A program made the position numbers and the translations under genes. A DNA stretch of 64,000 nucleotides from Dehalococcoidia bacterium (GTDB lineage Bacteria > Chloroflexota > Dehalococcoidia > Lucifugimonadales > UBA826): positions 176,669 to 240,668 of the forward strand of contig JAPYSB010000001.1 in assembly GCA_029936675.1 (NCBI GenBank), given 5' to 3'. Every line of letters begins with the position of its first letter. Within the stretch, counting starts at the first letter, position 1. The notes under the pieces are model-generated. The model did no database searches, had not been told where the DNA came from, and saw nothing but the letters and a program-made list of their open reading frames with translations. This document shows positions 1-64,000 of this stretch, one piece after another.

Positions 1-429
1 CATCCTCTCGGGATGGGCCAAGACTGGAATCAACCCAGACTGCAATAAATCAGCGATGACTGGTTCTATATATGAAGGGCGGCCTTCCCAAGGCATTTCA
101 ACCAATATATATTCGCTATTATTTAATGTGAGGGCCTTACCGTTTTCAATGTCCTGAACCAAATCTAAGTCAATATGATTTTCCATACCTAATTTAACGT
201 CGACACAGGTTTTCTTCTGAGTAAGGTTTCCATTTATATTGGAGACCAGATCTTTTATTAAGTGTACGGAATGGTTCTCAGTTACATCTTTCCTGTGCGG
301 CGTTGCGATAATCATTTTAGTGTTTTGGCTTTGCGCAATTTCGCATATCTGTATCGATTCTAGAAAATCTTCTGGCCCATCATCAACACCGGGTAATAAA
401 TGGTTATGTATATCATACAAATCGATCAT
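1..429 (-). CDS. CpsB/YwqE-like PHP-fold tyrosine phosphatase, partial (C-terminus beyond window)
   Basis: The reading frame opens at ATG 429-427 on the minus strand and runs off the left edge without a stop, giving 143 residues. The N-terminus reads MIDLYDIHNHLLPGVDDG, with metal-binding H8 and H10 in an HxH motif. An ATPH motif and an AHPER motif follow at the truncated end. This is the pattern of PHP-type metal-dependent protein-tyrosine phosphatases (CpsB/CapC/YwqE), which dephosphorylate tyrosine kinases that control capsule or exopolysaccharide export. A weak ribosome-binding site (AAGGTG) lies about 12 bases upstream. The gene diverges from the GNAT gene at 508. A plain PHP-family hydrolase is the alternative. 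No capsule genes are visible in the window, so the polysaccharide role is family knowledge only. Confidence 0.75.
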   Translation of the reverse strand, partial: MIDLYDIHNHLLPGVDDGPEDFLESIQICEIAQSQNTKMIIATPHRKDVTENHSVHLIKDLVSNINGNLTQKKTCVDVKLGMENHIDLDLVQDIENGKALTLNNSEYILVEMPWEGRPSYIEPVIADLLQSGLIPVLAHPERM

Positions 430-507
430 ATTATTATGTTACACCTTTCAAATATTTTTCCCTTACTCTGATAAAATCATCCCAAATAAAACTATTTCTA
501 CTGTGAC

Positions 508-1413
508 ATGATTAAATTTGACAATTTTTCAACTGCTTATCAAAAAAAGATCGTAGAATTCATAAATTCAGTCAACGATTCTTTTAACTCTCCGAAAAAA
601 CTAACGGATGCTTTCTTTGTGCAAACGACTAACGTACCCCCGTCAAACCCAGAAACAAACTGTTATATAGCCTCTACAAACAATGATGTTCTGGGCTTTC
701 TTCAAATAGTCGAAGAGCCCCTCGTAAAGCGAATAGTCGGGCTTCAAACCATTCGCGAAGGGGGTGGTTTTGCTGAAATACTAAAACATTTCATGACCAT
801 CTCCGTTAAACATGCAGTCCTAACTAAGGCAAAAATGATCCATTTTCAAATTTCCCAAAATGACCATGAATCAAAAAAGATTTTAGAATCTTCAGGTTGG
901 CACAAAACCAAAACATATTGGAATCTCAGGTTTGAGGACCCACATTTAGAAGATTTGGTTTTACCTGACGATTATTCTCTTCGTCACTTTGTTAAAGGAA
1001 AAGATGAAGGTGCTCTCACTGATTTACAGAATCAATCATTCGGAAACCACTGGGGATTTTCTCCCAATGACATAGAGCAAATTCGGTACCGTACCCAAAT
1101 GGAAAGGACTGATGGCAAAGGCATTATATTTATAGAGAAAAACGGGGAAATAGCTGGATACAATTGGACTATGGAAGCACACAATGGTCCTTCGTCGGTA
1201 GGATGGGTTGCAATGACCGGAGTTCATCCAAATTATCGGGGTTTAAGGCTAGGGAGAGCAGTCGTCCTGGCAGGCATGCATTACCTCAAGTCAAAAAATA
1301 TATCAGGAATAGAACTTGAAGTGGATTCTGAAAATATACCTGCCACTAAACTATACGACAGTATAGGCTTTAGAAAAATAAACCAGACTTACTGGTATGA
1401 GAAAAATCTGTAG
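508..1413 (+). CDS. Tandem GNAT-family N-acetyltransferase
   Basis: The 301-residue protein looks like two GNAT folds in series. The C-terminal half has the acetyl-CoA-binding pattern (GVHPNYRGLRLGRAV, about residues 235-250) followed by the ELEVDSENIPATKLYDSIGF segment typical of GNAT motif B. The N-terminal half keeps only a faint fold (residues about 50-130, ending ILESSGW). Double-GNAT proteins of this layout include mycothiol synthase-like enzymes, but the substrate cannot be read from sequence. No Shine-Dalgarno site precedes the ATG, and an AT-rich TAAAAT lies about 35 bases upstream. It is convergent with the glycosyltransferase at 1416, with only two bases between the stops, so they are separate transcription units. 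Confidence 0.75.
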   Translation: MIKFDNFSTAYQKKIVEFINSVNDSFNSPKKLTDAFFVQTTNVPPSNPETNCYIASTNNDVLGFLQIVEEPLVKRIVGLQTIREGGGFAEILKHFMTISVKHAVLTKAKMIHFQISQNDHESKKILESSGWHKTKTYWNLRFEDPHLEDLVLPDDYSLRHFVKGKDEGALTDLQNQSFGNHWGFSPNDIEQIRYRTQMERTDGKGIIFIEKNGEIAGYNWTMEAHNGPSSVGWVAMTGVHPNYRGLRLGRAVVLAGMHYLKSKNISGIELEVDSENIPATKLYDSIGFRKINQTYWYEKNL

Positions 1414-1415
1414 GT

Positions 1416-2636
1416 TCATATGGCCTGTGTATTTGTCCAACCTGAAATCACTTCACTGTACAAATTAGCGGCCTTTTCCGAGCTAGCATCCCAACTTAGA
1501 GAATAAGCTTTCTTTATCGCCTCTTTTGACATAAAGGTATGCAAATCTTTATTTTTAAGTAACACTTCTATTTGGGTTGCAAATGCCTCCGGACACCTCC
1601 AGGGTATGAGGTATCCCGTGGAACCATGCTCAACAATTGACGGGATCCCACCAACCCGAGATGCTACGACCGGGGTCCCACATGCCATAGCTTCAATGAC
1701 AACAAAACCTAAACTTTCATAATGAGAAGGTAAAACAAGAACATCTGCTGCAGAGTAATAGGTCGCCAGAGAGGCATGAGCAATGGCGCCTGTGAAAACC
1801 ACTTTATCATCGAGTCCCAATTCAACCACCAGCGATTTAATGAACTGATAATATTCGTTGCTCTCTTCGTTACCTCCAACAATATAAAGAGTCGTAACCC
1901 CAACCGAAGATATCATCGCTAACGCTTTAACTAGCACATCAAGTCCCTTTATCGGATCGATACGGCCAACAAATAGAACTACGTTGTTTTGCCCGGGAAT
2001 ATTCAATTGATATCTTGATGCTTTTTTGTCAGACTGGTAAAAGATTTCCAAATCCACACCAGGTGGAACAACCGAAATTTTGTTGCTAAATGACCCGTAC
2101 AACTGGTCAATATCTTGCACTTCTTTTTGGGTCAACACTAGAATTTTATCGCTTCTACACATCAACCTATATTCAGAGGCACTCCTTGATGTATGTTCAT
2201 CCCCAAACGTGAGAGCTCTCAATTTAGTCTTTGCTAGGGTGTGAAAGGTAATGACATGCGGGATTCCCCATGACTCAGACAGCAAATCACCAACCAAGCC
2301 TGAAAGCCAATAATGGCTATGCAGTATATCTAAGTAAAGGTTCTCATTTTCCGTATAAATTTGAATGTTTCTGGAAAATTCAAAAACTAAATTAATAAGC
2401 TCATTTTTGGGAGACTCAGTAGGGCCAGCACTTATATGAACAAGCTTGGACCTAGTTCCTACCGACATATCGGAATCTTCAGAATGTTTATGGCTCCGAG
2501 TAAAAACATAAACAGTGTGGCCGATTGAATCCAACTTGGCTGCAAGATTAAGAAGATATACATTCATACCACCAGCATCTTTTTCGCCAAGATCAGCCAT
2601 TGGGCAAGTATGGAAACTTACCAATCCTATCTTCAT
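1416..2636 (-). CDS. Family 4 glycosyltransferase (MshA/sucrose-phosphate-synthase-like)
   Basis: A 406-residue GT-B glycosyltransferase. The N-terminal Rossmann domain has the acceptor-site loop KDAGGMNVYLLNLA (residues about 19-32). The C-terminal nucleotide-sugar domain has the VGRIDPIKGLDVL segment and the signature ESLGFVVIEAMACGTPVVAS, containing the EX7E motif, then GGIPSIVEHGSTGYL. These are hallmarks of the GT4 family that uses NDP-sugars. The glycine-rich acceptor loop resembles MshA-type and sucrose-phosphate-synthase-type enzymes, so a soluble acceptor such as a polyol phosphate is possible but unproven. It is the last gene of the thrC-folE-FemAB-like-GT4 run, 13 bases after the upstream gene, and is probably translated from the same transcript. 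Confidence 0.85.
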   Translation of the reverse strand: MKIGLVSFHTCPMADLGEKDAGGMNVYLLNLAAKLDSIGHTVYVFTRSHKHSEDSDMSVGTRSKLVHISAGPTESPKNELINLVFEFSRNIQIYTENENLYLDILHSHYWLSGLVGDLLSESWGIPHVITFHTLAKTKLRALTFGDEHTSRSASEYRLMCRSDKILVLTQKEVQDIDQLYGSFSNKISVVPPGVDLEIFYQSDKKASRYQLNIPGQNNVVLFVGRIDPIKGLDVLVKALAMISSVGVTTLYIVGGNEESNEYYQFIKSLVVELGLDDKVVFTGAIAHASLATYYSAADVLVLPSHYESLGFVVIEAMACGTPVVASRVGGIPSIVEHGSTGYLIPWRCPEAFATQIEVLLKNKDLHTFMSKEAIKKAYSLSWDASSEKAANLYSEVISGWTNTQAI

Positions 2637-2649
2637 TTCACCCTCTTCA

Positions 2650-3621
2650 CTACCGACTCACTACCAAATCAAAAACTGCCCGATCGCTTGCTCCCAAATG
2701 GTATTTATAACGCTCTGTGCCTCTGAGGAAATTATATTCTTTTACACCAAGTTTAATGGCTTCTTGGATCGTGAGAGCTTTATTAAGCAATCCGACACTC
2801 AATGAAGATTTTTCTGGATCATACCCACTGTTGTACAAAAGATAGGTGTCTTCGTATGAGAAACATATACAAGCCGCCACTTTGGTTCCATCTACTTCCA
2901 TGAAAAACAATTTATATTGATCTGTAGTCGAAAACCGTAAAGCTAAATCGACAAAAAATTCCTTGTTTTGAACTGTTAGAAAAGCACCTTTATCCTCGCT
3001 GCTCAAAGCCATTAAACGGAAAAATTCCTCCATGCTTTTTTCTACCGAATCTTGGGTGATTTGAACGATATATTGTTTAAAATCAGCGTTGGATTCAAGT
3101 CTCCTAAGCTTACGTCTCAACTCATGACGGTCTTTCTTTCTCAGTCCGGCGAGGTAGTCATCCCAAGAGTTAGGCAGTTCCATACAAGGGGTGGTATCCG
3201 ATTCATGCAAATCAACTACGAATCCATCAAGCTTGGCAATGTCAGGAAGGTATTCGAGTGTGGGGGAATTTTCTGGTATGGATTCAAGACGTAGGCTTTT
3301 CCAATCCATGGATTTCAAACGTTCCCATGCTATTGAGAAAAATTCTTTTCCATGACCTTTTAATACTGGGAAATCCATGTAGTCATACACATTAGAGTCG
3401 CCTATGAATGTCGTCTCTTCGCCCTCACACAATAATGGAATTACACCGATCGCCTCTTTACCCGATGTAACTATCTCAATTAAGGGAGTGGAATTATATT
3501 TAAATCTTTTCCACCAAGTAGCTTGCCACTCAGGGGTAATAAATATAGTGTTGAAGTGGCAGTTGGGAAGCATGTGTGACCAAGTTTTTTCAAGCTGGTC
3601 ATCGTTTTCAAAATAACTCAT
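2650..3621 (-). CDS. FemAB/BioF2-like GNAT-superfamily acyltransferase
   Basis: A 323-residue protein resembling the Acetyltransf_6 (FemAB-like, formerly CelD/BioF2-like) group. The N-terminus (TPEWQATWWKRF) and the central LRKKDRHELRRKLRRLE helix (about residues 163-180) are characteristic. So is the C-terminal segment LLYNSGYDPEKSSLSVGLLNKALTIQEAIKLGVKEYNFLRGTERYKYHLG. Family members transfer acyl or aminoacyl groups and are frequent beside polysaccharide or cell-wall genes. It sits between folE and a GT4 glycosyltransferase with gaps of 8 and 13 bases, so the two may modify the same envelope or small-molecule glycan. Substrate unknown. Confidence 0.75.
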   Translation of the reverse strand: MSYFENDDQLEKTWSHMLPNCHFNTIFITPEWQATWWKRFKYNSTPLIEIVTSGKEAIGVIPLLCEGEETTFIGDSNVYDYMDFPVLKGHGKEFFSIAWERLKSMDWKSLRLESIPENSPTLEYLPDIAKLDGFVVDLHESDTTPCMELPNSWDDYLAGLRKKDRHELRRKLRRLESNADFKQYIVQITQDSVEKSMEEFFRLMALSSEDKGAFLTVQNKEFFVDLALRFSTTDQYKLFFMEVDGTKVAACICFSYEDTYLLYNSGYDPEKSSLSVGLLNKALTIQEAIKLGVKEYNFLRGTERYKYHLGASDRAVFDLVVSR

Positions 3622-3629
3622 TTCACCTC

Positions 3630-4220
3630 TTACGATTTAGATAAACCTATAGTTTTTATCAATTGCTTAACCTCCTGCCCCCCTCCTCTTTGCGCAGATG
3701 TAATTATCTTGCTATCGGGTTTCTTGACACCTCGCAAAGTCATGCACGTATGCTCTGCAGACATAAAAACGTAACTTGCACTCGCGTCCAGGCATCGATA
3801 AACAATGTCTGCTATTTGAGTCGTTAGTCTTTCTTGAATTTGAGGCCTTTTAGCCAACACATCAAGCAACCGAGAAACTTTACTTGCTCCAATGACCCTG
3901 CCTTTTGGTACATAAGCTATGTGAGCGTAACCATAAAATGGCAATAAATGGTGCTCGCAAATTGAATTGAAGGAAATATTTGTAAAAGCTACAGGTTCAG
4001 TATGATTTTCCTCAAAAAAAACGTTTAGTATCTCTTCAGGGTCAGATCGCAACCCGGAAAACATGTCACGATACCATTCCACGACCCTATTTGGTGTGCC
4101 TAACAAACCTTCCCTTTCTGGGTTCTCCCCTATCGAAACCAAAATGTCATAGACAGCAGATCTGATCCTATCAGAATCGAAAAGCCCTCCTAGCTCCGTA
4201 GAGTCTCCCGATTCAGTCAT
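3630..4220 (-). CDS. folE: GTP cyclohydrolase I
   Basis: A 196-residue type I GTP cyclohydrolase, which converts GTP to 7,8-dihydroneopterin triphosphate at the entry to folate and pterin synthesis. The zinc and active-site pattern is intact: SICEHHLLPFYGYAHIAY (about residues 86-103), then SKVSRLLDVLAKRPQIQERLT and EHTCMTLRGVKKPDS near the C-terminus. Length is normal for the short bacterial form. Its ATG overlaps the TAA stop of thrC by one base (TAATG), so translational coupling is likely. It lies 8 bases upstream of the FemAB-like gene. No other folate gene is near. Confidence 0.95.
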   Translation of the reverse strand: MTESGDSTELGGLFDSDRIRSAVYDILVSIGENPEREGLLGTPNRVVEWYRDMFSGLRSDPEEILNVFFEENHTEPVAFTNISFNSICEHHLLPFYGYAHIAYVPKGRVIGASKVSRLLDVLAKRPQIQERLTTQIADIVYRCLDASASYVFMSAEHTCMTLRGVKKPDSKIITSAQRGGGQEVKQLIKTIGLSKS

Positions 4221-5272
4221 TACAGGGCGAGGGCCTCCTCCACTGACTCGATTTGAGCCGCATATTCATTTAGGGAAACTGGTTCTATATCATTTGCTAT
4301 ATCTGGGTCTTTAAGACCGTTCCCAGTGATAACACATACAATGGTTTTACCTTCAAAAGATTCGTCCGAATTAGCCCTTTTTAATAAACCTGCCAGTGAC
4401 GCAGCAGAAGCCGGTTCACAAAAAATGCCCTCATCAGATGCTAACCTGCGATACGTACTGAGAATTTCAGCATCATCAACCTTGTCAATAAAGCCATTCG
4501 ATTCATCTCGAGCTTTCAAGGCTAATTCCCAACTAGCTGGATTGCCGATCCGTATAGCAGATGCTACCGTACGAGGTTCCTCTACAATAGCACCGTCAAC
4601 TATCGGGGAAGCCCCAGATGCTTGGTATCCATTCATCACAGGCAATTTATCTGAAAGTCCATTTTCAAAAGCTTCCTTAAAACCTTTCCAATATGCCGTG
4701 ATATTACCAGCGTTGCCAACTGGGATAAAGAGATGATCAGGTGCCATGCCGAGTTCTTCGACAATTTCGAAAGAAGCCGTTTTTTGACCTTCGATACGGT
4801 TAGGATTTAGTGAATTTACAAGCTCTACAGGATGCCTTTCACACAATTCACGAGCAATTTCCAGGGCTTTATCAAAATTACCATCAATCATTGCTATATG
4901 TGCACCATATGCAACCGCTTGAGCCAGTTTGCCTCTGGCCACATTTCCCTTTGGAACGATGAGGGTGGTTCTAAGTCCCAAATAGGCTCCATACGCAGCC
5001 GCAGAGGCACTAGTATTACCTGTTGAGGCACATGCTATCGAAGTGATCCCTTTTTCGACGGCTTTAGCTACTGCCACTACCATACCCCTGTCTTTAAATG
5101 AACCAGTCGGGTTGCAACCTTCAAGTTTAAAAAAAAGTGATTTGCAACCTATCTCATCCACTATATTTCTAGATTTAACCAGAGGAGTGTTTCCTTCCCC
5201 TAGAGAAAAAACAGGAGTCTTGGAATTAATAGGAAGGAATTTTTTATAAGTTTCGATGATACCTTTGCCCAT
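4220..5272 (-). CDS. thrC: Threonine synthase (PLP-dependent)
   Basis: A 350-residue fold-type II PLP enzyme that converts O-phosphohomoserine to threonine and phosphate. The Schiff-base lysine is K60 in NPTGSFKDRGM, followed by ASTGNTSASAAAYGA and the phosphate-binding PVGNAGNITAYWKG loop. The short form (about 350 residues, starting near LGEGNTPLV) is that of the thermophile/Gram-positive class rather than the 430-residue E. coli class. It is first in the minus-strand operon with folE. The start ATG has a weak upstream site; a TATAAT hexamer on the minus strand at 5398-5403 could be a -10 element, but no good -35 accompanies it. Confidence 0.95.
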   Translation of the reverse strand: MGKGIIETYKKFLPINSKTPVFSLGEGNTPLVKSRNIVDEIGCKSLFFKLEGCNPTGSFKDRGMVVAVAKAVEKGITSIACASTGNTSASAAAYGAYLGLRTTLIVPKGNVARGKLAQAVAYGAHIAMIDGNFDKALEIARELCERHPVELVNSLNPNRIEGQKTASFEIVEELGMAPDHLFIPVGNAGNITAYWKGFKEAFENGLSDKLPVMNGYQASGASPIVDGAIVEEPRTVASAIRIGNPASWELALKARDESNGFIDKVDDAEILSTYRRLASDEGIFCEPASAASLAGLLKRANSDESFEGKTIVCVITGNGLKDPDIANDIEPVSLNEYAAQIESVEEALAL

Positions 5273-5506
5273 TTTAAAAGGCCGTCACGTTCCTTCTATG
5301 CACATTTCTTTTCTGTATGTTCTAGGCATGCCCAATGCATTCAAATACTCTACAGTAGCAATACTTCTCTAGCAACACTATTGAGACGAGGTGATTTATT
5401 ATAAGACTAACGAAATTCAAAAGGCTTACTCATTTTATTTTTTTTGATCCGTGGTGAATTAACATTAAGCTAATATTTTTTCTAGACATTGATGGAGGAG
5501 TAACAA

Positions 5507-6748
5507 ATGAAGTTGCAGAACATTGACTCAGAAATATCTGATGCCATAGAAAATGAAAAGAAACGCCAGCAAGATAATATCAACCTAATAGCCTCAGAAA
5601 ATTACGCCAGCACAGCTGTGATGGAAGCCCAAGGCTCTGTATTCACAAATAAATATGCGGAAGGTTACCCTGGAAGGAGGTACTACGGCGGATGTGAATA
5701 CGTTGATGTAGTGGAACAATTGGCGATAGATAGGGCGAGATCTTTATTTCATGCTGACTATGCTAATGTGCAACCTCATAGTGGGGCCCAGGCCAATATG
5801 GCTGCGTATTTCGCATCTTTGCAAACCGGTGACACTGTGATGGGTATGGGATTAGATCATGGAGGTCATTTGACCCACGGTAGCCAAGTGAACTTCTCTG
5901 CCAAACTTTATAATTTTGTCCCATATAAGGTGGACCGAGAGCTTGAGACTATAGATTTTCTAGAAGTCAGCAAAATAGCAAAAGAGTGCAAACCGAAACT
6001 GATAGTAGCGGGTGCTTCCGCCTACACCAGAACCATCAATTTTGAAAAGTTTAGGGAAATAGCTGATTCTGTAAATGCAAAACTTATGGTTGACATGGCT
6101 CATATTTCTGGTCTTGTTGCAGCAGGGATTCACCCTTCCCCGGTAGAAAGTGCTGATATCGTTACATCTACAACTCATAAAACTTTAAGAGGTCCCAGGG
6201 GTGGGATCATTTTGGGTAAAAATGAAATGGGTAAAGCTTTAAACAGTGCTGTCTTCCCCAATATGCAAGGTGGGCCTCTAGAACACACCATCGCTGCAAA
6301 AGCCGTTGCCTTTAAAGAAGCTGCAATGGATGGATTCGTGCAATATCAAGAGCAGGTAGTTGCTAATGCGAAGGCATTAGCAACTACCTTGCACGAAGGT
6401 GGCTTGCGTTTGGTTTCTGGGGGAACCGATAATCACATGATACTGGTTGACGTGACTCCAATAGGAATATCTGGAAAACAAGCTGAAGAATCGCTAGGTA
6501 AAGCAAACATTGTGATTAATAGGAATGCTATTCCATTTGATACAAAACCACCAAGACAAGCTAGTGGCATCAGACTCGGTACCCCGGCCATCACAAGTAG
6601 GGGTATGAAAGTACGAGAGGCAACTACTGTAGGTAAGCTAATCCTAAAGGTTCTCACCAATATTGAGGATTCCTCTGTGGAAGAAGAAATCAAGCAACAG
6701 ATTCTGGAACTAACTTCCCGTTTTCCTGTCCCGGGCATCACCAGCTAG
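5507..6748 (+). CDS. glyA: Serine hydroxymethyltransferase
   Basis: A 413-residue SHMT that interconverts serine and glycine with tetrahydrofolate. The PLP lysine is K225 in [13 protein letters not shown]. Other fingerprints are the N-terminal [25 protein letters not shown], the [13 protein letters not shown] strand and the C-terminal [14 protein letters not shown]. Length and motif order are canonical. A good ribosome-binding site (GGAGGAG) lies 8 bases before the ATG. The 234-base space to the divergent thrC holds AT-rich tracts and probable promoters for both directions, but I could not assign clean hexamers. Confidence 0.97.
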
Positions 6749-6785
6749 CCTAGGAAGATTAGCCAGTAATGCAATTAAAGGCAGC

Positions 6786-8153
6786 TTAAGATCCCCAAGG
6801 GATAATTGCTTCCTTAAGGGCTTTATACCCATCTAAGAAGCCAGGTCTATTTTCTCCATATATCCCATCGAAAATTTCTAATGCAGAATCTAACCAATTT
6901 CTCAATTCAGAATTCCCAGGATTGGCGTCTATATATGCGTCCCGTATTAGCACAAAATGGATACGAGGATCATACGGTCTCTTCGTCCCACCCAAAGATT
7001 CATCTCCGTCTAGGAGCCTAAGTAGCATTGCATCCGCGGAGCCGAGTGTTTGTTCATGTATTGGTGGACCATCCATTCTATGCATAACTGAAGTCATGTC
7101 CCTTCCGTTACCAGTGGTGTATCCCATTTCAGACCAAGCATCCCGCATATTCACCTTTTGACCAATGTGCTGAACTACCTTATCTCCGAAGGCTCGTAAA
7201 GGGTCTGAAATATCTGCGAGAAGGTCAGTCAATCTATCCCCATCCAAGTCGGTAGCCAACACTATAGTGTCTCGTTTTTCAATAAGGTCCCAGATCAATA
7301 GCCCATAATTGGTGTCTGAGATATGTTGTTCGATCCTACCTCCCCAATTTTCCATGCCATCCTTAAAATCTGAAGGTAGTAATGAGACTATCTGGTCAAT
7401 TCTCTCTTTATGTTCTTCATAGGGATCAACCGCATATCTTCTTCCTACCTCAAATTTGGTGCCTTTTAGTAACCAGGAATGCAACCCAGCATTGATACCA
7501 TCTTCCATAGCTTGGGTAGGTTTCATTGCAACCCTACCTAGATGACCGCTATCGTTTACCATCTTCAGGAAAAGCCGGTTAGCATAGGCCATTTGAATAC
7601 CTGGCGTATTCATTTCCGAATGAACAATTCCTGAGTCATCCACTACAAATTTATCCCTATCTTGTGAGTACGGTAGGCAAGGCATGCACCTGACAACAGT
7701 AATGGGGCCATATGGTCTAACATTGCAGTAAACCCCTGCCTGAGTTCTAAGAGGAGCATTAGCTGACTTTCCCATAACGACAACCTTATTACCATTCTCG
7801 TCATTGACATAAGCATCTCCTGCTGTTGACCATTTAACTGAGGTACATGGCATATTGCCAAACCAACCTAGGGAAACTAATTTAGTATCATGCCTATATT
7901 GTGACCACATAGGAACCGCATAAAACGGCAGGCCCAGTATATCTACTGTAGCGATGGTCCCAAGGAGGGCATAGGCATCTGTCAAGGAGTGGGCGACAGG
8001 ATTCACGACACCATCATGATTACCACCTTGCCACACAACTGCATCTGAATAACCCTCAGGCCTTACTTCAGATGGTTCAAACAAACCAGACAAAAGGTTA
8101 AGTAAATCGCCTCCATCGGCCTCTGTTCGCGCAATGGACAGTAAATCAATCAT
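6786..8153 (-). CDS. Uncharacterised 455-residue protein
   Basis: I do not recognise this family. The long uninterrupted frame begins at an ATG preceded by AGAGGTG, a good ribosome-binding site, so it is very probably real. It has no signal peptide and no obvious membrane segment, so it is likely cytosolic. Visible features are a Gly/His-containing N-terminal stretch (VVWQGGNHDGVVNPVAHS, about residues 40-57), a CMPC pair near residue 157 and an ATDLDGDRLTDLL acidic segment near residue 300. A Trp/Pro-rich C-terminus ends IIPWGS. It lies between glyA (convergent) and a thiamine-diphosphate enzyme on the same strand 170 bases upstream. Context hints at an enzyme of central or C1 metabolism, but no function can be assigned. 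Confidence 0.75.
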   Translation of the reverse strand: MIDLLSIARTEADGGDLLNLLSGLFEPSEVRPEGYSDAVVWQGGNHDGVVNPVAHSLTDAYALLGTIATVDILGLPFYAVPMWSQYRHDTKLVSLGWFGNMPCTSVKWSTAGDAYVNDENGNKVVVMGKSANAPLRTQAGVYCNVRPYGPITVVRCMPCLPYSQDRDKFVVDDSGIVHSEMNTPGIQMAYANRLFLKMVNDSGHLGRVAMKPTQAMEDGINAGLHSWLLKGTKFEVGRRYAVDPYEEHKERIDQIVSLLPSDFKDGMENWGGRIEQHISDTNYGLLIWDLIEKRDTIVLATDLDGDRLTDLLADISDPLRAFGDKVVQHIGQKVNMRDAWSEMGYTTGNGRDMTSVMHRMDGPPIHEQTLGSADAMLLRLLDGDESLGGTKRPYDPRIHFVLIRDAYIDANPGNSELRNWLDSALEIFDGIYGENRPGFLDGYKALKEAIIPWGS

Positions 8154-8323
8154 GAAAACACCTCTTTTATTTTTTGTCAGCTTTATTGGATATTACCAAA
8201 TTCCTGTAAAGGATTCTCCGAATAGAGAAGATGTTTGAAGTGAGCTTTACAGTTCATAAATTCATACGGGAATATACCTTGGGTTTATGAGTGATTTAAA
8301 AAACTACAAGGCACACTTCCCAG

Positions 8324-9967
8324 TTACTCCATTCTGGAACCACCCCATGATCTAGATACGCCAGCGGCGGTAGGCTCAACTCTCACATTAACTACAGCTG
8401 GCTTTCCACTAGAAAAAGCCCGATCTAAGGCAGGTTTGATCTCACTAGGGTCTTCCACTTTTTCCCCATAGCCATGCAGAGCTTCTGCCATACGGTCAAA
8501 CTCAGTGAATCCTAATTCGCGGCCGGGTTTTCTCTTACCAGGGGTACGAGCAGTCCAACCTTCATTGTTACTTATCACGGTCACTACTGGGAGGTTGTGC
8601 CGTACTGCTGTATCAATTTCCATGGCATTCATACCCATAGACCCGTCCCCGTGCAATACAAGAACTTGCTTGTCTGGTTTGGCTACTTGCGCACCAATCC
8701 CATATGGTAATCCCACTCCCATTGTGCCAGTCACACCGGAATTTAGCCGATGGCCAGGCAAATATGTCGAAATAGATTGCCTGCCGAAATGCAAAATCTC
8801 GTTTCCGTCCACCGAGACGATGGCATCTCTGTCTAAAAATTCGTCTATTTCTTTACATAAACGCAAAGGGTGTATAGGTGTCTGGTCAGAATTGAGCAAT
8901 GGGGCTGTTTGGGCCATTCTTTTTTCATTGGCTTCGCGTAACCCTACAATCCAAGGGGATTCCAGTGCACCAGAAAAATCTGAACTCCTTTGTTGGGCTA
9001 ATTCCAATAATTGAGCCATGACTGCCTTGGCATCTCCAAAAATACCCATTTCTATATCCCGATTATGGCCGAGCTCAGCTTCATTAATATCGATTTGTAT
9101 GATCTTTGCATTCGGTGCAAAACGTTGCCCGTAATTCATCATCCAATTCATTCGGGTTCCAACTACTAACACAATATCTGATTCTCTCATCGCAGTGGAG
9201 CGTGCTCCTTGAAAGGAAACAGCATGGTCTTCCGGAACTAAACCTCTTGACATCGGAGCTGTGTAAAAGGGAATACTAGTTACGTCCACAAACTTTTCTA
9301 ATTCTGGAGCCGCGCCAGAAAAAAAAGCACCCCCACCAGCAAATAACAGCGGTCTTTCCGCGTTAGCAATAAGTGCCATAGCCCTTTCAATATCTCCAGA
9401 AGTAGCCACTGGTCTGGTACGCTCCAGTGCCCTTGAAGGTGTTGGTACTGATTCCTCTTCCACCTCCTCGTAAAGTACATCTCCTCCACAATCGATATAT
9501 ACGGGTCCAGGCCTACCGCTCTGAGCCTGTCGGTATGCAGTACTCACAACTTCTGGAAATCTAGAAGCCATAGTAGGTCTGTGCCAATATTTACACAACG
9601 GTTGCATTATGCCGATCTGGTCTACTTCCTGAAAGGTGTCTCTTCCTATTTCATGCACCGCACTGGCTCCACCCAAAATAACCATGGGGGCACAGTCGAT
9701 AGATGCGGTATATACCCCTGTCAATAAATTTAAAGTACCCGGTCCAGAAGCAGCCATTACCACACTAGGCTTTCCCGTGACACGAGAGTATGCGTGGGCA
9801 GCCATCGCAGCGGCCTGTTCGTGCCGGAAGTCTATGGTTCTAATGCCTACATCCTGACACTCCATAATCGTATCAAAATTGGGTCCCCCCATTAGGTAAA
9901 AGAGGGTATCAACCCCTTCTTCCTTCAAGGTTTTAGCAATAAGATAATTACCGCTTACTTTCACCAT
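8324..9967 (-). CDS. Thiamine-diphosphate-dependent enzyme, acetolactate-synthase/oxalyl-CoA-decarboxylase-like
   Basis: A 547-residue ThDP enzyme with the three usual domains. The N-terminal pyrimidine-binding domain carries the catalytic Glu (E50 in FRHEQAAAMAAHAYSR). The middle domain is FAD/ADP-binding-like, and the C-terminal domain has the ThDP-Mg motif starting GDGSMGMNAMEI and ending in SNNEGW. It is clearly distinct from the biosynthetic ilvB at 55659, lacks a small subunit partner, and starts after an AGGAG site. Candidate activities are acetolactate synthase-like, benzoylformate/oxalyl-CoA decarboxylase-like or another 2-oxoacid lyase. Sequence alone does not choose between them. 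The unknown 455-residue gene downstream on the same strand may be functionally linked. Confidence 0.85.
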   Translation of the reverse strand: MVKVSGNYLIAKTLKEEGVDTLFYLMGGPNFDTIMECQDVGIRTIDFRHEQAAAMAAHAYSRVTGKPSVVMAASGPGTLNLLTGVYTASIDCAPMVILGGASAVHEIGRDTFQEVDQIGIMQPLCKYWHRPTMASRFPEVVSTAYRQAQSGRPGPVYIDCGGDVLYEEVEEESVPTPSRALERTRPVATSGDIERAMALIANAERPLLFAGGGAFFSGAAPELEKFVDVTSIPFYTAPMSRGLVPEDHAVSFQGARSTAMRESDIVLVVGTRMNWMMNYGQRFAPNAKIIQIDINEAELGHNRDIEMGIFGDAKAVMAQLLELAQQRSSDFSGALESPWIVGLREANEKRMAQTAPLLNSDQTPIHPLRLCKEIDEFLDRDAIVSVDGNEILHFGRQSISTYLPGHRLNSGVTGTMGVGLPYGIGAQVAKPDKQVLVLHGDGSMGMNAMEIDTAVRHNLPVVTVISNNEGWTARTPGKRKPGRELGFTEFDRMAEALHGYGEKVEDPSEIKPALDRAFSSGKPAVVNVRVEPTAAGVSRSWGGSRME

Positions 9968-10056
9968 GTGGAATGTCTCCTGAAAATCGGGTTGAACTTA
10001 GTTAACGGAGCCAAGGTTATCACAGACCAAAAAAAAGCCACAAAACTAATAAAATT

Positions 10057-10731
10057 TCAGTGATTTTGAAATCTCGTTAAGGCGTTTGCAGCGGCTTCCG
10101 TTTCAGCCTTATTTATACTAGTACCCACCCCTGTACCCATAACTTTATCCCCAACCAACACCTCAACAATAAATGTGGGATTATGATCAGGCCCATCTTT
10201 AGATATCAACTTGTAATAGGGGGTGAATGATGTTTTTGACTGAACTAGGATTTGAAGATCTGTTTTAGAATCATTATGGCTTTTTACACAACTAGTATCA
10301 GCTGATTCAATGTTCAAGCTTTGCAAAACAAATTGACTGGCAACCGAATATCCTCTGTCTAGAAACAGTGCCCCAACCAGAGCCTCGAAGGCGTTAGCCA
10401 AATTGGAATCTTTATTTCTGCCTCCGGAGGCGTCTTCACCTTTGCCCAATAGCAAATGATTTCCCATACCTAACTCTCTAGCAACTCTTGCCAATGACAC
10501 ACCACTCACTATACTTGACCGCAGTTTAGTCAAATCTCCTTCAGTGAAATTTGGGTATTTTCCATACAACGACTGAGCTATCACAGCATCAATAACTGCA
10601 TCACCCAAAAATTCAAGCCGCTCATTAGATTGACAGTCGCGATTATTAGACTCGTTAACCCAGGAGGAATGCGTAAGGCTCAGACGGAATAGCTGTTTAT
10701 CTATAAAACTATGTTCGACCTTCGCCAGCAT
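10057..10731 (-). CDS. rnc: Ribonuclease III
   Basis: A 224-residue RNase III, which cuts double-stranded RNA in rRNA and mRNA processing. The catalytic signature NERLEFLGDAVIDAVIAQ lies at about residues 36-53, with the second acidic site in NAFEALVGALFLDRGY (about 112-127). The C-terminal double-stranded RNA-binding domain ends TSINKAETEAAANALTRF. Length is typical. It begins 22 bases after the end of the DsbA-like gene, with a GGAAAG site before the ATG, and is likely cotranscribed with it. Confidence 0.95.
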   Translation of the reverse strand: MLAKVEHSFIDKQLFRLSLTHSSWVNESNNRDCQSNERLEFLGDAVIDAVIAQSLYGKYPNFTEGDLTKLRSSIVSGVSLARVARELGMGNHLLLGKGEDASGGRNKDSNLANAFEALVGALFLDRGYSVASQFVLQSLNIESADTSCVKSHNDSKTDLQILVQSKTSFTPYYKLISKDGPDHNPTFIVEVLVGDKVMGTGVGTSINKAETEAAANALTRFQNH

Positions 10732-10753
10732 TTAGAAATCTTTCCAAATATGC

Positions 10754-11383
10754 CTACACCGCCCCTTTGGGCCAAGGCGGCTGTGGTCGCTTCACTTCTC
10801 CTATGTAAGGCCTACTTTCAAACAATCCTAGAAAATGTTTAAAAGCATCCACAGATTCCTCCGTTGGAGGAATAAAGGTTTTTAGATAGGCGGATTGGCC
10901 ATTATCAAATATGAAGGTAGGAGTCCCGAAAGCTCCGTGTACCTCGACCGCCTCGGTATGATCGTTTGCAATTATATCTACAAGTTTTGGATCTTTCATA
11001 TCAGATTTAAATTGCTCAGCGTCCAAGCCACATTCTTCGGCCAACCGAATGAAAAGAGAATCGTCGTTCAATGGAGCTCTTGAGCCACCATGTCTTTCAG
11101 TAAGCAAGGCCAAGAAAAATTTATCGAAAAGCTCCACCCCTTGCCTCTTGGCCGCCTCCCCTGCTATCGATGCCATCAAAGATCTGGTAGAAGTGTAGTC
11201 TTCTTCTTGCCAGACCCTCCAATCGCCAGGATCTTTCGCGTTAATCTGTTGTAAAGAAAAATTCCTCCAATTCAGCTTTAGATCCTCACCATAGTGCTCT
11301 TTTACTTTATCCAACCACACGGCTGCATTGTAAACGTAGGGTCAAGCAAAATCGAAAAATACATCGAATTCCATCTTATTCAT
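10754..11383 (-). CDS. DsbA/FrnE-like oxidoreductase, putative selenoprotein (TGA at the active-site Cys)
   Basis: Read conventionally, the gene would start only at GTG 11320. However, the same frame continues upstream through a single TGA (11344-11342) to ATG 11383, which has a GGAG ribosome-binding site 6 bases away. The N-terminus then reads MNKMEFDVFFDFA-U-PYVYNAAVWLDKV, with U at residue 14. The TGA falls exactly where DsbA/FrnE-like thioredoxin-fold proteins have the catalytic Cys of DxxCPWxxxxxxW. The rest of the fold is intact over 209 residues, including the cis-Pro GTPTF near residue 150. The partner position four residues into the motif is Val, so the site is UxxV, not CxxC. A SECIS-like hairpin follows (11301-11334). 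Alternatives are a nonsense mutation or a sequencing error turning TGC/TGT into TGA. It is upstream of rnc. Confidence 0.75.
11301..11334 (-). promoter_or_regulatory. Putative bacterial SECIS element within the DsbA-like gene
   Basis: Read on the minus strand just after the in-frame TGA, UUUAC pairs with GUAAA (5 bp). Above an internal loop that can add two A-U pairs, CAGCC pairs with GGUUG (5 bp including one G-U). These enclose a GUGU tetraloop at 11320-11317. The apical loop starts 21 bases after the TGA and begins with G. This matches the published description of bacterial SECIS elements, in which a small G-starting apical loop lies roughly 16-37 bases from the UGA. The fold was done by eye, and SelB binding is inferred. 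Confidence 0.6.
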
Positions 11384-11492
11384 AGTTGTCTCCAGTCCTT
11401 GTGAGTCCACTCTCGCTAGTTTACCTTAACTCGGCCAAAATGATACAACTAGACCTTAATACTAAGATGTCTAACCTTGCAACACTAGCTGG

Positions 11493-11533
11493 TTGTTACA
11501 TTTTGTTAACATTGACGCAATAACAACGTAACA
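11493..11533 (+). promoter_or_regulatory. Dyad-rich upstream region of glnA, possible nitrogen-control operator
   Basis: Two direct TTGTTA repeats lie 10 bases apart (11493-11498, 11503-11508) and face inverted copies TAACAA (11521-11526) and GTAACA (11528-11533). ATTG-ACG-CAAT sits at the centre (11511-11521). A TTGACG at 11512-11517 could be a -35 element, but no matching -10 lies at 16-18 bases. The pattern recalls TGTTA/TAACA-type nitrogen-regulator sites, although spacing does not match the TnrA/GlnR consensus exactly. It lies about 90-125 bases before the glnA start. Confidence 0.35.
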
Positions 11534-11618
11534 GTGCAATAAGATAATCATAAAATACTAGGCTGGGCTCATTGTTATATAAAATGGGCAAATAGAGAAA
11601 AAATGGAGGATTGCTAAT

Positions 11619-13052
11619 ATGGCAAACGAATCAGCAGAATTACTTAAGTTAATGAAAGACAACGGGTGCGATATATTGGACCTAAAGTTTACTGATTTAC
11701 CTGGGTCGTGGCAACATTTTTCTGTTCCCATAAGTGAGGTAGGTGACTCATTAGTGAACAATGGTGTTGGGTTTGACGGATCAAGTATCAGGGGATTCCA
11801 ATCAATTGACAAATCCGATATGTTGATAGTCCCGGACGCCCCTACAGCGAAGGTAGACCCGTTCTTTAAGAGCACAGTGACCTGCATTGCAGATATCAAA
11901 GACCCGGTTTCAGGTGAAAACTACACCAGAGATCCGAGAAATGTGGCCAAGAAAGCCGAAGCGTACCTAAAAAGTACCGGGATTGGCGATGATTCCTTCT
12001 GGGGACCAGAAGTAGAATTTTTCATATTTGACTCAGTTAGATTCGGATATGAGTCAAACCATGGATTTCACGAGGTCAATTCTGATGAAGGAATATGGAA
12101 CTCTGGAAGCGAGTACATGCTGGATGGAGAAACACTCAATAAAGGAAACAGGCCGAGATACAAAGGTGGCTATTTTCCAGTATCTCCGGTAGATACTGCG
12201 CAAGATCTAAGAAGTGAAATGGTAAGAAGCCTTGTAAACAATTTTGGTATGAGGATAGAGGCCCAACACCATGAAGTAGGTACTGGAGGCCAGGCCGAAA
12301 TAGACATGCGGTTTGGCCCTCTGTTAGAAATTGCCGACAATGTGATGACATATAAATATGCAGTCCGTAATGTTGCCAAACAACATGGAAAGGTAGTGAC
12401 TTTCATGCCCAAGCCGCTATTCAATGATAATGGGACAGGTATGCATGTCCACCAATCAATATGGAAAAATGGAGAACCTTTATTCGCAGGAAACGAATAC
12501 GCCGGACTATCTCAAATGGCCCTCAACTATATCGGTGGTCTAATAAAGCATGGAAAGGCCTTAATGGCATTGGCAGCCCCAACAACGAATTCCTACAGAA
12601 GATTAACACCAGGGTTCGAAGCCCCAACAATTTTGGCGTTGTCAGCTAGAAACCGGTCAGCTGCATGCAGGATCCCGATGTATTTCAATGACCCTGGTGC
12701 AAAAAGAGTAGAATTTAGATCGGCAGACCCGACTTGTAATCCTTACCTTACGTTTGCTGCTATGTTGATGGCAGGACTCGACGGGATAGAGAACGGCTAC
12801 AGCCCAGGGGAGCCGCTTGAACAAGACCTTTTTGAACTGTCTGCTGAAGAAACGGCAGCTTTCCCTCAAGTACCGGGAAGTCTCGATGAGGCTCTTAAAG
12901 CTTTACAGGATGACCATGAGTTTTTGCTCAAAGGTGGGGTATTTACGGAAGATGTCATTGAAAATTGGATAAGCTTTAAGACTGAAAATGATGTCGATCC
13001 AGTGAGATTGCGACCGCATCCCTATGAATTCCACCTTTCATTCGATGCATAA
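11619..13052 (+). CDS. glnA: Glutamine synthetase type I (GSI-beta-like, adenylylation Tyr replaced by Phe)
   Basis: A 477-residue glutamine synthetase that makes glutamine from glutamate, ammonia and ATP. Motifs include VGFDGSSIRGFQSIDKSDM (about residues 48-66), the KGGYFPVSPVDTAQDLRSEM segment typical of the long beta form, the EAQHHEVGTGGQAEID metal site and NSYRRLTPGFEAP. The C-terminal region aligns without gaps to the adenylylation loop of enterobacterial GlnA (NLYDLPPEE), but here reads DLFELSAEE. Phe405 (codon 12831-12833) therefore replaces the modified Tyr, and adenylylation control should be absent. A GGAGG site precedes the ATG and a strong terminator follows, so it is probably monocistronic. 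Confidence 0.95.
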   Translation: MANESAELLKLMKDNGCDILDLKFTDLPGSWQHFSVPISEVGDSLVNNGVGFDGSSIRGFQSIDKSDMLIVPDAPTAKVDPFFKSTVTCIADIKDPVSGENYTRDPRNVAKKAEAYLKSTGIGDDSFWGPEVEFFIFDSVRFGYESNHGFHEVNSDEGIWNSGSEYMLDGETLNKGNRPRYKGGYFPVSPVDTAQDLRSEMVRSLVNNFGMRIEAQHHEVGTGGQAEIDMRFGPLLEIADNVMTYKYAVRNVAKQHGKVVTFMPKPLFNDNGTGMHVHQSIWKNGEPLFAGNEYAGLSQMALNYIGGLIKHGKALMALAAPTTNSYRRLTPGFEAPTILALSARNRSAACRIPMYFNDPGAKRVEFRSADPTCNPYLTFAAMLMAGLDGIENGYSPGEPLEQDLFELSAEETAAFPQVPGSLDEALKALQDDHEFLLKGGVFTEDVIENWISFKTENDVDPVRLRPHPYEFHLSFDA

Positions 13053-13068
13053 TTGACCCAGTTATCCT

Positions 13069-13112
13069 AAAATGTGTCGCTCTTTTCTTGGAGCGACACA
13101 TTTTTATTTTTG
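13069..13112 (+). terminator. Rho-independent terminator after the first glnA
   Basis: A 14-bp perfect stem, AAAATGTGTCGCTC against GAGCGACACATTTT, encloses an 8-base loop (13083-13090). It is followed by a T-rich tail (TTTTTATTTTT). It begins 17 bases after the glnA stop and separates the two glutamine synthetase genes. Confidence 0.9.
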
Positions 13113-13136
13113 CCAGTGGCCATGGGTGAAATTTGT

Positions 13137-13165
13137 TTGACACTTTTTTCACAAGTGATTATTCT
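13137..13165 (+). promoter_or_regulatory. Sigma70-type promoter of the second glutamine synthetase
   Basis: A perfect -35 TTGACA (13137-13142) is followed by a 17-base spacer and a -10 TATTCT (13160-13165). It lies between the upstream terminator and the ATG at 13237, which has an AAAGGA ribosome-binding site 7 bases away. This fits independent transcription of the glnA2-gltB-gltD unit. Confidence 0.7.
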
Positions 13166-13236
13166 TGAATGCCTATATTTTTCCAAATTACAAGAACAAA
13201 TAGAAGACGGCAAACCCCTCCTAAAAGGATTTCCCA

Positions 13237-14574
13237 ATGCTGGAAAGAAACAGTGAGGCAGTTGAATACGTTCTCCGAGAAGCCAGAGAAAACGACGTAA
13301 AATTCATACGCCTTTGGTTTTCCGACATATTGGGTAATATTAAAGGCTTTGCTATCACGGTGGAAGAGTTAGAGAACGCCCTTACGAGAGGCATGGGATT
13401 TGATGGATCTGCAATTGAAGGATATGCCCGGGCAGATGAAAGAGACCTATATGCCCTACCCGACCCAACCACTTTTAGTCTTTTACCTTGGAGACCCAAA
13501 ACAAATGCTGTCGCCAAGATGTTTTGCGACATCATCACACCGGATGATAGGGAATTTGAAGGAGACCCCCGAGCCGTTCTCAAAAAAACACTTAACCGAG
13601 CATCTGAGAAAGGCTATACTTACTATGTTTCTCCTGAACTTGAGTATTTTTACTTCAAAGATTCAACCTCAACGGTAGGGCTAGACAATAGTGGTTACTT
13701 TGATCAAGATGCTCCTGACATAGGCACTGATCTAAGACGAGATACGGTTCTAACGTTGGAAGAACTAGGTATACCAGTAGAATCGAGCCACCACGAATCA
13801 GCGCCAAGCCAACATGAAATAGACTTGCGACATACTGATGCTCTAACAATGGCTGATTCTGTCATGACATATAGACTGGTCGTAAAAGAGATAGCAATGA
13901 ACAACGGATATCATGCTTCTTTTATGCCTAAACCGGTAGCAGGAATTAACGGCAATGGAATGCATACCCATATGTCCCTCTTTAAAGGGGATCAAAATGT
14001 GTTCTATGGAGAGGAAGATGAGAATCACCTATCAACCACAGCAAAACATTTTTGTGCCGGACTTATGAAACATGCCAGAGAAATAACTCTGGTAACGAAC
14101 CAGTGGGTCAATTCTTACAAAAGGTTGGTTCCGGCATATGAGGCACCAACCTACATAACATGGGCAGAGGTCAACAGATCGGATTTAATAAGAATTCCCT
14201 CCTTTAAACCGGATCGCAAATCCTCTAGAAGAATTGAGTATCGAGCGCCCGACCCGTCCTGTAACCCGTATTTGGCCTTCAGTGTAATGCTTGCGGCTGG
14301 GTTAGAAGGCATCAACAATAAATATGAGATTCCCGCCTCGTTAACTAAGAGTGTTCATGAAATGTCGGAAGATGAAAGAACTTCTCTAGGGATAGAATCT
14401 CTACCTGGAAACTTATGGGAAGCTATACAGGTGACCGAGGGGAGTGACTTGGTCAGAAAAACCTTAGGCGACAGTGTATTCAATAGTTTCATTGAAAATA
14501 AAAAAATAGAATGGAACAGGTATTCTTCACAAGTTTCAGCATATGAAGTAGAACGTTACTTACCCATTCTTTAA
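13237..14574 (+). CDS. glnA: Glutamine synthetase type I (GSI-alpha-like)
   Basis: A 445-residue glutamine synthetase of the shorter alpha (Bacillus-like) form, lacking the beta-type insertion. It has MGFDGSAIEGYARADERDLYALPD, the metal site ESSHHESAPSQHEIDLR, NGNGMHTHMSLF, NSYKRLVPAYEAP and the C-terminal end AYEVERYLPIL typical of GSI-alpha. The region equivalent to the adenylylation loop reads SVHEMSEDER, so there is no modifiable Tyr. It is only about 58% the position-by-position kin of the neighbouring glnA by my rough reading of motifs and is not a recent duplicate. It starts 72 bases after its own promoter and leads into gltB with a 31-base gap, so glutamine made here may feed glutamate synthase directly. 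Confidence 0.93.
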   Translation: MLERNSEAVEYVLREARENDVKFIRLWFSDILGNIKGFAITVEELENALTRGMGFDGSAIEGYARADERDLYALPDPTTFSLLPWRPKTNAVAKMFCDIITPDDREFEGDPRAVLKKTLNRASEKGYTYYVSPELEYFYFKDSTSTVGLDNSGYFDQDAPDIGTDLRRDTVLTLEELGIPVESSHHESAPSQHEIDLRHTDALTMADSVMTYRLVVKEIAMNNGYHASFMPKPVAGINGNGMHTHMSLFKGDQNVFYGEEDENHLSTTAKHFCAGLMKHAREITLVTNQWVNSYKRLVPAYEAPTYITWAEVNRSDLIRIPSFKPDRKSSRRIEYRAPDPSCNPYLAFSVMLAAGLEGINNKYEIPASLTKSVHEMSEDERTSLGIESLPGNLWEAIQVTEGSDLVRKTLGDSVFNSFIENKKIEWNRYSSQVSAYEVERYLPIL

Positions 14575-14605
14575 TGAATGGGCAAGGCAAAACATTGGTA
14601 AATAG

Positions 14606-17600
14606 ATGAAATCACAATATGAAAATAAGAATTTAAAAAAGCCCGTTAAACAAGGGCTTTATGACCCCATATTTGAGCATGATGCCTGTGGGGTTGGAAT
14701 GGTTGCCAACATAAAAGGAAAACAGTCTCATTCCATAGTATCGCAAGGATTAGAAGCCTTATCTAATCTGGCACATAGAGGGGCTGCAGGTGCAGATCCT
14801 GAGACAGGGGATGGCGCGGGAATTCTTATACAGATGCCTCATGATTTTTTTAAATCAGAACTGTCATCCATGGGATGCCATTTACCCGATCTGGGCCAAT
14901 ACGGGGTGGGAATGGCATTTTTACCATCTGACAAAGATCAAACGGAGTCAAGTAGATCTCTAGTTGAGGAATGTGTTTCAAAACAAGGTTATGACCTTCT
15001 TGCATGGAGGCCAGTCCCCGTAGACCCCGAAAAGATAGGAGTCCTTGCAAACCGAGACCGTCCTTACATAACTCAATTTTTTGTTACTCCCAAGGAAAGG
15101 GCTCCTGAAAACATTGACAGGGATTTGTATCTCCTGAGAAGAACTATTGAGTCTTCAATCGACGTAGCCGCTTTAGAAGGAGCTGACGATTTCTATATAT
15201 GCTCATTGTCTTCGAGTACTATAGTTTATAAAGGCCTGGTAATGGCTGAACAGCTAGAAGATTTTTACAAAGATCTAACTGATTCAAGTCTCATCAGTTC
15301 ATTCGCCCTCGTACATTCCAGATTTAGTACAAACACTTTAGGCAGTTGGAAACTAGCACATCCATATAGATTCATAATCCACAATGGTGAAATAAACACC
15401 GTCCGTGGCAACACCAATTGGATGTCGGCTAGAGAACAGGTTTTCAAATCAACAAATCCAGATATAAATATAGGTAACCTGGTTCCCGTTATTAAACCTG
15501 GTCAAAGTGACACTGCTGCTCTTGATAACGCGCTTGAACTCCTCCTTGCTACCGGGAGAAGCATAGAGCATTCAATGATGATGTTGATACCCGAGGCTTG
15601 GGGTGATCATATACCGATGGACCAGTCGAAAAAAGATTTCTACGAATATCACTCAAGCATGATGGAAGCTTGGGACGGGCCTGCTCTTGTGATAGGAACG
15701 GATGGGACAAAAGTCTGCGCAGTATTAGACCGCAACGGCCTTAGGCCTTGCCGCTACTTAGTAACCACTGATGATGTGTTAGTAATGGCCTCTGAAACTG
15801 GTGTCATTGACGTCCCTCCCGAGAAAGTTCTTTATAAGGAGAGAATCTACCCTGGCCGGATGTTTCTATTAGACACAAAAAAAGGAGAGCTAGTCAACGA
15901 CCGCGATTTGAAAACGGGCTTAGCCGGTTCCAAACCATATGGGGAATGGCTTTCTAATAATAGGATATTTCTAGAAGATTTACCCGAGCTGGTAAAGGCA
16001 CCCGATGAAAAAATCATCGACATCAAAAAACAACAGGGCACATTCGGATACACATTAGAAGATCTGAGAATGATTTTAGAGCCTATGGCTTTAAATGGGT
16101 ATGAACCTACCGGGTCGATGGGAAACGATGCTCCTCTAGCATTTCTCTCGGACCATAACCCCATACTCTTTAACTATTTCAAACAACTATTCGCCCAGGT
16201 CAGCAATCCGCCTCTGGACGCAATAAGGGAAGAGCTAGTTACCTCTCTAAGGGCCACAATAGGCGAGGAAAGAAACCTTTTTTCCGAAACTCCTGAACAC
16301 TGCAGGCAAATCACTCTACGGCAACCAGTAATTACAGATTCTGATCTTTCCCGTATTAAAGCGTCATCATCGGAAAATTTGACTTCCAAAACCATATCCA
16401 CCCTGTTTGACATCGGTAGTGCTAATGGCTTCAAGGATTCCTTAAAGCGGATTGTAAAAGAAGCGTCAATGGCTGTGAAAGAAGGTCATTCAATACTAAT
16501 CCTGTCTGATAAAGGCGTTGATGAATCACACGCACCGTTACCAAGTTTACTGGCCACCTCAACAGTACATCACCATCTAATTAGAGAAGGAGAGAGAGTA
16601 AAAGTAGGAATTGTTGTAGAAACAGGCGAGGCGCGGGAAGTGGCACATTTTGCGGCATTAATAGGCTACGGAGCTGGGGCAATAAATCCTTATTTGGCTA
16701 TAGCGACAATTAAAAATCAAATAACTCTCAAAGAGTTTGAGCATGACATATCTGAAGATGAGGCAATCTCCAACTATTTAGCTGCATCTCATAAAGGCAT
16801 CTTAAAGATAATGTCGAAAATGGGCATATCGACGATACAAAGCTACAGAGGAGCTCAGATCTTTGAGGCTGTTGGATTAAACCAAACCATGATAGATAAC
16901 TATTTCACCTGGACTCCCTCCAGAATAGGTGGAATTGGGATAGAAGAAATCGCGAAGGAATATAAAACCCGGCACGAGTCCAGTTATGGTTCTCATAAAA
17001 ATTCTTCCGATTTAGATATTTCACAAGGTGGGCAATACCAATGGAGGAGAGATGGCGAATTTCATATGTGGAATCCAAATACTATCGCCTCTCTTCAACA
17101 TGCGGTCAGGGAAAACAACTGGGACAGTTATGAACAGTTCGCACATTTCGTCGACCAAGAAACTACAAGGCTCAGCACTATAAGGGGTCTGTTAGATTTC
17201 AAAAATTCTGCGAACCCAATTCCTGTCGATGATGTTGAACCCGCAAAGGAAATAGTTAAAAGATTCGCCACCGGTGCCATATCGCTGGGGTCGATCAGCC
17301 GGGAAGCCCATGAAACCATGGCAATAGCAATGAACAGGATACAAGCTCGGAGTAATACCGGTGAAGGTGGTGAAGATTACTCTAGATACACCCTAGACCC
17401 CAACGGGGATTCGAGAAGCAGTGCGATCAAACAGGTCGCCTCTGGAAGATTTGGAGTTACCATCAATTATTTGGCTAATGCAAAAGATATCCAAATTAAA
17501 ATGGCCCAAGGTTCCAAACCGGGAGAAGGTGGGCAGCTTCCCGGCCACAAAGTAGATGAATATATTGGTGGAGTCAGAAATTCCACTCCGGGGGTGGAGC

Positions 17601-19162
17601 TTATATCTCCGCCACCTCATCATGACATCTATTCAATTGAAGATCTCGCTCAATTAATACACGATTTAAAAAATGCAAATCCAGAAGCTAGAATCCACGT
17701 AAAACTAGTTGCGGAGGCTGGTGTAGGAACCATCGCAGCAGGCGTTTCCAAAGGACACGGTGATGTCGTGCTAATAAGTGGGGACACGGGTGGAACGGGA
17801 GCATCCCCAGAATCATCAATAAAACACGCTGGCTTGCCCTGGGAATTAGGAATAGCTGAAACTCAGCAAGTACTAGTAATGAATGATCTCCGAGGTCGCA
17901 TCGTGGTACAGGCCGATGGTCAAATTAAAACCGGACGAGATGTGGCAATTGCATGCTTGCTGGGAGCAGAAGAATTCGGACTGGCTACTGGACCATTAAT
18001 AGCTTTGGGTTGCATCATGTTAAGAAAATGCCATCTAAACACCTGCTCGGTAGGCATAGCTACACAGGATCCAGAATTACGCGAAAAATTCGCAGGAAAA
18101 CCGGAACACGTAATTAATTACTTTTTCTTCATAGCAGAACAATTGAGAAAAATAATGGCTGATCTAGGGATCAAGACTGTGGACGACATGATTGGACGCA
18201 CAGATCTTCTAGATAAAAGAAGCCTAATAGAACATTGGAAAACAGAAGGGGTAGATTTTAGTCAATTACTTCATATGCCAGAGGTACCAAAAGGAGTCGC
18301 AAGGCATAGGGTGGTCGATCAGGACCACTCGCTAGAAAAAGCACTAGATAATGATCTCATAAAAGAGGCGTCAGTCTCAATAAAGACAGGTAAACCTATT
18401 ACGATCACAAAGGAAATCAATAACTCTCATAGGACCGTAGGAACTACATTAAGCCATATGGTTGCAAAAAAATATGGTGAGGAAGGATTACCGGACGATA
18501 CTATCTCACTAGATTTTACTGGTTCTGGAGGGCAAAGTTTCGCAGCATTTCTCAGTAAAGGGGTTTCCATTGACCTTAAAGGCGACGCTAATGATTATTT
18601 TTGTAAAGGGCTTTCTGGCGGTAAGGTAATAGTCCGACCACATGAAAAATCCACCTTTAATCCGGAAGAAAACATAATTATTGGTAACGTAGCTTTGTAT
18701 GGCGCGACAGGTGGTCTGGTCTTAATTAGAGGTATTGCCGGGGAGCGATTTGCTGTGAGAAACAGTGGTGCCGAAGCCGTTGTCGAAGGAGTTGGTGATC
18801 ATGGATGCGAATATATGACTAGAGGCAAAGTAGTCGTCCTCGGGCCAACTGGACGCAATTTTGCTGCGGGAATGAGTGGTGGAGAAGCCTATGTATTTGA
18901 CGAAAGTGGGAAATTTGAATCTATTTGCAACAAGAGTTTGGTTAGTTTGGAACCAGTATCAGAAGAAAAAGATTTGGATGACCTCAAGAGGCTGATTGAA
19001 CTGCACAAAAAACACACTGGAAGTAATAATGCTGCGAGAATTCTCTCAAATTGGGAATCTATGATTACAAGCTTTGTGAAAGTCATGCCAAACGACTACA
19101 AGAGAATTTTAGCAGAAAGAGAAGTTAACCAAAACAAACATACTGTGAACGCTAATGGGTAA
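14606..19162 (+). CDS. gltB: Glutamate synthase large subunit
   Basis: The 1518-residue large subunit of glutamate synthase, which converts glutamine plus 2-oxoglutarate to two glutamates. A short propeptide ends before the catalytic Cys (C28 in HDACGVGMVA) of the class II amidotransferase domain. The central and FMN-binding synthase domains follow (KPGEGGQLPGHKV, then the SGDTGGTGASP loop). The iron-sulfur cysteines lie in CIMLRKCHLNTC (C-x5-C-x4-C). The C-terminal beta-helix GXGXG domain ends near residue 1450. Length is canonical. Its stop overlaps gltD by 8 bases, so the two are translationally coupled. Confidence 0.97.
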   Translation: MKSQYENKNLKKPVKQGLYDPIFEHDACGVGMVANIKGKQSHSIVSQGLEALSNLAHRGAAGADPETGDGAGILIQMPHDFFKSELSSMGCHLPDLGQYGVGMAFLPSDKDQTESSRSLVEECVSKQGYDLLAWRPVPVDPEKIGVLANRDRPYITQFFVTPKERAPENIDRDLYLLRRTIESSIDVAALEGADDFYICSLSSSTIVYKGLVMAEQLEDFYKDLTDSSLISSFALVHSRFSTNTLGSWKLAHPYRFIIHNGEINTVRGNTNWMSAREQVFKSTNPDINIGNLVPVIKPGQSDTAALDNALELLLATGRSIEHSMMMLIPEAWGDHIPMDQSKKDFYEYHSSMMEAWDGPALVIGTDGTKVCAVLDRNGLRPCRYLVTTDDVLVMASETGVIDVPPEKVLYKERIYPGRMFLLDTKKGELVNDRDLKTGLAGSKPYGEWLSNNRIFLEDLPELVKAPDEKIIDIKKQQGTFGYTLEDLRMILEPMALNGYEPTGSMGNDAPLAFLSDHNPILFNYFKQLFAQVSNPPLDAIREELVTSLRATIGEERNLFSETPEHCRQITLRQPVITDSDLSRIKASSSENLTSKTISTLFDIGSANGFKDSLKRIVKEASMAVKEGHSILILSDKGVDESHAPLPSLLATSTVHHHLIREGERVKVGIVVETGEAREVAHFAALIGYGAGAINPYLAIATIKNQITLKEFEHDISEDEAISNYLAASHKGILKIMSKMGISTIQSYRGAQIFEAVGLNQTMIDNYFTWTPSRIGGIGIEEIAKEYKTRHESSYGSHKNSSDLDISQGGQYQWRRDGEFHMWNPNTIASLQHAVRENNWDSYEQFAHFVDQETTRLSTIRGLLDFKNSANPIPVDDVEPAKEIVKRFATGAISLGSISREAHETMAIAMNRIQARSNTGEGGEDYSRYTLDPNGDSRSSAIKQVASGRFGVTINYLANAKDIQIKMAQGSKPGEGGQLPGHKVDEYIGGVRNSTPGVELISPPPHHDIYSIEDLAQLIHDLKNANPEARIHVKLVAEAGVGTIAAGVSKGHGDVVLISGDTGGTGASPESSIKHAGLPWELGIAETQQVLVMNDLRGRIVVQADGQIKTGRDVAIACLLGAEEFGLATGPLIALGCIMLRKCHLNTCSVGIATQDPELREKFAGKPEHVINYFFFIAEQLRKIMADLGIKTVDDMIGRTDLLDKRSLIEHWKTEGVDFSQLLHMPEVPKGVARHRVVDQDHSLEKALDNDLIKEASVSIKTGKPITITKEINNSHRTVGTTLSHMVAKKYGEEGLPDDTISLDFTGSGGQSFAAFLSKGVSIDLKGDANDYFCKGLSGGKVIVRPHEKSTFNPEENIIIGNVALYGATGGLVLIRGIAGERFAVRNSGAEAVVEGVGDHGCEYMTRGKVVVLGPTGRNFAAGMSGGEAYVFDESGKFESICNKSLVSLEPVSEEKDLDDLKRLIELHKKHTGSNNAARILSNWESMITSFVKVMPNDYKRILAEREVNQNKHTVNANG

Positions 19163-20618
19163 GCCAACTGGATTTAAAGAGTTTGGCAGAACCACCCCTT
19201 TAAGACACGCCGTAGGAGACAGGTTAAGGGGTTTCCACGAATTCTACACAGAATGGGACGATAAAGAGGCGGAAAGACAGGGAAGCCGCTGTATGAATTG
19301 CGCTGTTCCTTTCTGCATGAGTGGATGCCCTTTAGGGAATTTGATTCCAGATTTTAACGATCTTGTCTACAGGAAACAATGGGAAAACGCTTTAAAAGAA
19401 CTTCATTCCACCAATAATTTCCCTGAATTTACTGGCCGAATATGCCCCGCTCCCTGCGAGGCTTCCTGCGTGTTAAATATCAATCAAGACCCTGTCACAA
19501 TAGAATATGTAGAGAAAGCAATATCGGATAAAGGCTGGCAAGAAGGTTGGATTAAACCTCAGCCTCCAGAGGTACGTTCTGGAAAGAAAATAGCGGTCAT
19601 TGGATCCGGCCCTGCAGGCCTAGCTACAGCCCAGCAACTCAATCGTGCTGGGCATACTGTAACGGTCTACGAAAAGTCGCACAGAATTGGTGGCTTACTT
19701 GCTCTAGGCATACCAGATTTCAAACTAGAAAAGAATGTGGTTGACCGACGGATAAATCAGATGGTGAATGAGGGAGTGAAGTTTATCACCGGCACTGAGG
19801 TTGGTGAAGATGTACCAGCATCCAAGTTGGCCAACGAAAATGACGCGCTTATTCTTACAGGTGGGTCAACGGTTCCAAGAAATCTTGATATACCGGGGAG
19901 AGAACTAAAAGGGGTTCACTTTGCCATGGAATTCCTCACCCAGCAAAATAATGTCAATGCTGGTTTACCTGTTGAAGAAAAGGATAGAATCTTGGCCACA
20001 GGAAAAAATGTGGTTATCCTTGGAGGCGGAGACACCGGATCAGATTGTCTAGGAACCTCACATAGACAGGAGGCCAATCAGGTGCACCAGCTAGAACTTC
20101 TTCCAGAACCACCAGAGGAACGCAGAGAAAATGATAGGTGGCCAAATTGGCCAATGATTCTTAGAACGTCATCTTCCCATGAAGAAGGGGGAATCAGGGA
20201 TTACAATATACTTACAAAGAAATTCACGGGCGAAAACGGAGTTTTAAAGAAACTGCATGGCGTCAAGTTAAATTGGGGCGAGCCAGATCAAAACGGAAGA
20301 CCCAAAATGATCGAAATAGAGGGTAGCGAATTCGAGATAGAAACCGATTATGTATTCCTAGCCCTAGGCTTTTTACACCCACAGCATGAAGGTATGGTCA
20401 AGGAATTGGGATTAGAATTAGATCCAAGAGGAAATGTCAAAACTAATTCCAATAAAATGACCAATATATCTGGTATATTCGCTGCTGGTGATATGTCTCG
20501 GGGTCAGTCGTTAGTTGTATGGGCACTTGCAGAAGGAAGAGAAGCGGCTAGAGGTGTTGATGAATATTTGATGGGGGAAACTAATCTGCCTAGATCAGCG
20601 GGATCCTACATCGCCTAA
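19155..20618 (+). CDS. gltD: Glutamate synthase small subunit
   Basis: The 487-residue flavoprotein subunit that takes electrons from NAD(P)H to the large subunit. The N-terminal domain carries two cysteine clusters for [4Fe-4S] centres (CMNCAVPFCMSGCPLGN and CPAPCEASC). The FAD-binding GSGPAGLATAQQL follows (about residues 150-162), then a second dinucleotide fold with GGGDTGSDCLG (about 291-301). The C-terminal FAD contact reads GIFAAGDMSRGQSLVVWALAEGR. Length is typical. It is the last gene of the glnA-gltB-gltD run, with 99 bases before the next gene and no clear terminator. Confidence 0.96.
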   Translation: MGKPTGFKEFGRTTPLRHAVGDRLRGFHEFYTEWDDKEAERQGSRCMNCAVPFCMSGCPLGNLIPDFNDLVYRKQWENALKELHSTNNFPEFTGRICPAPCEASCVLNINQDPVTIEYVEKAISDKGWQEGWIKPQPPEVRSGKKIAVIGSGPAGLATAQQLNRAGHTVTVYEKSHRIGGLLALGIPDFKLEKNVVDRRINQMVNEGVKFITGTEVGEDVPASKLANENDALILTGGSTVPRNLDIPGRELKGVHFAMEFLTQQNNVNAGLPVEEKDRILATGKNVVILGGGDTGSDCLGTSHRQEANQVHQLELLPEPPEERRENDRWPNWPMILRTSSSHEEGGIRDYNILTKKFTGENGVLKKLHGVKLNWGEPDQNGRPKMIEIEGSEFEIETDYVFLALGFLHPQHEGMVKELGLELDPRGNVKTNSNKMTNISGIFAAGDMSRGQSLVVWALAEGREAARGVDEYLMGETNLPRSAGSYIA

Positions 20619-20717
20619 TTAACGTTATTCTCTCTGGTTTGCACAAAATTTTTCCCAAACACAATGGTTTTATCATTATAATTTGCTAATCAATATTAAA
20701 CAGCTGGGGGGAATAAT

Positions 20718-21734
20718 ATGTCGAAACTTAAGGTTGCTATGATATCGAGGAGCAATCCTGAAACTGGCCTTGTTCAACAACAACTAGAAGGAATTGATTA
20801 CGAATTCGATGTCTATGTGTGTCTGAGCGAAGGTGAAACTATAGAAGCTGTAAAAGGAGTGGACGTAATAATCAACCAAGGTGTTCCCATGTCAAACGCC
20901 GTAATGGACGAAATCGATTCAGCTCAGGGGATTGTTAGCTTCGGGCACGGTTTTAACCATATTGATCACGAATCTGCTACAGACAACTCTGTAATGGTCA
21001 TTAACACCGCCGGGTTTTGTACTGAAGAAGTCTCAAATCACGCAATAATGTTTATTTTGTCCTGTGCAAAAAAATTAACAATGCTCAACGACTTAACCAA
21101 AAATGGTAAATGGGGTTCGGAGACCGGCTCAGTGACATCAGATATGGTCCCTATAACCGATCAAACACTTGGCTTAGTTTCTTTAGGTAATATAGGAAGG
21201 GCGGTGGCTAGAAAGGCTCAAGCTCTAGGCATGGATGTCATTTCATATGACCCATATGTTCAGCCTTGGATAGCAAAGGAATATCGTGTTGAGTTGGTTG
21301 GTTCTCTAAAAGAACTCGCGTCACGGTCTGATTTTGTCTCTATGCATACTCCATTGAACAACCAAACGAGGCATCTGGTCGGAGCAGATTTTTTCAAGGC
21401 TATGAAACCGACAGCCTATTTCATAAATACTTGCCGGGGCAGTACAGTAGACGAAGATGCCCTAATCAATGCTTTGAAAACCAAGGAAATTGCTGGGGCA
21501 GGATTAGATGTTTTTGATATTGAGCCAACCCCAACTGATAATCCATTATTTCAAATGGAGAACGTAATGGTGACCCCCCACTCAGCAGGCACTTCCAATA
21601 GGGCTGTTGTAGCTGCTCAGATACAAGTAGGTCAGGAGGCTGCAAGATTGTTAAATGGGTCGTGGCCGATGTCTTTGGTGAATCCTGAGGTTAGATCCAG
21701 CATCGGCGTTCGGCCCCTGGCAACTAGGGGTTAA
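20718..21734 (+). CDS. D-isomer-specific 2-hydroxyacid dehydrogenase
   Basis: A 338-residue NAD-dependent dehydrogenase of the D-2-hydroxyacid family. The N- and C-terminal parts form the catalytic domain, and the central Rossmann fold has LGLVSLGNIGRAVARKAQALGM (about residues 153-174). The Arg-containing NTCRGSTVDEDAL, the ...GAGLDVFDIEP motif and the catalytic His in VTPHSAGTS are present. Substrate could be phosphoglycerate, glyoxylate/hydroxypyruvate or another 2-oxoacid; the lack of an ACT domain makes full-length SerA unlikely. A strong GGGGGGA site precedes the ATG, and a TATAAT hexamer lies at 20677-20682 without a good -35. Confidence 0.88.
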   Translation: MSKLKVAMISRSNPETGLVQQQLEGIDYEFDVYVCLSEGETIEAVKGVDVIINQGVPMSNAVMDEIDSAQGIVSFGHGFNHIDHESATDNSVMVINTAGFCTEEVSNHAIMFILSCAKKLTMLNDLTKNGKWGSETGSVTSDMVPITDQTLGLVSLGNIGRAVARKAQALGMDVISYDPYVQPWIAKEYRVELVGSLKELASRSDFVSMHTPLNNQTRHLVGADFFKAMKPTAYFINTCRGSTVDEDALINALKTKEIAGAGLDVFDIEPTPTDNPLFQMENVMVTPHSAGTSNRAVVAAQIQVGQEAARLLNGSWPMSLVNPEVRSSIGVRPLATRG

Positions 21735-21743
21735 AATTCTCGA

Positions 21744-21812
21744 GTCGGCTGTCAGAATCGGTCAAGCCCATATGGTCGAACAATATGGGCTTGACCGAAA
21801 TGGCAGCCGGAC
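21744..21812 (+). repeat. Long imperfect inverted repeat downstream of the hydroxyacid dehydrogenase
   Basis: A perfect 15-bp inner stem (CGGTCAAGCCCATAT at 21759-21773 with its complement at 21783-21797) encloses a 9-base loop. An outer stem of about 11 bp with one mismatch and one bulge (GTCGGCTGTCA against TGGCAGCCGGAC) extends it. No T-tract follows, so it is not a textbook terminator. It may stop or stabilise convergent transcripts between 21734 and 22033, or be a REP-like element. The rest of this 298-base gap shows only a weak GCCATC/GATGGC hairpin near 21957. Confidence 0.6.
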
Positions 21813-22032
21813 ATGGAATTGTACTAAGGGTGTTTTAGAAGGTCATTTTAAAGATTAGATTGTCTTCATTTGTGCTCAGCACGGGGACTAACCTTCATTA
21901 ATAGTCTTAGCCAATATTCTTATATCTTCAAGAGTTTGTGACCATAATTTATAGTGCCATCAAGAGTTTAAGATGGCGACCCCGGCCAGTTTAGAGCTAG
22001 CGATCTCAGTCTTGACAGGGCTGTATGTTAAA

Positions 22033-23073
22033 TCAATCTACTGTAATTACTAGTTTCCCGAAAAAATCTAGGCCCTCCATGTCTTCATGGGCCTTCCTAA
22101 CATCTTGTAAGGGATATTCTGAATCAACTACACCCTTTATTGTTCCTTGGCCAGCATGGTAGATGATTTGTTCCAAATCCTCACTCCGGCCCATAAACAC
22201 TCCAAACATGGTCAAATGACCTGTGAACATGGCACCCATCTGTAGTTCAGCCTTGTACCCTGATGTAACCCCGCAAATCCCGTATCTCGCGCCTTTAGCA
22301 AGACGCCTGTTGGCGGCATTCCAAACATCCGTTCCGACATGGTCTATTACCACATCAACACCTCGTCCTTGGGTTATTTCCTTTAAACGCTCAGAGACAT
22401 CTTCAGATTTATAGTTGATGACATGGTCAGATCCAAGAGCAGAAGCTTTCTCAGCTTTTTCAACTGTGCTAGTAGTAGCTATAACGCTAGATTTCGCTAT
22501 GTTTTTTGCAACTTGGATAGCTGCGGTACCGACACCACTAGAGGCTGAGGGGACCAGTGCCGTTTCCCAGGGTTTAAGCTGAGATCTTCTGATAAGTATA
22601 TTCCAACTTGGCATAAATACAGTTGGTAGGGAGGCTGCCTGCACGTAGCTTAAGTCATCTGGAATGGGAAAGGCATTAGTGGCTGGTACTACAACATATT
22701 CTGCATATCCTCCCCTAATGGCTGATCCAACCATTCCTGCTGAAGCGCAATATTCACTTTGATTCGACTGACAATATCGGCATTGCATACAAGTGATTCT
22801 TGGATTCACAACGACTCTGTCCCCTTCGGACACTTTGGTTACTTTGGGCCCAATCTCGACAACTTCTCCAGACACATCTGCGCCCAAGACATGAGGCTCG
22901 GTAAGATCCATTTTAGTCCCACGTATACCGGCTCTAGTATAAACATCGAGTCTGTTGAGGGCACAGGCATTTACTTTAATTTTTACCTCCCCTTCCCCTG
23001 GGTTTGGTTCCGGCAATTCTCCGAATTTAAGTACCTCAGGGCCCCCGTGTTCTGTAAAATAAACGGCTTTCAT
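22033..23073 (-). CDS. Medium-chain dehydrogenase/reductase (zinc-lobe alcohol dehydrogenase/quinone reductase-like)
   Basis: A 346-residue MDR protein with a GroES-like N-terminal domain and a Rossmann domain. The structural-zinc lobe is present as C-x2-C-x2-C-x7-C (CMQCRYCQSNQSEYC, about residues 96-110). The usual catalytic-zinc signatures are altered: the N-terminal motif is ACALNRLD rather than CHTD, and the GHE motif reads GAD. The enzyme probably works without catalytic zinc, like quinone oxidoreductases. The nucleotide-binding segment reads PSASSGVGTAAIQVAK, with an AT-S-T-VEKA pattern suggesting NADP. Substrate unknown. It diverges from the amidohydrolase at 23222. Confidence 0.85.
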   Translation of the reverse strand: MKAVYFTEHGGPEVLKFGELPEPNPGEGEVKIKVNACALNRLDVYTRAGIRGTKMDLTEPHVLGADVSGEVVEIGPKVTKVSEGDRVVVNPRITCMQCRYCQSNQSEYCASAGMVGSAIRGGYAEYVVVPATNAFPIPDDLSYVQAASLPTVFMPSWNILIRRSQLKPWETALVPSASSGVGTAAIQVAKNIAKSSVIATTSTVEKAEKASALGSDHVINYKSEDVSERLKEITQGRGVDVVIDHVGTDVWNAANRRLAKGARYGICGVTSGYKAELQMGAMFTGHLTMFGVFMGRSEDLEQIIYHAGQGTIKGVVDSEYPLQDVRKAHEDMEGLDFFGKLVITVD

Positions 23074-23221
23074 TTAAATTTCCCCTTCTCAAAGTTTTTT
23101 GGGAATAAAAACACACTCTTTCTAGGGTCAGGAATGTTGCTATTCTTAACCACATTGTATCCTTACCAATAAGCAGTTGCTATCAACTAATGTCAGTCCT
23201 TTATTTGACAGGTAAAAAATA

Positions 23222-24073
23222 ATGACAATAGATTCCCATACTCATATCCTCCCCCCAGACATTATAAAGAAAAAGGGTCAGTATCTAAAAAAGGATGCAA
23301 CCTTTGAAGCATTATTTTCACCCAGGAATTCCGTTATGGTTACAGCTGAAACGCTAATTGATGAGCTAGATCAATCAAGGATCTCCAGTGCGGTAGTGTT
23401 AGGAATGGGTTGGCAAGATACTGGTCTAAATTCTTATGTGAATGATTATATTTTAGAAAGCGCGTCACAAAATCCGTTCCGACTGTACCCTTTCACCGGG
23501 ATAAACCCTGCTTCTGGTAAAGCTGGAATCAAGGAAGCTGAAAGGTGTGCAAATCTGGGGTCACATGGCTTTGGGGAAATACACCCGTCTTTCCAAAAGT
23601 TTGATTTGAGCGATAAGTCCATTATGGAAAACTATATGTCCATTTTGGAATCCAAAAATCTTCCCATAACGATTCACTGTTCAGAACCTGTGGGACATAA
23701 TTATCCAGGAAAAGGGAATGTTGGGTTAAAAACAATTGAAAATTTTGTGCTTGATTTTCCTGAAAACAAAATAATTTTGGGTCATTGGGGAGGAGGCCTA
23801 CCTTTTTATGAACTAATGCCTGAAATAAAATTAGCTTTCAAAAACGTTTACTATGACTCAGCAGCATCTCCGTTTCTATATATCCCCGATGTTTTCTCAA
23901 TTATGGCTCAACTAGTAGGCACAAAAAAAATGCTGTTCGGAAGTGATTACCCCGTGATCAATCAAAATAGAGTACTTATCCAATTGGAAAATTCCTCTCT
24001 ATCCGAATCACAGAAATTAGCTGTACAGCACACCAATATGAAAAATTTAATTTCTGTTTCTAATGAAAAATAA
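23222..24073 (+). CDS. Amidohydrolase_2-family metal-dependent hydrolase
   Basis: A 283-residue TIM-barrel protein of the amidohydrolase 2 (ACMSD-like) family. The N-terminal metal ligands are in IDSHTHILPP (H6 and H8), followed by a GFGEIHPSFQ strand. The second His lies in TIHCSEPVGH, a third in ILGHWGGGLPFYE, and the catalytic Asp in LFGSDYPV (about residue 240). Members hydrolyse or decarboxylate cyclic acids, and the substrate cannot be deduced. An AGGT sits before the ATG. It stands alone between divergent and independently promoted neighbours. Confidence 0.85.
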   Translation: MTIDSHTHILPPDIIKKKGQYLKKDATFEALFSPRNSVMVTAETLIDELDQSRISSAVVLGMGWQDTGLNSYVNDYILESASQNPFRLYPFTGINPASGKAGIKEAERCANLGSHGFGEIHPSFQKFDLSDKSIMENYMSILESKNLPITIHCSEPVGHNYPGKGNVGLKTIENFVLDFPENKIILGHWGGGLPFYELMPEIKLAFKNVYYDSAASPFLYIPDVFSIMAQLVGTKKMLFGSDYPVINQNRVLIQLENSSLSESQKLAVQHTNMKNLISVSNEK

Positions 24074-24107
24074 CACACCAAAACCATAAGTAACGACCGT
24101 ATTTCGG

Positions 24108-24137
24108 TTGTTAAATTTGTCACAATCCTGTTATAAT
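24108..24137 (+). promoter_or_regulatory. Sigma70-type promoter of the small zinc-ribbon gene
   Basis: TTGTTA (24108-24113), an 18-base spacer and a perfect TATAAT (24132-24137) lie 47 bases before the ATG at 24184. A GAGGAG ribosome-binding site at 24173-24178 completes a well-formed expression signal for a very small gene. Confidence 0.75.
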
Positions 24138-24183
24138 TTCGTTAATTTTAAACACCCAAGGGCGGTGGAAACGAGGAGAAAAA

Positions 24184-24396
24184 ATGTCAGAGAATTCATA
24201 TCCTGAATGTAGAGATTGCGGAAAAGGGAGTTTGCTACCCTTGTCGGATTTTGGAAGCCAAGGGGCTCCTATCCATTACAAGGCTTGGGTCTGCAGCGAT
24301 CCTGATTGCGGATTCAATATTAAGATCCGCAATGGTGACGTTTATTTAAACGAGCCAATTGCTAGTGGAGCTTCTCATTCCCCAAGAATGAGGTAA
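24184..24396 (+). CDS. Small zinc-ribbon-like protein, 70 residues, unknown function
   Basis: I do not recognise a named family. The 70-residue product has four cysteines in two knuckles, CRDC (C9, C12) and CSDPDC (C37, C42), as in zinc ribbons. A hydrophilic, Ser/Arg-rich tail follows. No signal peptide or membrane segment is visible. The gene has its own near-consensus promoter, a strong ribosome-binding site and a strong terminator, so it is a short monocistronic unit that may be highly expressed. Possible roles are nucleic-acid or protein binding, and none is supported specifically. Confidence 0.8.
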   Translation: MSENSYPECRDCGKGSLLPLSDFGSQGAPIHYKAWVCSDPDCGFNIKIRNGDVYLNEPIASGASHSPRMR

Positions 24397-24418
24397 GAAA
24401 GAAACATATAGATTGGCA

Positions 24419-24451
24419 GAAAAGCCCTCCATGTGGAGGGCTTTTCTTTTT
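24419..24451 (+). terminator. Rho-independent terminator after the zinc-ribbon gene
   Basis: GAAAAGCCCTCC (24419-24430) pairs perfectly with GGAGGGCTTTTC (24435-24446) around an ATGT loop, followed by a T-run. It begins 22 bases after the stop codon and isolates the small gene from the sortase gene. Confidence 0.93.
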
Positions 24452-24496
24452 ACTACTTACTACTGCTGTACCATATAGAGATACAGGATACTGCTA

Positions 24497-25468
24497 ATGT
24501 CTACCTATAAGTCTCATATATCTGGAAATAGCCGCTCCTCAATAATGAAGTTCTCTGGCCTCATTTTAGTGTCCTCAGGCCTCATAATACTTGGGGTAAT
24601 TACTGTAGCTGCGTACTTGCTAAAGACATCGTCTGTCGAACTTGAATCACTGAACGCAGAATATACGAAGCCGACTATCAATGCTGTTCATGGCATTACT
24701 CCCATCCCAAACATGAATCAATCGGGCCCAACCACCAAAAAAGGAGCTATACCTGAAACTGAAACAGTAGATTTCAACGAATCTTTGGTTATTGCGGTGG
24801 ATATTAATGCCGGCCCTCAACCTGATAAGCATGAAGTGGAAAATTTTTCGAAACTGCTGGATGGATACGGGGAAAATGAGTCCCTAAAGAAAGTGCACCC
24901 CAAAAGCTGGTCAGATCCTAATTGGCTTTTGCCTGACCATTTTGATACTTCAGGGCATAGCCAAGACAATTTCGTTTTCAGTTTGATCGAAGGCTCTGAT
25001 ATCACCGTTGAATTACTTTCAGGTATACCGGGGAAAATCTCAATACCGATACTGAATTTGACAGCCCCTGTAGCAAATTTAAGGATCGTAGAAAAAAATG
25101 GCCGTAAAGTTTACGAAACCCCTAAGAATTTAGTAGGCCGCATACCGTCATCTCCCAATCAACCTGATACCTTTACAGGATGGTATTTTGGTCACCTAGA
25201 AAGCCCCCTAAAAGGAGAGGGAAATGTTTTCCATAACTTACCCGAAATTGCAGAGCATTTGATTAACGGTAATGAAGTACTTCTCTCTTTAGGAAAACCC
25301 GGTAAGGAGCTTGTGTACCAAGTAACAAAATCAGAAGTAGTTCATGAATCGGACTTAAAATTATACGACCCAGGTCTGGAAAATATAATTTTAGTGACCT
25401 GCTCCAACAGACCAATATACGACCACAGGCAATTGGTCACAGCCACCCTTGTTGGAGCGATAGAATAG
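24497..25468 (+). CDS. Sortase-family transpeptidase, membrane-anchored
   Basis: A 323-residue protein with a basic N-terminus and one membrane segment at about residues 18-42. A Pro/Thr-rich, low-complexity linker runs to about 160, and the sortase barrel occupies about 165-320. The catalytic triad is visible as H233 (YFGHLESP), C302 in LVTCSN and R311 after YDH. Such enzymes cleave a C-terminal sorting signal and join the protein to a cell-envelope amine, or act as housekeeping sortases. No LPXTG-type substrate or pilin gene is seen nearby. It is convergent with the LysR gene, with zero bases between the two stops. Confidence 0.85.
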   Translation: MSTYKSHISGNSRSSIMKFSGLILVSSGLIILGVITVAAYLLKTSSVELESLNAEYTKPTINAVHGITPIPNMNQSGPTTKKGAIPETETVDFNESLVIAVDINAGPQPDKHEVENFSKLLDGYGENESLKKVHPKSWSDPNWLLPDHFDTSGHSQDNFVFSLIEGSDITVELLSGIPGKISIPILNLTAPVANLRIVEKNGRKVYETPKNLVGRIPSSPNQPDTFTGWYFGHLESPLKGEGNVFHNLPEIAEHLINGNEVLLSLGKPGKELVYQVTKSEVVHESDLKLYDPGLENIILVTCSNRPIYDHRQLVTATLVGAIE

Positions 25469-26350
25469 CTATTTAGTAACCAGCATTTTTCTCATAACTG
25501 TCATAAATTTTTCGGCCGGATCTGATATGTTTTTCCCTGGGAGCGTCAGTATCCCAGCCTGGTCTACTGGCAAAAAATTAGCGAGCGAAACCATACCAAG
25601 CTTGGATAAATCATCGTCTTCGATAGCCAACCTTGGCCCTATTGAAACTCCCATACCAAGGGCCACGTATTTTTTTATCATGTCCATGCTCTCTAATTCC
25701 ATAATCACCTCATATTTGAGAGCGTTTTTCTGAAGCTGTTCCTCTAGAATGGTCCGAGTATAAGTACCCTTAGCCATTAAAATTAAAGGATACCTAGCTA
25801 TTGGATCCAGTGACTGAATGTTTCTTGAGAGCAATTCGTGGCCTTTTGGCGCTATAAGCACCCTCTCATAAAGAAATAAAGGCTCAAAATGTAAATCATC
25901 CCCTCTTTCCGGATGTTGTATTATGCCAATGTCTACTTCCCCTGTCCGTACCAAATTGGTTACTTCATTTCTATTGGCTGACTGAATTCTCAAATACACC
26001 GCCGGATACAGCTCGTTAAATTTCTGTACTACACTAAGTAAAGTGTGCGGAATAATATCTGGAGTCGATGCAATAGTTACTGGACCCCTTTCCTCTGCCA
26101 ATGAAATTATCGATGATAAAGAATCTATTCCCTCCAGAAGAGGATTGGAAAGTTCATATATCGTCTGGCCAGTCAAGGTAAGCCGAATAGGTCTCGTCAC
26201 TCTGTCGAATAGAGGAACTGACAATTCTCTCTCCAGCTTCTTAATGTGAGTCGTGACAGTCGGCTGGCCAATATTCAGTTCTTTTGCAGCTTTAGAAATG
26301 CTTCGGAGTCTGGCAGCGGCAACAAAGCTCTTTAATTCTCTCAGTTCCAT
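25469..26350 (-). CDS. LysR-family transcriptional regulator
   Basis: A 293-residue LysR regulator. The N-terminal winged helix-turn-helix (MELRELKSFVAAARLRSISKAAKELNIGQPTVTTHIKKLE, residues 1-40 approximately) precedes a linker helix. Two periplasmic-binding-like effector lobes follow (about 90-293). Substrate lobe features such as VDIGIIQHPERGDDLHFEPLFLYERVLIAPKGHEL resemble CysB/Cbl-like and related sulfur or aromatic regulators, but the ligand cannot be called. It is divergent from ftsY with 175 bases between, an AT-rich stretch that may hold its autoregulatory site, although no clear T-N11-A operator stood out. Confidence 0.9.
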   Translation of the reverse strand: MELRELKSFVAAARLRSISKAAKELNIGQPTVTTHIKKLERELSVPLFDRVTRPIRLTLTGQTIYELSNPLLEGIDSLSSIISLAEERGPVTIASTPDIIPHTLLSVVQKFNELYPAVYLRIQSANRNEVTNLVRTGEVDIGIIQHPERGDDLHFEPLFLYERVLIAPKGHELLSRNIQSLDPIARYPLILMAKGTYTRTILEEQLQKNALKYEVIMELESMDMIKKYVALGMGVSIGPRLAIEDDDLSKLGMVSLANFLPVDQAGILTLPGKNISDPAEKFMTVMRKMLVTK

Positions 26351-26525
26351 GAGGTTTTTCTCTCACTTTATTCGAAATCTTGATGCATCATAGTGTACAT
26401 TATTTGGAAGCGCCATATAAATAAAGGACTTAACCATAGTTTCCGATATAGGATAAAATTCCGTAACGGCTTTTGATATTTAAATCCATTCTGATGACCG
26501 TTTTAAAGTTTGATAAATATTACAA

Positions 26526-27449
26526 ATGAACATTTTAAAAAAAAGAAACCCTACCAAATTAAGGGAATCTCTTGAAAAAACTCGAGGCAATTTACTTGGC
26601 CAACTGGGAGACCTGTTCAAACATTCGGAATTGGATTCTGAATTCTGGGAGAATCTACAAGATACATTGATTTCAGCGGATACTGGAATAGAAACCTCTG
26701 AAAAGATAGCTACCCGGCTCAAAGAAAACGCAAAAGCAAAGAACATATCCTCTGGTGAAGAATGCTTGAGAGAACTCCGAAGTGAATTGCTGAAAATATT
26801 TGACCTCAGTGACAAAGATCCACTCGCTAGTGCTCAGAAGCCGGCTGTTTTCGTGATGGTAGGTGTAAATGGTGCAGGTAAAACTACATCAATAGCAAAA
26901 TTGACTCATTTACTAACAAGTCTGAATCAAAAGGTAATACTGGGTGCTGCTGATACCTTTCGTGCAGCAGCTGTAGACCAGATACAAATTTGGGGGGAAA
27001 GGCTGGGAGTTACCGTTATTGCTCAAGACCCAGGATCAGATCCAGGGGCTGTGGCTTTTGACACTATCAATGCCGCCAAAAGTAGAAATATGGATGTTGC
27101 CATCATCGACACAGCAGGTAGGCTACAAGGCAGATCTAATCTAATGGAAGAACTCAAGAAGATATCAAAAATAATCATCAGGGAGTCTGATGAATCCTCA
27201 GTAAAAATTATCCTCGTAATAGATGGTACTACTGGGCAAAACGGTCTAATTCAAGCTGTTGAATTCACAAGATTTGTGAACCCCGATGGAATATTCCTCA
27301 GTAAATTAGATGGGACTGCTAAAGGTGGCATAGCAATAGCTATTGCTGATCAATTAAAAATCCCCATATGGTTCGTGGGGACAGGGGAACAGCCTGATGA
27401 CATTGCAGTTTTCGATCCCAATTTATTTATTTCTGGGATCATAGACTAA
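26526..27449 (+). CDS. ftsY: Signal recognition particle receptor FtsY
   Basis: A 307-residue SRP receptor GTPase that docks ribosome-SRP complexes at the membrane for co-translational insertion. The short N-terminal acidic A region is almost absent and the N domain starts soon after the ATG. The G domain shows the P-loop VGVNGAGKTTS (about residues 114-124), DTFRAAAVDQI, the DTAGR motif and the TKLDG-equivalent LSKLDGTAKGG. Family length without the A domain is about 300, so this is the compact form. There is no Shine-Dalgarno site before the ATG. The following membrane-protein gene begins 26 bases downstream, and FtsY-dependent insertion of those large membrane proteins is plausible but general. 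Confidence 0.96.
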   Translation: MNILKKRNPTKLRESLEKTRGNLLGQLGDLFKHSELDSEFWENLQDTLISADTGIETSEKIATRLKENAKAKNISSGEECLRELRSELLKIFDLSDKDPLASAQKPAVFVMVGVNGAGKTTSIAKLTHLLTSLNQKVILGAADTFRAAAVDQIQIWGERLGVTVIAQDPGSDPGAVAFDTINAAKSRNMDVAIIDTAGRLQGRSNLMEELKKISKIIIRESDESSVKIILVIDGTTGQNGLIQAVEFTRFVNPDGIFLSKLDGTAKGGIAIAIADQLKIPIWFVGTGEQPDDIAVFDPNLFISGIID

Positions 27450-27474
27450 ACAGTAAAATAGATATGATTTCACA

Positions 27475-29766
27475 ATGTTGTACGGTATAACATGGCTGCT
27501 TTTAATAGAGGTTGTGGGATTTGCCACATTTGTAATTTTTCTCAGTATCTTTAGAACGATACCTGATAAGGGTTATTCAATCAGCAAACCCCTCGGCATC
27601 ATATGCTTGTCTCTAGCAACATGGTTACTTTCAATTTCCAAAATAATCCCGGCCACCGAAATTACAACGATACTATTTTTTATAGGGTTAATTATATGTT
27701 CCTTAATTATTGGCGCATTTCGAGCTAATACCTTAAAACAAATTGTGAGAAATAATTGGCGAATAATTTCTTTAACAGAATTAACGTTCCTATTAACCTA
27801 CCTAATTTTTTTTAGCATTAGATACTTTGACCCCGGCATAAATCACACAGAACAACCGATGGATTTCGCTTTTTTAAATTCATCGGCAAGAACCATCATC
27901 GGCCAGCCTCTTGACCCTTGGTTCTATGGTGACACCATCAGTTATTATTATTTCGGTTATTGGATATTTGGCACACTGTCGAAAATTTCATTAATCCCAA
28001 CGGTAGCCACATATAATCTTTCGTTGGTTGCAATACCTGCGATGACCGCGTCTTCAATATTCGCACTAACTTCAATATTTTTAAAATTCTCCCGATTGAA
28101 ATTCGATTTCCTGACAATTTCATGCAGTGTGTTTGCATCACTCACAGCAGTCTTTATGGGAAATTTACAGGGATTTTTAGAGTTTTTAAGAATCAATTCG
28201 ATTGGATCATCCAGCTTTTGGCAACGAGTTTGCATCGATGGAATGCAAAATCCGGTAATCAATACGATAGACAGCTGGAGACCAACCGAATTTTGGTGGT
28301 GGTTTAGGAGTTCAAGAATAATCAACTATTTTGGTCCCGCATGTGAAGGACAAGGATTTGATTACACCATCAATGAGTTCCCTTTCTTTAGCTATCTTCT
28401 CGGAGATCTACATCCGCACGTTATGGTCACACCATTTTTGTTGGCTTTTATATACATTGCTTATGATTTATCCAAAAAAGACTTAACCAAACCCCTAGGG
28501 ATAATATATTGGTTAGAAGTTGCATTGGCCGGAGTAATGTTAGGGTGTGTGAGTTTTATCAGCATGTGGACAGCCCCTATCTGTATAGCCATAATTTTCG
28601 GGGTATATGGCCTGCACTGGCTTTCAAATACCACTGTCAATCCGATTAAATTAGCGCAATCTATTTCATTGGTATTTGTCATAGGTGGGCTTGTGCTTCT
28701 GCCTTACCTGTCGTCTTTTCAGTCAGACATAGACGGGTTAGCAAAAACCCAATATCAGACATCGATTACCCATGGTTTTGTGATATGGGGTCCTTTATTA
28801 ATACTTTCAATTCCCAAAATAGTGAGCACTTTTTGGACAACCCCTATCAGCACAGCTTGGAAATATCACGTGAGTATTTCCTTCGCAGTAGTCAGCATAC
28901 CCTGGATGATAAGGTTTTTGATCCCTGAAGCCAATATTAATTCCGATGGACCAGGCATGATTGGTTTTGCTTTCCCTGTAACCATTTTTTGTTTCATTTC
29001 TACGTTGACTTTGTTAACTCTGACAGCCAGAGAAGGACTGAGCGATAGAAGCCTAGTTCTTTCACTTTTCTCTTTATCAATGTTTCTGATATTGATACCA
29101 GAGCTTTTTTACGTCGGAGACGTATATGGAAACCGCATGAATACAGTTTTCAAGCTCTATTACCCGGCTTGGATACTACTATCAATCTGTGGAAGCTACT
29201 CGGCATATTATTGGCTAGCCGGATATATACGGCCTCAAAAATTTCTCAAATACATTTATACGTTCATTGCCAGCATAATTATTTTATGTGCCTTCTACTA
29301 TCCTCCAGCTGCCACTATGACTAAACTTAACGAATCTAATATTTCAGGTTTTAAAAATTCGAGTGTAAAGCCAACAGATTTAGAGGTATTGGCTCTTGAT
29401 TACGCCAAACAAAACATAAGCCTTAACCAGGGAATACTAGAATCCGTCGGTGAATGGGACAGTTCCGGATTCATCTCCCGAAATACCGGTATCCCCAATT
29501 TAGTCAACTGGCCAGGTCATGAAAGCCAATGGCGAAATTCTGATCCTGCAATATATCAAAGAGCCGCCGACGTAGAGACGATATATTCTACCGAGGACCT
29601 TGCACAAGCAAAATCATTATTGGAAAAATACGATATTAGTTTCATTTATGTCGGTGATCTTGAAATGAATCGTTATACCTCTACACAATTAGGGAAATTT
29701 CAATCTCTCGGCACATTGGTGTTTGGAAATATAGGTAGTGTTGCGATTTTTGAGATTGATCGTTGA
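27475..29766 (+). CDS. DUF2298 / Chlor_Arch_YYY-type large membrane protein
   Basis: A 763-residue polytopic membrane protein with at least twelve hydrophobic segments and a soluble C-terminal part. It carries the YYY-like motif of the family in DTISYYYFGYWIFGTL (about residues 150-165) and an acidic, Trp-rich loop (TIDSWRPTEFWWWFRSSRI, residues about 263-281). The long loop before the last third contains GDVYGNRMNTVFKLYYPAW. This matches the Chlor_Arch_YYY family, found mostly in Chloroflexi and some Archaea, which resembles GT-C-type glycosyltransferases or flippases. Its stop overlaps the next gene by four bases. Function is unproven; transfer of sugars from lipid carriers is inference. 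Confidence 0.85.
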   Translation: MLYGITWLLLIEVVGFATFVIFLSIFRTIPDKGYSISKPLGIICLSLATWLLSISKIIPATEITTILFFIGLIICSLIIGAFRANTLKQIVRNNWRIISLTELTFLLTYLIFFSIRYFDPGINHTEQPMDFAFLNSSARTIIGQPLDPWFYGDTISYYYFGYWIFGTLSKISLIPTVATYNLSLVAIPAMTASSIFALTSIFLKFSRLKFDFLTISCSVFASLTAVFMGNLQGFLEFLRINSIGSSSFWQRVCIDGMQNPVINTIDSWRPTEFWWWFRSSRIINYFGPACEGQGFDYTINEFPFFSYLLGDLHPHVMVTPFLLAFIYIAYDLSKKDLTKPLGIIYWLEVALAGVMLGCVSFISMWTAPICIAIIFGVYGLHWLSNTTVNPIKLAQSISLVFVIGGLVLLPYLSSFQSDIDGLAKTQYQTSITHGFVIWGPLLILSIPKIVSTFWTTPISTAWKYHVSISFAVVSIPWMIRFLIPEANINSDGPGMIGFAFPVTIFCFISTLTLLTLTAREGLSDRSLVLSLFSLSMFLILIPELFYVGDVYGNRMNTVFKLYYPAWILLSICGSYSAYYWLAGYIRPQKFLKYIYTFIASIIILCAFYYPPAATMTKLNESNISGFKNSSVKPTDLEVLALDYAKQNISLNQGILESVGEWDSSGFISRNTGIPNLVNWPGHESQWRNSDPAIYQRAADVETIYSTEDLAQAKSLLEKYDISFIYVGDLEMNRYTSTQLGKFQSLGTLVFGNIGSVAIFEIDR

Positions 29767-31943
29767 AACATATGCACAATTGCTTCCATATTAAAAAAAA
29801 ATCAAACCTAACTCGGATAGAGTGGTTGTTATATTTCTGTCTGTTTGCTGTTGCTTTGTTGCTCCGGTTTTACGATCTGGATGCCAGAGCCATGCACCAT
29901 GACGAAAGTCTCCATGCATATTATTCTTGGGAGTTATTTCAAGGATCTGGTTTAACACATAACCCCATGCTACACGGTCCATTGCAAATGCAGTTGACAT
30001 CCTTAATTTTTTTCCTTTTTGGCGACACTGACGTAACTGCCCGAATCCTCTACGTTGCCGCTGGAACGATTCTAGTCATTCTCCCCATCTTCTTTAGGGA
30101 TCTGCTCGGCAAACATGGGGCAATAATGGTCTCTATCTTATTATCCGTATCCCCTTCCATGGTTTATTTCAGTAGGTTTGCTCGAAATGACATACTTATG
30201 GCGGTTTTTACTTTTGGCATGGTCATCACCATGTGGAAATACCTTGTATCCGGCAATAAAAAGAATCTTTATTTGATGTCTGCCCTTCTAGCCTTAAGTT
30301 TTTCAACCAAAGAAAATGCTTATTTGATCGTCGGGACTTTGGGATTGTATTTAACAATGAGTTCCATACACGAATCGTGGCCAAGAAAAAATTACAGAGA
30401 CCAATTTCCAAACCTATCCTATCCCCGTTTAATCTTCGTTTACGCCATGATGACCTTTAAAACCCTTAGGGATTCCGTATATACCCATCCGCACAGCCGA
30501 ACATTCACGGTATTGATAGTTTTGATTTCATTAACACTCCCTCAATGGTCGGCCTTCACCGGTATCTTTCAAGAAACCATATTACTAAGATGGTCTAATA
30601 TCATTCTAGTTTCTGGGGAAGGTGCCTCCAATATAGGGATGCCGACACACGGTGGCAAATTACTGGCCTTTCTAGTGGTTTTTTCTCTAGTAGTCGTATC
30701 TATGTACATTGGGTACAAATGGCACTGGAAAACTTGGTGGAAATGTGCCGCCATTTTTTATTTAATATGGTTGTCCACTTACACCACTTTCTTCACCAAT
30801 ATTTTCAACGGTGTGCAATCTGGAATATGGCAATCACTAGGTTATTGGATAGTGCAACAAGGGGAGGCTCGGGGAGGTCAACCCGCACATTATTATCTAA
30901 CTCTTATTCCAATATACGAATACCTACCAGCAATTTTTGCAGTACTAGCATCTCTATATTTTCTGAAGCACCGCACCAAGTTTAATTTATTTCTGATTTA
31001 TTGGACTGTAATAACTCTATTCCTCTACACGATTGCGAGCGAAAAAATGCCGTGGTTACTCGTAAATATATCTCTACCAATTATTGTGCTTTCTGGAAAA
31101 TTTTTAGGGGACTTATTCAATAAATCCAGCTTTAAGTCGAAGCCTAACTTAAGCCAATGTATGATTTATTTCGTTCCAACAATAGTGCTAATAATCGCTT
31201 TTAGTGTTACTAAATACTCTTCCAACCTGCCCCCAATACCAAGGGTGTTTGCTGGAACAATAATGCTTTCACTATTCCTTGCCGGTTTTGTATTTGTAGT
31301 GAGGTTTATTCAACGTTACGAGACCCACACCCTTGTAAAGTATTTGTATGCTGGTTTTGCCACGATACTTCTTTTACTGACCATCCGTACAACTATTTAC
31401 ACGAATTTTGTAAACTCTGATATTCCCATTGAAATGCTGGTATACACTCAAACTTCCCCAGATTTACTTCAGATCAACAACAAAATAAAAAAATTATATG
31501 CAAACCCAGTAACGGACAACGAGCCATTGATCATCATTGATCAAACTAACGGATTCACATGGCCTTGGTCTTGGTATCTGAGGAATTATACCAACGTTAA
31601 ATATCCCAAATTGCAACCGGAATCATATGAACCTCACGAACAAGCCTCAATTGTTGTAGTCCATTCCTCCAACCATCTCGCTGCGGACAAGGCTTTATCA
31701 AAAAATTACAAAAAAGTTGGAAAAATACCTCACAGGTGGTGGTTTCCAGAACATACCTATAGGGATCTTAATGCTATTAATTTAGTTACCAAACTTACAG
31801 ATACTAAACATTGGAATACATTTCTGGAGTATTGGTTATTTAGAAAAGGAGTAGGCAAAAGCATCGGAAGTGAGGACGCATACATCTATACTAGCAATAC
31901 TTTTCCAAATATAGATTTTGTCGGAGACAGTTACAGGAAGTAG
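29763..31943 (+). CDS. Agl23/TIGR03663-type GT-C-like membrane protein
   Basis: A 726-residue membrane protein with about eleven hydrophobic segments and a soluble C-terminal domain after about residue 560. The N-terminal loop LDARAMHHDESLHAYYSWELF (about residues 38-58) places an acidic/His motif after the first membrane segment, as in GT-C glycosyltransferases (PMT/ArnT/oligosaccharyltransferase type). The family (TIGR03663, flippase-activity-associated Agl23) is shared by Chloroflexi and haloarchaea, where it is tied to N-glycosylation. The start codon is TTG at 29763 overlapping the previous stop; an in-frame ATG at 29772 is possible. It forms a pair with the upstream gene. Confidence 0.85.
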   Translation: MKHMHNCFHIKKKSNLTRIEWLLYFCLFAVALLLRFYDLDARAMHHDESLHAYYSWELFQGSGLTHNPMLHGPLQMQLTSLIFFLFGDTDVTARILYVAAGTILVILPIFFRDLLGKHGAIMVSILLSVSPSMVYFSRFARNDILMAVFTFGMVITMWKYLVSGNKKNLYLMSALLALSFSTKENAYLIVGTLGLYLTMSSIHESWPRKNYRDQFPNLSYPRLIFVYAMMTFKTLRDSVYTHPHSRTFTVLIVLISLTLPQWSAFTGIFQETILLRWSNIILVSGEGASNIGMPTHGGKLLAFLVVFSLVVVSMYIGYKWHWKTWWKCAAIFYLIWLSTYTTFFTNIFNGVQSGIWQSLGYWIVQQGEARGGQPAHYYLTLIPIYEYLPAIFAVLASLYFLKHRTKFNLFLIYWTVITLFLYTIASEKMPWLLVNISLPIIVLSGKFLGDLFNKSSFKSKPNLSQCMIYFVPTIVLIIAFSVTKYSSNLPPIPRVFAGTIMLSLFLAGFVFVVRFIQRYETHTLVKYLYAGFATILLLLTIRTTIYTNFVNSDIPIEMLVYTQTSPDLLQINNKIKKLYANPVTDNEPLIIIDQTNGFTWPWSWYLRNYTNVKYPKLQPESYEPHEQASIVVVHSSNHLAADKALSKNYKKVGKIPHRWWFPEHTYRDLNAINLVTKLTDTKHWNTFLEYWLFRKGVGKSIGSEDAYIYTSNTFPNIDFVGDSYRK

Positions 31944-31983
31944 GGCTCCAGTTAAAAAGAATCACCAGATATAAGGACAGGAT

Positions 31984-33012
31984 TTGAAAAAGTCTTCATT
32001 GTGGGTATTTACAGGGATATCATTATTATTGATATTCGCCCTCACTATTGATATTGGTGAAATGTGGAGCACTTTCGAAAAGGCAAATTACCTAGTTATT
32101 ATCCCTGGAATTCTGGCCTACTTTTTGGGGGTATGCTTCAGAACGTTGAGATGGCAAGTACTACTTTCTGGAATAGATGAAATTAAAATTCGAACTCTGT
32201 TCCCTATAGTTGTGATTGGATGTATGGCAAACAACATTCTCCCTTTTAGATTAGGGGAATTGATAAGAGGATATTACCTAAAAAACAAGAAAGGGGTTCC
32301 GACTGCGACAGCACTAAGCACTATCTTCGTGGAACGTATTATGGATGGTCTAGCTCTGATACTTATTCTCGCAGGTTCATCTATGTCTGTACCGTTTGAT
32401 GCGATTTTTTCAAGACTATCTCAAATCACCAAACTAGACGAAACATTCTTGCTGGTGATTTTCACCTTCCCATTCGCAATCCTATTTGGTTTATTGGTAG
32501 CTATTGCACTTAATGGGCCTAGGGCTATGAGTATCTTCAGCCAATTAACATCTCAGCTTCCCAGAAATTTGGCCCGTAGTATAAATCATCTTACCGAAGA
32601 TGTAGTAGAAGGCCTATATTCCTTGAGAAGCTGGAAAATCACCTGCAAAGCCTTATTACTATCTCTACCTATTTGGATACTTGAAGCAATATTATTCCAT
32701 TCTGTTTTAGTAAGTCTCGGGATCCTACCTAGCAATGCAGGTTTATGGCACATTTTTGCCTCAGCAACCAGTATTACAGCTATTACGAACATTGGCGCAT
32801 CTATCCCATCGATGCCAGGGGGGATAGGTTTGTTCGAAATGATAGCCCGTGAAACCCTCATGGTAATTGAGCCAGCAAGTGTTAGCCGATCGGAAGCAGC
32901 AGCTTTTGCTGCTCTTACCCACCTATGCCTAATAGTGCCTGTAGTACTTTTAGGCCAATTATTTCTATGGGCAGAAGGCCTTTCCTTGAGAAAACTTCGT
33001 CACAGTATATAA
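31984..33012 (+). CDS. Lysylphosphatidylglycerol-synthase-TM-domain protein (UPF0104/AglD-like)
   Basis: A 342-residue membrane protein with about eight hydrophobic segments. It matches the LPG_synthase_TM family: RTLRWQVLLSGID after the second segment, the loop IRTLFPIVVIGCMANNILPFRLGELIRGYYL and the GASIPSMPGGIGLFE motif near residue 275. The family includes the integral domain of lysylphosphatidylglycerol synthases and archaeal AglD-like glycan proteins. There is no soluble aminoacyl-transferase domain here, so an aminoacylation role is unlikely. It starts with TTG (31984) after an AGGA and sits 40 bases behind the Agl23-type gene, suggesting a shared role in lipid-linked glycans. Confidence 0.85.
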   Translation: MKKSSLWVFTGISLLLIFALTIDIGEMWSTFEKANYLVIIPGILAYFLGVCFRTLRWQVLLSGIDEIKIRTLFPIVVIGCMANNILPFRLGELIRGYYLKNKKGVPTATALSTIFVERIMDGLALILILAGSSMSVPFDAIFSRLSQITKLDETFLLVIFTFPFAILFGLLVAIALNGPRAMSIFSQLTSQLPRNLARSINHLTEDVVEGLYSLRSWKITCKALLLSLPIWILEAILFHSVLVSLGILPSNAGLWHIFASATSITAITNIGASIPSMPGGIGLFEMIARETLMVIEPASVSRSEAAAFAALTHLCLIVPVVLLGQLFLWAEGLSLRKLRHSI

Positions 33013-33046
33013 ACATAAGGAAGATTGTAATTAATAAAGGTATTAC

Positions 33047-34366
33047 ATGAAATTCGGGATTATAGGAGCTGGAGCGACGGGGTTGGCCGCTGCTTACGAC
33101 CTTTCCTCAAAAGGTCATAAGGTGAAAATATATGAAGCCACTGATTATATCGGAGGCCATGCCTCCACATTCCAAGTAGCTGGTAGTGAGCTTGAAAAAG
33201 GCTATCATCACTGGTTTACGAATGATGCAGATATTATTTCTCTGATGGCTGAAATCGGCCTAGAAGAAACTATTAAATGGTTTCCATCCAGTGTTGGAAC
33301 GTTTCAGGATGGGAAAATATATAAATTTCTAAGCCCATTTGATTTGATGAAATACAAACCGCTAGGGTTTATAGACCGAATAAAAATGGGGATATCGTCA
33401 TTACAGATACGGTATATAAAAGAGTGGCAAAAGCTCGAATCCATATCCGCGAAAGAGTGGCTGATCAGAAATACGAATACAGAAATTTATGCCGCATTTT
33501 GGGAGCCAATGCTAAGAGGTAAATTCGGGGAGGAAAACCACGACAAAATCAGCATGGCATGGATTTGGGGAAAAATGACCACTCGATTCGCATCCAGAAA
33601 AAACATTTTTGCTAAAGAGGTCTTAGGATATCCAAACGGAAGTTTCTCTCATTTTTTCGGCCAACTGGCTAAAACATGTGAGTCAAATTCGGCAGAAATT
33701 TTTTTATCCACCCAAATAAAAAGAATCCGAGGTTCGAATTCTGGAGAGGTTTTGATGACTATTGGGCCGCAAGAAAAAGAAGAAACCTTCGATGCAGTCA
33801 TCTCCTCCACACCATCTCACGTTTTTAACCGCTTGGCAGAGGGTCTATCAAAGGAATACCGCTCTAAGCTTTTAAATGTAGAGTATATGGCGGCAGTTCT
33901 TATTGTTCTAGTACTAGACTACCCATTGTCTGATGTTTACTGGCTCAACATAGCTGACCGATCTATTCCTTTCATTGGATTAATCGAGCACACAAACTTG
34001 GTGGGATCGGAAAGGTATGGGAACAACCATATAGTGTATTTGTCTAATTATTTATCTGAGGATCATGAGTTATACAAAATGACTGGAAGTGAATTATTTG
34101 ATAGTTACCTACCTCATTTAAAAAAAATAAACCCAGATTTCACAGTCGAATGGGTGAAGGAATACCATCACCATAAAATACCTAACGCTCAACCAGTAGT
34201 TGACATAAATTACGGCAAAAATATTCCAGCTCACCAGACTGGAATTCAGAACTTGTATTTAGCCAATACTTCTCAGGTTTATCCACAAGACAGAGGTACT
34301 AATTACAGTGTCGCAATGGGTCGAAAAATGGCCCATTTGGCCTTATCAAATCTCAAAAACGAATGA
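33047..34366 (+). CDS. FAD-dependent amine-oxidase/protoporphyrinogen-oxidase-like flavoprotein
   Basis: A 439-residue flavoprotein with an N-terminal FAD-binding fold (GIIGAGATGLAAAYDLSSKGH, residues about 4-24) and the next-strand acidic residue in KIYEATDYIGGHAST. The C-terminal FAD contact is replaced by NLYLANTSQVYPQDRGTNYSVAMGRKMA. It resembles the NAD(P)/FAD oxidoreductases of the phytoene desaturase/UDP-galactopyranose mutase superfamily that often sit in glycan loci. It is 34 bases after the LPG-like gene, suggesting it oxidises or isomerises a sugar or lipid precursor. No signal peptide is seen. Substrate is unknown. Confidence 0.85.
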   Translation: MKFGIIGAGATGLAAAYDLSSKGHKVKIYEATDYIGGHASTFQVAGSELEKGYHHWFTNDADIISLMAEIGLEETIKWFPSSVGTFQDGKIYKFLSPFDLMKYKPLGFIDRIKMGISSLQIRYIKEWQKLESISAKEWLIRNTNTEIYAAFWEPMLRGKFGEENHDKISMAWIWGKMTTRFASRKNIFAKEVLGYPNGSFSHFFGQLAKTCESNSAEIFLSTQIKRIRGSNSGEVLMTIGPQEKEETFDAVISSTPSHVFNRLAEGLSKEYRSKLLNVEYMAAVLIVLVLDYPLSDVYWLNIADRSIPFIGLIEHTNLVGSERYGNNHIVYLSNYLSEDHELYKMTGSELFDSYLPHLKKINPDFTVEWVKEYHHHKIPNAQPVVDINYGKNIPAHQTGIQNLYLANTSQVYPQDRGTNYSVAMGRKMAHLALSNLKNE

Positions 34367-34431
34367 ATTGTCCCAGTAAGGCCCCTATGATATGCTTGTG
34401 ACAATTTTTACAAAGATGAGGGTAAGCATCT

Positions 34432-34920
34432 TTGACAGCAGATAAAGACAACCTTAGGACTAGGATTCAACAGGCCATTCAGTCCCAAAAAAGGCCTACT
34501 GTCACTGTACTATCTTCCTTGCTGGCAATTCAGGATTCGATGGGATACATTCCTGAAGAAGCAATAGAAGAGGTAGCGGTTCATTCCAATACCTCAATTA
34601 ATTCAGTATTTGGTGTAGCCTCCTTCTACCCTAATTTTAGGTTTACACCTCCCGGTGAACACTCAGTAGAAGTCTGTTGGGGCCCTACTTGCCACTTAAA
34701 AGGAGCGACCGAGATTTTGGAGTCTGTCCTAGGAAAACTAGGGTTAGATTCGGAAGGTGACACTGGCGATGGTAAAGTCTCTTTCCGTTTTAACACGTGC
34801 CTTGGCGCGTGTTCACAAGCCCCTGTGATAAGTGTAGACCATGAACTATACGGTAACGCAAAACCGGATATTGTCCAGAACCTGTTGGGCAGTTTCTACG
34901 AAAAAGAAAACCTCCATTAG
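34432..34920 (+). CDS. nuoE: NuoE-like NADH dehydrogenase 24-kDa [2Fe-2S] subunit
   Basis: A 162-residue thioredoxin-fold subunit with four cysteines in the NuoE order: CWGPTC (C-x4-C, about residues 83-88) and CLGAC (C-x3-C, about 124-128). It would take electrons from the NuoF flavin. It starts with TTG at 34432, 9 bases after a GAGGG site; an ATG at 34416 is out of frame. It is the first gene of a four-gene electron-transfer operon, with NuoF 17 bases downstream. Confidence 0.92.
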   Translation: MTADKDNLRTRIQQAIQSQKRPTVTVLSSLLAIQDSMGYIPEEAIEEVAVHSNTSINSVFGVASFYPNFRFTPPGEHSVEVCWGPTCHLKGATEILESVLGKLGLDSEGDTGDGKVSFRFNTCLGACSQAPVISVDHELYGNAKPDIVQNLLGSFYEKENLH

Positions 34921-34937
34921 TAGGCCTTAATTAATCA

Positions 34938-36674
34938 ATGAAATACAAAGAAATAGCCTCTCAGGCAACGGCGGAATGGGCTGAAATGACTAGTGGTAGA
35001 GTTCCTTTGATCAGGATTGGAACAGCTATGTGTGGCCACGCCGCTGGTGCTTTCAGGGTGATCAAATCCCTACAGAACTATTTAGATTCGACAGGGCTAG
35101 AAGCCAATATACAAGAGGTTGGATGCCTGGGTCTTTGTTACGCTGAACCTTTGTTAGATATAAAAAAACCAGGTAAATCAAGGCTTTTCTTCAACAATGT
35201 AACCCCGGAAGAAATTGAATATATAGTAGATGAGTATTTGATAAATGAAGGCTACCCGAAGGAAAAAGTTTTTGGATATATTGGAGAAGAAGGGCCAGTG
35301 AATGGTGAAGATTCACTTGAGTCGATGCCAGGACTGAAACTTCAAAACAGAATAGCCCTCAGAAACGCGGGACATACTTCTCCACATGATATAAACCAAT
35401 ACATAGCCAATGGAGGGTACGCCGGTCTTTATAAAGCTCTGACTGAAATGTCTCCTGCAGAGGTTATAGACGAAGTTAAGAATTCCGGTCTTAGAGGAAG
35501 AGGGGGAGCTGCATTCCCTACCGGCGTGAAATGGAGTTTTTTGGTTGGATCACCCGGGCCTACAAAATACATATTATGCAACTGTGAAGAAGGTGACCCC
35601 GGTGCCTATAATGACAAAGGGATCTTAGAGAGCGATCCCCACACTCTGCTTGAAGGCCTTGCAATAGCTGGCTACGCCACTGGGGCATCCAACGGAATCA
35701 TCTTCATAAGACACGGCCATAATGGTCCTATAGACAGAACTGAGAAAGCTATTGAACAGGCCTACGATCTAGGATTAATTGGGAACAATATATTAGGAAC
35801 GGATTTTAATTTTGATATTGAAGTTGCCCTAACCGGCGAATCTTATGTAGCAGGTGAGGAAACCGCCCTTATGGAAGCTGTGGAAGGAAAAAGGGCCATG
35901 CCCAGATTCAGACCACCGTTCCCGGCGGCATTTGGGGTTTGGGGAAAACCAAGCAACATTAATAATGTTAAATCACTTTCATACGCTCCTGAGATCATCT
36001 CAAAAGGGGCCGACTGGTTCTCCTCTATTGGTGTCAATCAGAGCACTGGGACTGCCATTGTATGTCTTAGTGGTGATGTGAATCGCCCAGGGTTATATGA
36101 GGTTCCAATGGGATTGACCCTTGGTGAAGTGGTAGATGATCTGGGAGGGGGGGTCACTGACAACGGGCAGCTTAAACTCTTACAGACAGGAGGGCCTCTC
36201 GGAGGAGTGTTAGGGCCAGACAGCAAAGATATTCATATAGATTTTGACGAAATGAGGAGCGCGGGAGCGATTTTCGGGTCTGGAGGAATAATTGTTGGAA
36301 GTGACAGGGTTTGTGCTGTGGATTTGACTAGGGTTCTGGTGGCTTTTTGCCAATTTGAATCTTGTGGTAAATGTTTCCCTTGCAGGTTAGGTATGGAGCA
36401 TCTACTGGAAATCGTAGAAAGAATATCAAATTGCGCCAGTAAACCTGGAGATATGGACTTGATGAAAAGTATTGGCGGCACAATGGAAGCCGGATCTCTT
36501 TGTGGGCATGGCCAACTGGGTTTCGGCCCTATAAGGTCCGCTATCACCCATTTTGAAGAAGATTTTCGACTTCATATAGAAGAAAATCGTTGCCCAACAG
36601 GAAGCTGTGACCGACCTAAAATAGTACCGAAAAATACTAGACCCTACGCTACCGACCACATAGCCGGAGAGTGA
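34938..36674 (+). CDS. nuoF: NuoF-like NADH-binding flavoprotein subunit with N-terminal thioredoxin-like domain
   Basis: A 578-residue NADH-binding subunit. The N-terminal 100 residues form a thioredoxin-like ferredoxin domain with cysteines in MCGHAAGA and VGCLGLCYAEPL. The NuoF core follows: the NADH/FMN-binding GLRGRGGAAFPTGVKW (about residues 187-202) and NCEEGDPGAYND, GESYVAGEETALMEAVEGKRAMPRFRPPFPA, and the [4Fe-4S] cysteines in SCGKCFPCRLG plus SLCGHG. The C-terminus stops soon afterwards without the extra ferredoxin domains of HydB-type bifurcating subunits. It is followed by the NuoG-like gene with one base between. Confidence 0.93.
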   Translation: MKYKEIASQATAEWAEMTSGRVPLIRIGTAMCGHAAGAFRVIKSLQNYLDSTGLEANIQEVGCLGLCYAEPLLDIKKPGKSRLFFNNVTPEEIEYIVDEYLINEGYPKEKVFGYIGEEGPVNGEDSLESMPGLKLQNRIALRNAGHTSPHDINQYIANGGYAGLYKALTEMSPAEVIDEVKNSGLRGRGGAAFPTGVKWSFLVGSPGPTKYILCNCEEGDPGAYNDKGILESDPHTLLEGLAIAGYATGASNGIIFIRHGHNGPIDRTEKAIEQAYDLGLIGNNILGTDFNFDIEVALTGESYVAGEETALMEAVEGKRAMPRFRPPFPAAFGVWGKPSNINNVKSLSYAPEIISKGADWFSSIGVNQSTGTAIVCLSGDVNRPGLYEVPMGLTLGEVVDDLGGGVTDNGQLKLLQTGGPLGGVLGPDSKDIHIDFDEMRSAGAIFGSGGIIVGSDRVCAVDLTRVLVAFCQFESCGKCFPCRLGMEHLLEIVERISNCASKPGDMDLMKSIGGTMEAGSLCGHGQLGFGPIRSAITHFEEDFRLHIEENRCPTGSCDRPKIVPKNTRPYATDHIAGE

Positions 36675-36675
36675 C

Positions 36676-39351
36676 ATGTCAAACAAAGTTAATCTCACAA
36701 TAGATGGAGTAGAAATACAGGCTGAACCAGGCAGCATGATAATTCAAGCTGCCATGGATAACGAAATGTACATACCATATCTGTGTTACTACCCTGGAAT
36801 GAAACCTTACGGAGCCTGTCGGATGTGCGTGGTTAAAGCAGAAGCCCCTACTCCAGACGGTGGTTATAGAGCACTGCCTGGGAGCCCAGCTTCTTGCACA
36901 ACTCCTATCTCTGAAGGAATGAGAGTTGAAACCAATACAGGCGATTTAGTGGGTCTTCGTAAAGGAATCATGGAGCTACTAATATCGGAGCATCCTCATG
37001 GTTGTTTGAATTGCCACAGAATTGAACTTTGTGGCCCTACTGATGTATGCCTTAGACATGTTTCAGTTAATGACCGATGTGTCACATGTCCAAAAAATGA
37101 AAGGTGTGAGCTAAAAGACACTGTTAGATATATGGAAATGGAATTAACTACCCCACTGACATACAACAACCGACATCTTCCTTTGGAGGTGAAAGATCCA
37201 TACTGGGACATGGACATGAATTTATGCATTGTATGCTCTAGATGTGTAAGGGCCTGTGATGAAGTAAGAGGAGACCGAGCTATTACCTTAAAAGACAGGT
37301 CCGGCAGGAGCATAATTGGGACCGCAGCCGGTACTTCCTTACTTGAATCCGGGTGCGAGTTTTGTGGCGCATGTATAGACGTCTGCCCCACCGGAGCAAT
37401 CGTTGAAAGGGATTACAAGTGGGATAAAGCAGTACAAAAAATTTCTACTACCTGTCCTCACTGCCCAGTTGGTTGCCAATTAGATCTTGATGTCAATAAA
37501 CGAAACAAAGTGGTGAGGTCTATCCCGAACCGACAAGCAGAGGCCAATATGGGTATGGCCTGCTTTAAAGGCAAGTTTGGGTTGGATTTTGTTAACAACA
37601 AGAATAGATTGAAGAAACCTATGGTGCGTAAGAATTCAACACTTGAGGAAGTCACCTGGCCCGAGGCTTTAGATTTTGTGGCCAGCAAATTAGAGCATCA
37701 TAAGAATGGTGATTATGCCTTAATCGCATCCGCTAGAGGTACTAATGAGGATAATTTTGCGGCTCAGAAATTTGCCCGACGAGTGATGAAGTCTAACAAT
37801 GTAAACGTCTCCTCAAATTCTCGGCCAAAATTAGTGGATTCTCTACAGAATTTGGTAGGCAATGATTGTGCTTCAAACAAAATTTGGGAGCTATTGGATT
37901 CACAAGTAATACTACTAGTTTCAGCGAACATAACAGAAGAACAAAACGTTGCGTCCGTTCCTATAAAACAAGCGGTGGCCAAAGGGGCCAACCTAATAGT
38001 AATAGATCAACGGGAGACCGAGTTAACAAGATATGCCACAAAATGGATTCGACCTCTAATAAATTCAGAATCTGTTCTGATAGGCGGAATTTTGCGGAGC
38101 ATAATAGACCAATCGCTAGAAGATCATGGCTTTGCCACGGAAAAATGTGAAGGTTATGACGAATTCCGGAATTCCCTTTGGGATTTCGATTTAGTGAAAG
38201 TCAGTGCACAGACAGGAATAAGTCAAGAAGAGATCAGAGAAATGGCTCAAATATTTGCTAATGCAAAGGCCTCTTCAATCCTTTATGGACTTGAGACCAT
38301 TTCCGACACCCACATAGACGCCACAGTTAAATCTCTAGTTAATTTATCTCTAATTACCGGAAATTTGGGTAAAAAATCAGGCGGCATATATCCGCTATTT
38401 TCAGGAGCCAACCAACAAGGATCTAGAGATGTTGGATGCGTACCCAACTTGTTACCAGGGCACAGACCCGCTGCCTCACCAGGTATAGATCTAACGGAAA
38501 TATCCGAAGCCTGCCACTCCGGAGCTATAAAGGCTTTACACCTCATCGGGGATGAATTGTTTCATAACACTCCAGATCGATCAGAATTTCTAGACAAAAT
38601 CAAAGCCACCGATTTACTGATCGTCCATGAAAGTTTCGCTAGCGAAGTAACTGAAATAGCCGATGTTGTATTGCCGTCGGCCCTTTTTTCCGAAAAAACT
38701 GGCACATACACCAATATGGAAGGCAGGATACACAGACTTCGGCCAGCAATAGGTCCCATCGGAGATGAGGATGAAGATTGGAGAATACTGTCTCAGGTAG
38801 CCGCAAGATTAGGATCAGATGACATGTCTTATTCTTCTTCTGATGATGTACTAACTGAAATAACAAACGAGGTGGAATCTTACAAATCCCTTCAGATTGA
38901 CAGCCTAAGTTCTCGAGGACACATCAGAAACCCCATTTCGACTTCAAGTTACGTTTTCTCTCCTATTGAATTCACTCAGCGTGATGAAGTCTTGGTCAAT
39001 GATCAATATCCTATGGTTTTGGCACCAGGTAGAGTACTTTTTGATGCGGCCCGAGATGCAAGCATCGTTGTAGAGAATGACTTAAATACCATCACAAGAC
39101 GTGAAATCATCGAAATAAATGAGGGAGATGCAAAGAAAGCTGGTATTTCTGAGGGTGATGTAATCAAAATATTGGGCGAAGAATTTGAATTAACCGGTAG
39201 TGCACACCTCAATGGTCTACATTCTGGAATGGTTGCAACTACTACATTATTCGGCGCTTTAATCGAATCATTAAATAGCAGTTCGGAGCCAGACCCAATG
39301 GCAAAAATTGAGGGTTTGAGACTCTGTAAAGTACGAATAGAAAAAGTCTAG
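36676..39351 (+). CDS. NuoG/formate-dehydrogenase-alpha-like large iron-sulfur subunit
   Basis: An 891-residue protein. Residues 1-80 form a [2Fe-2S] ferredoxin (CYYPGMKPYGACRMC). A His/Cys-rich stretch follows (HPHGCLNC to RCVTCPKNERCELKD, about 110-150), then two [4Fe-4S] sites (CIVCSRCVRAC and CEFCGACIDVCPTGA). A molybdopterin-type domain begins TTCPHCPVGCQLD. At the position of the Cys/Sec ligand after NNV the sequence reads SSNSRPK, so the metal-ligand Cys is missing. Formate dehydrogenase activity is therefore doubtful and the domain may be structural, as in NuoG. It is longer than E. coli NuoG would need and resembles NuoG-like proteins of Chloroflexi. Confidence 0.85.
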   Translation: MSNKVNLTIDGVEIQAEPGSMIIQAAMDNEMYIPYLCYYPGMKPYGACRMCVVKAEAPTPDGGYRALPGSPASCTTPISEGMRVETNTGDLVGLRKGIMELLISEHPHGCLNCHRIELCGPTDVCLRHVSVNDRCVTCPKNERCELKDTVRYMEMELTTPLTYNNRHLPLEVKDPYWDMDMNLCIVCSRCVRACDEVRGDRAITLKDRSGRSIIGTAAGTSLLESGCEFCGACIDVCPTGAIVERDYKWDKAVQKISTTCPHCPVGCQLDLDVNKRNKVVRSIPNRQAEANMGMACFKGKFGLDFVNNKNRLKKPMVRKNSTLEEVTWPEALDFVASKLEHHKNGDYALIASARGTNEDNFAAQKFARRVMKSNNVNVSSNSRPKLVDSLQNLVGNDCASNKIWELLDSQVILLVSANITEEQNVASVPIKQAVAKGANLIVIDQRETELTRYATKWIRPLINSESVLIGGILRSIIDQSLEDHGFATEKCEGYDEFRNSLWDFDLVKVSAQTGISQEEIREMAQIFANAKASSILYGLETISDTHIDATVKSLVNLSLITGNLGKKSGGIYPLFSGANQQGSRDVGCVPNLLPGHRPAASPGIDLTEISEACHSGAIKALHLIGDELFHNTPDRSEFLDKIKATDLLIVHESFASEVTEIADVVLPSALFSEKTGTYTNMEGRIHRLRPAIGPIGDEDEDWRILSQVAARLGSDDMSYSSSDDVLTEITNEVESYKSLQIDSLSSRGHIRNPISTSSYVFSPIEFTQRDEVLVNDQYPMVLAPGRVLFDAARDASIVVENDLNTITRREIIEINEGDAKKAGISEGDVIKILGEEFELTGSAHLNGLHSGMVATTTLFGALIESLNSSSEPDPMAKIEGLRLCKVRIEKV

Positions 39352-39383
39352 CTAAAGGGTAGCGGAGTAGTATAGGAATAATT

Positions 39384-40133
39384 ATGACAACAAGAAAGTT
39401 TCCTCAAAAGGCACCACTACAAAAAATTAGCATAGTGCGTAGAGAAGATTACACTGAAGATTTGGCACTCATGTGGCTTGAAAAACCAGATGGTTACACT
39501 TTCAAACCTGGCCAATATTGCACAATCGGACATGATGGGATTGAGAGAGCATATTCTATAGCTTCTGCTCCGCATGAAGAGTTTATAGAATTATTTATAG
39601 AGTTAATCCCTGTGGAAGAAGGTGGGGTACTGACCCCGATGCTTTGGGATTTGGGCGAAGGTGACAAAGTGACGATACGCCCCAGGGCTAAGGGCATATT
39701 CACATTCAAAGAAGAAATGGAGAATCAGTTTCTCGTTTCTACAGTGACTGGAGTGGTTCCCTACGTCAGCTTCATACGAGACTATCTCAGTAAAAACCGG
39801 AGCGGCCATCACTTTTATGTCCTAGAAGGGGCCAGTTATACAGATGAGTTTGTGTACGATAAAGAGTTCGGAAATTTAAGTGATTTGAATCCTTCCTTGG
39901 TAACTTTTGTTCCAACAATCAGTCGGCCCGATGAAGACAGAAATTCGACTTGGTCCGGGGATACAGGAAGAGTAAACAATATCGTCAAAGATAAGCTCCA
40001 CCAATTCAATCTTACAACTGCCGATACAATGATTTACGCCTGTGGTCACCCGGGAATGATTGAGGATGTAAAGGAAAAAGTAACTGGCGATGGATATGAA
40101 TTCTTAGAAGAAAGATTCTGGAAAGACGACTAA
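39384..40133 (+). CDS. Ferredoxin-NADP reductase-like FAD oxidoreductase
   Basis: A 249-residue FNR-family flavoprotein. The FAD-binding beta-barrel contains ERAYSIASAP (about residues 54-63), and the NAD(P) fold begins STVTGVVPYVSFIRDY (about 118-133). The C-terminal YACGHPGMIEDVKEKV motif is typical. It follows the NuoG-like gene by 32 bases with a GGAAT site, so it belongs to the nuoEFG-like operon. It could add an NADP(H) or ferredoxin site to that complex, giving a transhydrogenase-like activity. That role is inferred from gene order. Confidence 0.85.
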   Translation: MTTRKFPQKAPLQKISIVRREDYTEDLALMWLEKPDGYTFKPGQYCTIGHDGIERAYSIASAPHEEFIELFIELIPVEEGGVLTPMLWDLGEGDKVTIRPRAKGIFTFKEEMENQFLVSTVTGVVPYVSFIRDYLSKNRSGHHFYVLEGASYTDEFVYDKEFGNLSDLNPSLVTFVPTISRPDEDRNSTWSGDTGRVNNIVKDKLHQFNLTTADTMIYACGHPGMIEDVKEKVTGDGYEFLEERFWKDD

Positions 40134-40223
40134 GTCATACCTAAAGCCGACTTATTAGCCGGACTTTCGGTCATTTAAATATCTTTACCTGGGTTTTTTG
40201 GTTAGAATGCTGTTCATCATCAT

Positions 40224-42815
40224 ATGGACGTATTCTCTATGGCGACCCCGGCTCGACAACAATATTTGGACATCAAATCGAATCACCCAAACGATATTCT
40301 ATTATTCAGGATGGGGGATTTTTACGAAACCTTTGACGATGACGCCAAAGTGATGGCGAAAGATCTTGAAATAGCTTTAACCTCGAGAGAAATGGGGAAA
40401 GGTGAGAAAGTTCCCTTAGCTGGAATTCCATATCATTCTCTTAACGGATACCTATCCAAGTTAATCTCCAAAGGACACCGAATCGCGATTTGCGAACAGA
40501 CTAGCGATCCAAGTACATCAAATGGTATCGTCGACAGAGAAGTAGTTCGAATAGTGACTGCAGGCACTATTACGGAAGATCAACTTTTGGAAAACAATGT
40601 CAACAACTATCTTGCCTCAATAGTTATCAAAGACCATTCGGTAGGGGTTGCCCACGTAGACATTACAACGACAGAATTCCTAACAACTGAGATACAAATT
40701 GAAGATTTGACCACTGAAATAAACAGGATAAATCCTAGAGAAATAATAATATCTAAACCTTTGCCAGATCACATATCTGAGAACATAAATTCTTACATTA
40801 CTTTGCTAGATGAAAGGGGGGATATTGGTAATAGCTCTCGCAAGATAGTTGAACAAAACTTCAAAGTGGCTTCGTTGGAATCATTTGGCTGCGACAAACT
40901 GATCCTTGGTATTGAGGCAGCAGCACAAATCATTGAATATTTAAAAACACATCAACGGTCTGCATTAAAAACCATTCCCACATTAAAAACATATTCCACG
41001 CAACCATTTATGTCTCTTGATCAACAAACGAGTCGTAATTTAGAAATTTTTTCAAGTGGTAGAGAGAATTCTCAAGAATCCTCTTTGTACTCTATATTAG
41101 ACAAAACCCAAACACCAATGGGAGGGAGATTACTCCGAAAATGGCTAGGGCAACCTCTACTAGAATTGGATCTCCTTGAGGAAAGACAGGAAGCCGTAGA
41201 ATGGTTTATAGAAGACCCGATTCGAAGGGGGCGTATTGCAAAAATTTTGACTTCCATATCAGATATCGAGCGCCTTACAACAAAGGTGAAAATGGGTACA
41301 GCAGGGCCGAGGGATTTAACCGGTCTAGGCAATAGTTTGGAAGTTATACCTGATCTTATCGCAATAGCAGGCAAGCGAACCAAAAACGAAGACATCTTCT
41401 GGGTTCTCAATGAATTTAATGATAATTCAATTCCATATGAATTAATTAAACAATCCATTGAACCCGAATCTCCTCCAAATGTAGGGGAAGGAAGAACAAT
41501 CAAGTCTGGTTTCTCCAGGACGTTGGATTTATTAAAGCAAGAATTTACCGAAGCCAAAGCTAATATGGCTAACATTGAATCTCGCGAAAGAGAAAAGACG
41601 GGTATTAAATCGTTGAAAATTGGATATAACAAGGTTTTCGGGTATTACCTTGAAGTGAGCAATTCATACACCTCCCGAGTCCCCTCAGATTATGTGCGTC
41701 GCCAAACCCTGGTGGGGGGTGAAAGGTACATCACCCCAGAAATGAAAGAACATGAATCCGTCATACTCAACACAAGTTCAAAAATAGAAGAAATCGAAAA
41801 AAAATTGTTTGAAAAGATTTGTTCTGATATATCCATACATCTAGAAGAACTGTTAAAAACATCATATGCGATTTCGCTCATGGATGTGTTCTGTTCCCTA
41901 TCAAGGATTGCGTCAGAACGTAATTACATTAAACCAATTCTTAATAACTCCGACACAATCGATATAAAAGCAGGCAGACATCCAGTAATAGAACAAATAG
42001 TGGGCCCTGGGGAGTTTGTGCCTAACGATACAAATTTGTCGAGCACATTCAATCAAATTTTACTGCTGACCGGCCCAAATATGTCTGGTAAATCCACCTA
42101 CCTTCGTCAAGTTGGTATTCTCACATTGATGGCTCAAATCGGCAGTTTCATACCAGCTGCATCTGCCACAATAGGAATTGTAGACAGAATATTCACAAGG
42201 GTGGGGCTGCAGGACGACCTTACGAAAGGCCAATCAACTTTCATGGTAGAAATGTTAGAAACGGCGTCCATTCTAAACCAAGCAACTGAAAAATCCTTGC
42301 TTATCCTCGACGAAATTGGTAGGGGTACTAGCACGTACGATGGGCTTGCAATAGCCCAAGCAGTAACGGAGTTTATTCATGAGGAAAAAACACTAGGATG
42401 TAAAACATTATTCGCCACTCACTATCATGAAATGACTGAGTTATCCAAGCATCTAGACAGAATAACTAACTTGCACGTATCCGTTTCCGACATAAATGGT
42501 GAAATAATATTCTTAAGGCAACTGTTGCCTGGGGGAGCAGATAAAAGTTATGGGGTACATGTAGCCAAATTGGCAGGCCTCCCGCCAAAAATCGTAAGAA
42601 GGGCGTGGGAAATATTAGCAATGTTGGAAAATAATAAAAGCTCAATCGCATCCACATTGAACGAAAGCGCCGAAAAACCATTCCAACCACAGATGTTTAC
42701 TCACCGTAATTGGCTAGAAGAAGAACTGTCAAACACTGATATAGATGCTATGACACCATTGGAAGCATTGATCAAATTACAGTCACTAAAGGATCAGACC
42801 AAAACCTTGAATTAA
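40224..42815 (+). CDS. mutS: DNA mismatch repair protein MutS
   Basis: An 863-residue mismatch-recognition ATPase. The N-terminal mismatch-binding domain has the Phe-x-Glu motif in FRMGDFYETFDDDA (residues about 28-41, with F-Y-E the wedge). The C-terminal ATPase has the Walker A GPNMSGKST (about residues 616-624), the STFMVEMLETASIL signature, the Walker B LLILDEIGRGTSTYDG and FATHYHEM. Length is canonical for MutS1. Its 3' end overlaps aroE on the other strand by four bases. No mutL is seen nearby. Confidence 0.97.
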   Translation: MDVFSMATPARQQYLDIKSNHPNDILLFRMGDFYETFDDDAKVMAKDLEIALTSREMGKGEKVPLAGIPYHSLNGYLSKLISKGHRIAICEQTSDPSTSNGIVDREVVRIVTAGTITEDQLLENNVNNYLASIVIKDHSVGVAHVDITTTEFLTTEIQIEDLTTEINRINPREIIISKPLPDHISENINSYITLLDERGDIGNSSRKIVEQNFKVASLESFGCDKLILGIEAAAQIIEYLKTHQRSALKTIPTLKTYSTQPFMSLDQQTSRNLEIFSSGRENSQESSLYSILDKTQTPMGGRLLRKWLGQPLLELDLLEERQEAVEWFIEDPIRRGRIAKILTSISDIERLTTKVKMGTAGPRDLTGLGNSLEVIPDLIAIAGKRTKNEDIFWVLNEFNDNSIPYELIKQSIEPESPPNVGEGRTIKSGFSRTLDLLKQEFTEAKANMANIESREREKTGIKSLKIGYNKVFGYYLEVSNSYTSRVPSDYVRRQTLVGGERYITPEMKEHESVILNTSSKIEEIEKKLFEKICSDISIHLEELLKTSYAISLMDVFCSLSRIASERNYIKPILNNSDTIDIKAGRHPVIEQIVGPGEFVPNDTNLSSTFNQILLLTGPNMSGKSTYLRQVGILTLMAQIGSFIPAASATIGIVDRIFTRVGLQDDLTKGQSTFMVEMLETASILNQATEKSLLILDEIGRGTSTYDGLAIAQAVTEFIHEEKTLGCKTLFATHYHEMTELSKHLDRITNLHVSVSDINGEIIFLRQLLPGGADKSYGVHVAKLAGLPPKIVRRAWEILAMLENNKSSIASTLNESAEKPFQPQMFTHRNWLEEELSNTDIDAMTPLEALIKLQSLKDQTKTLN

Positions 42816-43657
42816 TCTGCCAATGCTTCTTGGGCAGCCAAAAGCATCACATCAACTGGTGCTTCTTTACCCGTCCACAGATTAAAAGAGGCAGCTCCCT
42901 GTAGAACGAGCATCGGTAGACCCGTCAGTATTTTAGCTCCCGTTTCAGCTGCATGTACCAACATAGGAGTTTTAAGTGGGTTATACACCATATCATTTAC
43001 TAAAACACCAGCTTTGACACTAATACCCTCTAGTGGATTACTGTTTTCAACTGAGGTATGTTTCATGCCTATAGGGGTTGAATTGACGATCAGAGATGCC
43101 GAATCTACAGCGTTCAAAAACCCAGGACTATTTAATAATATAGGACTAACTTTGTCTTTGGTAGAAAATTCAGACGCTAATCTCTCAGCCCTCTGGTAGG
43201 TCCGATTTGCTATCATCAAGGAACCTACTTTGTTTCCCACCAATGCGTAGGCTGCAGCCCTGGCAGCACCTCCTGCTCCTATTAACAGCACAGCTTCTCC
43301 TGAGGGGTCATAATTTCCATATTCTGAAATAGCCTGAGTAAATCCCACGGTGTCAGTGTTATATCCCACCAAAGTACCGGAATCATTAACTACGGTGTTC
43401 ACTGAACCTACCTTCTTCGCCCAATCATCTATTTCATCCAACAACTCTATGACGGCTTCTTTATAAGGAATGGTTACATTCGCACCCATAAAAGAAGTGC
43501 TTCTCAAAGCGTTCACCTTATCAGATAAGTCTTCTGGCTCCGTTGCCCAAGCTTGGTAGGATGCCTCTATACCCAAAAAATCAAAAGCTGCATTTTGGAA
43601 ATACGGGGATATCGAATGTCCTAACGGGTACCCTAAAATTCCAGATTTTCTTAACAT
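42812..43657 (-). CDS. aroE: Shikimate dehydrogenase
   Basis: A 281-residue NADPH-dependent shikimate dehydrogenase of the aromatic amino acid pathway. The N-terminal substrate site has GYPLGHSISPYFQNAAFD (residues about 9-26) and GANVTIPYKEAV with the catalytic Lys. The NADPH fold has LLIGAGGAARAAAYAL (about 123-138) and the NRT adenine-phosphate motif. The C-terminus reads DMVYNPLKTPML and LVLQGAASFNLWTG. It is convergent with mutS. No other shikimate-pathway gene is in the window. Confidence 0.95.
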   Translation of the reverse strand: MLRKSGILGYPLGHSISPYFQNAAFDFLGIEASYQAWATEPEDLSDKVNALRSTSFMGANVTIPYKEAVIELLDEIDDWAKKVGSVNTVVNDSGTLVGYNTDTVGFTQAISEYGNYDPSGEAVLLIGAGGAARAAAYALVGNKVGSLMIANRTYQRAERLASEFSTKDKVSPILLNSPGFLNAVDSASLIVNSTPIGMKHTSVENSNPLEGISVKAGVLVNDMVYNPLKTPMLVHAAETGAKILTGLPMLVLQGAASFNLWTGKEAPVDVMLLAAQEALAD

Positions 43658-43766
43658 AAATTAAATCCATAAAAAGTTGCGGTCATTTCTGATATGTGGC
43701 GAAACAAGTCTAGATATAAGAAATATAAGTTAATATAAGAAGCACTTCAAGAAAACACAGGGTGAA

Positions 43767-44420
43767 ATGGCCAAATTGAGTAACCTAAAACCAACCACAA
43801 TTACTGCCCTGGAGCACACCGTGTCTCAATGCGAAAAATGTGGCTTATCAAAATCTAGAAACCATACTGTACCTGGCGAAGGTAATTATGATGCACAAAT
43901 TATGATGATAGGAGAAGCTCCCGGTTCTAATGAAGACAAAACAGGTAGGCCTTTTGCCGGTAGGGCCGGAAATTTGCTAAATGAACTCCTTGATTCAGTC
44001 AATATAAAAAGATCTCAGATATACATCACAAATACGCTCAAGTGCCGGCCACCTAGCAATAGAGACCCGCAACAAACCGAGATCGATTCATGTGAACCAT
44101 ATCTAGCCTTGCAAATTTCGTTGATCAACCCTTCCATAATAATCACGTTGGGAAGATTTTCTTTTTCAAAATTCTTCCCAAACATCACATTGAGTAAAGC
44201 TAGAGGAATTGTCCGTGAATGGAATGGTATTAAGATATTACCGATGTATCATCCAGCAGCGGCCCTTTATAATCCCAGCCTGAAACCTAAATTGTTACAA
44301 GATTTTCAACAAATCCCTTCCTTGATCAATATAAGTTCACCATCCATTTCCGACCAACCGCAAACGTCTCCGGCCACTCAACTAAGTTTATTCGGCGATC
44401 ATGGCGATCATTTTGAATAA
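43767..44420 (+). CDS. Family 4 uracil-DNA glycosylase (UDGa-type, Fe-S)
   Basis: A 217-residue glycosylase that removes uracil from DNA. The active-site motif GEAPGSNED lies at residues 49-57. Four [4Fe-4S] cysteines lie at C22, C25 (CEKC), C93 and C109 in the family spacing, and the second motif (PMYHPAA) is near the C-terminus. Family 4 enzymes are typical of Archaea, thermophiles, actinobacteria and Chloroflexi that lack Ung. An AGGGTG site precedes the ATG. Its last 20 bases overlap the RNase J start, so the two are probably coupled. Confidence 0.92.
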   Translation: MAKLSNLKPTTITALEHTVSQCEKCGLSKSRNHTVPGEGNYDAQIMMIGEAPGSNEDKTGRPFAGRAGNLLNELLDSVNIKRSQIYITNTLKCRPPSNRDPQQTEIDSCEPYLALQISLINPSIIITLGRFSFSKFFPNITLSKARGIVREWNGIKILPMYHPAAALYNPSLKPKLLQDFQQIPSLINISSPSISDQPQTSPATQLSLFGDHGDHFE

Positions 44421-45753
44421 CAAAACATTGAAGGTAATACCTCTAGGAGGCCTGGGAGAAATCGGTAAAAACATGATGATCGTTGAATATGATGACCAGA
44501 TTCTAATAATTGATGCCGGCATAGCGTTTCCTTCAGAAATTAAGCCAACATACAGTTTCGGTGTATCCGATACAACCTATTTAAATGAAAGAAAGCATAT
44601 GATTTTAGGTGTATTAATCACCCATGGACATGACGATCACATCGGTGGTTTATCACATTTCCTAAGTAATTTTAACGTCCCTGTATATTCAAGTAAATTA
44701 ACTAGCGAATTTATCAAATTCAAACTCGGGAATAGAAATCAACATAACTTACATATTGTAAATTTTTATGAGTCATATTCTTTAGGATCCTTCGAATTTC
44801 AATTCTTCCCCGTATGCCATTCAATTCCGGACGCCGCAGGCATAGCCTTAAAAAGCCCTGTGGGTTTATTAGTTCATACGGGGGATTTTAAGTTCGATGA
44901 TAACCCGACACTTGGTAGCCCTGTTGATTTTGAATATCTATCAAATTTATCTTCGAATACTAATCTGATTTTATGTTCGGACTCGACTTACGCTGAAAAG
45001 GATGGTTTTACAGATTCTGAATCTACATTGGAGGAAAAACTAAACCAGATAATTTCCCGATCTAAAGGTAGAGTATTAATTGCAACATTTTCTTCCCTAC
45101 TTTCTAGAATTCAACAAATAATCACTATTTCCTCAGTACTAAATCGTAAGGTATCCGTGGTCGGTAGAAGCATGAATCGGAATCTTAAAGTCGCTCTCGA
45201 TTTAGGATATGTTTCTGACCCCCAAAACACCGTTATACCCCTGAGAGATTCAAAAAAATTACCCGACCATCAGGTTTTGCTTATAACAACCGGCGCACAG
45301 GGTGAAAGCAGTTCTGCCATGGGGTTAATTTCCCGCGGGGAGCATAGTGATGTTTCCATAAAAAAAGGTGACACCATAGTTATATCTTCATCTCCGATCC
45401 CTGGAAATGAAGTTAAATATTCCCATATGATAAATAATCTGTTCCGACAGGGCGGACAAGTAATATATCAAAATATATCCCTTGTTCACGTCCACGGGCA
45501 CGGCAGCAAAGAAGATTTAAGGCACATGATAGAGCTTGTTAAACCTAAATATTTTATACCCATTCATGGGGAGACAAGACATCTAGTGGCTCATGCAAAT
45601 ATCGCAGAAAAAAGTGGGGTAGAAAGGGAGAATATCTTTTTGATTGAAGACGGAGAAACTGTAGAATTCACAGGGAGTAAAGCAACACTGGGAAACAAAG
45701 TTCACTCTGGGACCATATATATTGATGGTTCAGGCCCACCAAAACTCAAATAA
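44401..45753 (+). CDS. Ribonuclease J-like beta-CASP nuclease, C-terminally short
   Basis: A 450-residue metallo-beta-lactamase/beta-CASP ribonuclease. The HGHDDH metal motif lies at residues 75-80, further ligands in CHSIPDAAG and VHTGDFKFD, and the C-terminal IPIHGETRHL motif is intact. Usual RNase J proteins have about 550 residues with a further C-terminal domain involved in oligomerisation. This one ends soon after GTIYIDGSG, and the 103 bases downstream show no continuation in another frame. It may be a compact RNase J or another beta-CASP member. It starts within the uracil-DNA glycosylase gene. Confidence 0.88.
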   Translation: MAIILNNKTLKVIPLGGLGEIGKNMMIVEYDDQILIIDAGIAFPSEIKPTYSFGVSDTTYLNERKHMILGVLITHGHDDHIGGLSHFLSNFNVPVYSSKLTSEFIKFKLGNRNQHNLHIVNFYESYSLGSFEFQFFPVCHSIPDAAGIALKSPVGLLVHTGDFKFDDNPTLGSPVDFEYLSNLSSNTNLILCSDSTYAEKDGFTDSESTLEEKLNQIISRSKGRVLIATFSSLLSRIQQIITISSVLNRKVSVVGRSMNRNLKVALDLGYVSDPQNTVIPLRDSKKLPDHQVLLITTGAQGESSSAMGLISRGEHSDVSIKKGDTIVISSSPIPGNEVKYSHMINNLFRQGGQVIYQNISLVHVHGHGSKEDLRHMIELVKPKYFIPIHGETRHLVAHANIAEKSGVERENIFLIEDGETVEFTGSKATLGNKVHSGTIYIDGSGPPKLK

Positions 45754-45856
45754 ATTAGTGCAAACTCTGCTAGCGTAAGCTGCCCATATTTCACTAGACT
45801 AAATTACAGGATTTATTTGCTCTTGTTCCTGTTTAGACACACGGCACAGGTATAAT

Positions 45857-48445
45857 ATGAACGAAAACATTGATAATAACCAACCTAGAATCATCCCATT
45901 TAATCCCTCTATTATTTTATTTTGGGTTGCAATTGCAGCCGTATGTGCCAGTTCAATAATTGCAACTGCATTCTTTGAATCACAAATACCTGGGTTCCTG
46001 GCTGGTTATATAAGTTCCTTTGTCGAATGGACTGGACTTGGAATTATTTTGCCATGCCTTTGGTTAATTGCTATTGGTATTGTGTCTGGTTTACAAAAAA
46101 TTAAGCGTATAGTCTCGAATTATCCCAGAGAAATTGTTGGTACCTTAATAATAACTGGATCTTTGTGGGGAGCGATAAGTTTTATCGATTTTACTGCTAT
46201 TGAAATAATTTCAAGTATCGGAGAAGGATCCATTGGCGGAGAGGTTGGACTTCACATAATTGGCGGAAACACGTTAATGGGCTGGTTAAGAACATTCTCA
46301 TTATTCTACGTTGGATTGGTAATAATCAAACCGCCTATTTCGGTTAAATCCTGGCAGATCATGGTACTGTCCGTTTGGTCATTAGGGTTGGTTGCAAAAT
46401 TCGTATATTTAAGCATTTTCAATAAAAAGACTACAAAGAACACGTCTGAGGAAAAAGAACCCAAACCCTTCGTACTCATGCCCCCTGAAGTTCTTACTCC
46501 CCATATAAAAGAGAGTCAGATTATCAACAACACGCCTGTAATCAACAAACCTAGTATTCAAAATTCTCTGATTGAAACAGCAATTAAAGACCCGATTATA
46601 CCCAATTCGACACCAACTACCGATGATCTCCTTTCTAGCTATATTTCTTCATCCAATGTCACGATAAATCAACTAAACCCAGCCGGAAAAGGGTCTACTA
46701 CCAATGTAGATGAAACAACCCTAGAACCCGTTCAGGCTGAGCCAGATTTGATAAATACGGAAAGTACAACCCCTGATTCCAATAAATTCAATAAATACTG
46801 GTCCAAGTCTTCCCCGAAAGAAGATCCGGCGCTTAAAACAGATTCACAAATTGATAATTTGGTCGAATCTAAAGCCGATCCTGATGTGAAAAAGAACAAA
46901 AATTTAAATAACCCACTCCTAAATTCGGCCAGTGTGTCAACTTCTTGGAAGCTTCCAGATATGAACCTGCTTTCTGGAATATCAGAAGGTGGTATCAGTA
47001 ATGAAGAAATACGCGACACTGCGGACATCATAAAAAACACATTCGCCGACTACAAAATAGAAATAGCAGTAGAAAAAGTCAGACCTGGCCCTACTGTAAC
47101 CATGTACGGAATTCAACCTGGATGGGTCAGAAAAGTAAAGCGGGTTAAATCTAGAGACAAGGATGGCAACCTTGAAATAGATACAAATGGAAAACCGGTT
47201 ATGGTTCAACAGGAAGAAAAAACTCGGGTCAGTGTAGATACCATTTTGCGTAGGGAAAAGGATTTATCATTAGCTCTAAAAACTCCTAGTCTTAGGATTG
47301 AAACTCCAGTAATGGGGGAATCTCTTCTAGGTATTGAAGTGCCCAATCATACTCCAAGTCTCGTGGCATTAAAAAATGTTATGGAAAGTACACCGTACAC
47401 GTCATTGGCAAAGAACAGTCGATTACCTGTAGCTCTTGGAAAAGGTTCTGATGGAGAAGAAGTTTCCTTTGATCTAGCTAATATGCCTCATTTGTTAATT
47501 GCTGGAGCCACGGGAAGTGGCAAAAGTGTTTGCATCAACGCAATAATAACTGGCCTGATTATGGAAAAAGATCCTTCAGAAATGCAGTTGCTTCTCATAG
47601 ACCCAAAAAGAGTAGAACTAACTCCATACAACGGTATCCCGCATTTAATGGCTCCTGTCATAGTGGAAAATGATAAAGTCGTAGGAATCCTCAAGGGATT
47701 GATCCAAGAAATGATGGATAGGTATCGGCGCATGGAGGAAACAGGGGTACGAAATATAGCTTCATATAACAGTAAAGGCGGTGTGAAAATGCCTTACATC
47801 GTCGTCGCCATAGACGAACTGGCTGATTTGATGATGACCGCTGCCTTCGATATAGAGCAATCTATCTGCCGGTTAGCACAGCTAGGTAGGGCCACGGGAA
47901 TTCATTTGATAGTCGCAACTCAAAGACCCTCTGTCGATGTGATAACTGGGCTAATAAAAGCTAACTTCCCAAGCAGGATTAGCTTCGCTGTAACTTCTCA
48001 AATAGATTCCCGGACCATCCTTGACTCGATGGGGGCGGAACGATTATTGGGGCAAGGTGACATGCTCTACCAGCCGATAGATGCCATAAGACCTGCAAGA
48101 GTTCAAAATGTTTTCATAGGAGACGATGAGATTGGAGATATAGTTCATCATTGGTCAAGCACGCCGCGGGGGTACAAAGCAGAAATTGACCTAAACATCT
48201 TTAACGATGAAAACTCTGACGCTATGAGGGGTTCTGACCCCAGTGGAGCAAACACTCAAGATGAGTTGTTTGAAAAAGCAATGAACCTTGCTCAAAAACA
48301 TACCAAAATGTCTACCTCCTTACTTCAGCGAAGGCTTAGAATTGGATATCCTAGGGCGGCACGTCTCATGGATGAATTAGAGGATATGGGTGTAGTGGGT
48401 CCTAGTGATGGTTCCAAATCAAGAGATGTGCTTTCTTCAACCTAA
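45857..48445 (+). CDS. ftsK: DNA translocase FtsK/SpoIIIE
   Basis: An 862-residue membrane-anchored DNA pump for chromosome segregation at division. About four hydrophobic segments lie in the first 190 residues. A Ser/Thr/Asn/Pro-rich linker follows to about residue 370, then the alpha-beta motor domain with Walker A AGATGSGKS (about 549-557), Walker B in PYIVVAIDELADLMM and the ATQRPSVDVITG segment. The C-terminal gamma winged helix (STSLLQRRLRIGYPRAARLMDELEDMGVVGP) would read KOPS-like DNA signals. No Shine-Dalgarno site precedes the ATG. Confidence 0.95.
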   Translation: MNENIDNNQPRIIPFNPSIILFWVAIAAVCASSIIATAFFESQIPGFLAGYISSFVEWTGLGIILPCLWLIAIGIVSGLQKIKRIVSNYPREIVGTLIITGSLWGAISFIDFTAIEIISSIGEGSIGGEVGLHIIGGNTLMGWLRTFSLFYVGLVIIKPPISVKSWQIMVLSVWSLGLVAKFVYLSIFNKKTTKNTSEEKEPKPFVLMPPEVLTPHIKESQIINNTPVINKPSIQNSLIETAIKDPIIPNSTPTTDDLLSSYISSSNVTINQLNPAGKGSTTNVDETTLEPVQAEPDLINTESTTPDSNKFNKYWSKSSPKEDPALKTDSQIDNLVESKADPDVKKNKNLNNPLLNSASVSTSWKLPDMNLLSGISEGGISNEEIRDTADIIKNTFADYKIEIAVEKVRPGPTVTMYGIQPGWVRKVKRVKSRDKDGNLEIDTNGKPVMVQQEEKTRVSVDTILRREKDLSLALKTPSLRIETPVMGESLLGIEVPNHTPSLVALKNVMESTPYTSLAKNSRLPVALGKGSDGEEVSFDLANMPHLLIAGATGSGKSVCINAIITGLIMEKDPSEMQLLLIDPKRVELTPYNGIPHLMAPVIVENDKVVGILKGLIQEMMDRYRRMEETGVRNIASYNSKGGVKMPYIVVAIDELADLMMTAAFDIEQSICRLAQLGRATGIHLIVATQRPSVDVITGLIKANFPSRISFAVTSQIDSRTILDSMGAERLLGQGDMLYQPIDAIRPARVQNVFIGDDEIGDIVHHWSSTPRGYKAEIDLNIFNDENSDAMRGSDPSGANTQDELFEKAMNLAQKHTKMSTSLLQRRLRIGYPRAARLMDELEDMGVVGPSDGSKSRDVLSST

Positions 48446-48486
48446 CAATAGATATTACCTTCTTACTAAAGTAATATTGGTGCATT

Positions 48487-50250
48487 ATGGTTAGTCATTT
48501 TTCGAGTATGATGTCCCGATTATTGAATAGGGATGAATCCGACACAATAGTTCAGGACGAGAACAAATACTGTTTGATGTGCAGTTCTGATCTGGATAAA
48601 TCAGATGTTTATCAAAGGTATAAAATATGTGATACCTGTGGATTTCATTACAGCATGAGCGCTAGAGACAGAGTCAATTCTATAGTTGATTTTGAATCAT
48701 TTAAAGAAATTAACAGAAATTTGGTATCTGTTGACCCGATTTCCTTCACATCTTCAGCTTCATACAAGGAAACCCTGTATAAAGATCAAAAACGGACTGG
48801 AATCACAGAGGCTGTTTTGACTGGCACCTGCAGTATTGATGGAATTCTTTGTATGATTATCTCATTCGATTTCGGATTTATGGGAGGGTCCATGGGGTGT
48901 GCTGTGGGACAGAAAATTTCCCTTGCAATAGGAACAGCCGAAAAGAAGAAATTGCCTCTATTGGCCATCATATCGGGAGGAGGGTCTCGAATCCAAGAAG
49001 GGGTTTTGTCATTGATGCAGATGGCCAAGACCACGATCGCAGTCAACAAGCATAACGCCAAAGGATTACCGTTTATATCTATTTTCTCAAATCCATCTAC
49101 AGGACAGGCTTTCGCTAGCTTTGCCAATCTAGCCGATATAACAATCGCTGAGCCAGGGGCTATCTTGGGATACAATCCGATAGGTATAACTCAAATCAAA
49201 GATGATTCACCCAACTTTGATCAACAAACCTCTGAGTCACATCTCGAACACGGTCTGATTGATGCTATTGCTTCTAGAACTGAGTTAAGAGAAGTTGTCT
49301 CTGTCATATTAGATCTCCTTCGAAAGGAATTTACTTTAAACAGAACGAATAGCAGTGGTGAAATTTCTGTTAGTAATCCCAAAAATGTGGCCTGGCATTC
49401 TGTTCAATTAGCTCGTCATACATCACGGCCTACATCCTTGGATTATATGGCACGTATACTGGATAATTTTGTGGAGATGCACGGGGATAAACACTATTCT
49501 GACGACCCGGCAATAAGCTGTGGAATCGGGCAATTGGGAGGCCAAACCGTTGTTATCATCGGCCAGAATCGTTCAAAAGACCCAGTGTCAGGAGAAGTAT
49601 TAAGAATATTGCCAGAAGGGTTCCGAAAATGCCAGAGAGCTATAAAAATCGCCAAGAAATTCAATTTGCCAATAATATCGTTAATCGATACCCCTGGAGC
49701 AAATATTTCCCTGGAAGCAGAAAATCGAGGACTCGCTCATTCCATCGCAACGACAATGTCTCTTTTGGCTGATCAAAAAGCACCTACTATCGCGGTTGTG
49801 ATTGGAGAGGGTGGAAGCGGGGGAGCTCTTTCATTAGGAATAGCTGACAGGGTAATCATGATGGAAAATGCTATTTTTTCAGCCATATCACCTGAAGAGG
49901 CCGCAAATCTAATTTATAGAGACAAAAATAGGGCGAATGAAGCGGCTGAGTCGCTAAAACTCACGGCTTCAGATTGTAAAGCCCTTGGAATAGTAGACGT
50001 AATCGTTTCAGAACCTGACGGTGGTGCACACACCGATCATCATGAATCATCCAGATTGCTTAAAAGAGCATTATTACAACAGTTGTTTGAAGTCCAAAAC
50101 AACTCGACTAGGAAAAGACTCAGGGAACGCTATAAAAAATTTGAAAACGTTGGTGAATACAGTTCATATTTCAGAAGTACAGTAACCAGAGAATTGAATC
50201 TTCTTCAGCACTCAATCACAGACCGAATCAAAGGCATTAGACGAACCTAG
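48487..50250 (+). CDS. Fused acetyl-CoA carboxylase carboxyltransferase (AccD-AccA)
   Basis: A 587-residue fusion of the beta (AccD) and alpha (AccA) carboxyltransferase subunits, which move CO2 from carboxybiotin to acetyl-CoA to form malonyl-CoA. The N-terminal zinc ribbon has cysteines C29, C32, C48 and C51, followed by the AccD crotonase fold (GGGSRIQEGVLSLMQMAKT). The AccA half begins near residue 310 (ARHTSRPTSLDYM), with SLIDTPGANISLEAENRG and GEGGSGGALSLGIADRVIMMENA. E. coli keeps the subunits separate. The biotin carrier and carboxylase genes are not nearby. It is convergent with leuD. Confidence 0.92.
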   Translation: MVSHFSSMMSRLLNRDESDTIVQDENKYCLMCSSDLDKSDVYQRYKICDTCGFHYSMSARDRVNSIVDFESFKEINRNLVSVDPISFTSSASYKETLYKDQKRTGITEAVLTGTCSIDGILCMIISFDFGFMGGSMGCAVGQKISLAIGTAEKKKLPLLAIISGGGSRIQEGVLSLMQMAKTTIAVNKHNAKGLPFISIFSNPSTGQAFASFANLADITIAEPGAILGYNPIGITQIKDDSPNFDQQTSESHLEHGLIDAIASRTELREVVSVILDLLRKEFTLNRTNSSGEISVSNPKNVAWHSVQLARHTSRPTSLDYMARILDNFVEMHGDKHYSDDPAISCGIGQLGGQTVVIIGQNRSKDPVSGEVLRILPEGFRKCQRAIKIAKKFNLPIISLIDTPGANISLEAENRGLAHSIATTMSLLADQKAPTIAVVIGEGGSGGALSLGIADRVIMMENAIFSAISPEEAANLIYRDKNRANEAAESLKLTASDCKALGIVDVIVSEPDGGAHTDHHESSRLLKRALLQQLFEVQNNSTRKRLRERYKKFENVGEYSSYFRSTVTRELNLLQHSITDRIKGIRRT

Positions 50251-50272
50251 GAATTTGCCCACAAAAATGTGG

Positions 50273-50887
50273 CTAGATACTTAAAATGCCCCCCTGGTTC
50301 GAACGTCCAGATTCAAATACAGCTATATCTGTCTCGTCTTCCAAGGTAAGACCTATATCATCTAGTCCGTTCAGCATGCAGTGACGTCTGAATGGTTCAA
50401 TAGAAAACTCAGCCACTACTTCCTCATTCTCATCCCATACCCTTTGTGATTCTAAATCTATATTAATTCTATATTCTGGATCATTTTCTGAATTCTCAAT
50501 TATTTGAGCCACTGTATCTTCAGGTAAAACTACTGGCAAAACACCATTTTGAAAACAGTTGCTAAAAAAAATATCCCCAAAGCTGGGAGCGATAATACAT
50601 TTAAACCCGTAGTCTTGCAGGGCCCACGGGGCGTGCTCGCGAGAGGAACCACATCCGAAATTCCTTCCACTCACAAGTATCTCAGCGGCACTATATCCTT
50701 TTTGATTTAGAATAAAATCTTTATTCTCAGAACCGTCGGGCATAAACCTCCAATCGTTGAACAAGAATTGACCGAACCCTGTTCTCTCAACCCGCTTCAA
50801 AAATTGTTTCGGAATGATTTGATCAGTATCTACATTAACTCTGTTAATAGGAGCTAGTTTGGCATTTAAGGAAACGAAAGGTTCCAT
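50273..50887 (-). CDS. leuD: 3-isopropylmalate dehydratase small subunit
   Basis: The 204-residue small subunit that, with LeuC, isomerises 2- to 3-isopropylmalate in leucine synthesis. It shows INRVNVDTDQIIPKQFL near the N-terminus, LVSGRNFGCGSSREHAPWALQDYGF in the middle and the FFSNCFQNGVLPV strand. Length and motif order are normal for the bacterial LeuD of about 200 residues. It lies 24 bases after leuC and is the last gene of the ilv-leu operon. Confidence 0.95.
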   Translation of the reverse strand: MEPFVSLNAKLAPINRVNVDTDQIIPKQFLKRVERTGFGQFLFNDWRFMPDGSENKDFILNQKGYSAAEILVSGRNFGCGSSREHAPWALQDYGFKCIIAPSFGDIFFSNCFQNGVLPVVLPEDTVAQIIENSENDPEYRINIDLESQRVWDENEEVVAEFSIEPFRRHCMLNGLDDIGLTLEDETDIAVFESGRSNQGGILSI

Positions 50888-50911
50888 TTTAGTTCTTCCT
50901 TGTTCTTTTAT

Positions 50912-52312
50912 TTACCATTCACGTATATCAACAAAATGTCCTGCTATCGCTGCTGCTGCCGCCATTTCTGGGCTAACCAAATGAGTTCTGCCTCCCCTGC
51001 CCTGTCTTCCTTCAAAGTTTCTGTTTGAAGTGGAAGCACACCTTTCCCCCGGTTGTAATATGTCAGGGTTCATGCCCAGACACATAGAGCAACCCGCCTC
51101 TCTCCAATCAAAACCGGCTCCTGTGAATATTTTGTCGAGTCCCTCATCTTCTGCTTGGCGTTTTATGGCATTAGAACCAGGCACGACCATAGCATAGACG
51201 GTATCACTAACTTTTTTCCCTTCGGCTACTCGCGCGGCCGCCCGCAAGTCTTCTATTCTTGAATTGGTACAGGAACCGATAAAAATACGATCTACAGATA
51301 TATCTTGTATTTTAGTCCCGGGTTCCAGGTCCATGTAAGTTAAGGCTCTTTCAACAGACTCTCTTTCTCCTTCATCAGAATAGTCATTGGGATTTGGTAT
51401 TCGGGATGATATCGAAGCTACCATTCCTGGGTTGGTACCCCAACTGACATGGGGCTCTAGATCCTCAGACTTAATAATAACCACCTTGTCATATTCTGCA
51501 TCGTCATCAGTGGAAAGTTTCCCCCACTCACTTACTGCCTTTTCAAAATCTTCAGCTTGAGGGACATTATCCCTTCCTCTCATATAATCGAATGTGACCT
51601 GATCAGGTGCTACCATGCCAGCCCTCGCACCAGCTTCGATGCTCATATTGCACACAGTCATCCGGCCTTCCATCGACAGAGAGGTTATGCCTTCTCCTGT
51701 ATATTCGATTACATGACCGGTCGCTCCTGCTATGCCAATTTCACCAATTATGCTTAACACAACATCCTTTGCAGAAACTCCTGATGGCAAAGGTCCTTCT
51801 ACTCTCACCTCCATGGTTTTCGGTTTGAATTGCCTAAGTGTCTGAGTAGCCAACACGTGTTCAACTTCGGATGTTCCTATTCCTATAGCAAATGCTCCGA
51901 AAGCACCATGTGTAGAAGTATGGCTATCACCACACACGATTGTCTTGCCGGGTTGAGTATGCCCTTGCTCTGGCCCTATAACATGAACAATGCCCTGCAA
52001 AGGACTAAATCTATCGTGAAGAGTCACTCCAAATTCCTCACAGTTTTGAGTCAGAACATCCAATTGCTGCTTGGCGATAGGATCTGTTATCGGAAGGGAA
52101 AGGTCCCACGTCGGGGTGTTGTGGTCAGCCACCGCAACCGTCAGATCTGGCCGCCTTACAGGTCTCTCGGCCATTCTAAGCCCTTCAAAAGCTTGAGGGG
52201 AAGTAACTTCGTGAACAAGATGAAGATCTATATATAAAAGTGAGGGTTGACCTTCTGCTTCCTTAACCAGATGAGCCTCCCATATCTTATCAAACATGGT
52301 TTTAGCTACCAT
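50912..52312 (-). CDS. leuC: 3-isopropylmalate dehydratase large subunit
   Basis: The 466-residue aconitase-family large subunit carrying the [4Fe-4S] cluster. The cluster cysteines lie in [13 protein letters not shown] (about residue 346) and [10 protein letters not shown] (about 406-409). [35 protein letters not shown] is the aconitase signature. Length is that of the bacterial LeuC. It sits 63 bases after leuA and 24 before leuD and acts with LeuD. Confidence 0.96.
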
Positions 52313-52375
52313 TTAACACTCCGTTTTGGGTTATAGAAATTTGATTTTTCTTAGGATAAAACAGCAGTTTTTGAA

Positions 52376-53908
52376 TTATCCCGCGTTGGGATTAGCCGCC
52401 AGAGACCGGTTTAGAGCATTCATGTAAGCTTTAGCACTTGCGACTATAATATCTGTGTCACTACCTCTGCCTACAAAGGTGTCACCTTGGAGTTCTATTC
52501 TGATTGTCACATCTCCGATAGCATCTATTCCTTCCGTAACTGAATCAACCCTAAATTCAGTAAGTCTATTCTCTATCCCTATTACCCGATTTATAGCCAT
52601 ATAAACCGCGTCAACAGGCCCTGTACCGGTAGCTGCGTCTATAATTTCCTCCCCTTCTGCGTTCCTGATTTTCACTGTTGCTGTCGGTACACCATGATCA
52701 CCGGTAGATACTTGAACATGCTCAAGATCATATACGGTTGGAATATCCGCAGTTCTACGGTTGTTTGATAGTAGAGTCTCAAGGTCTTGATCTGTGACCT
52801 CTCTCTTACGGTCTGCTAACTCCTTAAATGATTCAAAAACTTCGTTGAGCTCCTCTTGCTCCAAATGGAATCCAAGTTCTTCTAACCTAGCCCTCAGACC
52901 AGCCCGGCCACTTAGTTTCCCTAAGACAAGTGAGTTACTTGGCCATCCTATGGATTTAGGATCCATAATTTCGAAGGTGCTGCTATCCTTCAAAACACCG
53001 TCCTGATGAATACCGGAGGCGTGTCGAAATGCATTAGCTCCCACTATCGCCTTGTTTGGTTGTACTGGGAAGCCCGTGATGTCACTCACCAATCTACTCG
53101 TCCTGTATATCTGAGTGGTATCTATATTAGTTGAGACATCAAAAAAATCGTTTCTCGTTTCAATAGCCATAATAATCTCTTCAAGCGATGCATTTCCTGC
53201 CCGTTCGCCAAGTCCATTGATGCACCCTTCGACCTGTCTGACCCCCGCTTTCACTGCAGCCAAACTATTAGCTACAGAAAGGCCAAGATCATTGTGGCAG
53301 TGAACACTCAATACGGCCTTATCTATGTTGGGTACATTTCTTTTGATATCTTCGATTCTTTCTGCAAATTCTGACGGGATAATGTATCCGACGGTATCCG
53401 CTATATTGACTGTGGTGGCACCAGCACTTATGGCCGCTTCCAGCATTTGATACAAATATTCGGGATCAGTTCGAGTCGCATCCATGGGGGAAAATTCTAC
53501 GTCATCACAATATGTTTTCGCCCTCTCGACCGAGGCCACAGCAATATCGAGGACTTCCTCTGGGTTCTTGCGCAATTGATTCATTATCTGTATGTCAGAA
53601 CTGCTAATAAAAACATGAAGACGAGGTCTTGCTGCTCCTTTAACCCCTTCCCAAGCCTTATCTACGTCGTCTATGTAACACCTTGCAAGAGAAGCTATCT
53701 TTGGAGTTCTAATCTCTGCGGCGATTTTCTGAACCGCCTGTAGGTCTCCAGGCGATGCCGCGGCGAATCCAGCCTCTATGACATCAACTCCTAATCTCTC
53801 CAATTGTTTCGCAATTTCTAGCTTCTCTTGGGTAGTAAGCCCTATGCCCGCTGACTGCTCTCCGTCTCTAAGGGTAGTATCAAAAATTGTGACTTTCTCT
53901 TGGGACAT
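52376..53908 (-). CDS. leuA: 2-isopropylmalate synthase
   Basis: A 510-residue synthase that condenses acetyl-CoA with 2-ketoisovalerate in the first committed leucine step. The catalytic TIM barrel starts [18 protein letters not shown], carries the metal-binding [13 protein letters not shown] (about residues 205-217), and shows [17 protein letters not shown]. The C-terminal regulatory domain (about 390-510, with [20 protein letters not shown]) is where leucine feedback acts. Citramalate synthase is the alternative in this family. Operon position between ilvC and leuC favours LeuA. Confidence 0.93.
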
Positions 53909-53983
53909 TTTGGTCTCCTTTTATTAGTCTAGGATTACTAAAGATTCATCTGCATTAATTGCCATTGCAAATTCGCAGGGTTT

Positions 53984-54036
53984 CGTAGTCCGCCTGATTC
54001 AGCCTTGCCAAGACCAAATCAACATGGCGAACTACG
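53984..54036 (-). promoter_or_regulatory. Structured hairpin between ilvC and leuA
   Basis: On the minus-strand RNA, CGUAGUUCGCC pairs with GGCGGACUACG (11 bp with one G-U wobble; DNA arms 53984-53994 and 54026-54036). Inside, UGAUU pairs with AAUCA. No U-tract follows. It sits in the 183-base gap between ilvC and leuA, which is much larger than the other gaps of this operon. It may affect processing, stability or differential expression of the leu genes. Folded by eye. Confidence 0.5.
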
Positions 54037-54091
54037 TAGGATACCTCGTCTATTGACTTACATTTCATATTATTCATATATGGAGCCAGCC

Positions 54092-55090
54092 CTAATCTGC
54101 GTCGGAGAGAAAGGACATCATACCCCTAAGCTCTTTACCCACTTCTTCTATCTGATGGCCGGCGTTTTCTTTCCGCAACCTATTGAATGTTGGCCTGCCC
54201 TCATCATTTTCCGTGATCCATTCTTTCGCAAATGTACCATCTTGGATTTGGTCCAGTACCTTTCGCATATTCTTTTTCACATTTTCATCTACTACTACCG
54301 GTCCTCGAGTGTAATCTCCATATTCAGCCGTATCACTCACAGAGTATCTCATGTATTCCATACCACCTTGATAGAACAAATCCACTATAAGTTTCAGCTC
54401 GTGCATACATTCAAAATAAGCAGATTCTGGTTGGTATCCTGCCTCTATCAAAGTCTCAAATGCAGCCTTTACCAAGGCCGCAACTCCGCCACATAAAACA
54501 GCCTGCTCACCAAAAAGATCTGTCTCTGTCTCTTCTTTAAACGTAGTATCCAGCACCCCAGCCCTAGTACAACCTACGCCTCTTGCATAAGCCAGGCCCA
54601 ATGCATGGGCACCTCCAGTTGAATCTTGGTGGATCGCAAGTAACCCGGGCACCCCAGAGTCTTTCGTATAAACTTCCCTCATCCTATGCCCAGGTGCCTT
54701 AGGCGCAACCATGGATACGTCGACATTTTCAGGTGGATTTATCGCGTCATAATGTATATTAAACCCATGGGCAAACATTAAAGTCTTCCCCGGCAATAGG
54801 TGCGGTAATATGGATTCATTGTAAACTGAAGCCTGAAGATGATCAGGAATCAGTACCATAATAACGTCTGACTGGGCAGCCGCCTCTGCAACTGTGGCCA
54901 CCTTTAGGCCTTCCGATTCTGCTATAGGCCAACTCTTACTACCTTCGTACAATCCTACACATACATCTACCCCAGAATCCTTCAGGTTTAACGCATGAGC
55001 GTGACCCTGGCTACCGTACCCAATGATACCTACAGTCTTGCCCTCTAACAGACTCATATCTGCATCCGATTCGTAATACATTTTCGCCAT
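54092..55090 (-). CDS. ilvC: Ketol-acid reductoisomerase
   Basis: A 332-residue class I reductoisomerase that turns acetolactate or acetohydroxybutyrate into dihydroxyacids with NAD(P)H. The N-terminal nucleotide fold reads [21 protein letters not shown]. The catalytic domain has [33 protein letters not shown] and [19 protein letters not shown], all with the expected acidic metal ligands. Length matches the short class I form. It is 29 bases after ilvH and 183 before leuA. Confidence 0.97.
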
Positions 55091-55119
55091 ATAAATTCTC
55101 CTAGTACAATATTCTCTGT

Positions 55120-55662
55120 TTAAGATGCATTCTCCAAAATTCTTGGGTTGCTCACAGGCTTATCTTGCTCAAAGGACGTCCCTCTACTCATGGCCACTGT
55201 GCCAGTTCTCATCACCTCAAAAACCCCAAAACTACCCAGTAAATCCACGAGTGAATTAACTTTATCCTCATTACCCGTTACTTCAACGATCAAGGTATCC
55301 TGCGAGACGTCTACTATCTTAGCCCTAAATATATCGACAATCTGCATTATTTCGCTACGACTCGCAACATCGCATTTAACCCTTATCAAGGCTAGTTCCC
55401 GCGACACCGCGTTTTCCTCAGATATATCGGATACTTTAATGACTTCAACTAATTTGTGCAGGTTCTTAACAACCATTTCAACTGTCTTAGCATCCCCATC
55501 AACTACGAACGTCATTCTAGATAAGCCAGGGGATTCACTCTTCCCGACAGCCAAGCTTGATATGTTGTAACCACGTCTCCTGAACATACTAGATATGCGG
55601 TTTAAGACACCCGCACGATCTTCAACCAATGCTGTTATTGTGTGTTTTTCTGATGATTTCAA
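55120..55662 (-). CDS. ilvH: Acetolactate synthase small (regulatory) subunit
   Basis: A 180-residue regulatory subunit that binds valine or related amino acids and activates IlvB. The N-terminal ACT domain starts [34 protein letters not shown], and a C-terminal ALS_ss domain follows ([19 protein letters not shown]). Length is typical of IlvH. Its start overlaps the ilvB stop by four bases, so the two subunits are translationally coupled. Confidence 0.96.
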
Positions 55663-57353
55663 GTTGTTACCTTCTCCGATACCGGCTCCTCTATCATGTC
55701 AAAGACGGTCATACCTGATGGAATCATGGGGTATACGTTTTCCTCTTGTTCCACTATGAAATCAACCAATACAGGGCCATCGTGATCCATCGCCTCAGCA
55801 ATTGCTGTTTTTACCTGTGTTTTATCCGTAACCCTGATGCCCTTTATGCCATATGCCTCAGCCAAACGAACAAAATCAGGGTTGCCCGTGTAGGCGGTTG
55901 AAACATATGAACTATCGAAAAATATTTCTTGCCATTGCCTAACCATGCCTAAAAATCCATTGTTCAATATTGCAAATTTAACTGGCAGCTTGTTTTCGGC
56001 AATGGTTGCTAATTCGCAAAGTGTCATTTGAAAGCCTCCATCACCAGCAATAGACCAAACGGTAGATTCAGGGTCAGCAACCTGTGCTCCCATGGCGGCA
56101 GGTACCTCATACCCCATCGTTCCTGAACCGCCCGAAGTAAGAAATGTACAAGGTTTTTTGAAACGGTAGTGCTGTGCAGCCCACATCTGATGTTGACCAA
56201 CACCGGTCACTATCGTGGCATCCCCTTTGGTTTCGTCAGAAATGTCTCTGACTACCTGTCGGGCCAATAATTTAGAGGTCTCGGGTATGTCCAAAGATGG
56301 ATGATCCTCCTTCAAAACATCTATTCTTTTCAACCATGAAGGATGGGTCGCATCTACAACATGATTATTCATTCGGCTTAGAACTTCTTTAACATCTCCC
56401 ACTATAGGCACATCAACTGCAATATTTTTTCCGATTTCTGAAGGATCAACATCTATATGTATTTTTTTCGAATTCAAAGCAAATTTAGATGGATTGCCAG
56501 TTATTCGATCATCAAAGCGCATACCCAGTGCAATAATGAGATCCGCTTCCTCGATTGCGAAACTAGAATATGCCATTCCGTGCATGCCTGGCCAGCCAGT
56601 CCATAAAACATGGTCCTCTGGAAAACAGCTAATACCTAGCAGGGTAGTAATGACTGGTATCTGAGCCTTTTCAGCCAATGCTTTTAACTCATCATATGCC
56701 TTTGATATTATTACTCCGTGACCCGCAACAATAACGGGCTTTTCTGATTTATTAATCAAATTAGCAGCCTTTCGTATCTGACCAGAATGCCCGGAGAAAT
56801 TGGGACTATACCCGGGTAAATTCAATTCTCCTGGTTCCTCGTATTCAACTTCCTGCATAAAAACGTCCCTAGGTATGTCGACTAATACTGGGCCTGGTCT
56901 GCCCGAGTTTGCTATATAAAATGCTTCTTTGATTGAAGTCGCTATCTCTGAGGCATCCATGACTAAAAAGTTGTGTTTTGTGATAGGCAAGGTTATCCCT
57001 GTGATATCAGTTTCCTGAAAGGCATCTGACCCTATAGTCCAGCTATTAACTTGTCCCGTTACAATGACAAGTGGTACCGAATCCATTTGGGCTGAAGCTA
57101 TTCCTGTCACAAGGTTTGTAGCCCCTGGACCCGATGTTGCAAAAGCCACTCCAGGTTTACCGGTGACCCTAGCGTATCCGTCAGCTGCTAGAGAAGCGCC
57201 TTGTTCGTGTCGTGTCAAAATATGGCGGAGTTCAGGGTATTCTGGTAATGCCTGGTATAAAGGCAAAATTGCCCCACCGGGTATTCCGAAAACAACGTTA
57301 CACCCTTCTCTGAGCAAACTTTCACAGACAATCTGTGACCCTTTCTTTATCAT
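55659..57353 (-). CDS. ilvB: Acetolactate synthase large (catalytic) subunit
   Basis: The 564-residue ThDP- and FAD-dependent catalytic subunit at the start of valine, leucine and isoleucine synthesis. The catalytic Glu is E50 in TRHEQGASLAADGYARVTG. The ThDP-Mg motif starts GDGGFQMTLCEL and ends NNGFLGMVRQWQE, where the Trp is typical of true acetolactate synthases. It differs from the single ThDP gene at 8324. It is first in the ilvBHC-leuACD operon, directly behind the T-box leader. Confidence 0.96.
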   Translation of the reverse strand: MIKKGSQIVCESLLREGCNVVFGIPGGAILPLYQALPEYPELRHILTRHEQGASLAADGYARVTGKPGVAFATSGPGATNLVTGIASAQMDSVPLVIVTGQVNSWTIGSDAFQETDITGITLPITKHNFLVMDASEIATSIKEAFYIANSGRPGPVLVDIPRDVFMQEVEYEEPGELNLPGYSPNFSGHSGQIRKAANLINKSEKPVIVAGHGVIISKAYDELKALAEKAQIPVITTLLGISCFPEDHVLWTGWPGMHGMAYSSFAIEEADLIIALGMRFDDRITGNPSKFALNSKKIHIDVDPSEIGKNIAVDVPIVGDVKEVLSRMNNHVVDATHPSWLKRIDVLKEDHPSLDIPETSKLLARQVVRDISDETKGDATIVTGVGQHQMWAAQHYRFKKPCTFLTSGGSGTMGYEVPAAMGAQVADPESTVWSIAGDGGFQMTLCELATIAENKLPVKFAILNNGFLGMVRQWQEIFFDSSYVSTAYTGNPDFVRLAEAYGIKGIRVTDKTQVKTAIAEAMDHDGPVLVDFIVEQEENVYPMIPSGMTVFDMIEEPVSEKVTT

Positions 57354-57424
57354 TCAACTTCCTTAATTAACCTACATATAAATAATTAGTAAATTCTTAA
57401 TTTCGATTAAAAGGGCTGGGGTCT

Positions 57425-57461
57425 CGAAAAAAATAAATCCCGCCCTTAAACTGGGACGGGA
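57425..57461 (-). terminator. T-box attenuator terminator
   Basis: On the minus strand, UCCCGUCCC pairs with GGGCGGGA (one mismatch or wobble) around a short loop, followed by UUUAUUUUUUU. The 5' arm overlaps the region needed for the antiterminator formed with the T-box sequence, as in classical transcriptional T-boxes. Confidence 0.88.
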
Positions 57462-57745
57462 TAACAAAAACCACTCCCGTGGTACCACCCAAATTGCCCT
57501 GTGAAACACTTCAACAGAACCACTCGTTGAGCTATAACGTAGCTATCGCCTGTCCCTACTTTATGTCAGGAGGTCACAATATAGCATGCAAAAGTGTTGA
57601 GTTTTCCCATCACTAACTGCATTATTGACTCCTAATATTCAAGACAGATGCTCAGGGGCGAGTTCACAGTTCTTGTGCATCAGACTTCCAGCAAAATATC
57701 CGACTCTCTTTCGCACAACCCTTCTGTTACTACTCCCCGTCACAG
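57425..57745 (-). ncRNA. T-box leader (Leu, specifier CUC) of the ilv-leu operon
   Basis: Minus-strand RNA from about 57745. Stem I begins GACGGGGAGUAG with an AGUA-type loop E side, then AGAGAG and GCUGGAAG, the distal-loop sequences. The 3' side reads GUGAACUCGCCCC, whose CCCC pairs with the initial GGGG. The codon placed in the specifier loop is CUC (57662-57660), leucine. The invariant T-box sequence reads GGGUGGUACCACGGGAGU (57490-57473), able to pair with the uncharged tRNA 3' end. A terminator follows. The same CUC specifier is known from the ilv-leu T-box of Bacillus subtilis. Leucine starvation should therefore raise expression of the six genes. Confidence 0.92.
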
Positions 57746-57776
57746 CAAATCTATTTACCTTTTTCCAAGACGTGGC

Positions 57777-57806
57777 ATTCTAACACTCCATACCTATAGG
57801 GGTCAA
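57777..57806 (-). promoter_or_regulatory. Sigma70-type promoter of the T-box/ilv-leu operon
   Basis: On the minus strand TTGACC (57806-57801), an 18-base spacer and TAGAAT (57782-57777) place the transcript start about 25-30 bases upstream of the first T-box stem. The remaining 57807-57938 stretch lies between this promoter and sdhA. It is AT-rich and should hold the sdh promoter; TATGCT at 57903-57908 is a possible -10 but its -35 spacing is poor. Confidence 0.65.
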
Positions 57807-57959
57807 ATTAAAAACTTACATTTTAGATACTCTGATATTCCCTTTTCAAGTGAGGGAACATAACTTAATCCATTGGAAAGTTTGTTGTCCCCTAAGGAGT
57901 CCTATGCTATCTTTTGTTTCTAAGTCTTTATTAATAATGTGGGGGTTAATTCAGGTAAT

Positions 57960-59636
57960 ATGCTTGACCACGATATTTTGATAATCGGTGCAGGCCTAGC
58001 TGGTATGAGAGCCGCTTTGTCGGCTAAAGAACTTGGAGCCGACGTTGCAGTGGTATCCAAAGTTCATCCAGTCAGAAGCCATTCTAGTGCCGCGCAAGGC
58101 GGGATAAATGCCGCCCTAACAGATAGAGGGGATGACTGGCGGGACCACGCTTACGACACCATAAAGGGAAGTGATTTTTTAGGAGATCAAGACGCGATTG
58201 CTCTGATGTGTGAAGAGGCAGGTAGTGAGGTCATTGCTATGGAACATATGGGCGCCATATTCAATAGGGATGAAGAAGGAAGGCTTGGCACTAGAGCCTT
58301 CGGTGGCCAGCGAGAGGCAAGAACTTTTTTTGTAGCAGATTTCACCGGCCAAGCTCTTTTACACGTTTTGTATGAACAAATTTTGAAAGCAGGTGCCTTG
58401 GTATATGAGGAATGGTTTGTTCTGTCTTTAATTGTAAGGGACGGCAAATGTGGTGGGGCGGTGATGATGGATATCCGTAGTGGAAAAATCGAGGTTGTTC
58501 GGGCGAAAGCAGTAATCCTGGCAACCGGAGGCTTGGGTAGAGTATTTGAACCAAGCACGAACGCAATGATATGTACTGGTGATGGGATGAGCCTGGGATA
58601 CAGGTCGGGGGCTTCATTAATGGATATGGAAATGGTGCAATACCACCCAACCACATTAAAAGGTAGCGGGGTTTTGATCAGTGAGGCTGCTCGTGGTGAA
58701 GGTGCATATCTGTTAAATTCTGAAAATGATAGATTTATGCTCAAATACGCACCAGAATTTAAGGAATTGGCGTCCCGTGATGTTGTCTCAAGATGTGAGC
58801 AAACCGAAATCAACGAAGGTCGAGGGCTAGATGGGTGTGTTTTGCTTGACCTGAGGCATCTCGGAGAGAAATACATAAGTGAGCGATTATCCCAGATACG
58901 TGAATTGGCAATGGATTTCGCCAACGTAGACATGGTTAAGGAACCAGTACCTATAATGCCCGGGATGCATTACCAAATGGGAGGGGTGAAAGCGAGCGTT
59001 GACGGTGAAACTAGCGTACCTGGTTTGTACGCAGCTGGCGAGGTGGCCTGTGTTAGTGTACATGGAGGCAATAGGCTCGGAGCCAATTCGCTGCTAGACA
59101 CACTCGTTTTTGGCAGGAGGTCGGGAGTACACGCCGCTGAAATGGTCAAATCCACACAGCACTTGAGTGTAGATGACTCAGCCGCTGACGATGACAAGAA
59201 CAACATCCATAAATTGTTAGCAAACGATAAAAATGAGTCATTTGGACAAATTCGCTTAGATATGGGAACCGCAATGAAAGAGCACTTCGGGGTGTTCCGA
59301 GATGAAAACGGTATGCGTGAAGGAATAGAAAAGATTGAATCAGTGAAAAAAAGAGCCAAAGATGTGTATGTAGCCGATAAAGGCAGCACCTTTAACACCA
59401 ATCTTCTTTTCACCTTGGAACTAGGTTTCATGCTGGAATGTGCTGAATCAATAGCTGTGAGTGCGGCAGATCGAACAGAAAGCAGAGGAGCTCATACACG
59501 AACTGACCTGCCAGATAGGGATGATGAGAACTGGCTGAAGCACATATTGGTTTCCCAAAATAAGGACGGAGGACATGAACTATCCTACAAAGACGTTGTT
59601 ATCACCGATTGGGAGCCAGTAGTAAGGCAATACTAA
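57960..59636 (+). CDS. sdhA: Succinate dehydrogenase/fumarate reductase flavoprotein subunit
   Basis: A flavoprotein of about 558 residues that oxidises succinate to fumarate. The FAD fold is DILIIGAGLAGMRAAL, and the covalent-flavin His is in RSHSSAAQGGINAAL. Substrate residues lie in FGGQREARTFF, the conserved HPTTL segment, and the catalytic SEAARGEGAYLLN. The C-terminal flavin contact is HGGNRLGANSLLD. I place the start at ATG 57960 (MLDHDILIIGAG). A GTG at 57939 would add seven residues but has no ribosome-binding site. SdhB follows 21 bases downstream. Confidence 0.95.
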   Translation: MLDHDILIIGAGLAGMRAALSAKELGADVAVVSKVHPVRSHSSAAQGGINAALTDRGDDWRDHAYDTIKGSDFLGDQDAIALMCEEAGSEVIAMEHMGAIFNRDEEGRLGTRAFGGQREARTFFVADFTGQALLHVLYEQILKAGALVYEEWFVLSLIVRDGKCGGAVMMDIRSGKIEVVRAKAVILATGGLGRVFEPSTNAMICTGDGMSLGYRSGASLMDMEMVQYHPTTLKGSGVLISEAARGEGAYLLNSENDRFMLKYAPEFKELASRDVVSRCEQTEINEGRGLDGCVLLDLRHLGEKYISERLSQIRELAMDFANVDMVKEPVPIMPGMHYQMGGVKASVDGETSVPGLYAAGEVACVSVHGGNRLGANSLLDTLVFGRRSGVHAAEMVKSTQHLSVDDSAADDDKNNIHKLLANDKNESFGQIRLDMGTAMKEHFGVFRDENGMREGIEKIESVKKRAKDVYVADKGSTFNTNLLFTLELGFMLECAESIAVSAADRTESRGAHTRTDLPDRDDENWLKHILVSQNKDGGHELSYKDVVITDWEPVVRQY

Positions 59637-59657
59637 TCACCAAAAGGATTTTTATTA

Positions 59658-60614
59658 ATGGAAGTCAAATTTAACGTTAGGCGATATGATCCTGAATCGA
59701 CTGATACAGTAACCCATTTCCAAGAATATCAGATGGATATGGATGCCTCATCCACAGTTCTAGATGGTTTAATTCGTATAAGAGAAGAAATTGACGGAAC
59801 ATTGAGTTTAAGATGTTCATGCAGGAGTGCAATTTGTGGGTCCTGTGCGGTGAAGGTTAATGGTGAAGCTGGTCTCGCTTGCAACACAAAAATCGTAGAT
59901 TCGCTATCTGAGGATGGGAACACCATAACTGTGGAACCTGCTGGTAACTTACCAGTAATAAAAGACTTGGTTGTAGATTTCCAGCCGTTTTGGGAAAAGA
60001 TCCGAGCAGTGGAACCATGGCTACAGCCAGAGGGAGAAGAGCCCGAAACAGAGTATCTAGCCCCTGATGAAGATATGCTTCATCTTGCAGGAGTAGTATC
60101 GTGCATACTTTGTGGATCCTGTGTCTCAGATTGCACAGTCATGGAAGTCGATTCCAATTTTCTGGGCCCGGCAGCACTCGCTAAATCATACAGATTTGTT
60201 GGGGACCCCAGAGATGATTCAGCCCAACAACGATTTAAGACTCTTAATGAGTCCGGAGGAGTGTGGGATTGCACGAGATGTATGAAGTGCGTTGAAGTTT
60301 GTCCGAAAGGGGTAGCCCCAATGGATAGAATAATGGCATTGCGTGAACAGGTGATGGAATCAGGATACACGAATACCAACGGAGCTAGGCACGTCCATGA
60401 GTTCACCAATTCCGTCAAACACAGTGGGTGGCTTGATGAAAAAAAATTGGTGATAAAAAGTTTCGGTATATTTAATATCAAGGCAATGATAGGGCTAATC
60501 CCGTTAGTGATTAGGTCTCAACGCGCCGGTAAGGTTCCACCCATATTCCATAAAAGTATTCCGGGAGTAGAAAACGTTAGAAGAATCTTTGAAAAGGTTG
60601 AGACTAAGAAATGA
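59658..60614 (+). CDS. sdhB: Succinate dehydrogenase/fumarate reductase iron-sulfur subunit
   Basis: A 318-residue subunit relaying electrons from SdhA. The N-terminal ferredoxin fold has [2Fe-2S] cysteines in LRCSCRSAICGSC with a later C in LACNT. The C-terminal domain has two cysteine sets, CILCGSCVSDC and CTRCMKCVEVCPKG, for [4Fe-4S] and [3Fe-4S] centres. It is about 70 residues longer than E. coli SdhB, with a C-terminal extension (SFGIFNIKAMIGLIPLVIRS) that might contact the membrane or the next subunit. Its stop overlaps the CCG-domain gene by four bases. Confidence 0.94.
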   Translation: MEVKFNVRRYDPESTDTVTHFQEYQMDMDASSTVLDGLIRIREEIDGTLSLRCSCRSAICGSCAVKVNGEAGLACNTKIVDSLSEDGNTITVEPAGNLPVIKDLVVDFQPFWEKIRAVEPWLQPEGEEPETEYLAPDEDMLHLAGVVSCILCGSCVSDCTVMEVDSNFLGPAALAKSYRFVGDPRDDSAQQRFKTLNESGGVWDCTRCMKCVEVCPKGVAPMDRIMALREQVMESGYTNTNGARHVHEFTNSVKHSGWLDEKKLVIKSFGIFNIKAMIGLIPLVIRSQRAGKVPPIFHKSIPGVENVRRIFEKVETKK

Positions 60615-61501
60615 AATATGCTTTTTATCCAGGATGCGTATCAAGGGGTGCATGCCCAGAATTATATTCCGCCACAATTGAGGTATGTAAAATACTAGAC
60701 ATTGACCTAGATGAAGAGGCGCTGAAGGGTGCTTCTTGCACTGGTGCAGGCGTTTTACAGGAAAAGAACTTGAGGCTTGGCGATACCCTTAATGCTCGAA
60801 CCTTTGCTATGGCAGAAAAGTCCGGGAATCCTTTGATGACTATATGCAGCACATGCCAGGGAGTTATGTCTCAGGCTAACGAACGACTTCTGGCAGACCC
60901 TGAATATTTGGCATCAATTAATGAGGACTTGAAAGAAGAAGGCCTTGAATACAAAGGAACGGCAGACCCTAAGCATTTGTTGTGGGTAATTGTAGAAGAT
61001 TTAGGAATAGATTTCCTTGAATCAAAAATAGTAAACAAACTTAACGGGTTGAAACTGGCTCCGTTTTACGGTTGCTATATCGTTAGGCCTACAAAAGCAT
61101 TAGGGTTCGCTGAAAACCCTGGTCGCAAACAAGCTTTGGAAATGGTTATCGAAAGTGTGGGTGGGGAAGTAGTAGACTTTCCAGGCAAGACTCTGTGCTG
61201 TGGTTTCCCTATTTTGACTATAAACCCAGAAAATTCGGTCAACATGGTTGCAAACCACACGATAGATGCCAAAGATCGGGGTGCCGATGCCATGGTTACT
61301 CCATGCCCTCTATGTCACCTCAATTTGGATGGGTACCAACCAAATGCAGCATCCGCAAGAAAACGTGAAATAGATTTACCTATAATCCACCTGCCCCAGT
61401 TATTGGGTTTAGCACTGGGTATCTCCCCGGAAAAAATGCGCTTAAATAAACACATTGTGTCTACAAAGAAACTTTTGAGCGAACTGGTGATATCTCCCTA
61501 A
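60611..61501 (+). CDS. CCG-domain HdrB/SdhE-like subunit of a type E succinate:quinone oxidoreductase
   Basis: A 296-residue protein with two CCG-type cysteine modules. The N-terminal module has YPGCVSRGACPELY, then CSTCQGV. The C-terminal module has the CCGFPIL and CPLCHLNLDG motifs near residues 197 and 234. Proteins of this kind act as the HdrB subunit of heterodisulfide reductase and as SdhE, the amphipathic anchor of type E succinate dehydrogenases. Overlap with sdhB and the absence of heme-binding SdhC/SdhD genes support the latter. It would be peripheral, as no transmembrane segment is seen. Confidence 0.88.
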   Translation: MKYAFYPGCVSRGACPELYSATIEVCKILDIDLDEEALKGASCTGAGVLQEKNLRLGDTLNARTFAMAEKSGNPLMTICSTCQGVMSQANERLLADPEYLASINEDLKEEGLEYKGTADPKHLLWVIVEDLGIDFLESKIVNKLNGLKLAPFYGCYIVRPTKALGFAENPGRKQALEMVIESVGGEVVDFPGKTLCCGFPILTINPENSVNMVANHTIDAKDRGADAMVTPCPLCHLNLDGYQPNAASARKREIDLPIIHLPQLLGLALGISPEKMRLNKHIVSTKKLLSELVISP

Positions 61502-61503
61502 AT

Positions 61504-62724
61504 TCACTCCAGCTTGGTACAGGCCAATATTAGGAATCCTATAAGTGAGCATATACTTAACCAAGTGATAGAGGCCACTTGCCCCAATCCTAAAGTTGAT
61601 GCTATGTAACCCCACGCAAAGGGTCCTGTAATAGCTGCGAGCCTACCAACCATGTTATACACTGCGAAATATTCCGAGACCGTATCGGGAGCAGACATGG
61701 AAAGAACAAACGGTCTTTCTGACACGTATAGACCCGCCATGAATACGCCACTCATCACCCCTACAGCCCACCATAGCTCTCCCGGGAGATCAAAGACTGG
61801 CAGAAGCGCAGCCAATCCCAATATCAAAAACCAAGCCATAACATTAATTTTCAAATTCAAAAAAGAACCGTACTTATCCACCAAGAATCCCCAGACGGCA
61901 CCACTCGGGATACCAAATATAATACCCACGGCTAATATCAATTGAACTTCTCTCTCTGACAAATCGACGGTTTCGACTCCATACAGAACAGCAAATACTG
62001 AACCGGCATATATGCTGGAAAAATACCAAAAGCGCGCAAAGAGGAACATTGCCCAAACTTTTTTCTTTCTGGCCTGCCATAGAGACAAGAAAGCCTGTCT
62101 TAAGGCCCTTAACAAAACTGATCGGAACTCAGTAATTTCGGTATTTCCTATAAAATAGCGCCCAGATAAAAACAGCGGTAAGACTAAAAGAAACATCAAT
62201 AGGGCCATTAATTTAAATAAAAAAACAGGCCCTTCAGAATCATAAAACAACAATCCACAAACTACAGCTAATATAGCACCGATATAACCAATCCCAACCC
62301 CTAATCCTCCAATATATCCGACATTTGATTCGGTAGTTATGTCTGCCAACAGCGCGTTATAAAAAATATTGGCTAAATGAATCAAAATGACGGCAGCACA
62401 AAAAAGAACTATGGAAGCTTCATAGTTGAATACACCAATTAACGCTGTGGCAAAAATAGCGACCAAAGTAGTGAAAAGTAAAAATGGCATTTTACGTTTA
62501 GTAACATCAGAAATTGTGCCGGCAACTGGGGAAAGGATAAACACAATGACCATCGATATAGAAAGTGAAAACCCAAATGTGCCGTCATTCCCTGCCATAT
62601 CTCTGGTCAACCATAGTGGGAAAATCAACCCAACGATACCAGCCGAAAACAACGTGTTCCCCATGTCATAAACGACCCATGATACGATGCCTAGTTTGGA
62701 TCGAGAGAGCTCACTTTTTGGCAT
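61504..62724 (-). CDS. MFS transporter, UMF1/Atg22-like
   Basis: A 406-residue integral membrane protein with about twelve hydrophobic segments. The first reads YDMGNTLFSAGIVGLIFPLWL, and the loop SPVAGTISDVTKRKMPFLL (about residues 60-78) is the MFS G-x3-D-x2-R/K-x-K/R signature between helices 2 and 3. The N-terminal YDMGNTLFS fits the UMF1 (Atg22-like) group, whose bacterial substrates are mostly unknown. It ends two bases from the sdh operon on the opposite strand and precedes the tRNA gene. No regulatory site is evident. Confidence 0.85.
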   Translation of the reverse strand: MPKSELSRSKLGIVSWVVYDMGNTLFSAGIVGLIFPLWLTRDMAGNDGTFGFSLSISMVIVFILSPVAGTISDVTKRKMPFLLFTTLVAIFATALIGVFNYEASIVLFCAAVILIHLANIFYNALLADITTESNVGYIGGLGVGIGYIGAILAVVCGLLFYDSEGPVFLFKLMALLMFLLVLPLFLSGRYFIGNTEITEFRSVLLRALRQAFLSLWQARKKKVWAMFLFARFWYFSSIYAGSVFAVLYGVETVDLSEREVQLILAVGIIFGIPSGAVWGFLVDKYGSFLNLKINVMAWFLILGLAALLPVFDLPGELWWAVGVMSGVFMAGLYVSERPFVLSMSAPDTVSEYFAVYNMVGRLAAITGPFAWGYIASTLGLGQVASITWLSICSLIGFLILACTKLE

Positions 62725-62774
62725 TATAGGAATTACTCATATGTTCCAAGTTTATAGAATTTCTAATGAATTGG

Positions 62775-62847
62775 TCGGGGCGACTGGACTCGAACCAGCG
62801 ACCTCCACGTCCCGAACGTGGCGCGCTACCAACTGCGCTACGCCCCG
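62775..62847 (-). tRNA. tRNA-Pro (anticodon CGG)
   Basis: A 73-base cloverleaf on the minus strand with acceptor arms CGGGGCG/CGCCCCG and a D-arm GCGCAGTTGGTAGCGC. The anticodon stem CCACG/CGTGG encloses TTCGGGA (anticodon CGG), and the T-arm loop is TTCGAGT. The discriminator base is A and CCA is not encoded. It lies between the MFS gene and ctaA. Confidence 0.97.
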
Positions 62848-62940
62848 ATATTCATATCAATTTTAGAAGCCTTTTACGAAATTAGACAATATACATTGGA
62901 TATAGTAATTAACAAATAGCATTAGGATGGTTGGATTTTT

Positions 62941-62969
62941 TTGACCCCTCAAAATTGATGTGCTACGGT
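62941..62969 (+). promoter_or_regulatory. Putative sigma70-type promoter of ctaA
   Basis: TTGACC (62941-62946), a 17-base spacer and TACGGT (62964-62969) lie about 60 bases before the ctaA start. The -10 is weak (three of six consensus bases), but the spacing is ideal. In the 306-base gap 62725-63030 only this and the tRNA stand out. Confidence 0.45.
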
Positions 62970-63030
62970 TAATAAGTGAAGAAAAGCACATAGTGTTAAT
63001 CCGGTTACCATAGCCGTGGATTAAGAGAGG

Positions 63031-63981
63031 TTGACCTCCTTATTGAAAAGGACATCTACACCTGAATCTAAACCTAGGAACACCCTTAAATGGCTAGCAA
63101 TTATCACATTGATATCTGCTTTCAGCCAGGTGACCTTGGGGGGGTATGTGAGATCCAGTGAGTCAGGGTTGGGATGTCCAGATTGGCCTCTATGTCATGG
63201 ACAAATAATACCTCCTTTTGAATTTCATACCCTTGTCGAATATTCCCACCGCCTAAATGCATCTTTGTTAATGGTTTTTGTAGGAACACTTTCTCTATTA
63301 TGCTGGTTTCGGTTTAGAGAAGAAAAAATTGTTATTCGCCTTGCTGGGGCTGCCTTAGGACTTGTCTTATGTGTTGCCGTACTTGGAGGAATAACAGTCT
63401 TAACTGAATTGGCGTGGTGGATAAGATTAATTCATCTTTCACTTGCTGAATTATTGATAGGATCCGTCACTGCTATAGTCGGGTTGGCTTTTTACAACAA
63501 CAAATCATCTAGCTTGGTTACTAAAGGAATCGCAACGCCAAATTGGAGAAGAAAACTATGGATAATTTCTGCAGGCCTTTTCCTATTGATAATCTCGGGA
63601 TCTTACATGATTGGCGCTGGAGCAGGTTCTGCCTGCTCAACATGGCCGTTATGTAGAGGTGATTTGTTTCCCGACGGAGCAATATATGCGATCCATATGG
63701 GGCACAGGTATATAGCAGGCTTAATGGTTTTAATAGTAGCTTTTATTGTTTGGTCTTTCATCAAAAACGATGGACATGTCCCCGCTGTGAAACGTGTCTC
63801 CATGACCTTGATGCACAGTCTGCTTCTACAAATATTGGTCGGGGCAGTTTTGGTATGGGTCGGTTTTAATCCTGCACTGAAGACTATTCATCTGGCCTTG
63901 GCCACTTTATTATGGATAGCTACGATATATATGGTCAGTTGCGTAACCCAATATGAATCTGCGTATTCAAAAGATGAATGA
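63031..63981 (+). CDS. ctaA: Heme A synthase (CtaA/COX15-like)
   Basis: A membrane protein of about 316 residues with eight hydrophobic segments that oxidises heme O to heme A for cytochrome c oxidases. The N-terminal part carries VRSSESGLGCPDWPLCHGQIIPP, followed by a VEYSHRLNA His. The C-terminal repeat has GAGAGSACSTWPLCRG and HMGHRYIAG, the paired heme-binding His and Cys motifs. The TTG at 63031 is directly next to GAGAGG; another TTG at 63043 has better spacing, so the true start is uncertain. The stop is at 63979-63981, immediately before the next ATG. Confidence 0.92.
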   Translation: MTSLLKRTSTPESKPRNTLKWLAIITLISAFSQVTLGGYVRSSESGLGCPDWPLCHGQIIPPFEFHTLVEYSHRLNASLLMVFVGTLSLLCWFRFREEKIVIRLAGAALGLVLCVAVLGGITVLTELAWWIRLIHLSLAELLIGSVTAIVGLAFYNNKSSSLVTKGIATPNWRRKLWIISAGLFLLIISGSYMIGAGAGSACSTWPLCRGDLFPDGAIYAIHMGHRYIAGLMVLIVAFIVWSFIKNDGHVPAVKRVSMTLMHSLLLQILVGAVLVWVGFNPALKTIHLALATLLWIATIYMVSCVTQYESAYSKDE

Positions 63982-64000
63982 ATGATTTCTTCTTATATAG
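63982..64000 (+). CDS. Start of the next gene, possibly protoheme IX farnesyltransferase (partial)
   Basis: An ATG directly follows the ctaA stop and encodes MISSYI before the window ends. The spacing suggests translational coupling. CtaB (heme O synthase) often follows ctaA and commonly begins with a short N-terminus ending in a Tyr-rich segment before the LTKPR motif, so ctaB is a reasonable guess. Only six codons are visible, so this is context rather than homology. Confidence 0.35.

Follow-up and report, generated by a model that had tools for sequence, protein, structure and literature searches.

DsbA-like selenoproteins have been predicted before, and two surveys are relevant as far as their accessible text goes. 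A 2008 survey of ocean metagenomes (GOS) includes a selenoprotein family called "DsbA 3", which has the domain pfam01323, the motif UxxV and 5 Sec sequences (PMC2398784). A 2026 review of prokaryotic selenoproteins includes a "DsbA-like protein form 2" with the domain PF01323, the motif DxxUP and the entry MDP6049977.1, the record of which is labelled crotonase/enoyl-CoA hydratase (PMC13188914). DR2335 of Deinococcus radiodurans contains a single conserved Cys and has no reported function, and FrnE contains a CxxC and in addition a C-terminal CxxxxC (PMC8945050).

The window, i.e., the whole stretch of 64,000 nucleotides that was analyzed, contains a gene that belongs in this context. On the minus strand a frame opens with the ATG at 11383-11381, meets one TGA at 11344-11342, and has the TAG at 10756-10754 as its next stop (Table 1). 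These coordinates confirm the preliminary description, which had reported an ATG with a GGAG ribosome-binding site, a single TGA and an otherwise open frame to position 10754. When the TGA is read through, the product has 209 residues with the TGA as residue 14, and the Pfam family DSBA (PF01323) matches residues 7-162 of this product with an E value of 2.2e-17. The mechanical list of open reading frames gives a protein of 188 aa, which starts at the GTG 11320. The codons upstream of the TGA were analyzed within the genus, and for codons -12 to -1 a pS of 0.474, a pN of 0.056 and thus a pN/pS of 0.12 were obtained, indicating that these codons are translated in this frame and are selected as protein. 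Therefore, the downstream start at GTG 11320 is not credible. The starts of the homologues are almost always ATG and are located about 13 codons 5' of the TGA, and the possibility that all homologues begin downstream of the TGA, which the preliminary description had named as a counterargument, does not apply. At the other end of the protein, the tail residues E196, K198, P200 and P202-P205 are invariant in 44 sequences.

Table 1. Positions of the features of the predicted selenoprotein locus in the window.
Feature	Position	Strand	Description and basis
CDS, predicted DsbA-like selenoprotein	10754..11383	minus	209 aa, TAG stop; translation with TGA as Sec, PF01323, AlphaFold model
TGA codon, predicted selenocysteine 14	11342..11344	minus	catalytic position (D-x-x-U-P-x-V); column conservation
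Ribosome-binding site GGAG	11390..11393	minus	sequence; purine-rich stretch before the start in most relatives
GTG	11318..11320	minus	start in the mechanical ORF call; not the real start; within the hairpin loop
Bacterial SECIS-like hairpin	11309..11328	minus	core stem 11321-11325 with 11312-11316; apical loop GUGU 11317-11320; window fold, pair counts, synonymous resampling
Pro155 codon	10919..10921	minus	cis-Pro-type position of the thioredoxin fold (FGTP); invariant in 44 sequences
Conserved C-terminal tail EVKRPQPPWP	10769..10798	minus	invariant residues in 44 sequences
rnc (RNase III)	10057..10731	minus	22 bases 3' of the selenoprotein gene; Pfam; order and strand conserved in relatives

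The occurrence of the gene was analyzed in 197 related genomes, and proteins with an E value of 1e-10 or better were regarded as homologues. A homologue was found in 141 genomes, with exactly one TGA in 131 of them and without any TGA in the other 10. The residue-14 column was placed in 90 copies and is occupied by TGA in 80 and by TGT or TGC in 10 of them, while no other codon and neither TAA nor TAG is found there. The Asp at -3 and the Pro at +1 of the Sec/Cys are invariant in these 90 copies, and 88 copies have Val and 2 have Ala as the fourth residue of the motif, which results in a UxxV motif. Residue 14 is the sole Cys/Sec in 57 of the 90 copies, and a conserved second Cys is absent from the family. 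Of the 25 loci that were read in other Chloroflexota, 7 have TGA and 18 have Cys in this column. The location of the TGA at the catalytic Cys column, as it had been proposed from the window alone, is thus borne out by the homologues. In addition, two genomes of one family contain tandem copies of the gene, and both copies have the TGA and the hairpin (L044:530-1180 and L044:1489-2118 in family f31; L043 likewise).

These results bear on the possibility that the TGA is a true stop codon or results from a sequencing or assembly error, in which case the gene would be a pseudogene or would start at the GTG 11320. Metagenome-assembled genomes do carry errors, and the mechanical call of 188 aa would fit such a start. 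However, the TGA occurs independently in the 131 related genomes, the codons upstream of it are under purifying selection and the start site is conserved. Furthermore, the GTG 11320 is situated within the conserved hairpin loop described below, and a start there would delete the catalytic residue, in agreement with the preliminary description, which had already regarded the GTG as the wrong start. A stop, an error or a pseudogene is therefore extremely improbable and, judged from the compared sequences, refuted in practice by the conservation.

A SECIS-like hairpin was found about 20 nt 3' of the TGA. When the U of the UGA is counted as 1, nucleotides 20-24 pair with nucleotides 29-33 around the loop GUGU, and G25 is present in the apical loop in 61 of 75 rows. 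For comparison, synonymous codons were drawn from each gene's own usage in 1000 trials. Among the 79 distinct TGA rows, 56 contain the complete 5-bp stem, while 8.7 +/- 2.8 were expected and the maximum of the resampling was 20. In the Cys rows it is present in 0 of 10, versus 0.3 expected. Also the mean stem energies differ, with -9.3 kcal/mol for the TGA rows versus -2.5 kcal/mol for the Cys rows. The codon entropy dips mainly at the offsets +6 to +11, and most adjacent codons use the normal range. In a set of 33 diverse rows, 86.1% of the cells are paired at the true register versus at most 63.6% when the register is slid, and changes on both sides are seen at four of the five stem pairs. 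RNAalifold predicted a weak stem for 75 rows and no pairs for the deliberately diverse 33-row set; the shortness of the stem and its register, which seems to slip in one lineage, are the probable reasons. The hairpin of the window has a z score of -2.1 alone and of -0.96 in a 49-nt context. Hairpin loops that cover nucleotide 26 were not a discriminating feature, as they occur in 73 of 75 TGA rows and in 9 of 10 Cys rows. The synonymous constraint, which is present in the TGA copies and absent in the Cys copies, is a predicted RNA-level SECIS signal.

The assembly from which the window originates, that of a marine bacterium of the SAR202 type, has a size of 2.19 Mb in 53 contigs and is 96% complete, and its genus-level relatives have been deposited as SAR202 cluster / Dehalococcoidia, Chloroflexota. 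The search for the Sec machinery, which had been suggested as a check, revealed all four components above the curated cut-offs. The tRNA-Sec was found with 65.5 bits, which is over the gathering score, and was also called by ARAGORN with the anticodon TCA. SelB was found with 351 bits (cut-off 242), SelA with 530 bits (cut-off 268) and SelD with 384 bits (cut-off 125). SelD carries an in-frame TGA of its own in the context SCAG-U-A (L017, about 2391-2405; the frame was read by eye) and is itself a predicted selenoprotein.

UGA read-through occurs in bacteria, and the TGA could be reassigned, e.g., to Trp, or could be read through non-specifically, in both cases without selenium. However, the column contains Cys in the homologues and never Trp, the genome has a full Sec system, the hairpin is specific to the TGA copies, and a scan of the window revealed no other plausible gene that is interrupted by a TGA. 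Reassignment or non-specific read-through is thus very improbable, if marginally less so than a genuine stop or an error. Two read-through candidates from the window, near 25472-26437 (LysR-type regulator) and 4223-5329 (threonine-synthase-like), resemble normal gene starts that directly follow a stop codon.

The presence of Sec or Cys was compared with the presence of SelA across the order. Among the related genomes that are at least 90% complete, none combines the TGA form with the absence of SelA; by elimination, the TGA-form genomes without detected SelA are ten, each at most 88% complete. Two genomes that are at least 90% complete contain the gene and lack SelA (G043 and G072), and both have the Cys form. 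SelA has been retained in seven of the ten Cys-form genomes, showing that the Cys form does not simply follow from a loss of the Sec system. A tree of 89 proteins requires that the residue changed four times between Sec and Cys, and well-supported branches enforce at least two of these changes. In this tree, the root of which is not fixed, the Cys copies fall within groups of Sec copies, and thus Sec looks ancestral in the order. All ten Cys-form genomes are small, i.e., 1.2-1.5 Mb, and are devoid of the 5-bp hairpin (loci L040, L041, L042 and L058-L064; genomes G009, G013, G015, G023, G059, G043, G072, G110, G167 and G177). The replacement of Sec by Cys seems to recur in reduced genomes.

The next gene on the same strand is rnc, and this is also the case in almost all relatives whose flanking sequence is long enough, in many families of the order. 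The two genes probably share an operon. In the f6/g11 lineage and in the other Chloroflexota classes that were read, rnc is not found beside the homologues (within 1.5 kb). Divergently from the selenoprotein gene, the region 11619-19162 contains two consecutive glutamine synthetase-like genes and, after them, a glutamate synthase large-subunit-like gene. The preliminary description had supposed that the gene beside rnc may be undescribed. This does not hold for the family as a predicted selenoprotein (PMC2398784, PMC13188914), but, as far as the literature search goes, it does hold for its occurrence in SAR202 and for the link with rnc. In the library searched, there was no paper describing selenoproteins in SAR202, no description of the family in SAR202 or of the rnc neighbourhood, and no functional test of the family; for SAR202 and selenocysteine, a general statement about SelA/SelB in symbionts of sponges was found. 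It is a tentative and rather unlikely idea that a one-selenol DsbA-like enzyme without resolving Cys, ancestral and widespread in the SAR202-type order, adjacent to rnc and with its Sec repeatedly swapped for Cys in the smallest genomes, would be functionally tied to RNase III. If this tie were true, the enzyme would represent a new redox activity that depends on selenium and may be linked to RNA processing.

The AlphaFold model of the protein has a mean pLDDT of 94.2. The protein has the features of the DsbA-like superfamily, i.e., the match to the PF01323 profile, a thioredoxin fold with a helical insertion, and a cis-Pro loop with the invariant Pro155, the cis geometry of which is suggested by the fold. 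The nearest solved structure is that of DR2335 (7dk9), with a Z score of 24.0 and an rmsd of 2.1 over 193 residues with 30% identity. Lower scores were obtained for Rv2466c (Z about 17.5), GST kappa (3rpp, Z 16.6), HCCA isomerase (2imd, Z 15.9) and FrnE (Z about 15.6). The protein has one catalytic Cys/Sec without a resolving Cys and has DR2335 as its closest fold, which places it in the DR2335-like group. The preliminary assignment as DsbA/FrnE-like can thus be kept for its DsbA-like part, but not for FrnE, which is characterized by a CxxC, while the nearest relatives are single-Cys proteins such as DR2335. Taken together, the frame, the column, the machinery, the hairpin, the selection and the fold make it highly probable that this is a selenoprotein gene that is decoded through a downstream hairpin, and we infer that Sec is indeed incorporated at the UGA.

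In the proposed mechanism, SelB and Sec-tRNA(Sec), guided by the hairpin about 20 nt downstream, would decode the UGA at 11344-11342 as selenocysteine. Sec14 would be located at the N-terminus of the first active-site helix (D-F-A-U-P-Y-V). As the protein lacks both a CxxC partner and any further conserved Cys, the selenol would serve by itself as the redox or nucleophilic centre. It would most likely form a mixed selenosulfide with a protein thiol or a small thiol, which would then be resolved by a second, outside thiol. The enzyme would accordingly be a thiol-disulfide reductase or a thiol-transferase of the DR2335/Rv2466c type, and it may be cytosolic, because no signal peptide is apparent in its sequence. 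The chances of this specific redox mechanism are about evenly balanced. Among the genes for small thiols, no BshA or MshC was found above the cut-off and no GCS2 was found in the genome; the MshC-like matches fall below the cut-off and are probably CysS. The selenocysteine could also serve a non-redox chemistry of the glutathione-transferase or isomerase type, as in GST kappa and HCCA isomerase, which would alter the mechanism but not the assignment as a selenoprotein. The single catalytic residue without a CxxC and the fold shared with both enzymes would be compatible with it. However, the single-Cys protein DR2335 is clearly closer in structure, glutathione synthesis of the GCS2 type was not found in the genome, and many of the selenoproteins that are uncharacterised have thiol oxidoreductases as homologues (PMC13188914). 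A non-redox role is thus unlikely, and a thiol-based redox function is preferred.

The gene adds a well-supported predicted selenoprotein to a major uncultured bacterial group. Current annotation would probably truncate the protein, because no NCBIfam model covers it and a standard ORF call places the start within the SECIS loop. The many TGA/Cys pairs, together with the Cys structure of DR2335, constitute a testable system for the contribution that selenium makes to a single-Cys DsbA-like enzyme, and the same system is also suited for the analysis of SECIS loss upon the replacement of Sec by Cys.

Several described proteins or families can be compared with the protein. With DR2335 (7dk9, 7dka), the best structural match, it shares the single catalytic position, as the Cys of DR2335 aligns to U14, and it differs in that DR2335 has Cys in place of Sec. 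Rv2466c, the mycobacterial mycothiol-dependent DsbA-like nitroreductase (4nxi, 4zil and 5xur, the last of which is its C22S mutant), also has the DsbA-like fold, but its active site is a CxxC instead of the UxxV found here, and MshC did not exceed the cut-off in this genome. The cytosolic FrnE of D. radiodurans (5cnw, 5xwh) again shares the fold, whereas the present family has UxxV and is devoid of a conserved second Cys. The model of the Rcas_1661 family seleno-lipoprotein (NF041057) gave 20.2 bits, below its curated NCBIfam cut-off of 190. The GOS family "DsbA 3", compared by its description, has the same domain and the same UxxV motif and originates from ocean metagenomes; it differs in that it comprises just five sequences and, in the accessible text, has no organism assigned. 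The present analysis adds the occurrence throughout the order in SAR202-type bacteria, the SECIS, the link with rnc and the repeated replacement of Sec by Cys in small genomes. "DsbA-like protein form 2", as described in the accessible text, belongs to the same Pfam family and has one Sec and the DxxUP motif, the D and P of which are invariant in the 90 copies analyzed here; the description names no taxon, SECIS or gene neighbourhood for it. Identity with this form is likely, the match being one of Pfam family and motif only, and by all computational evidence the gene adds a new and well-documented member to a selenoprotein family that had been predicted before.
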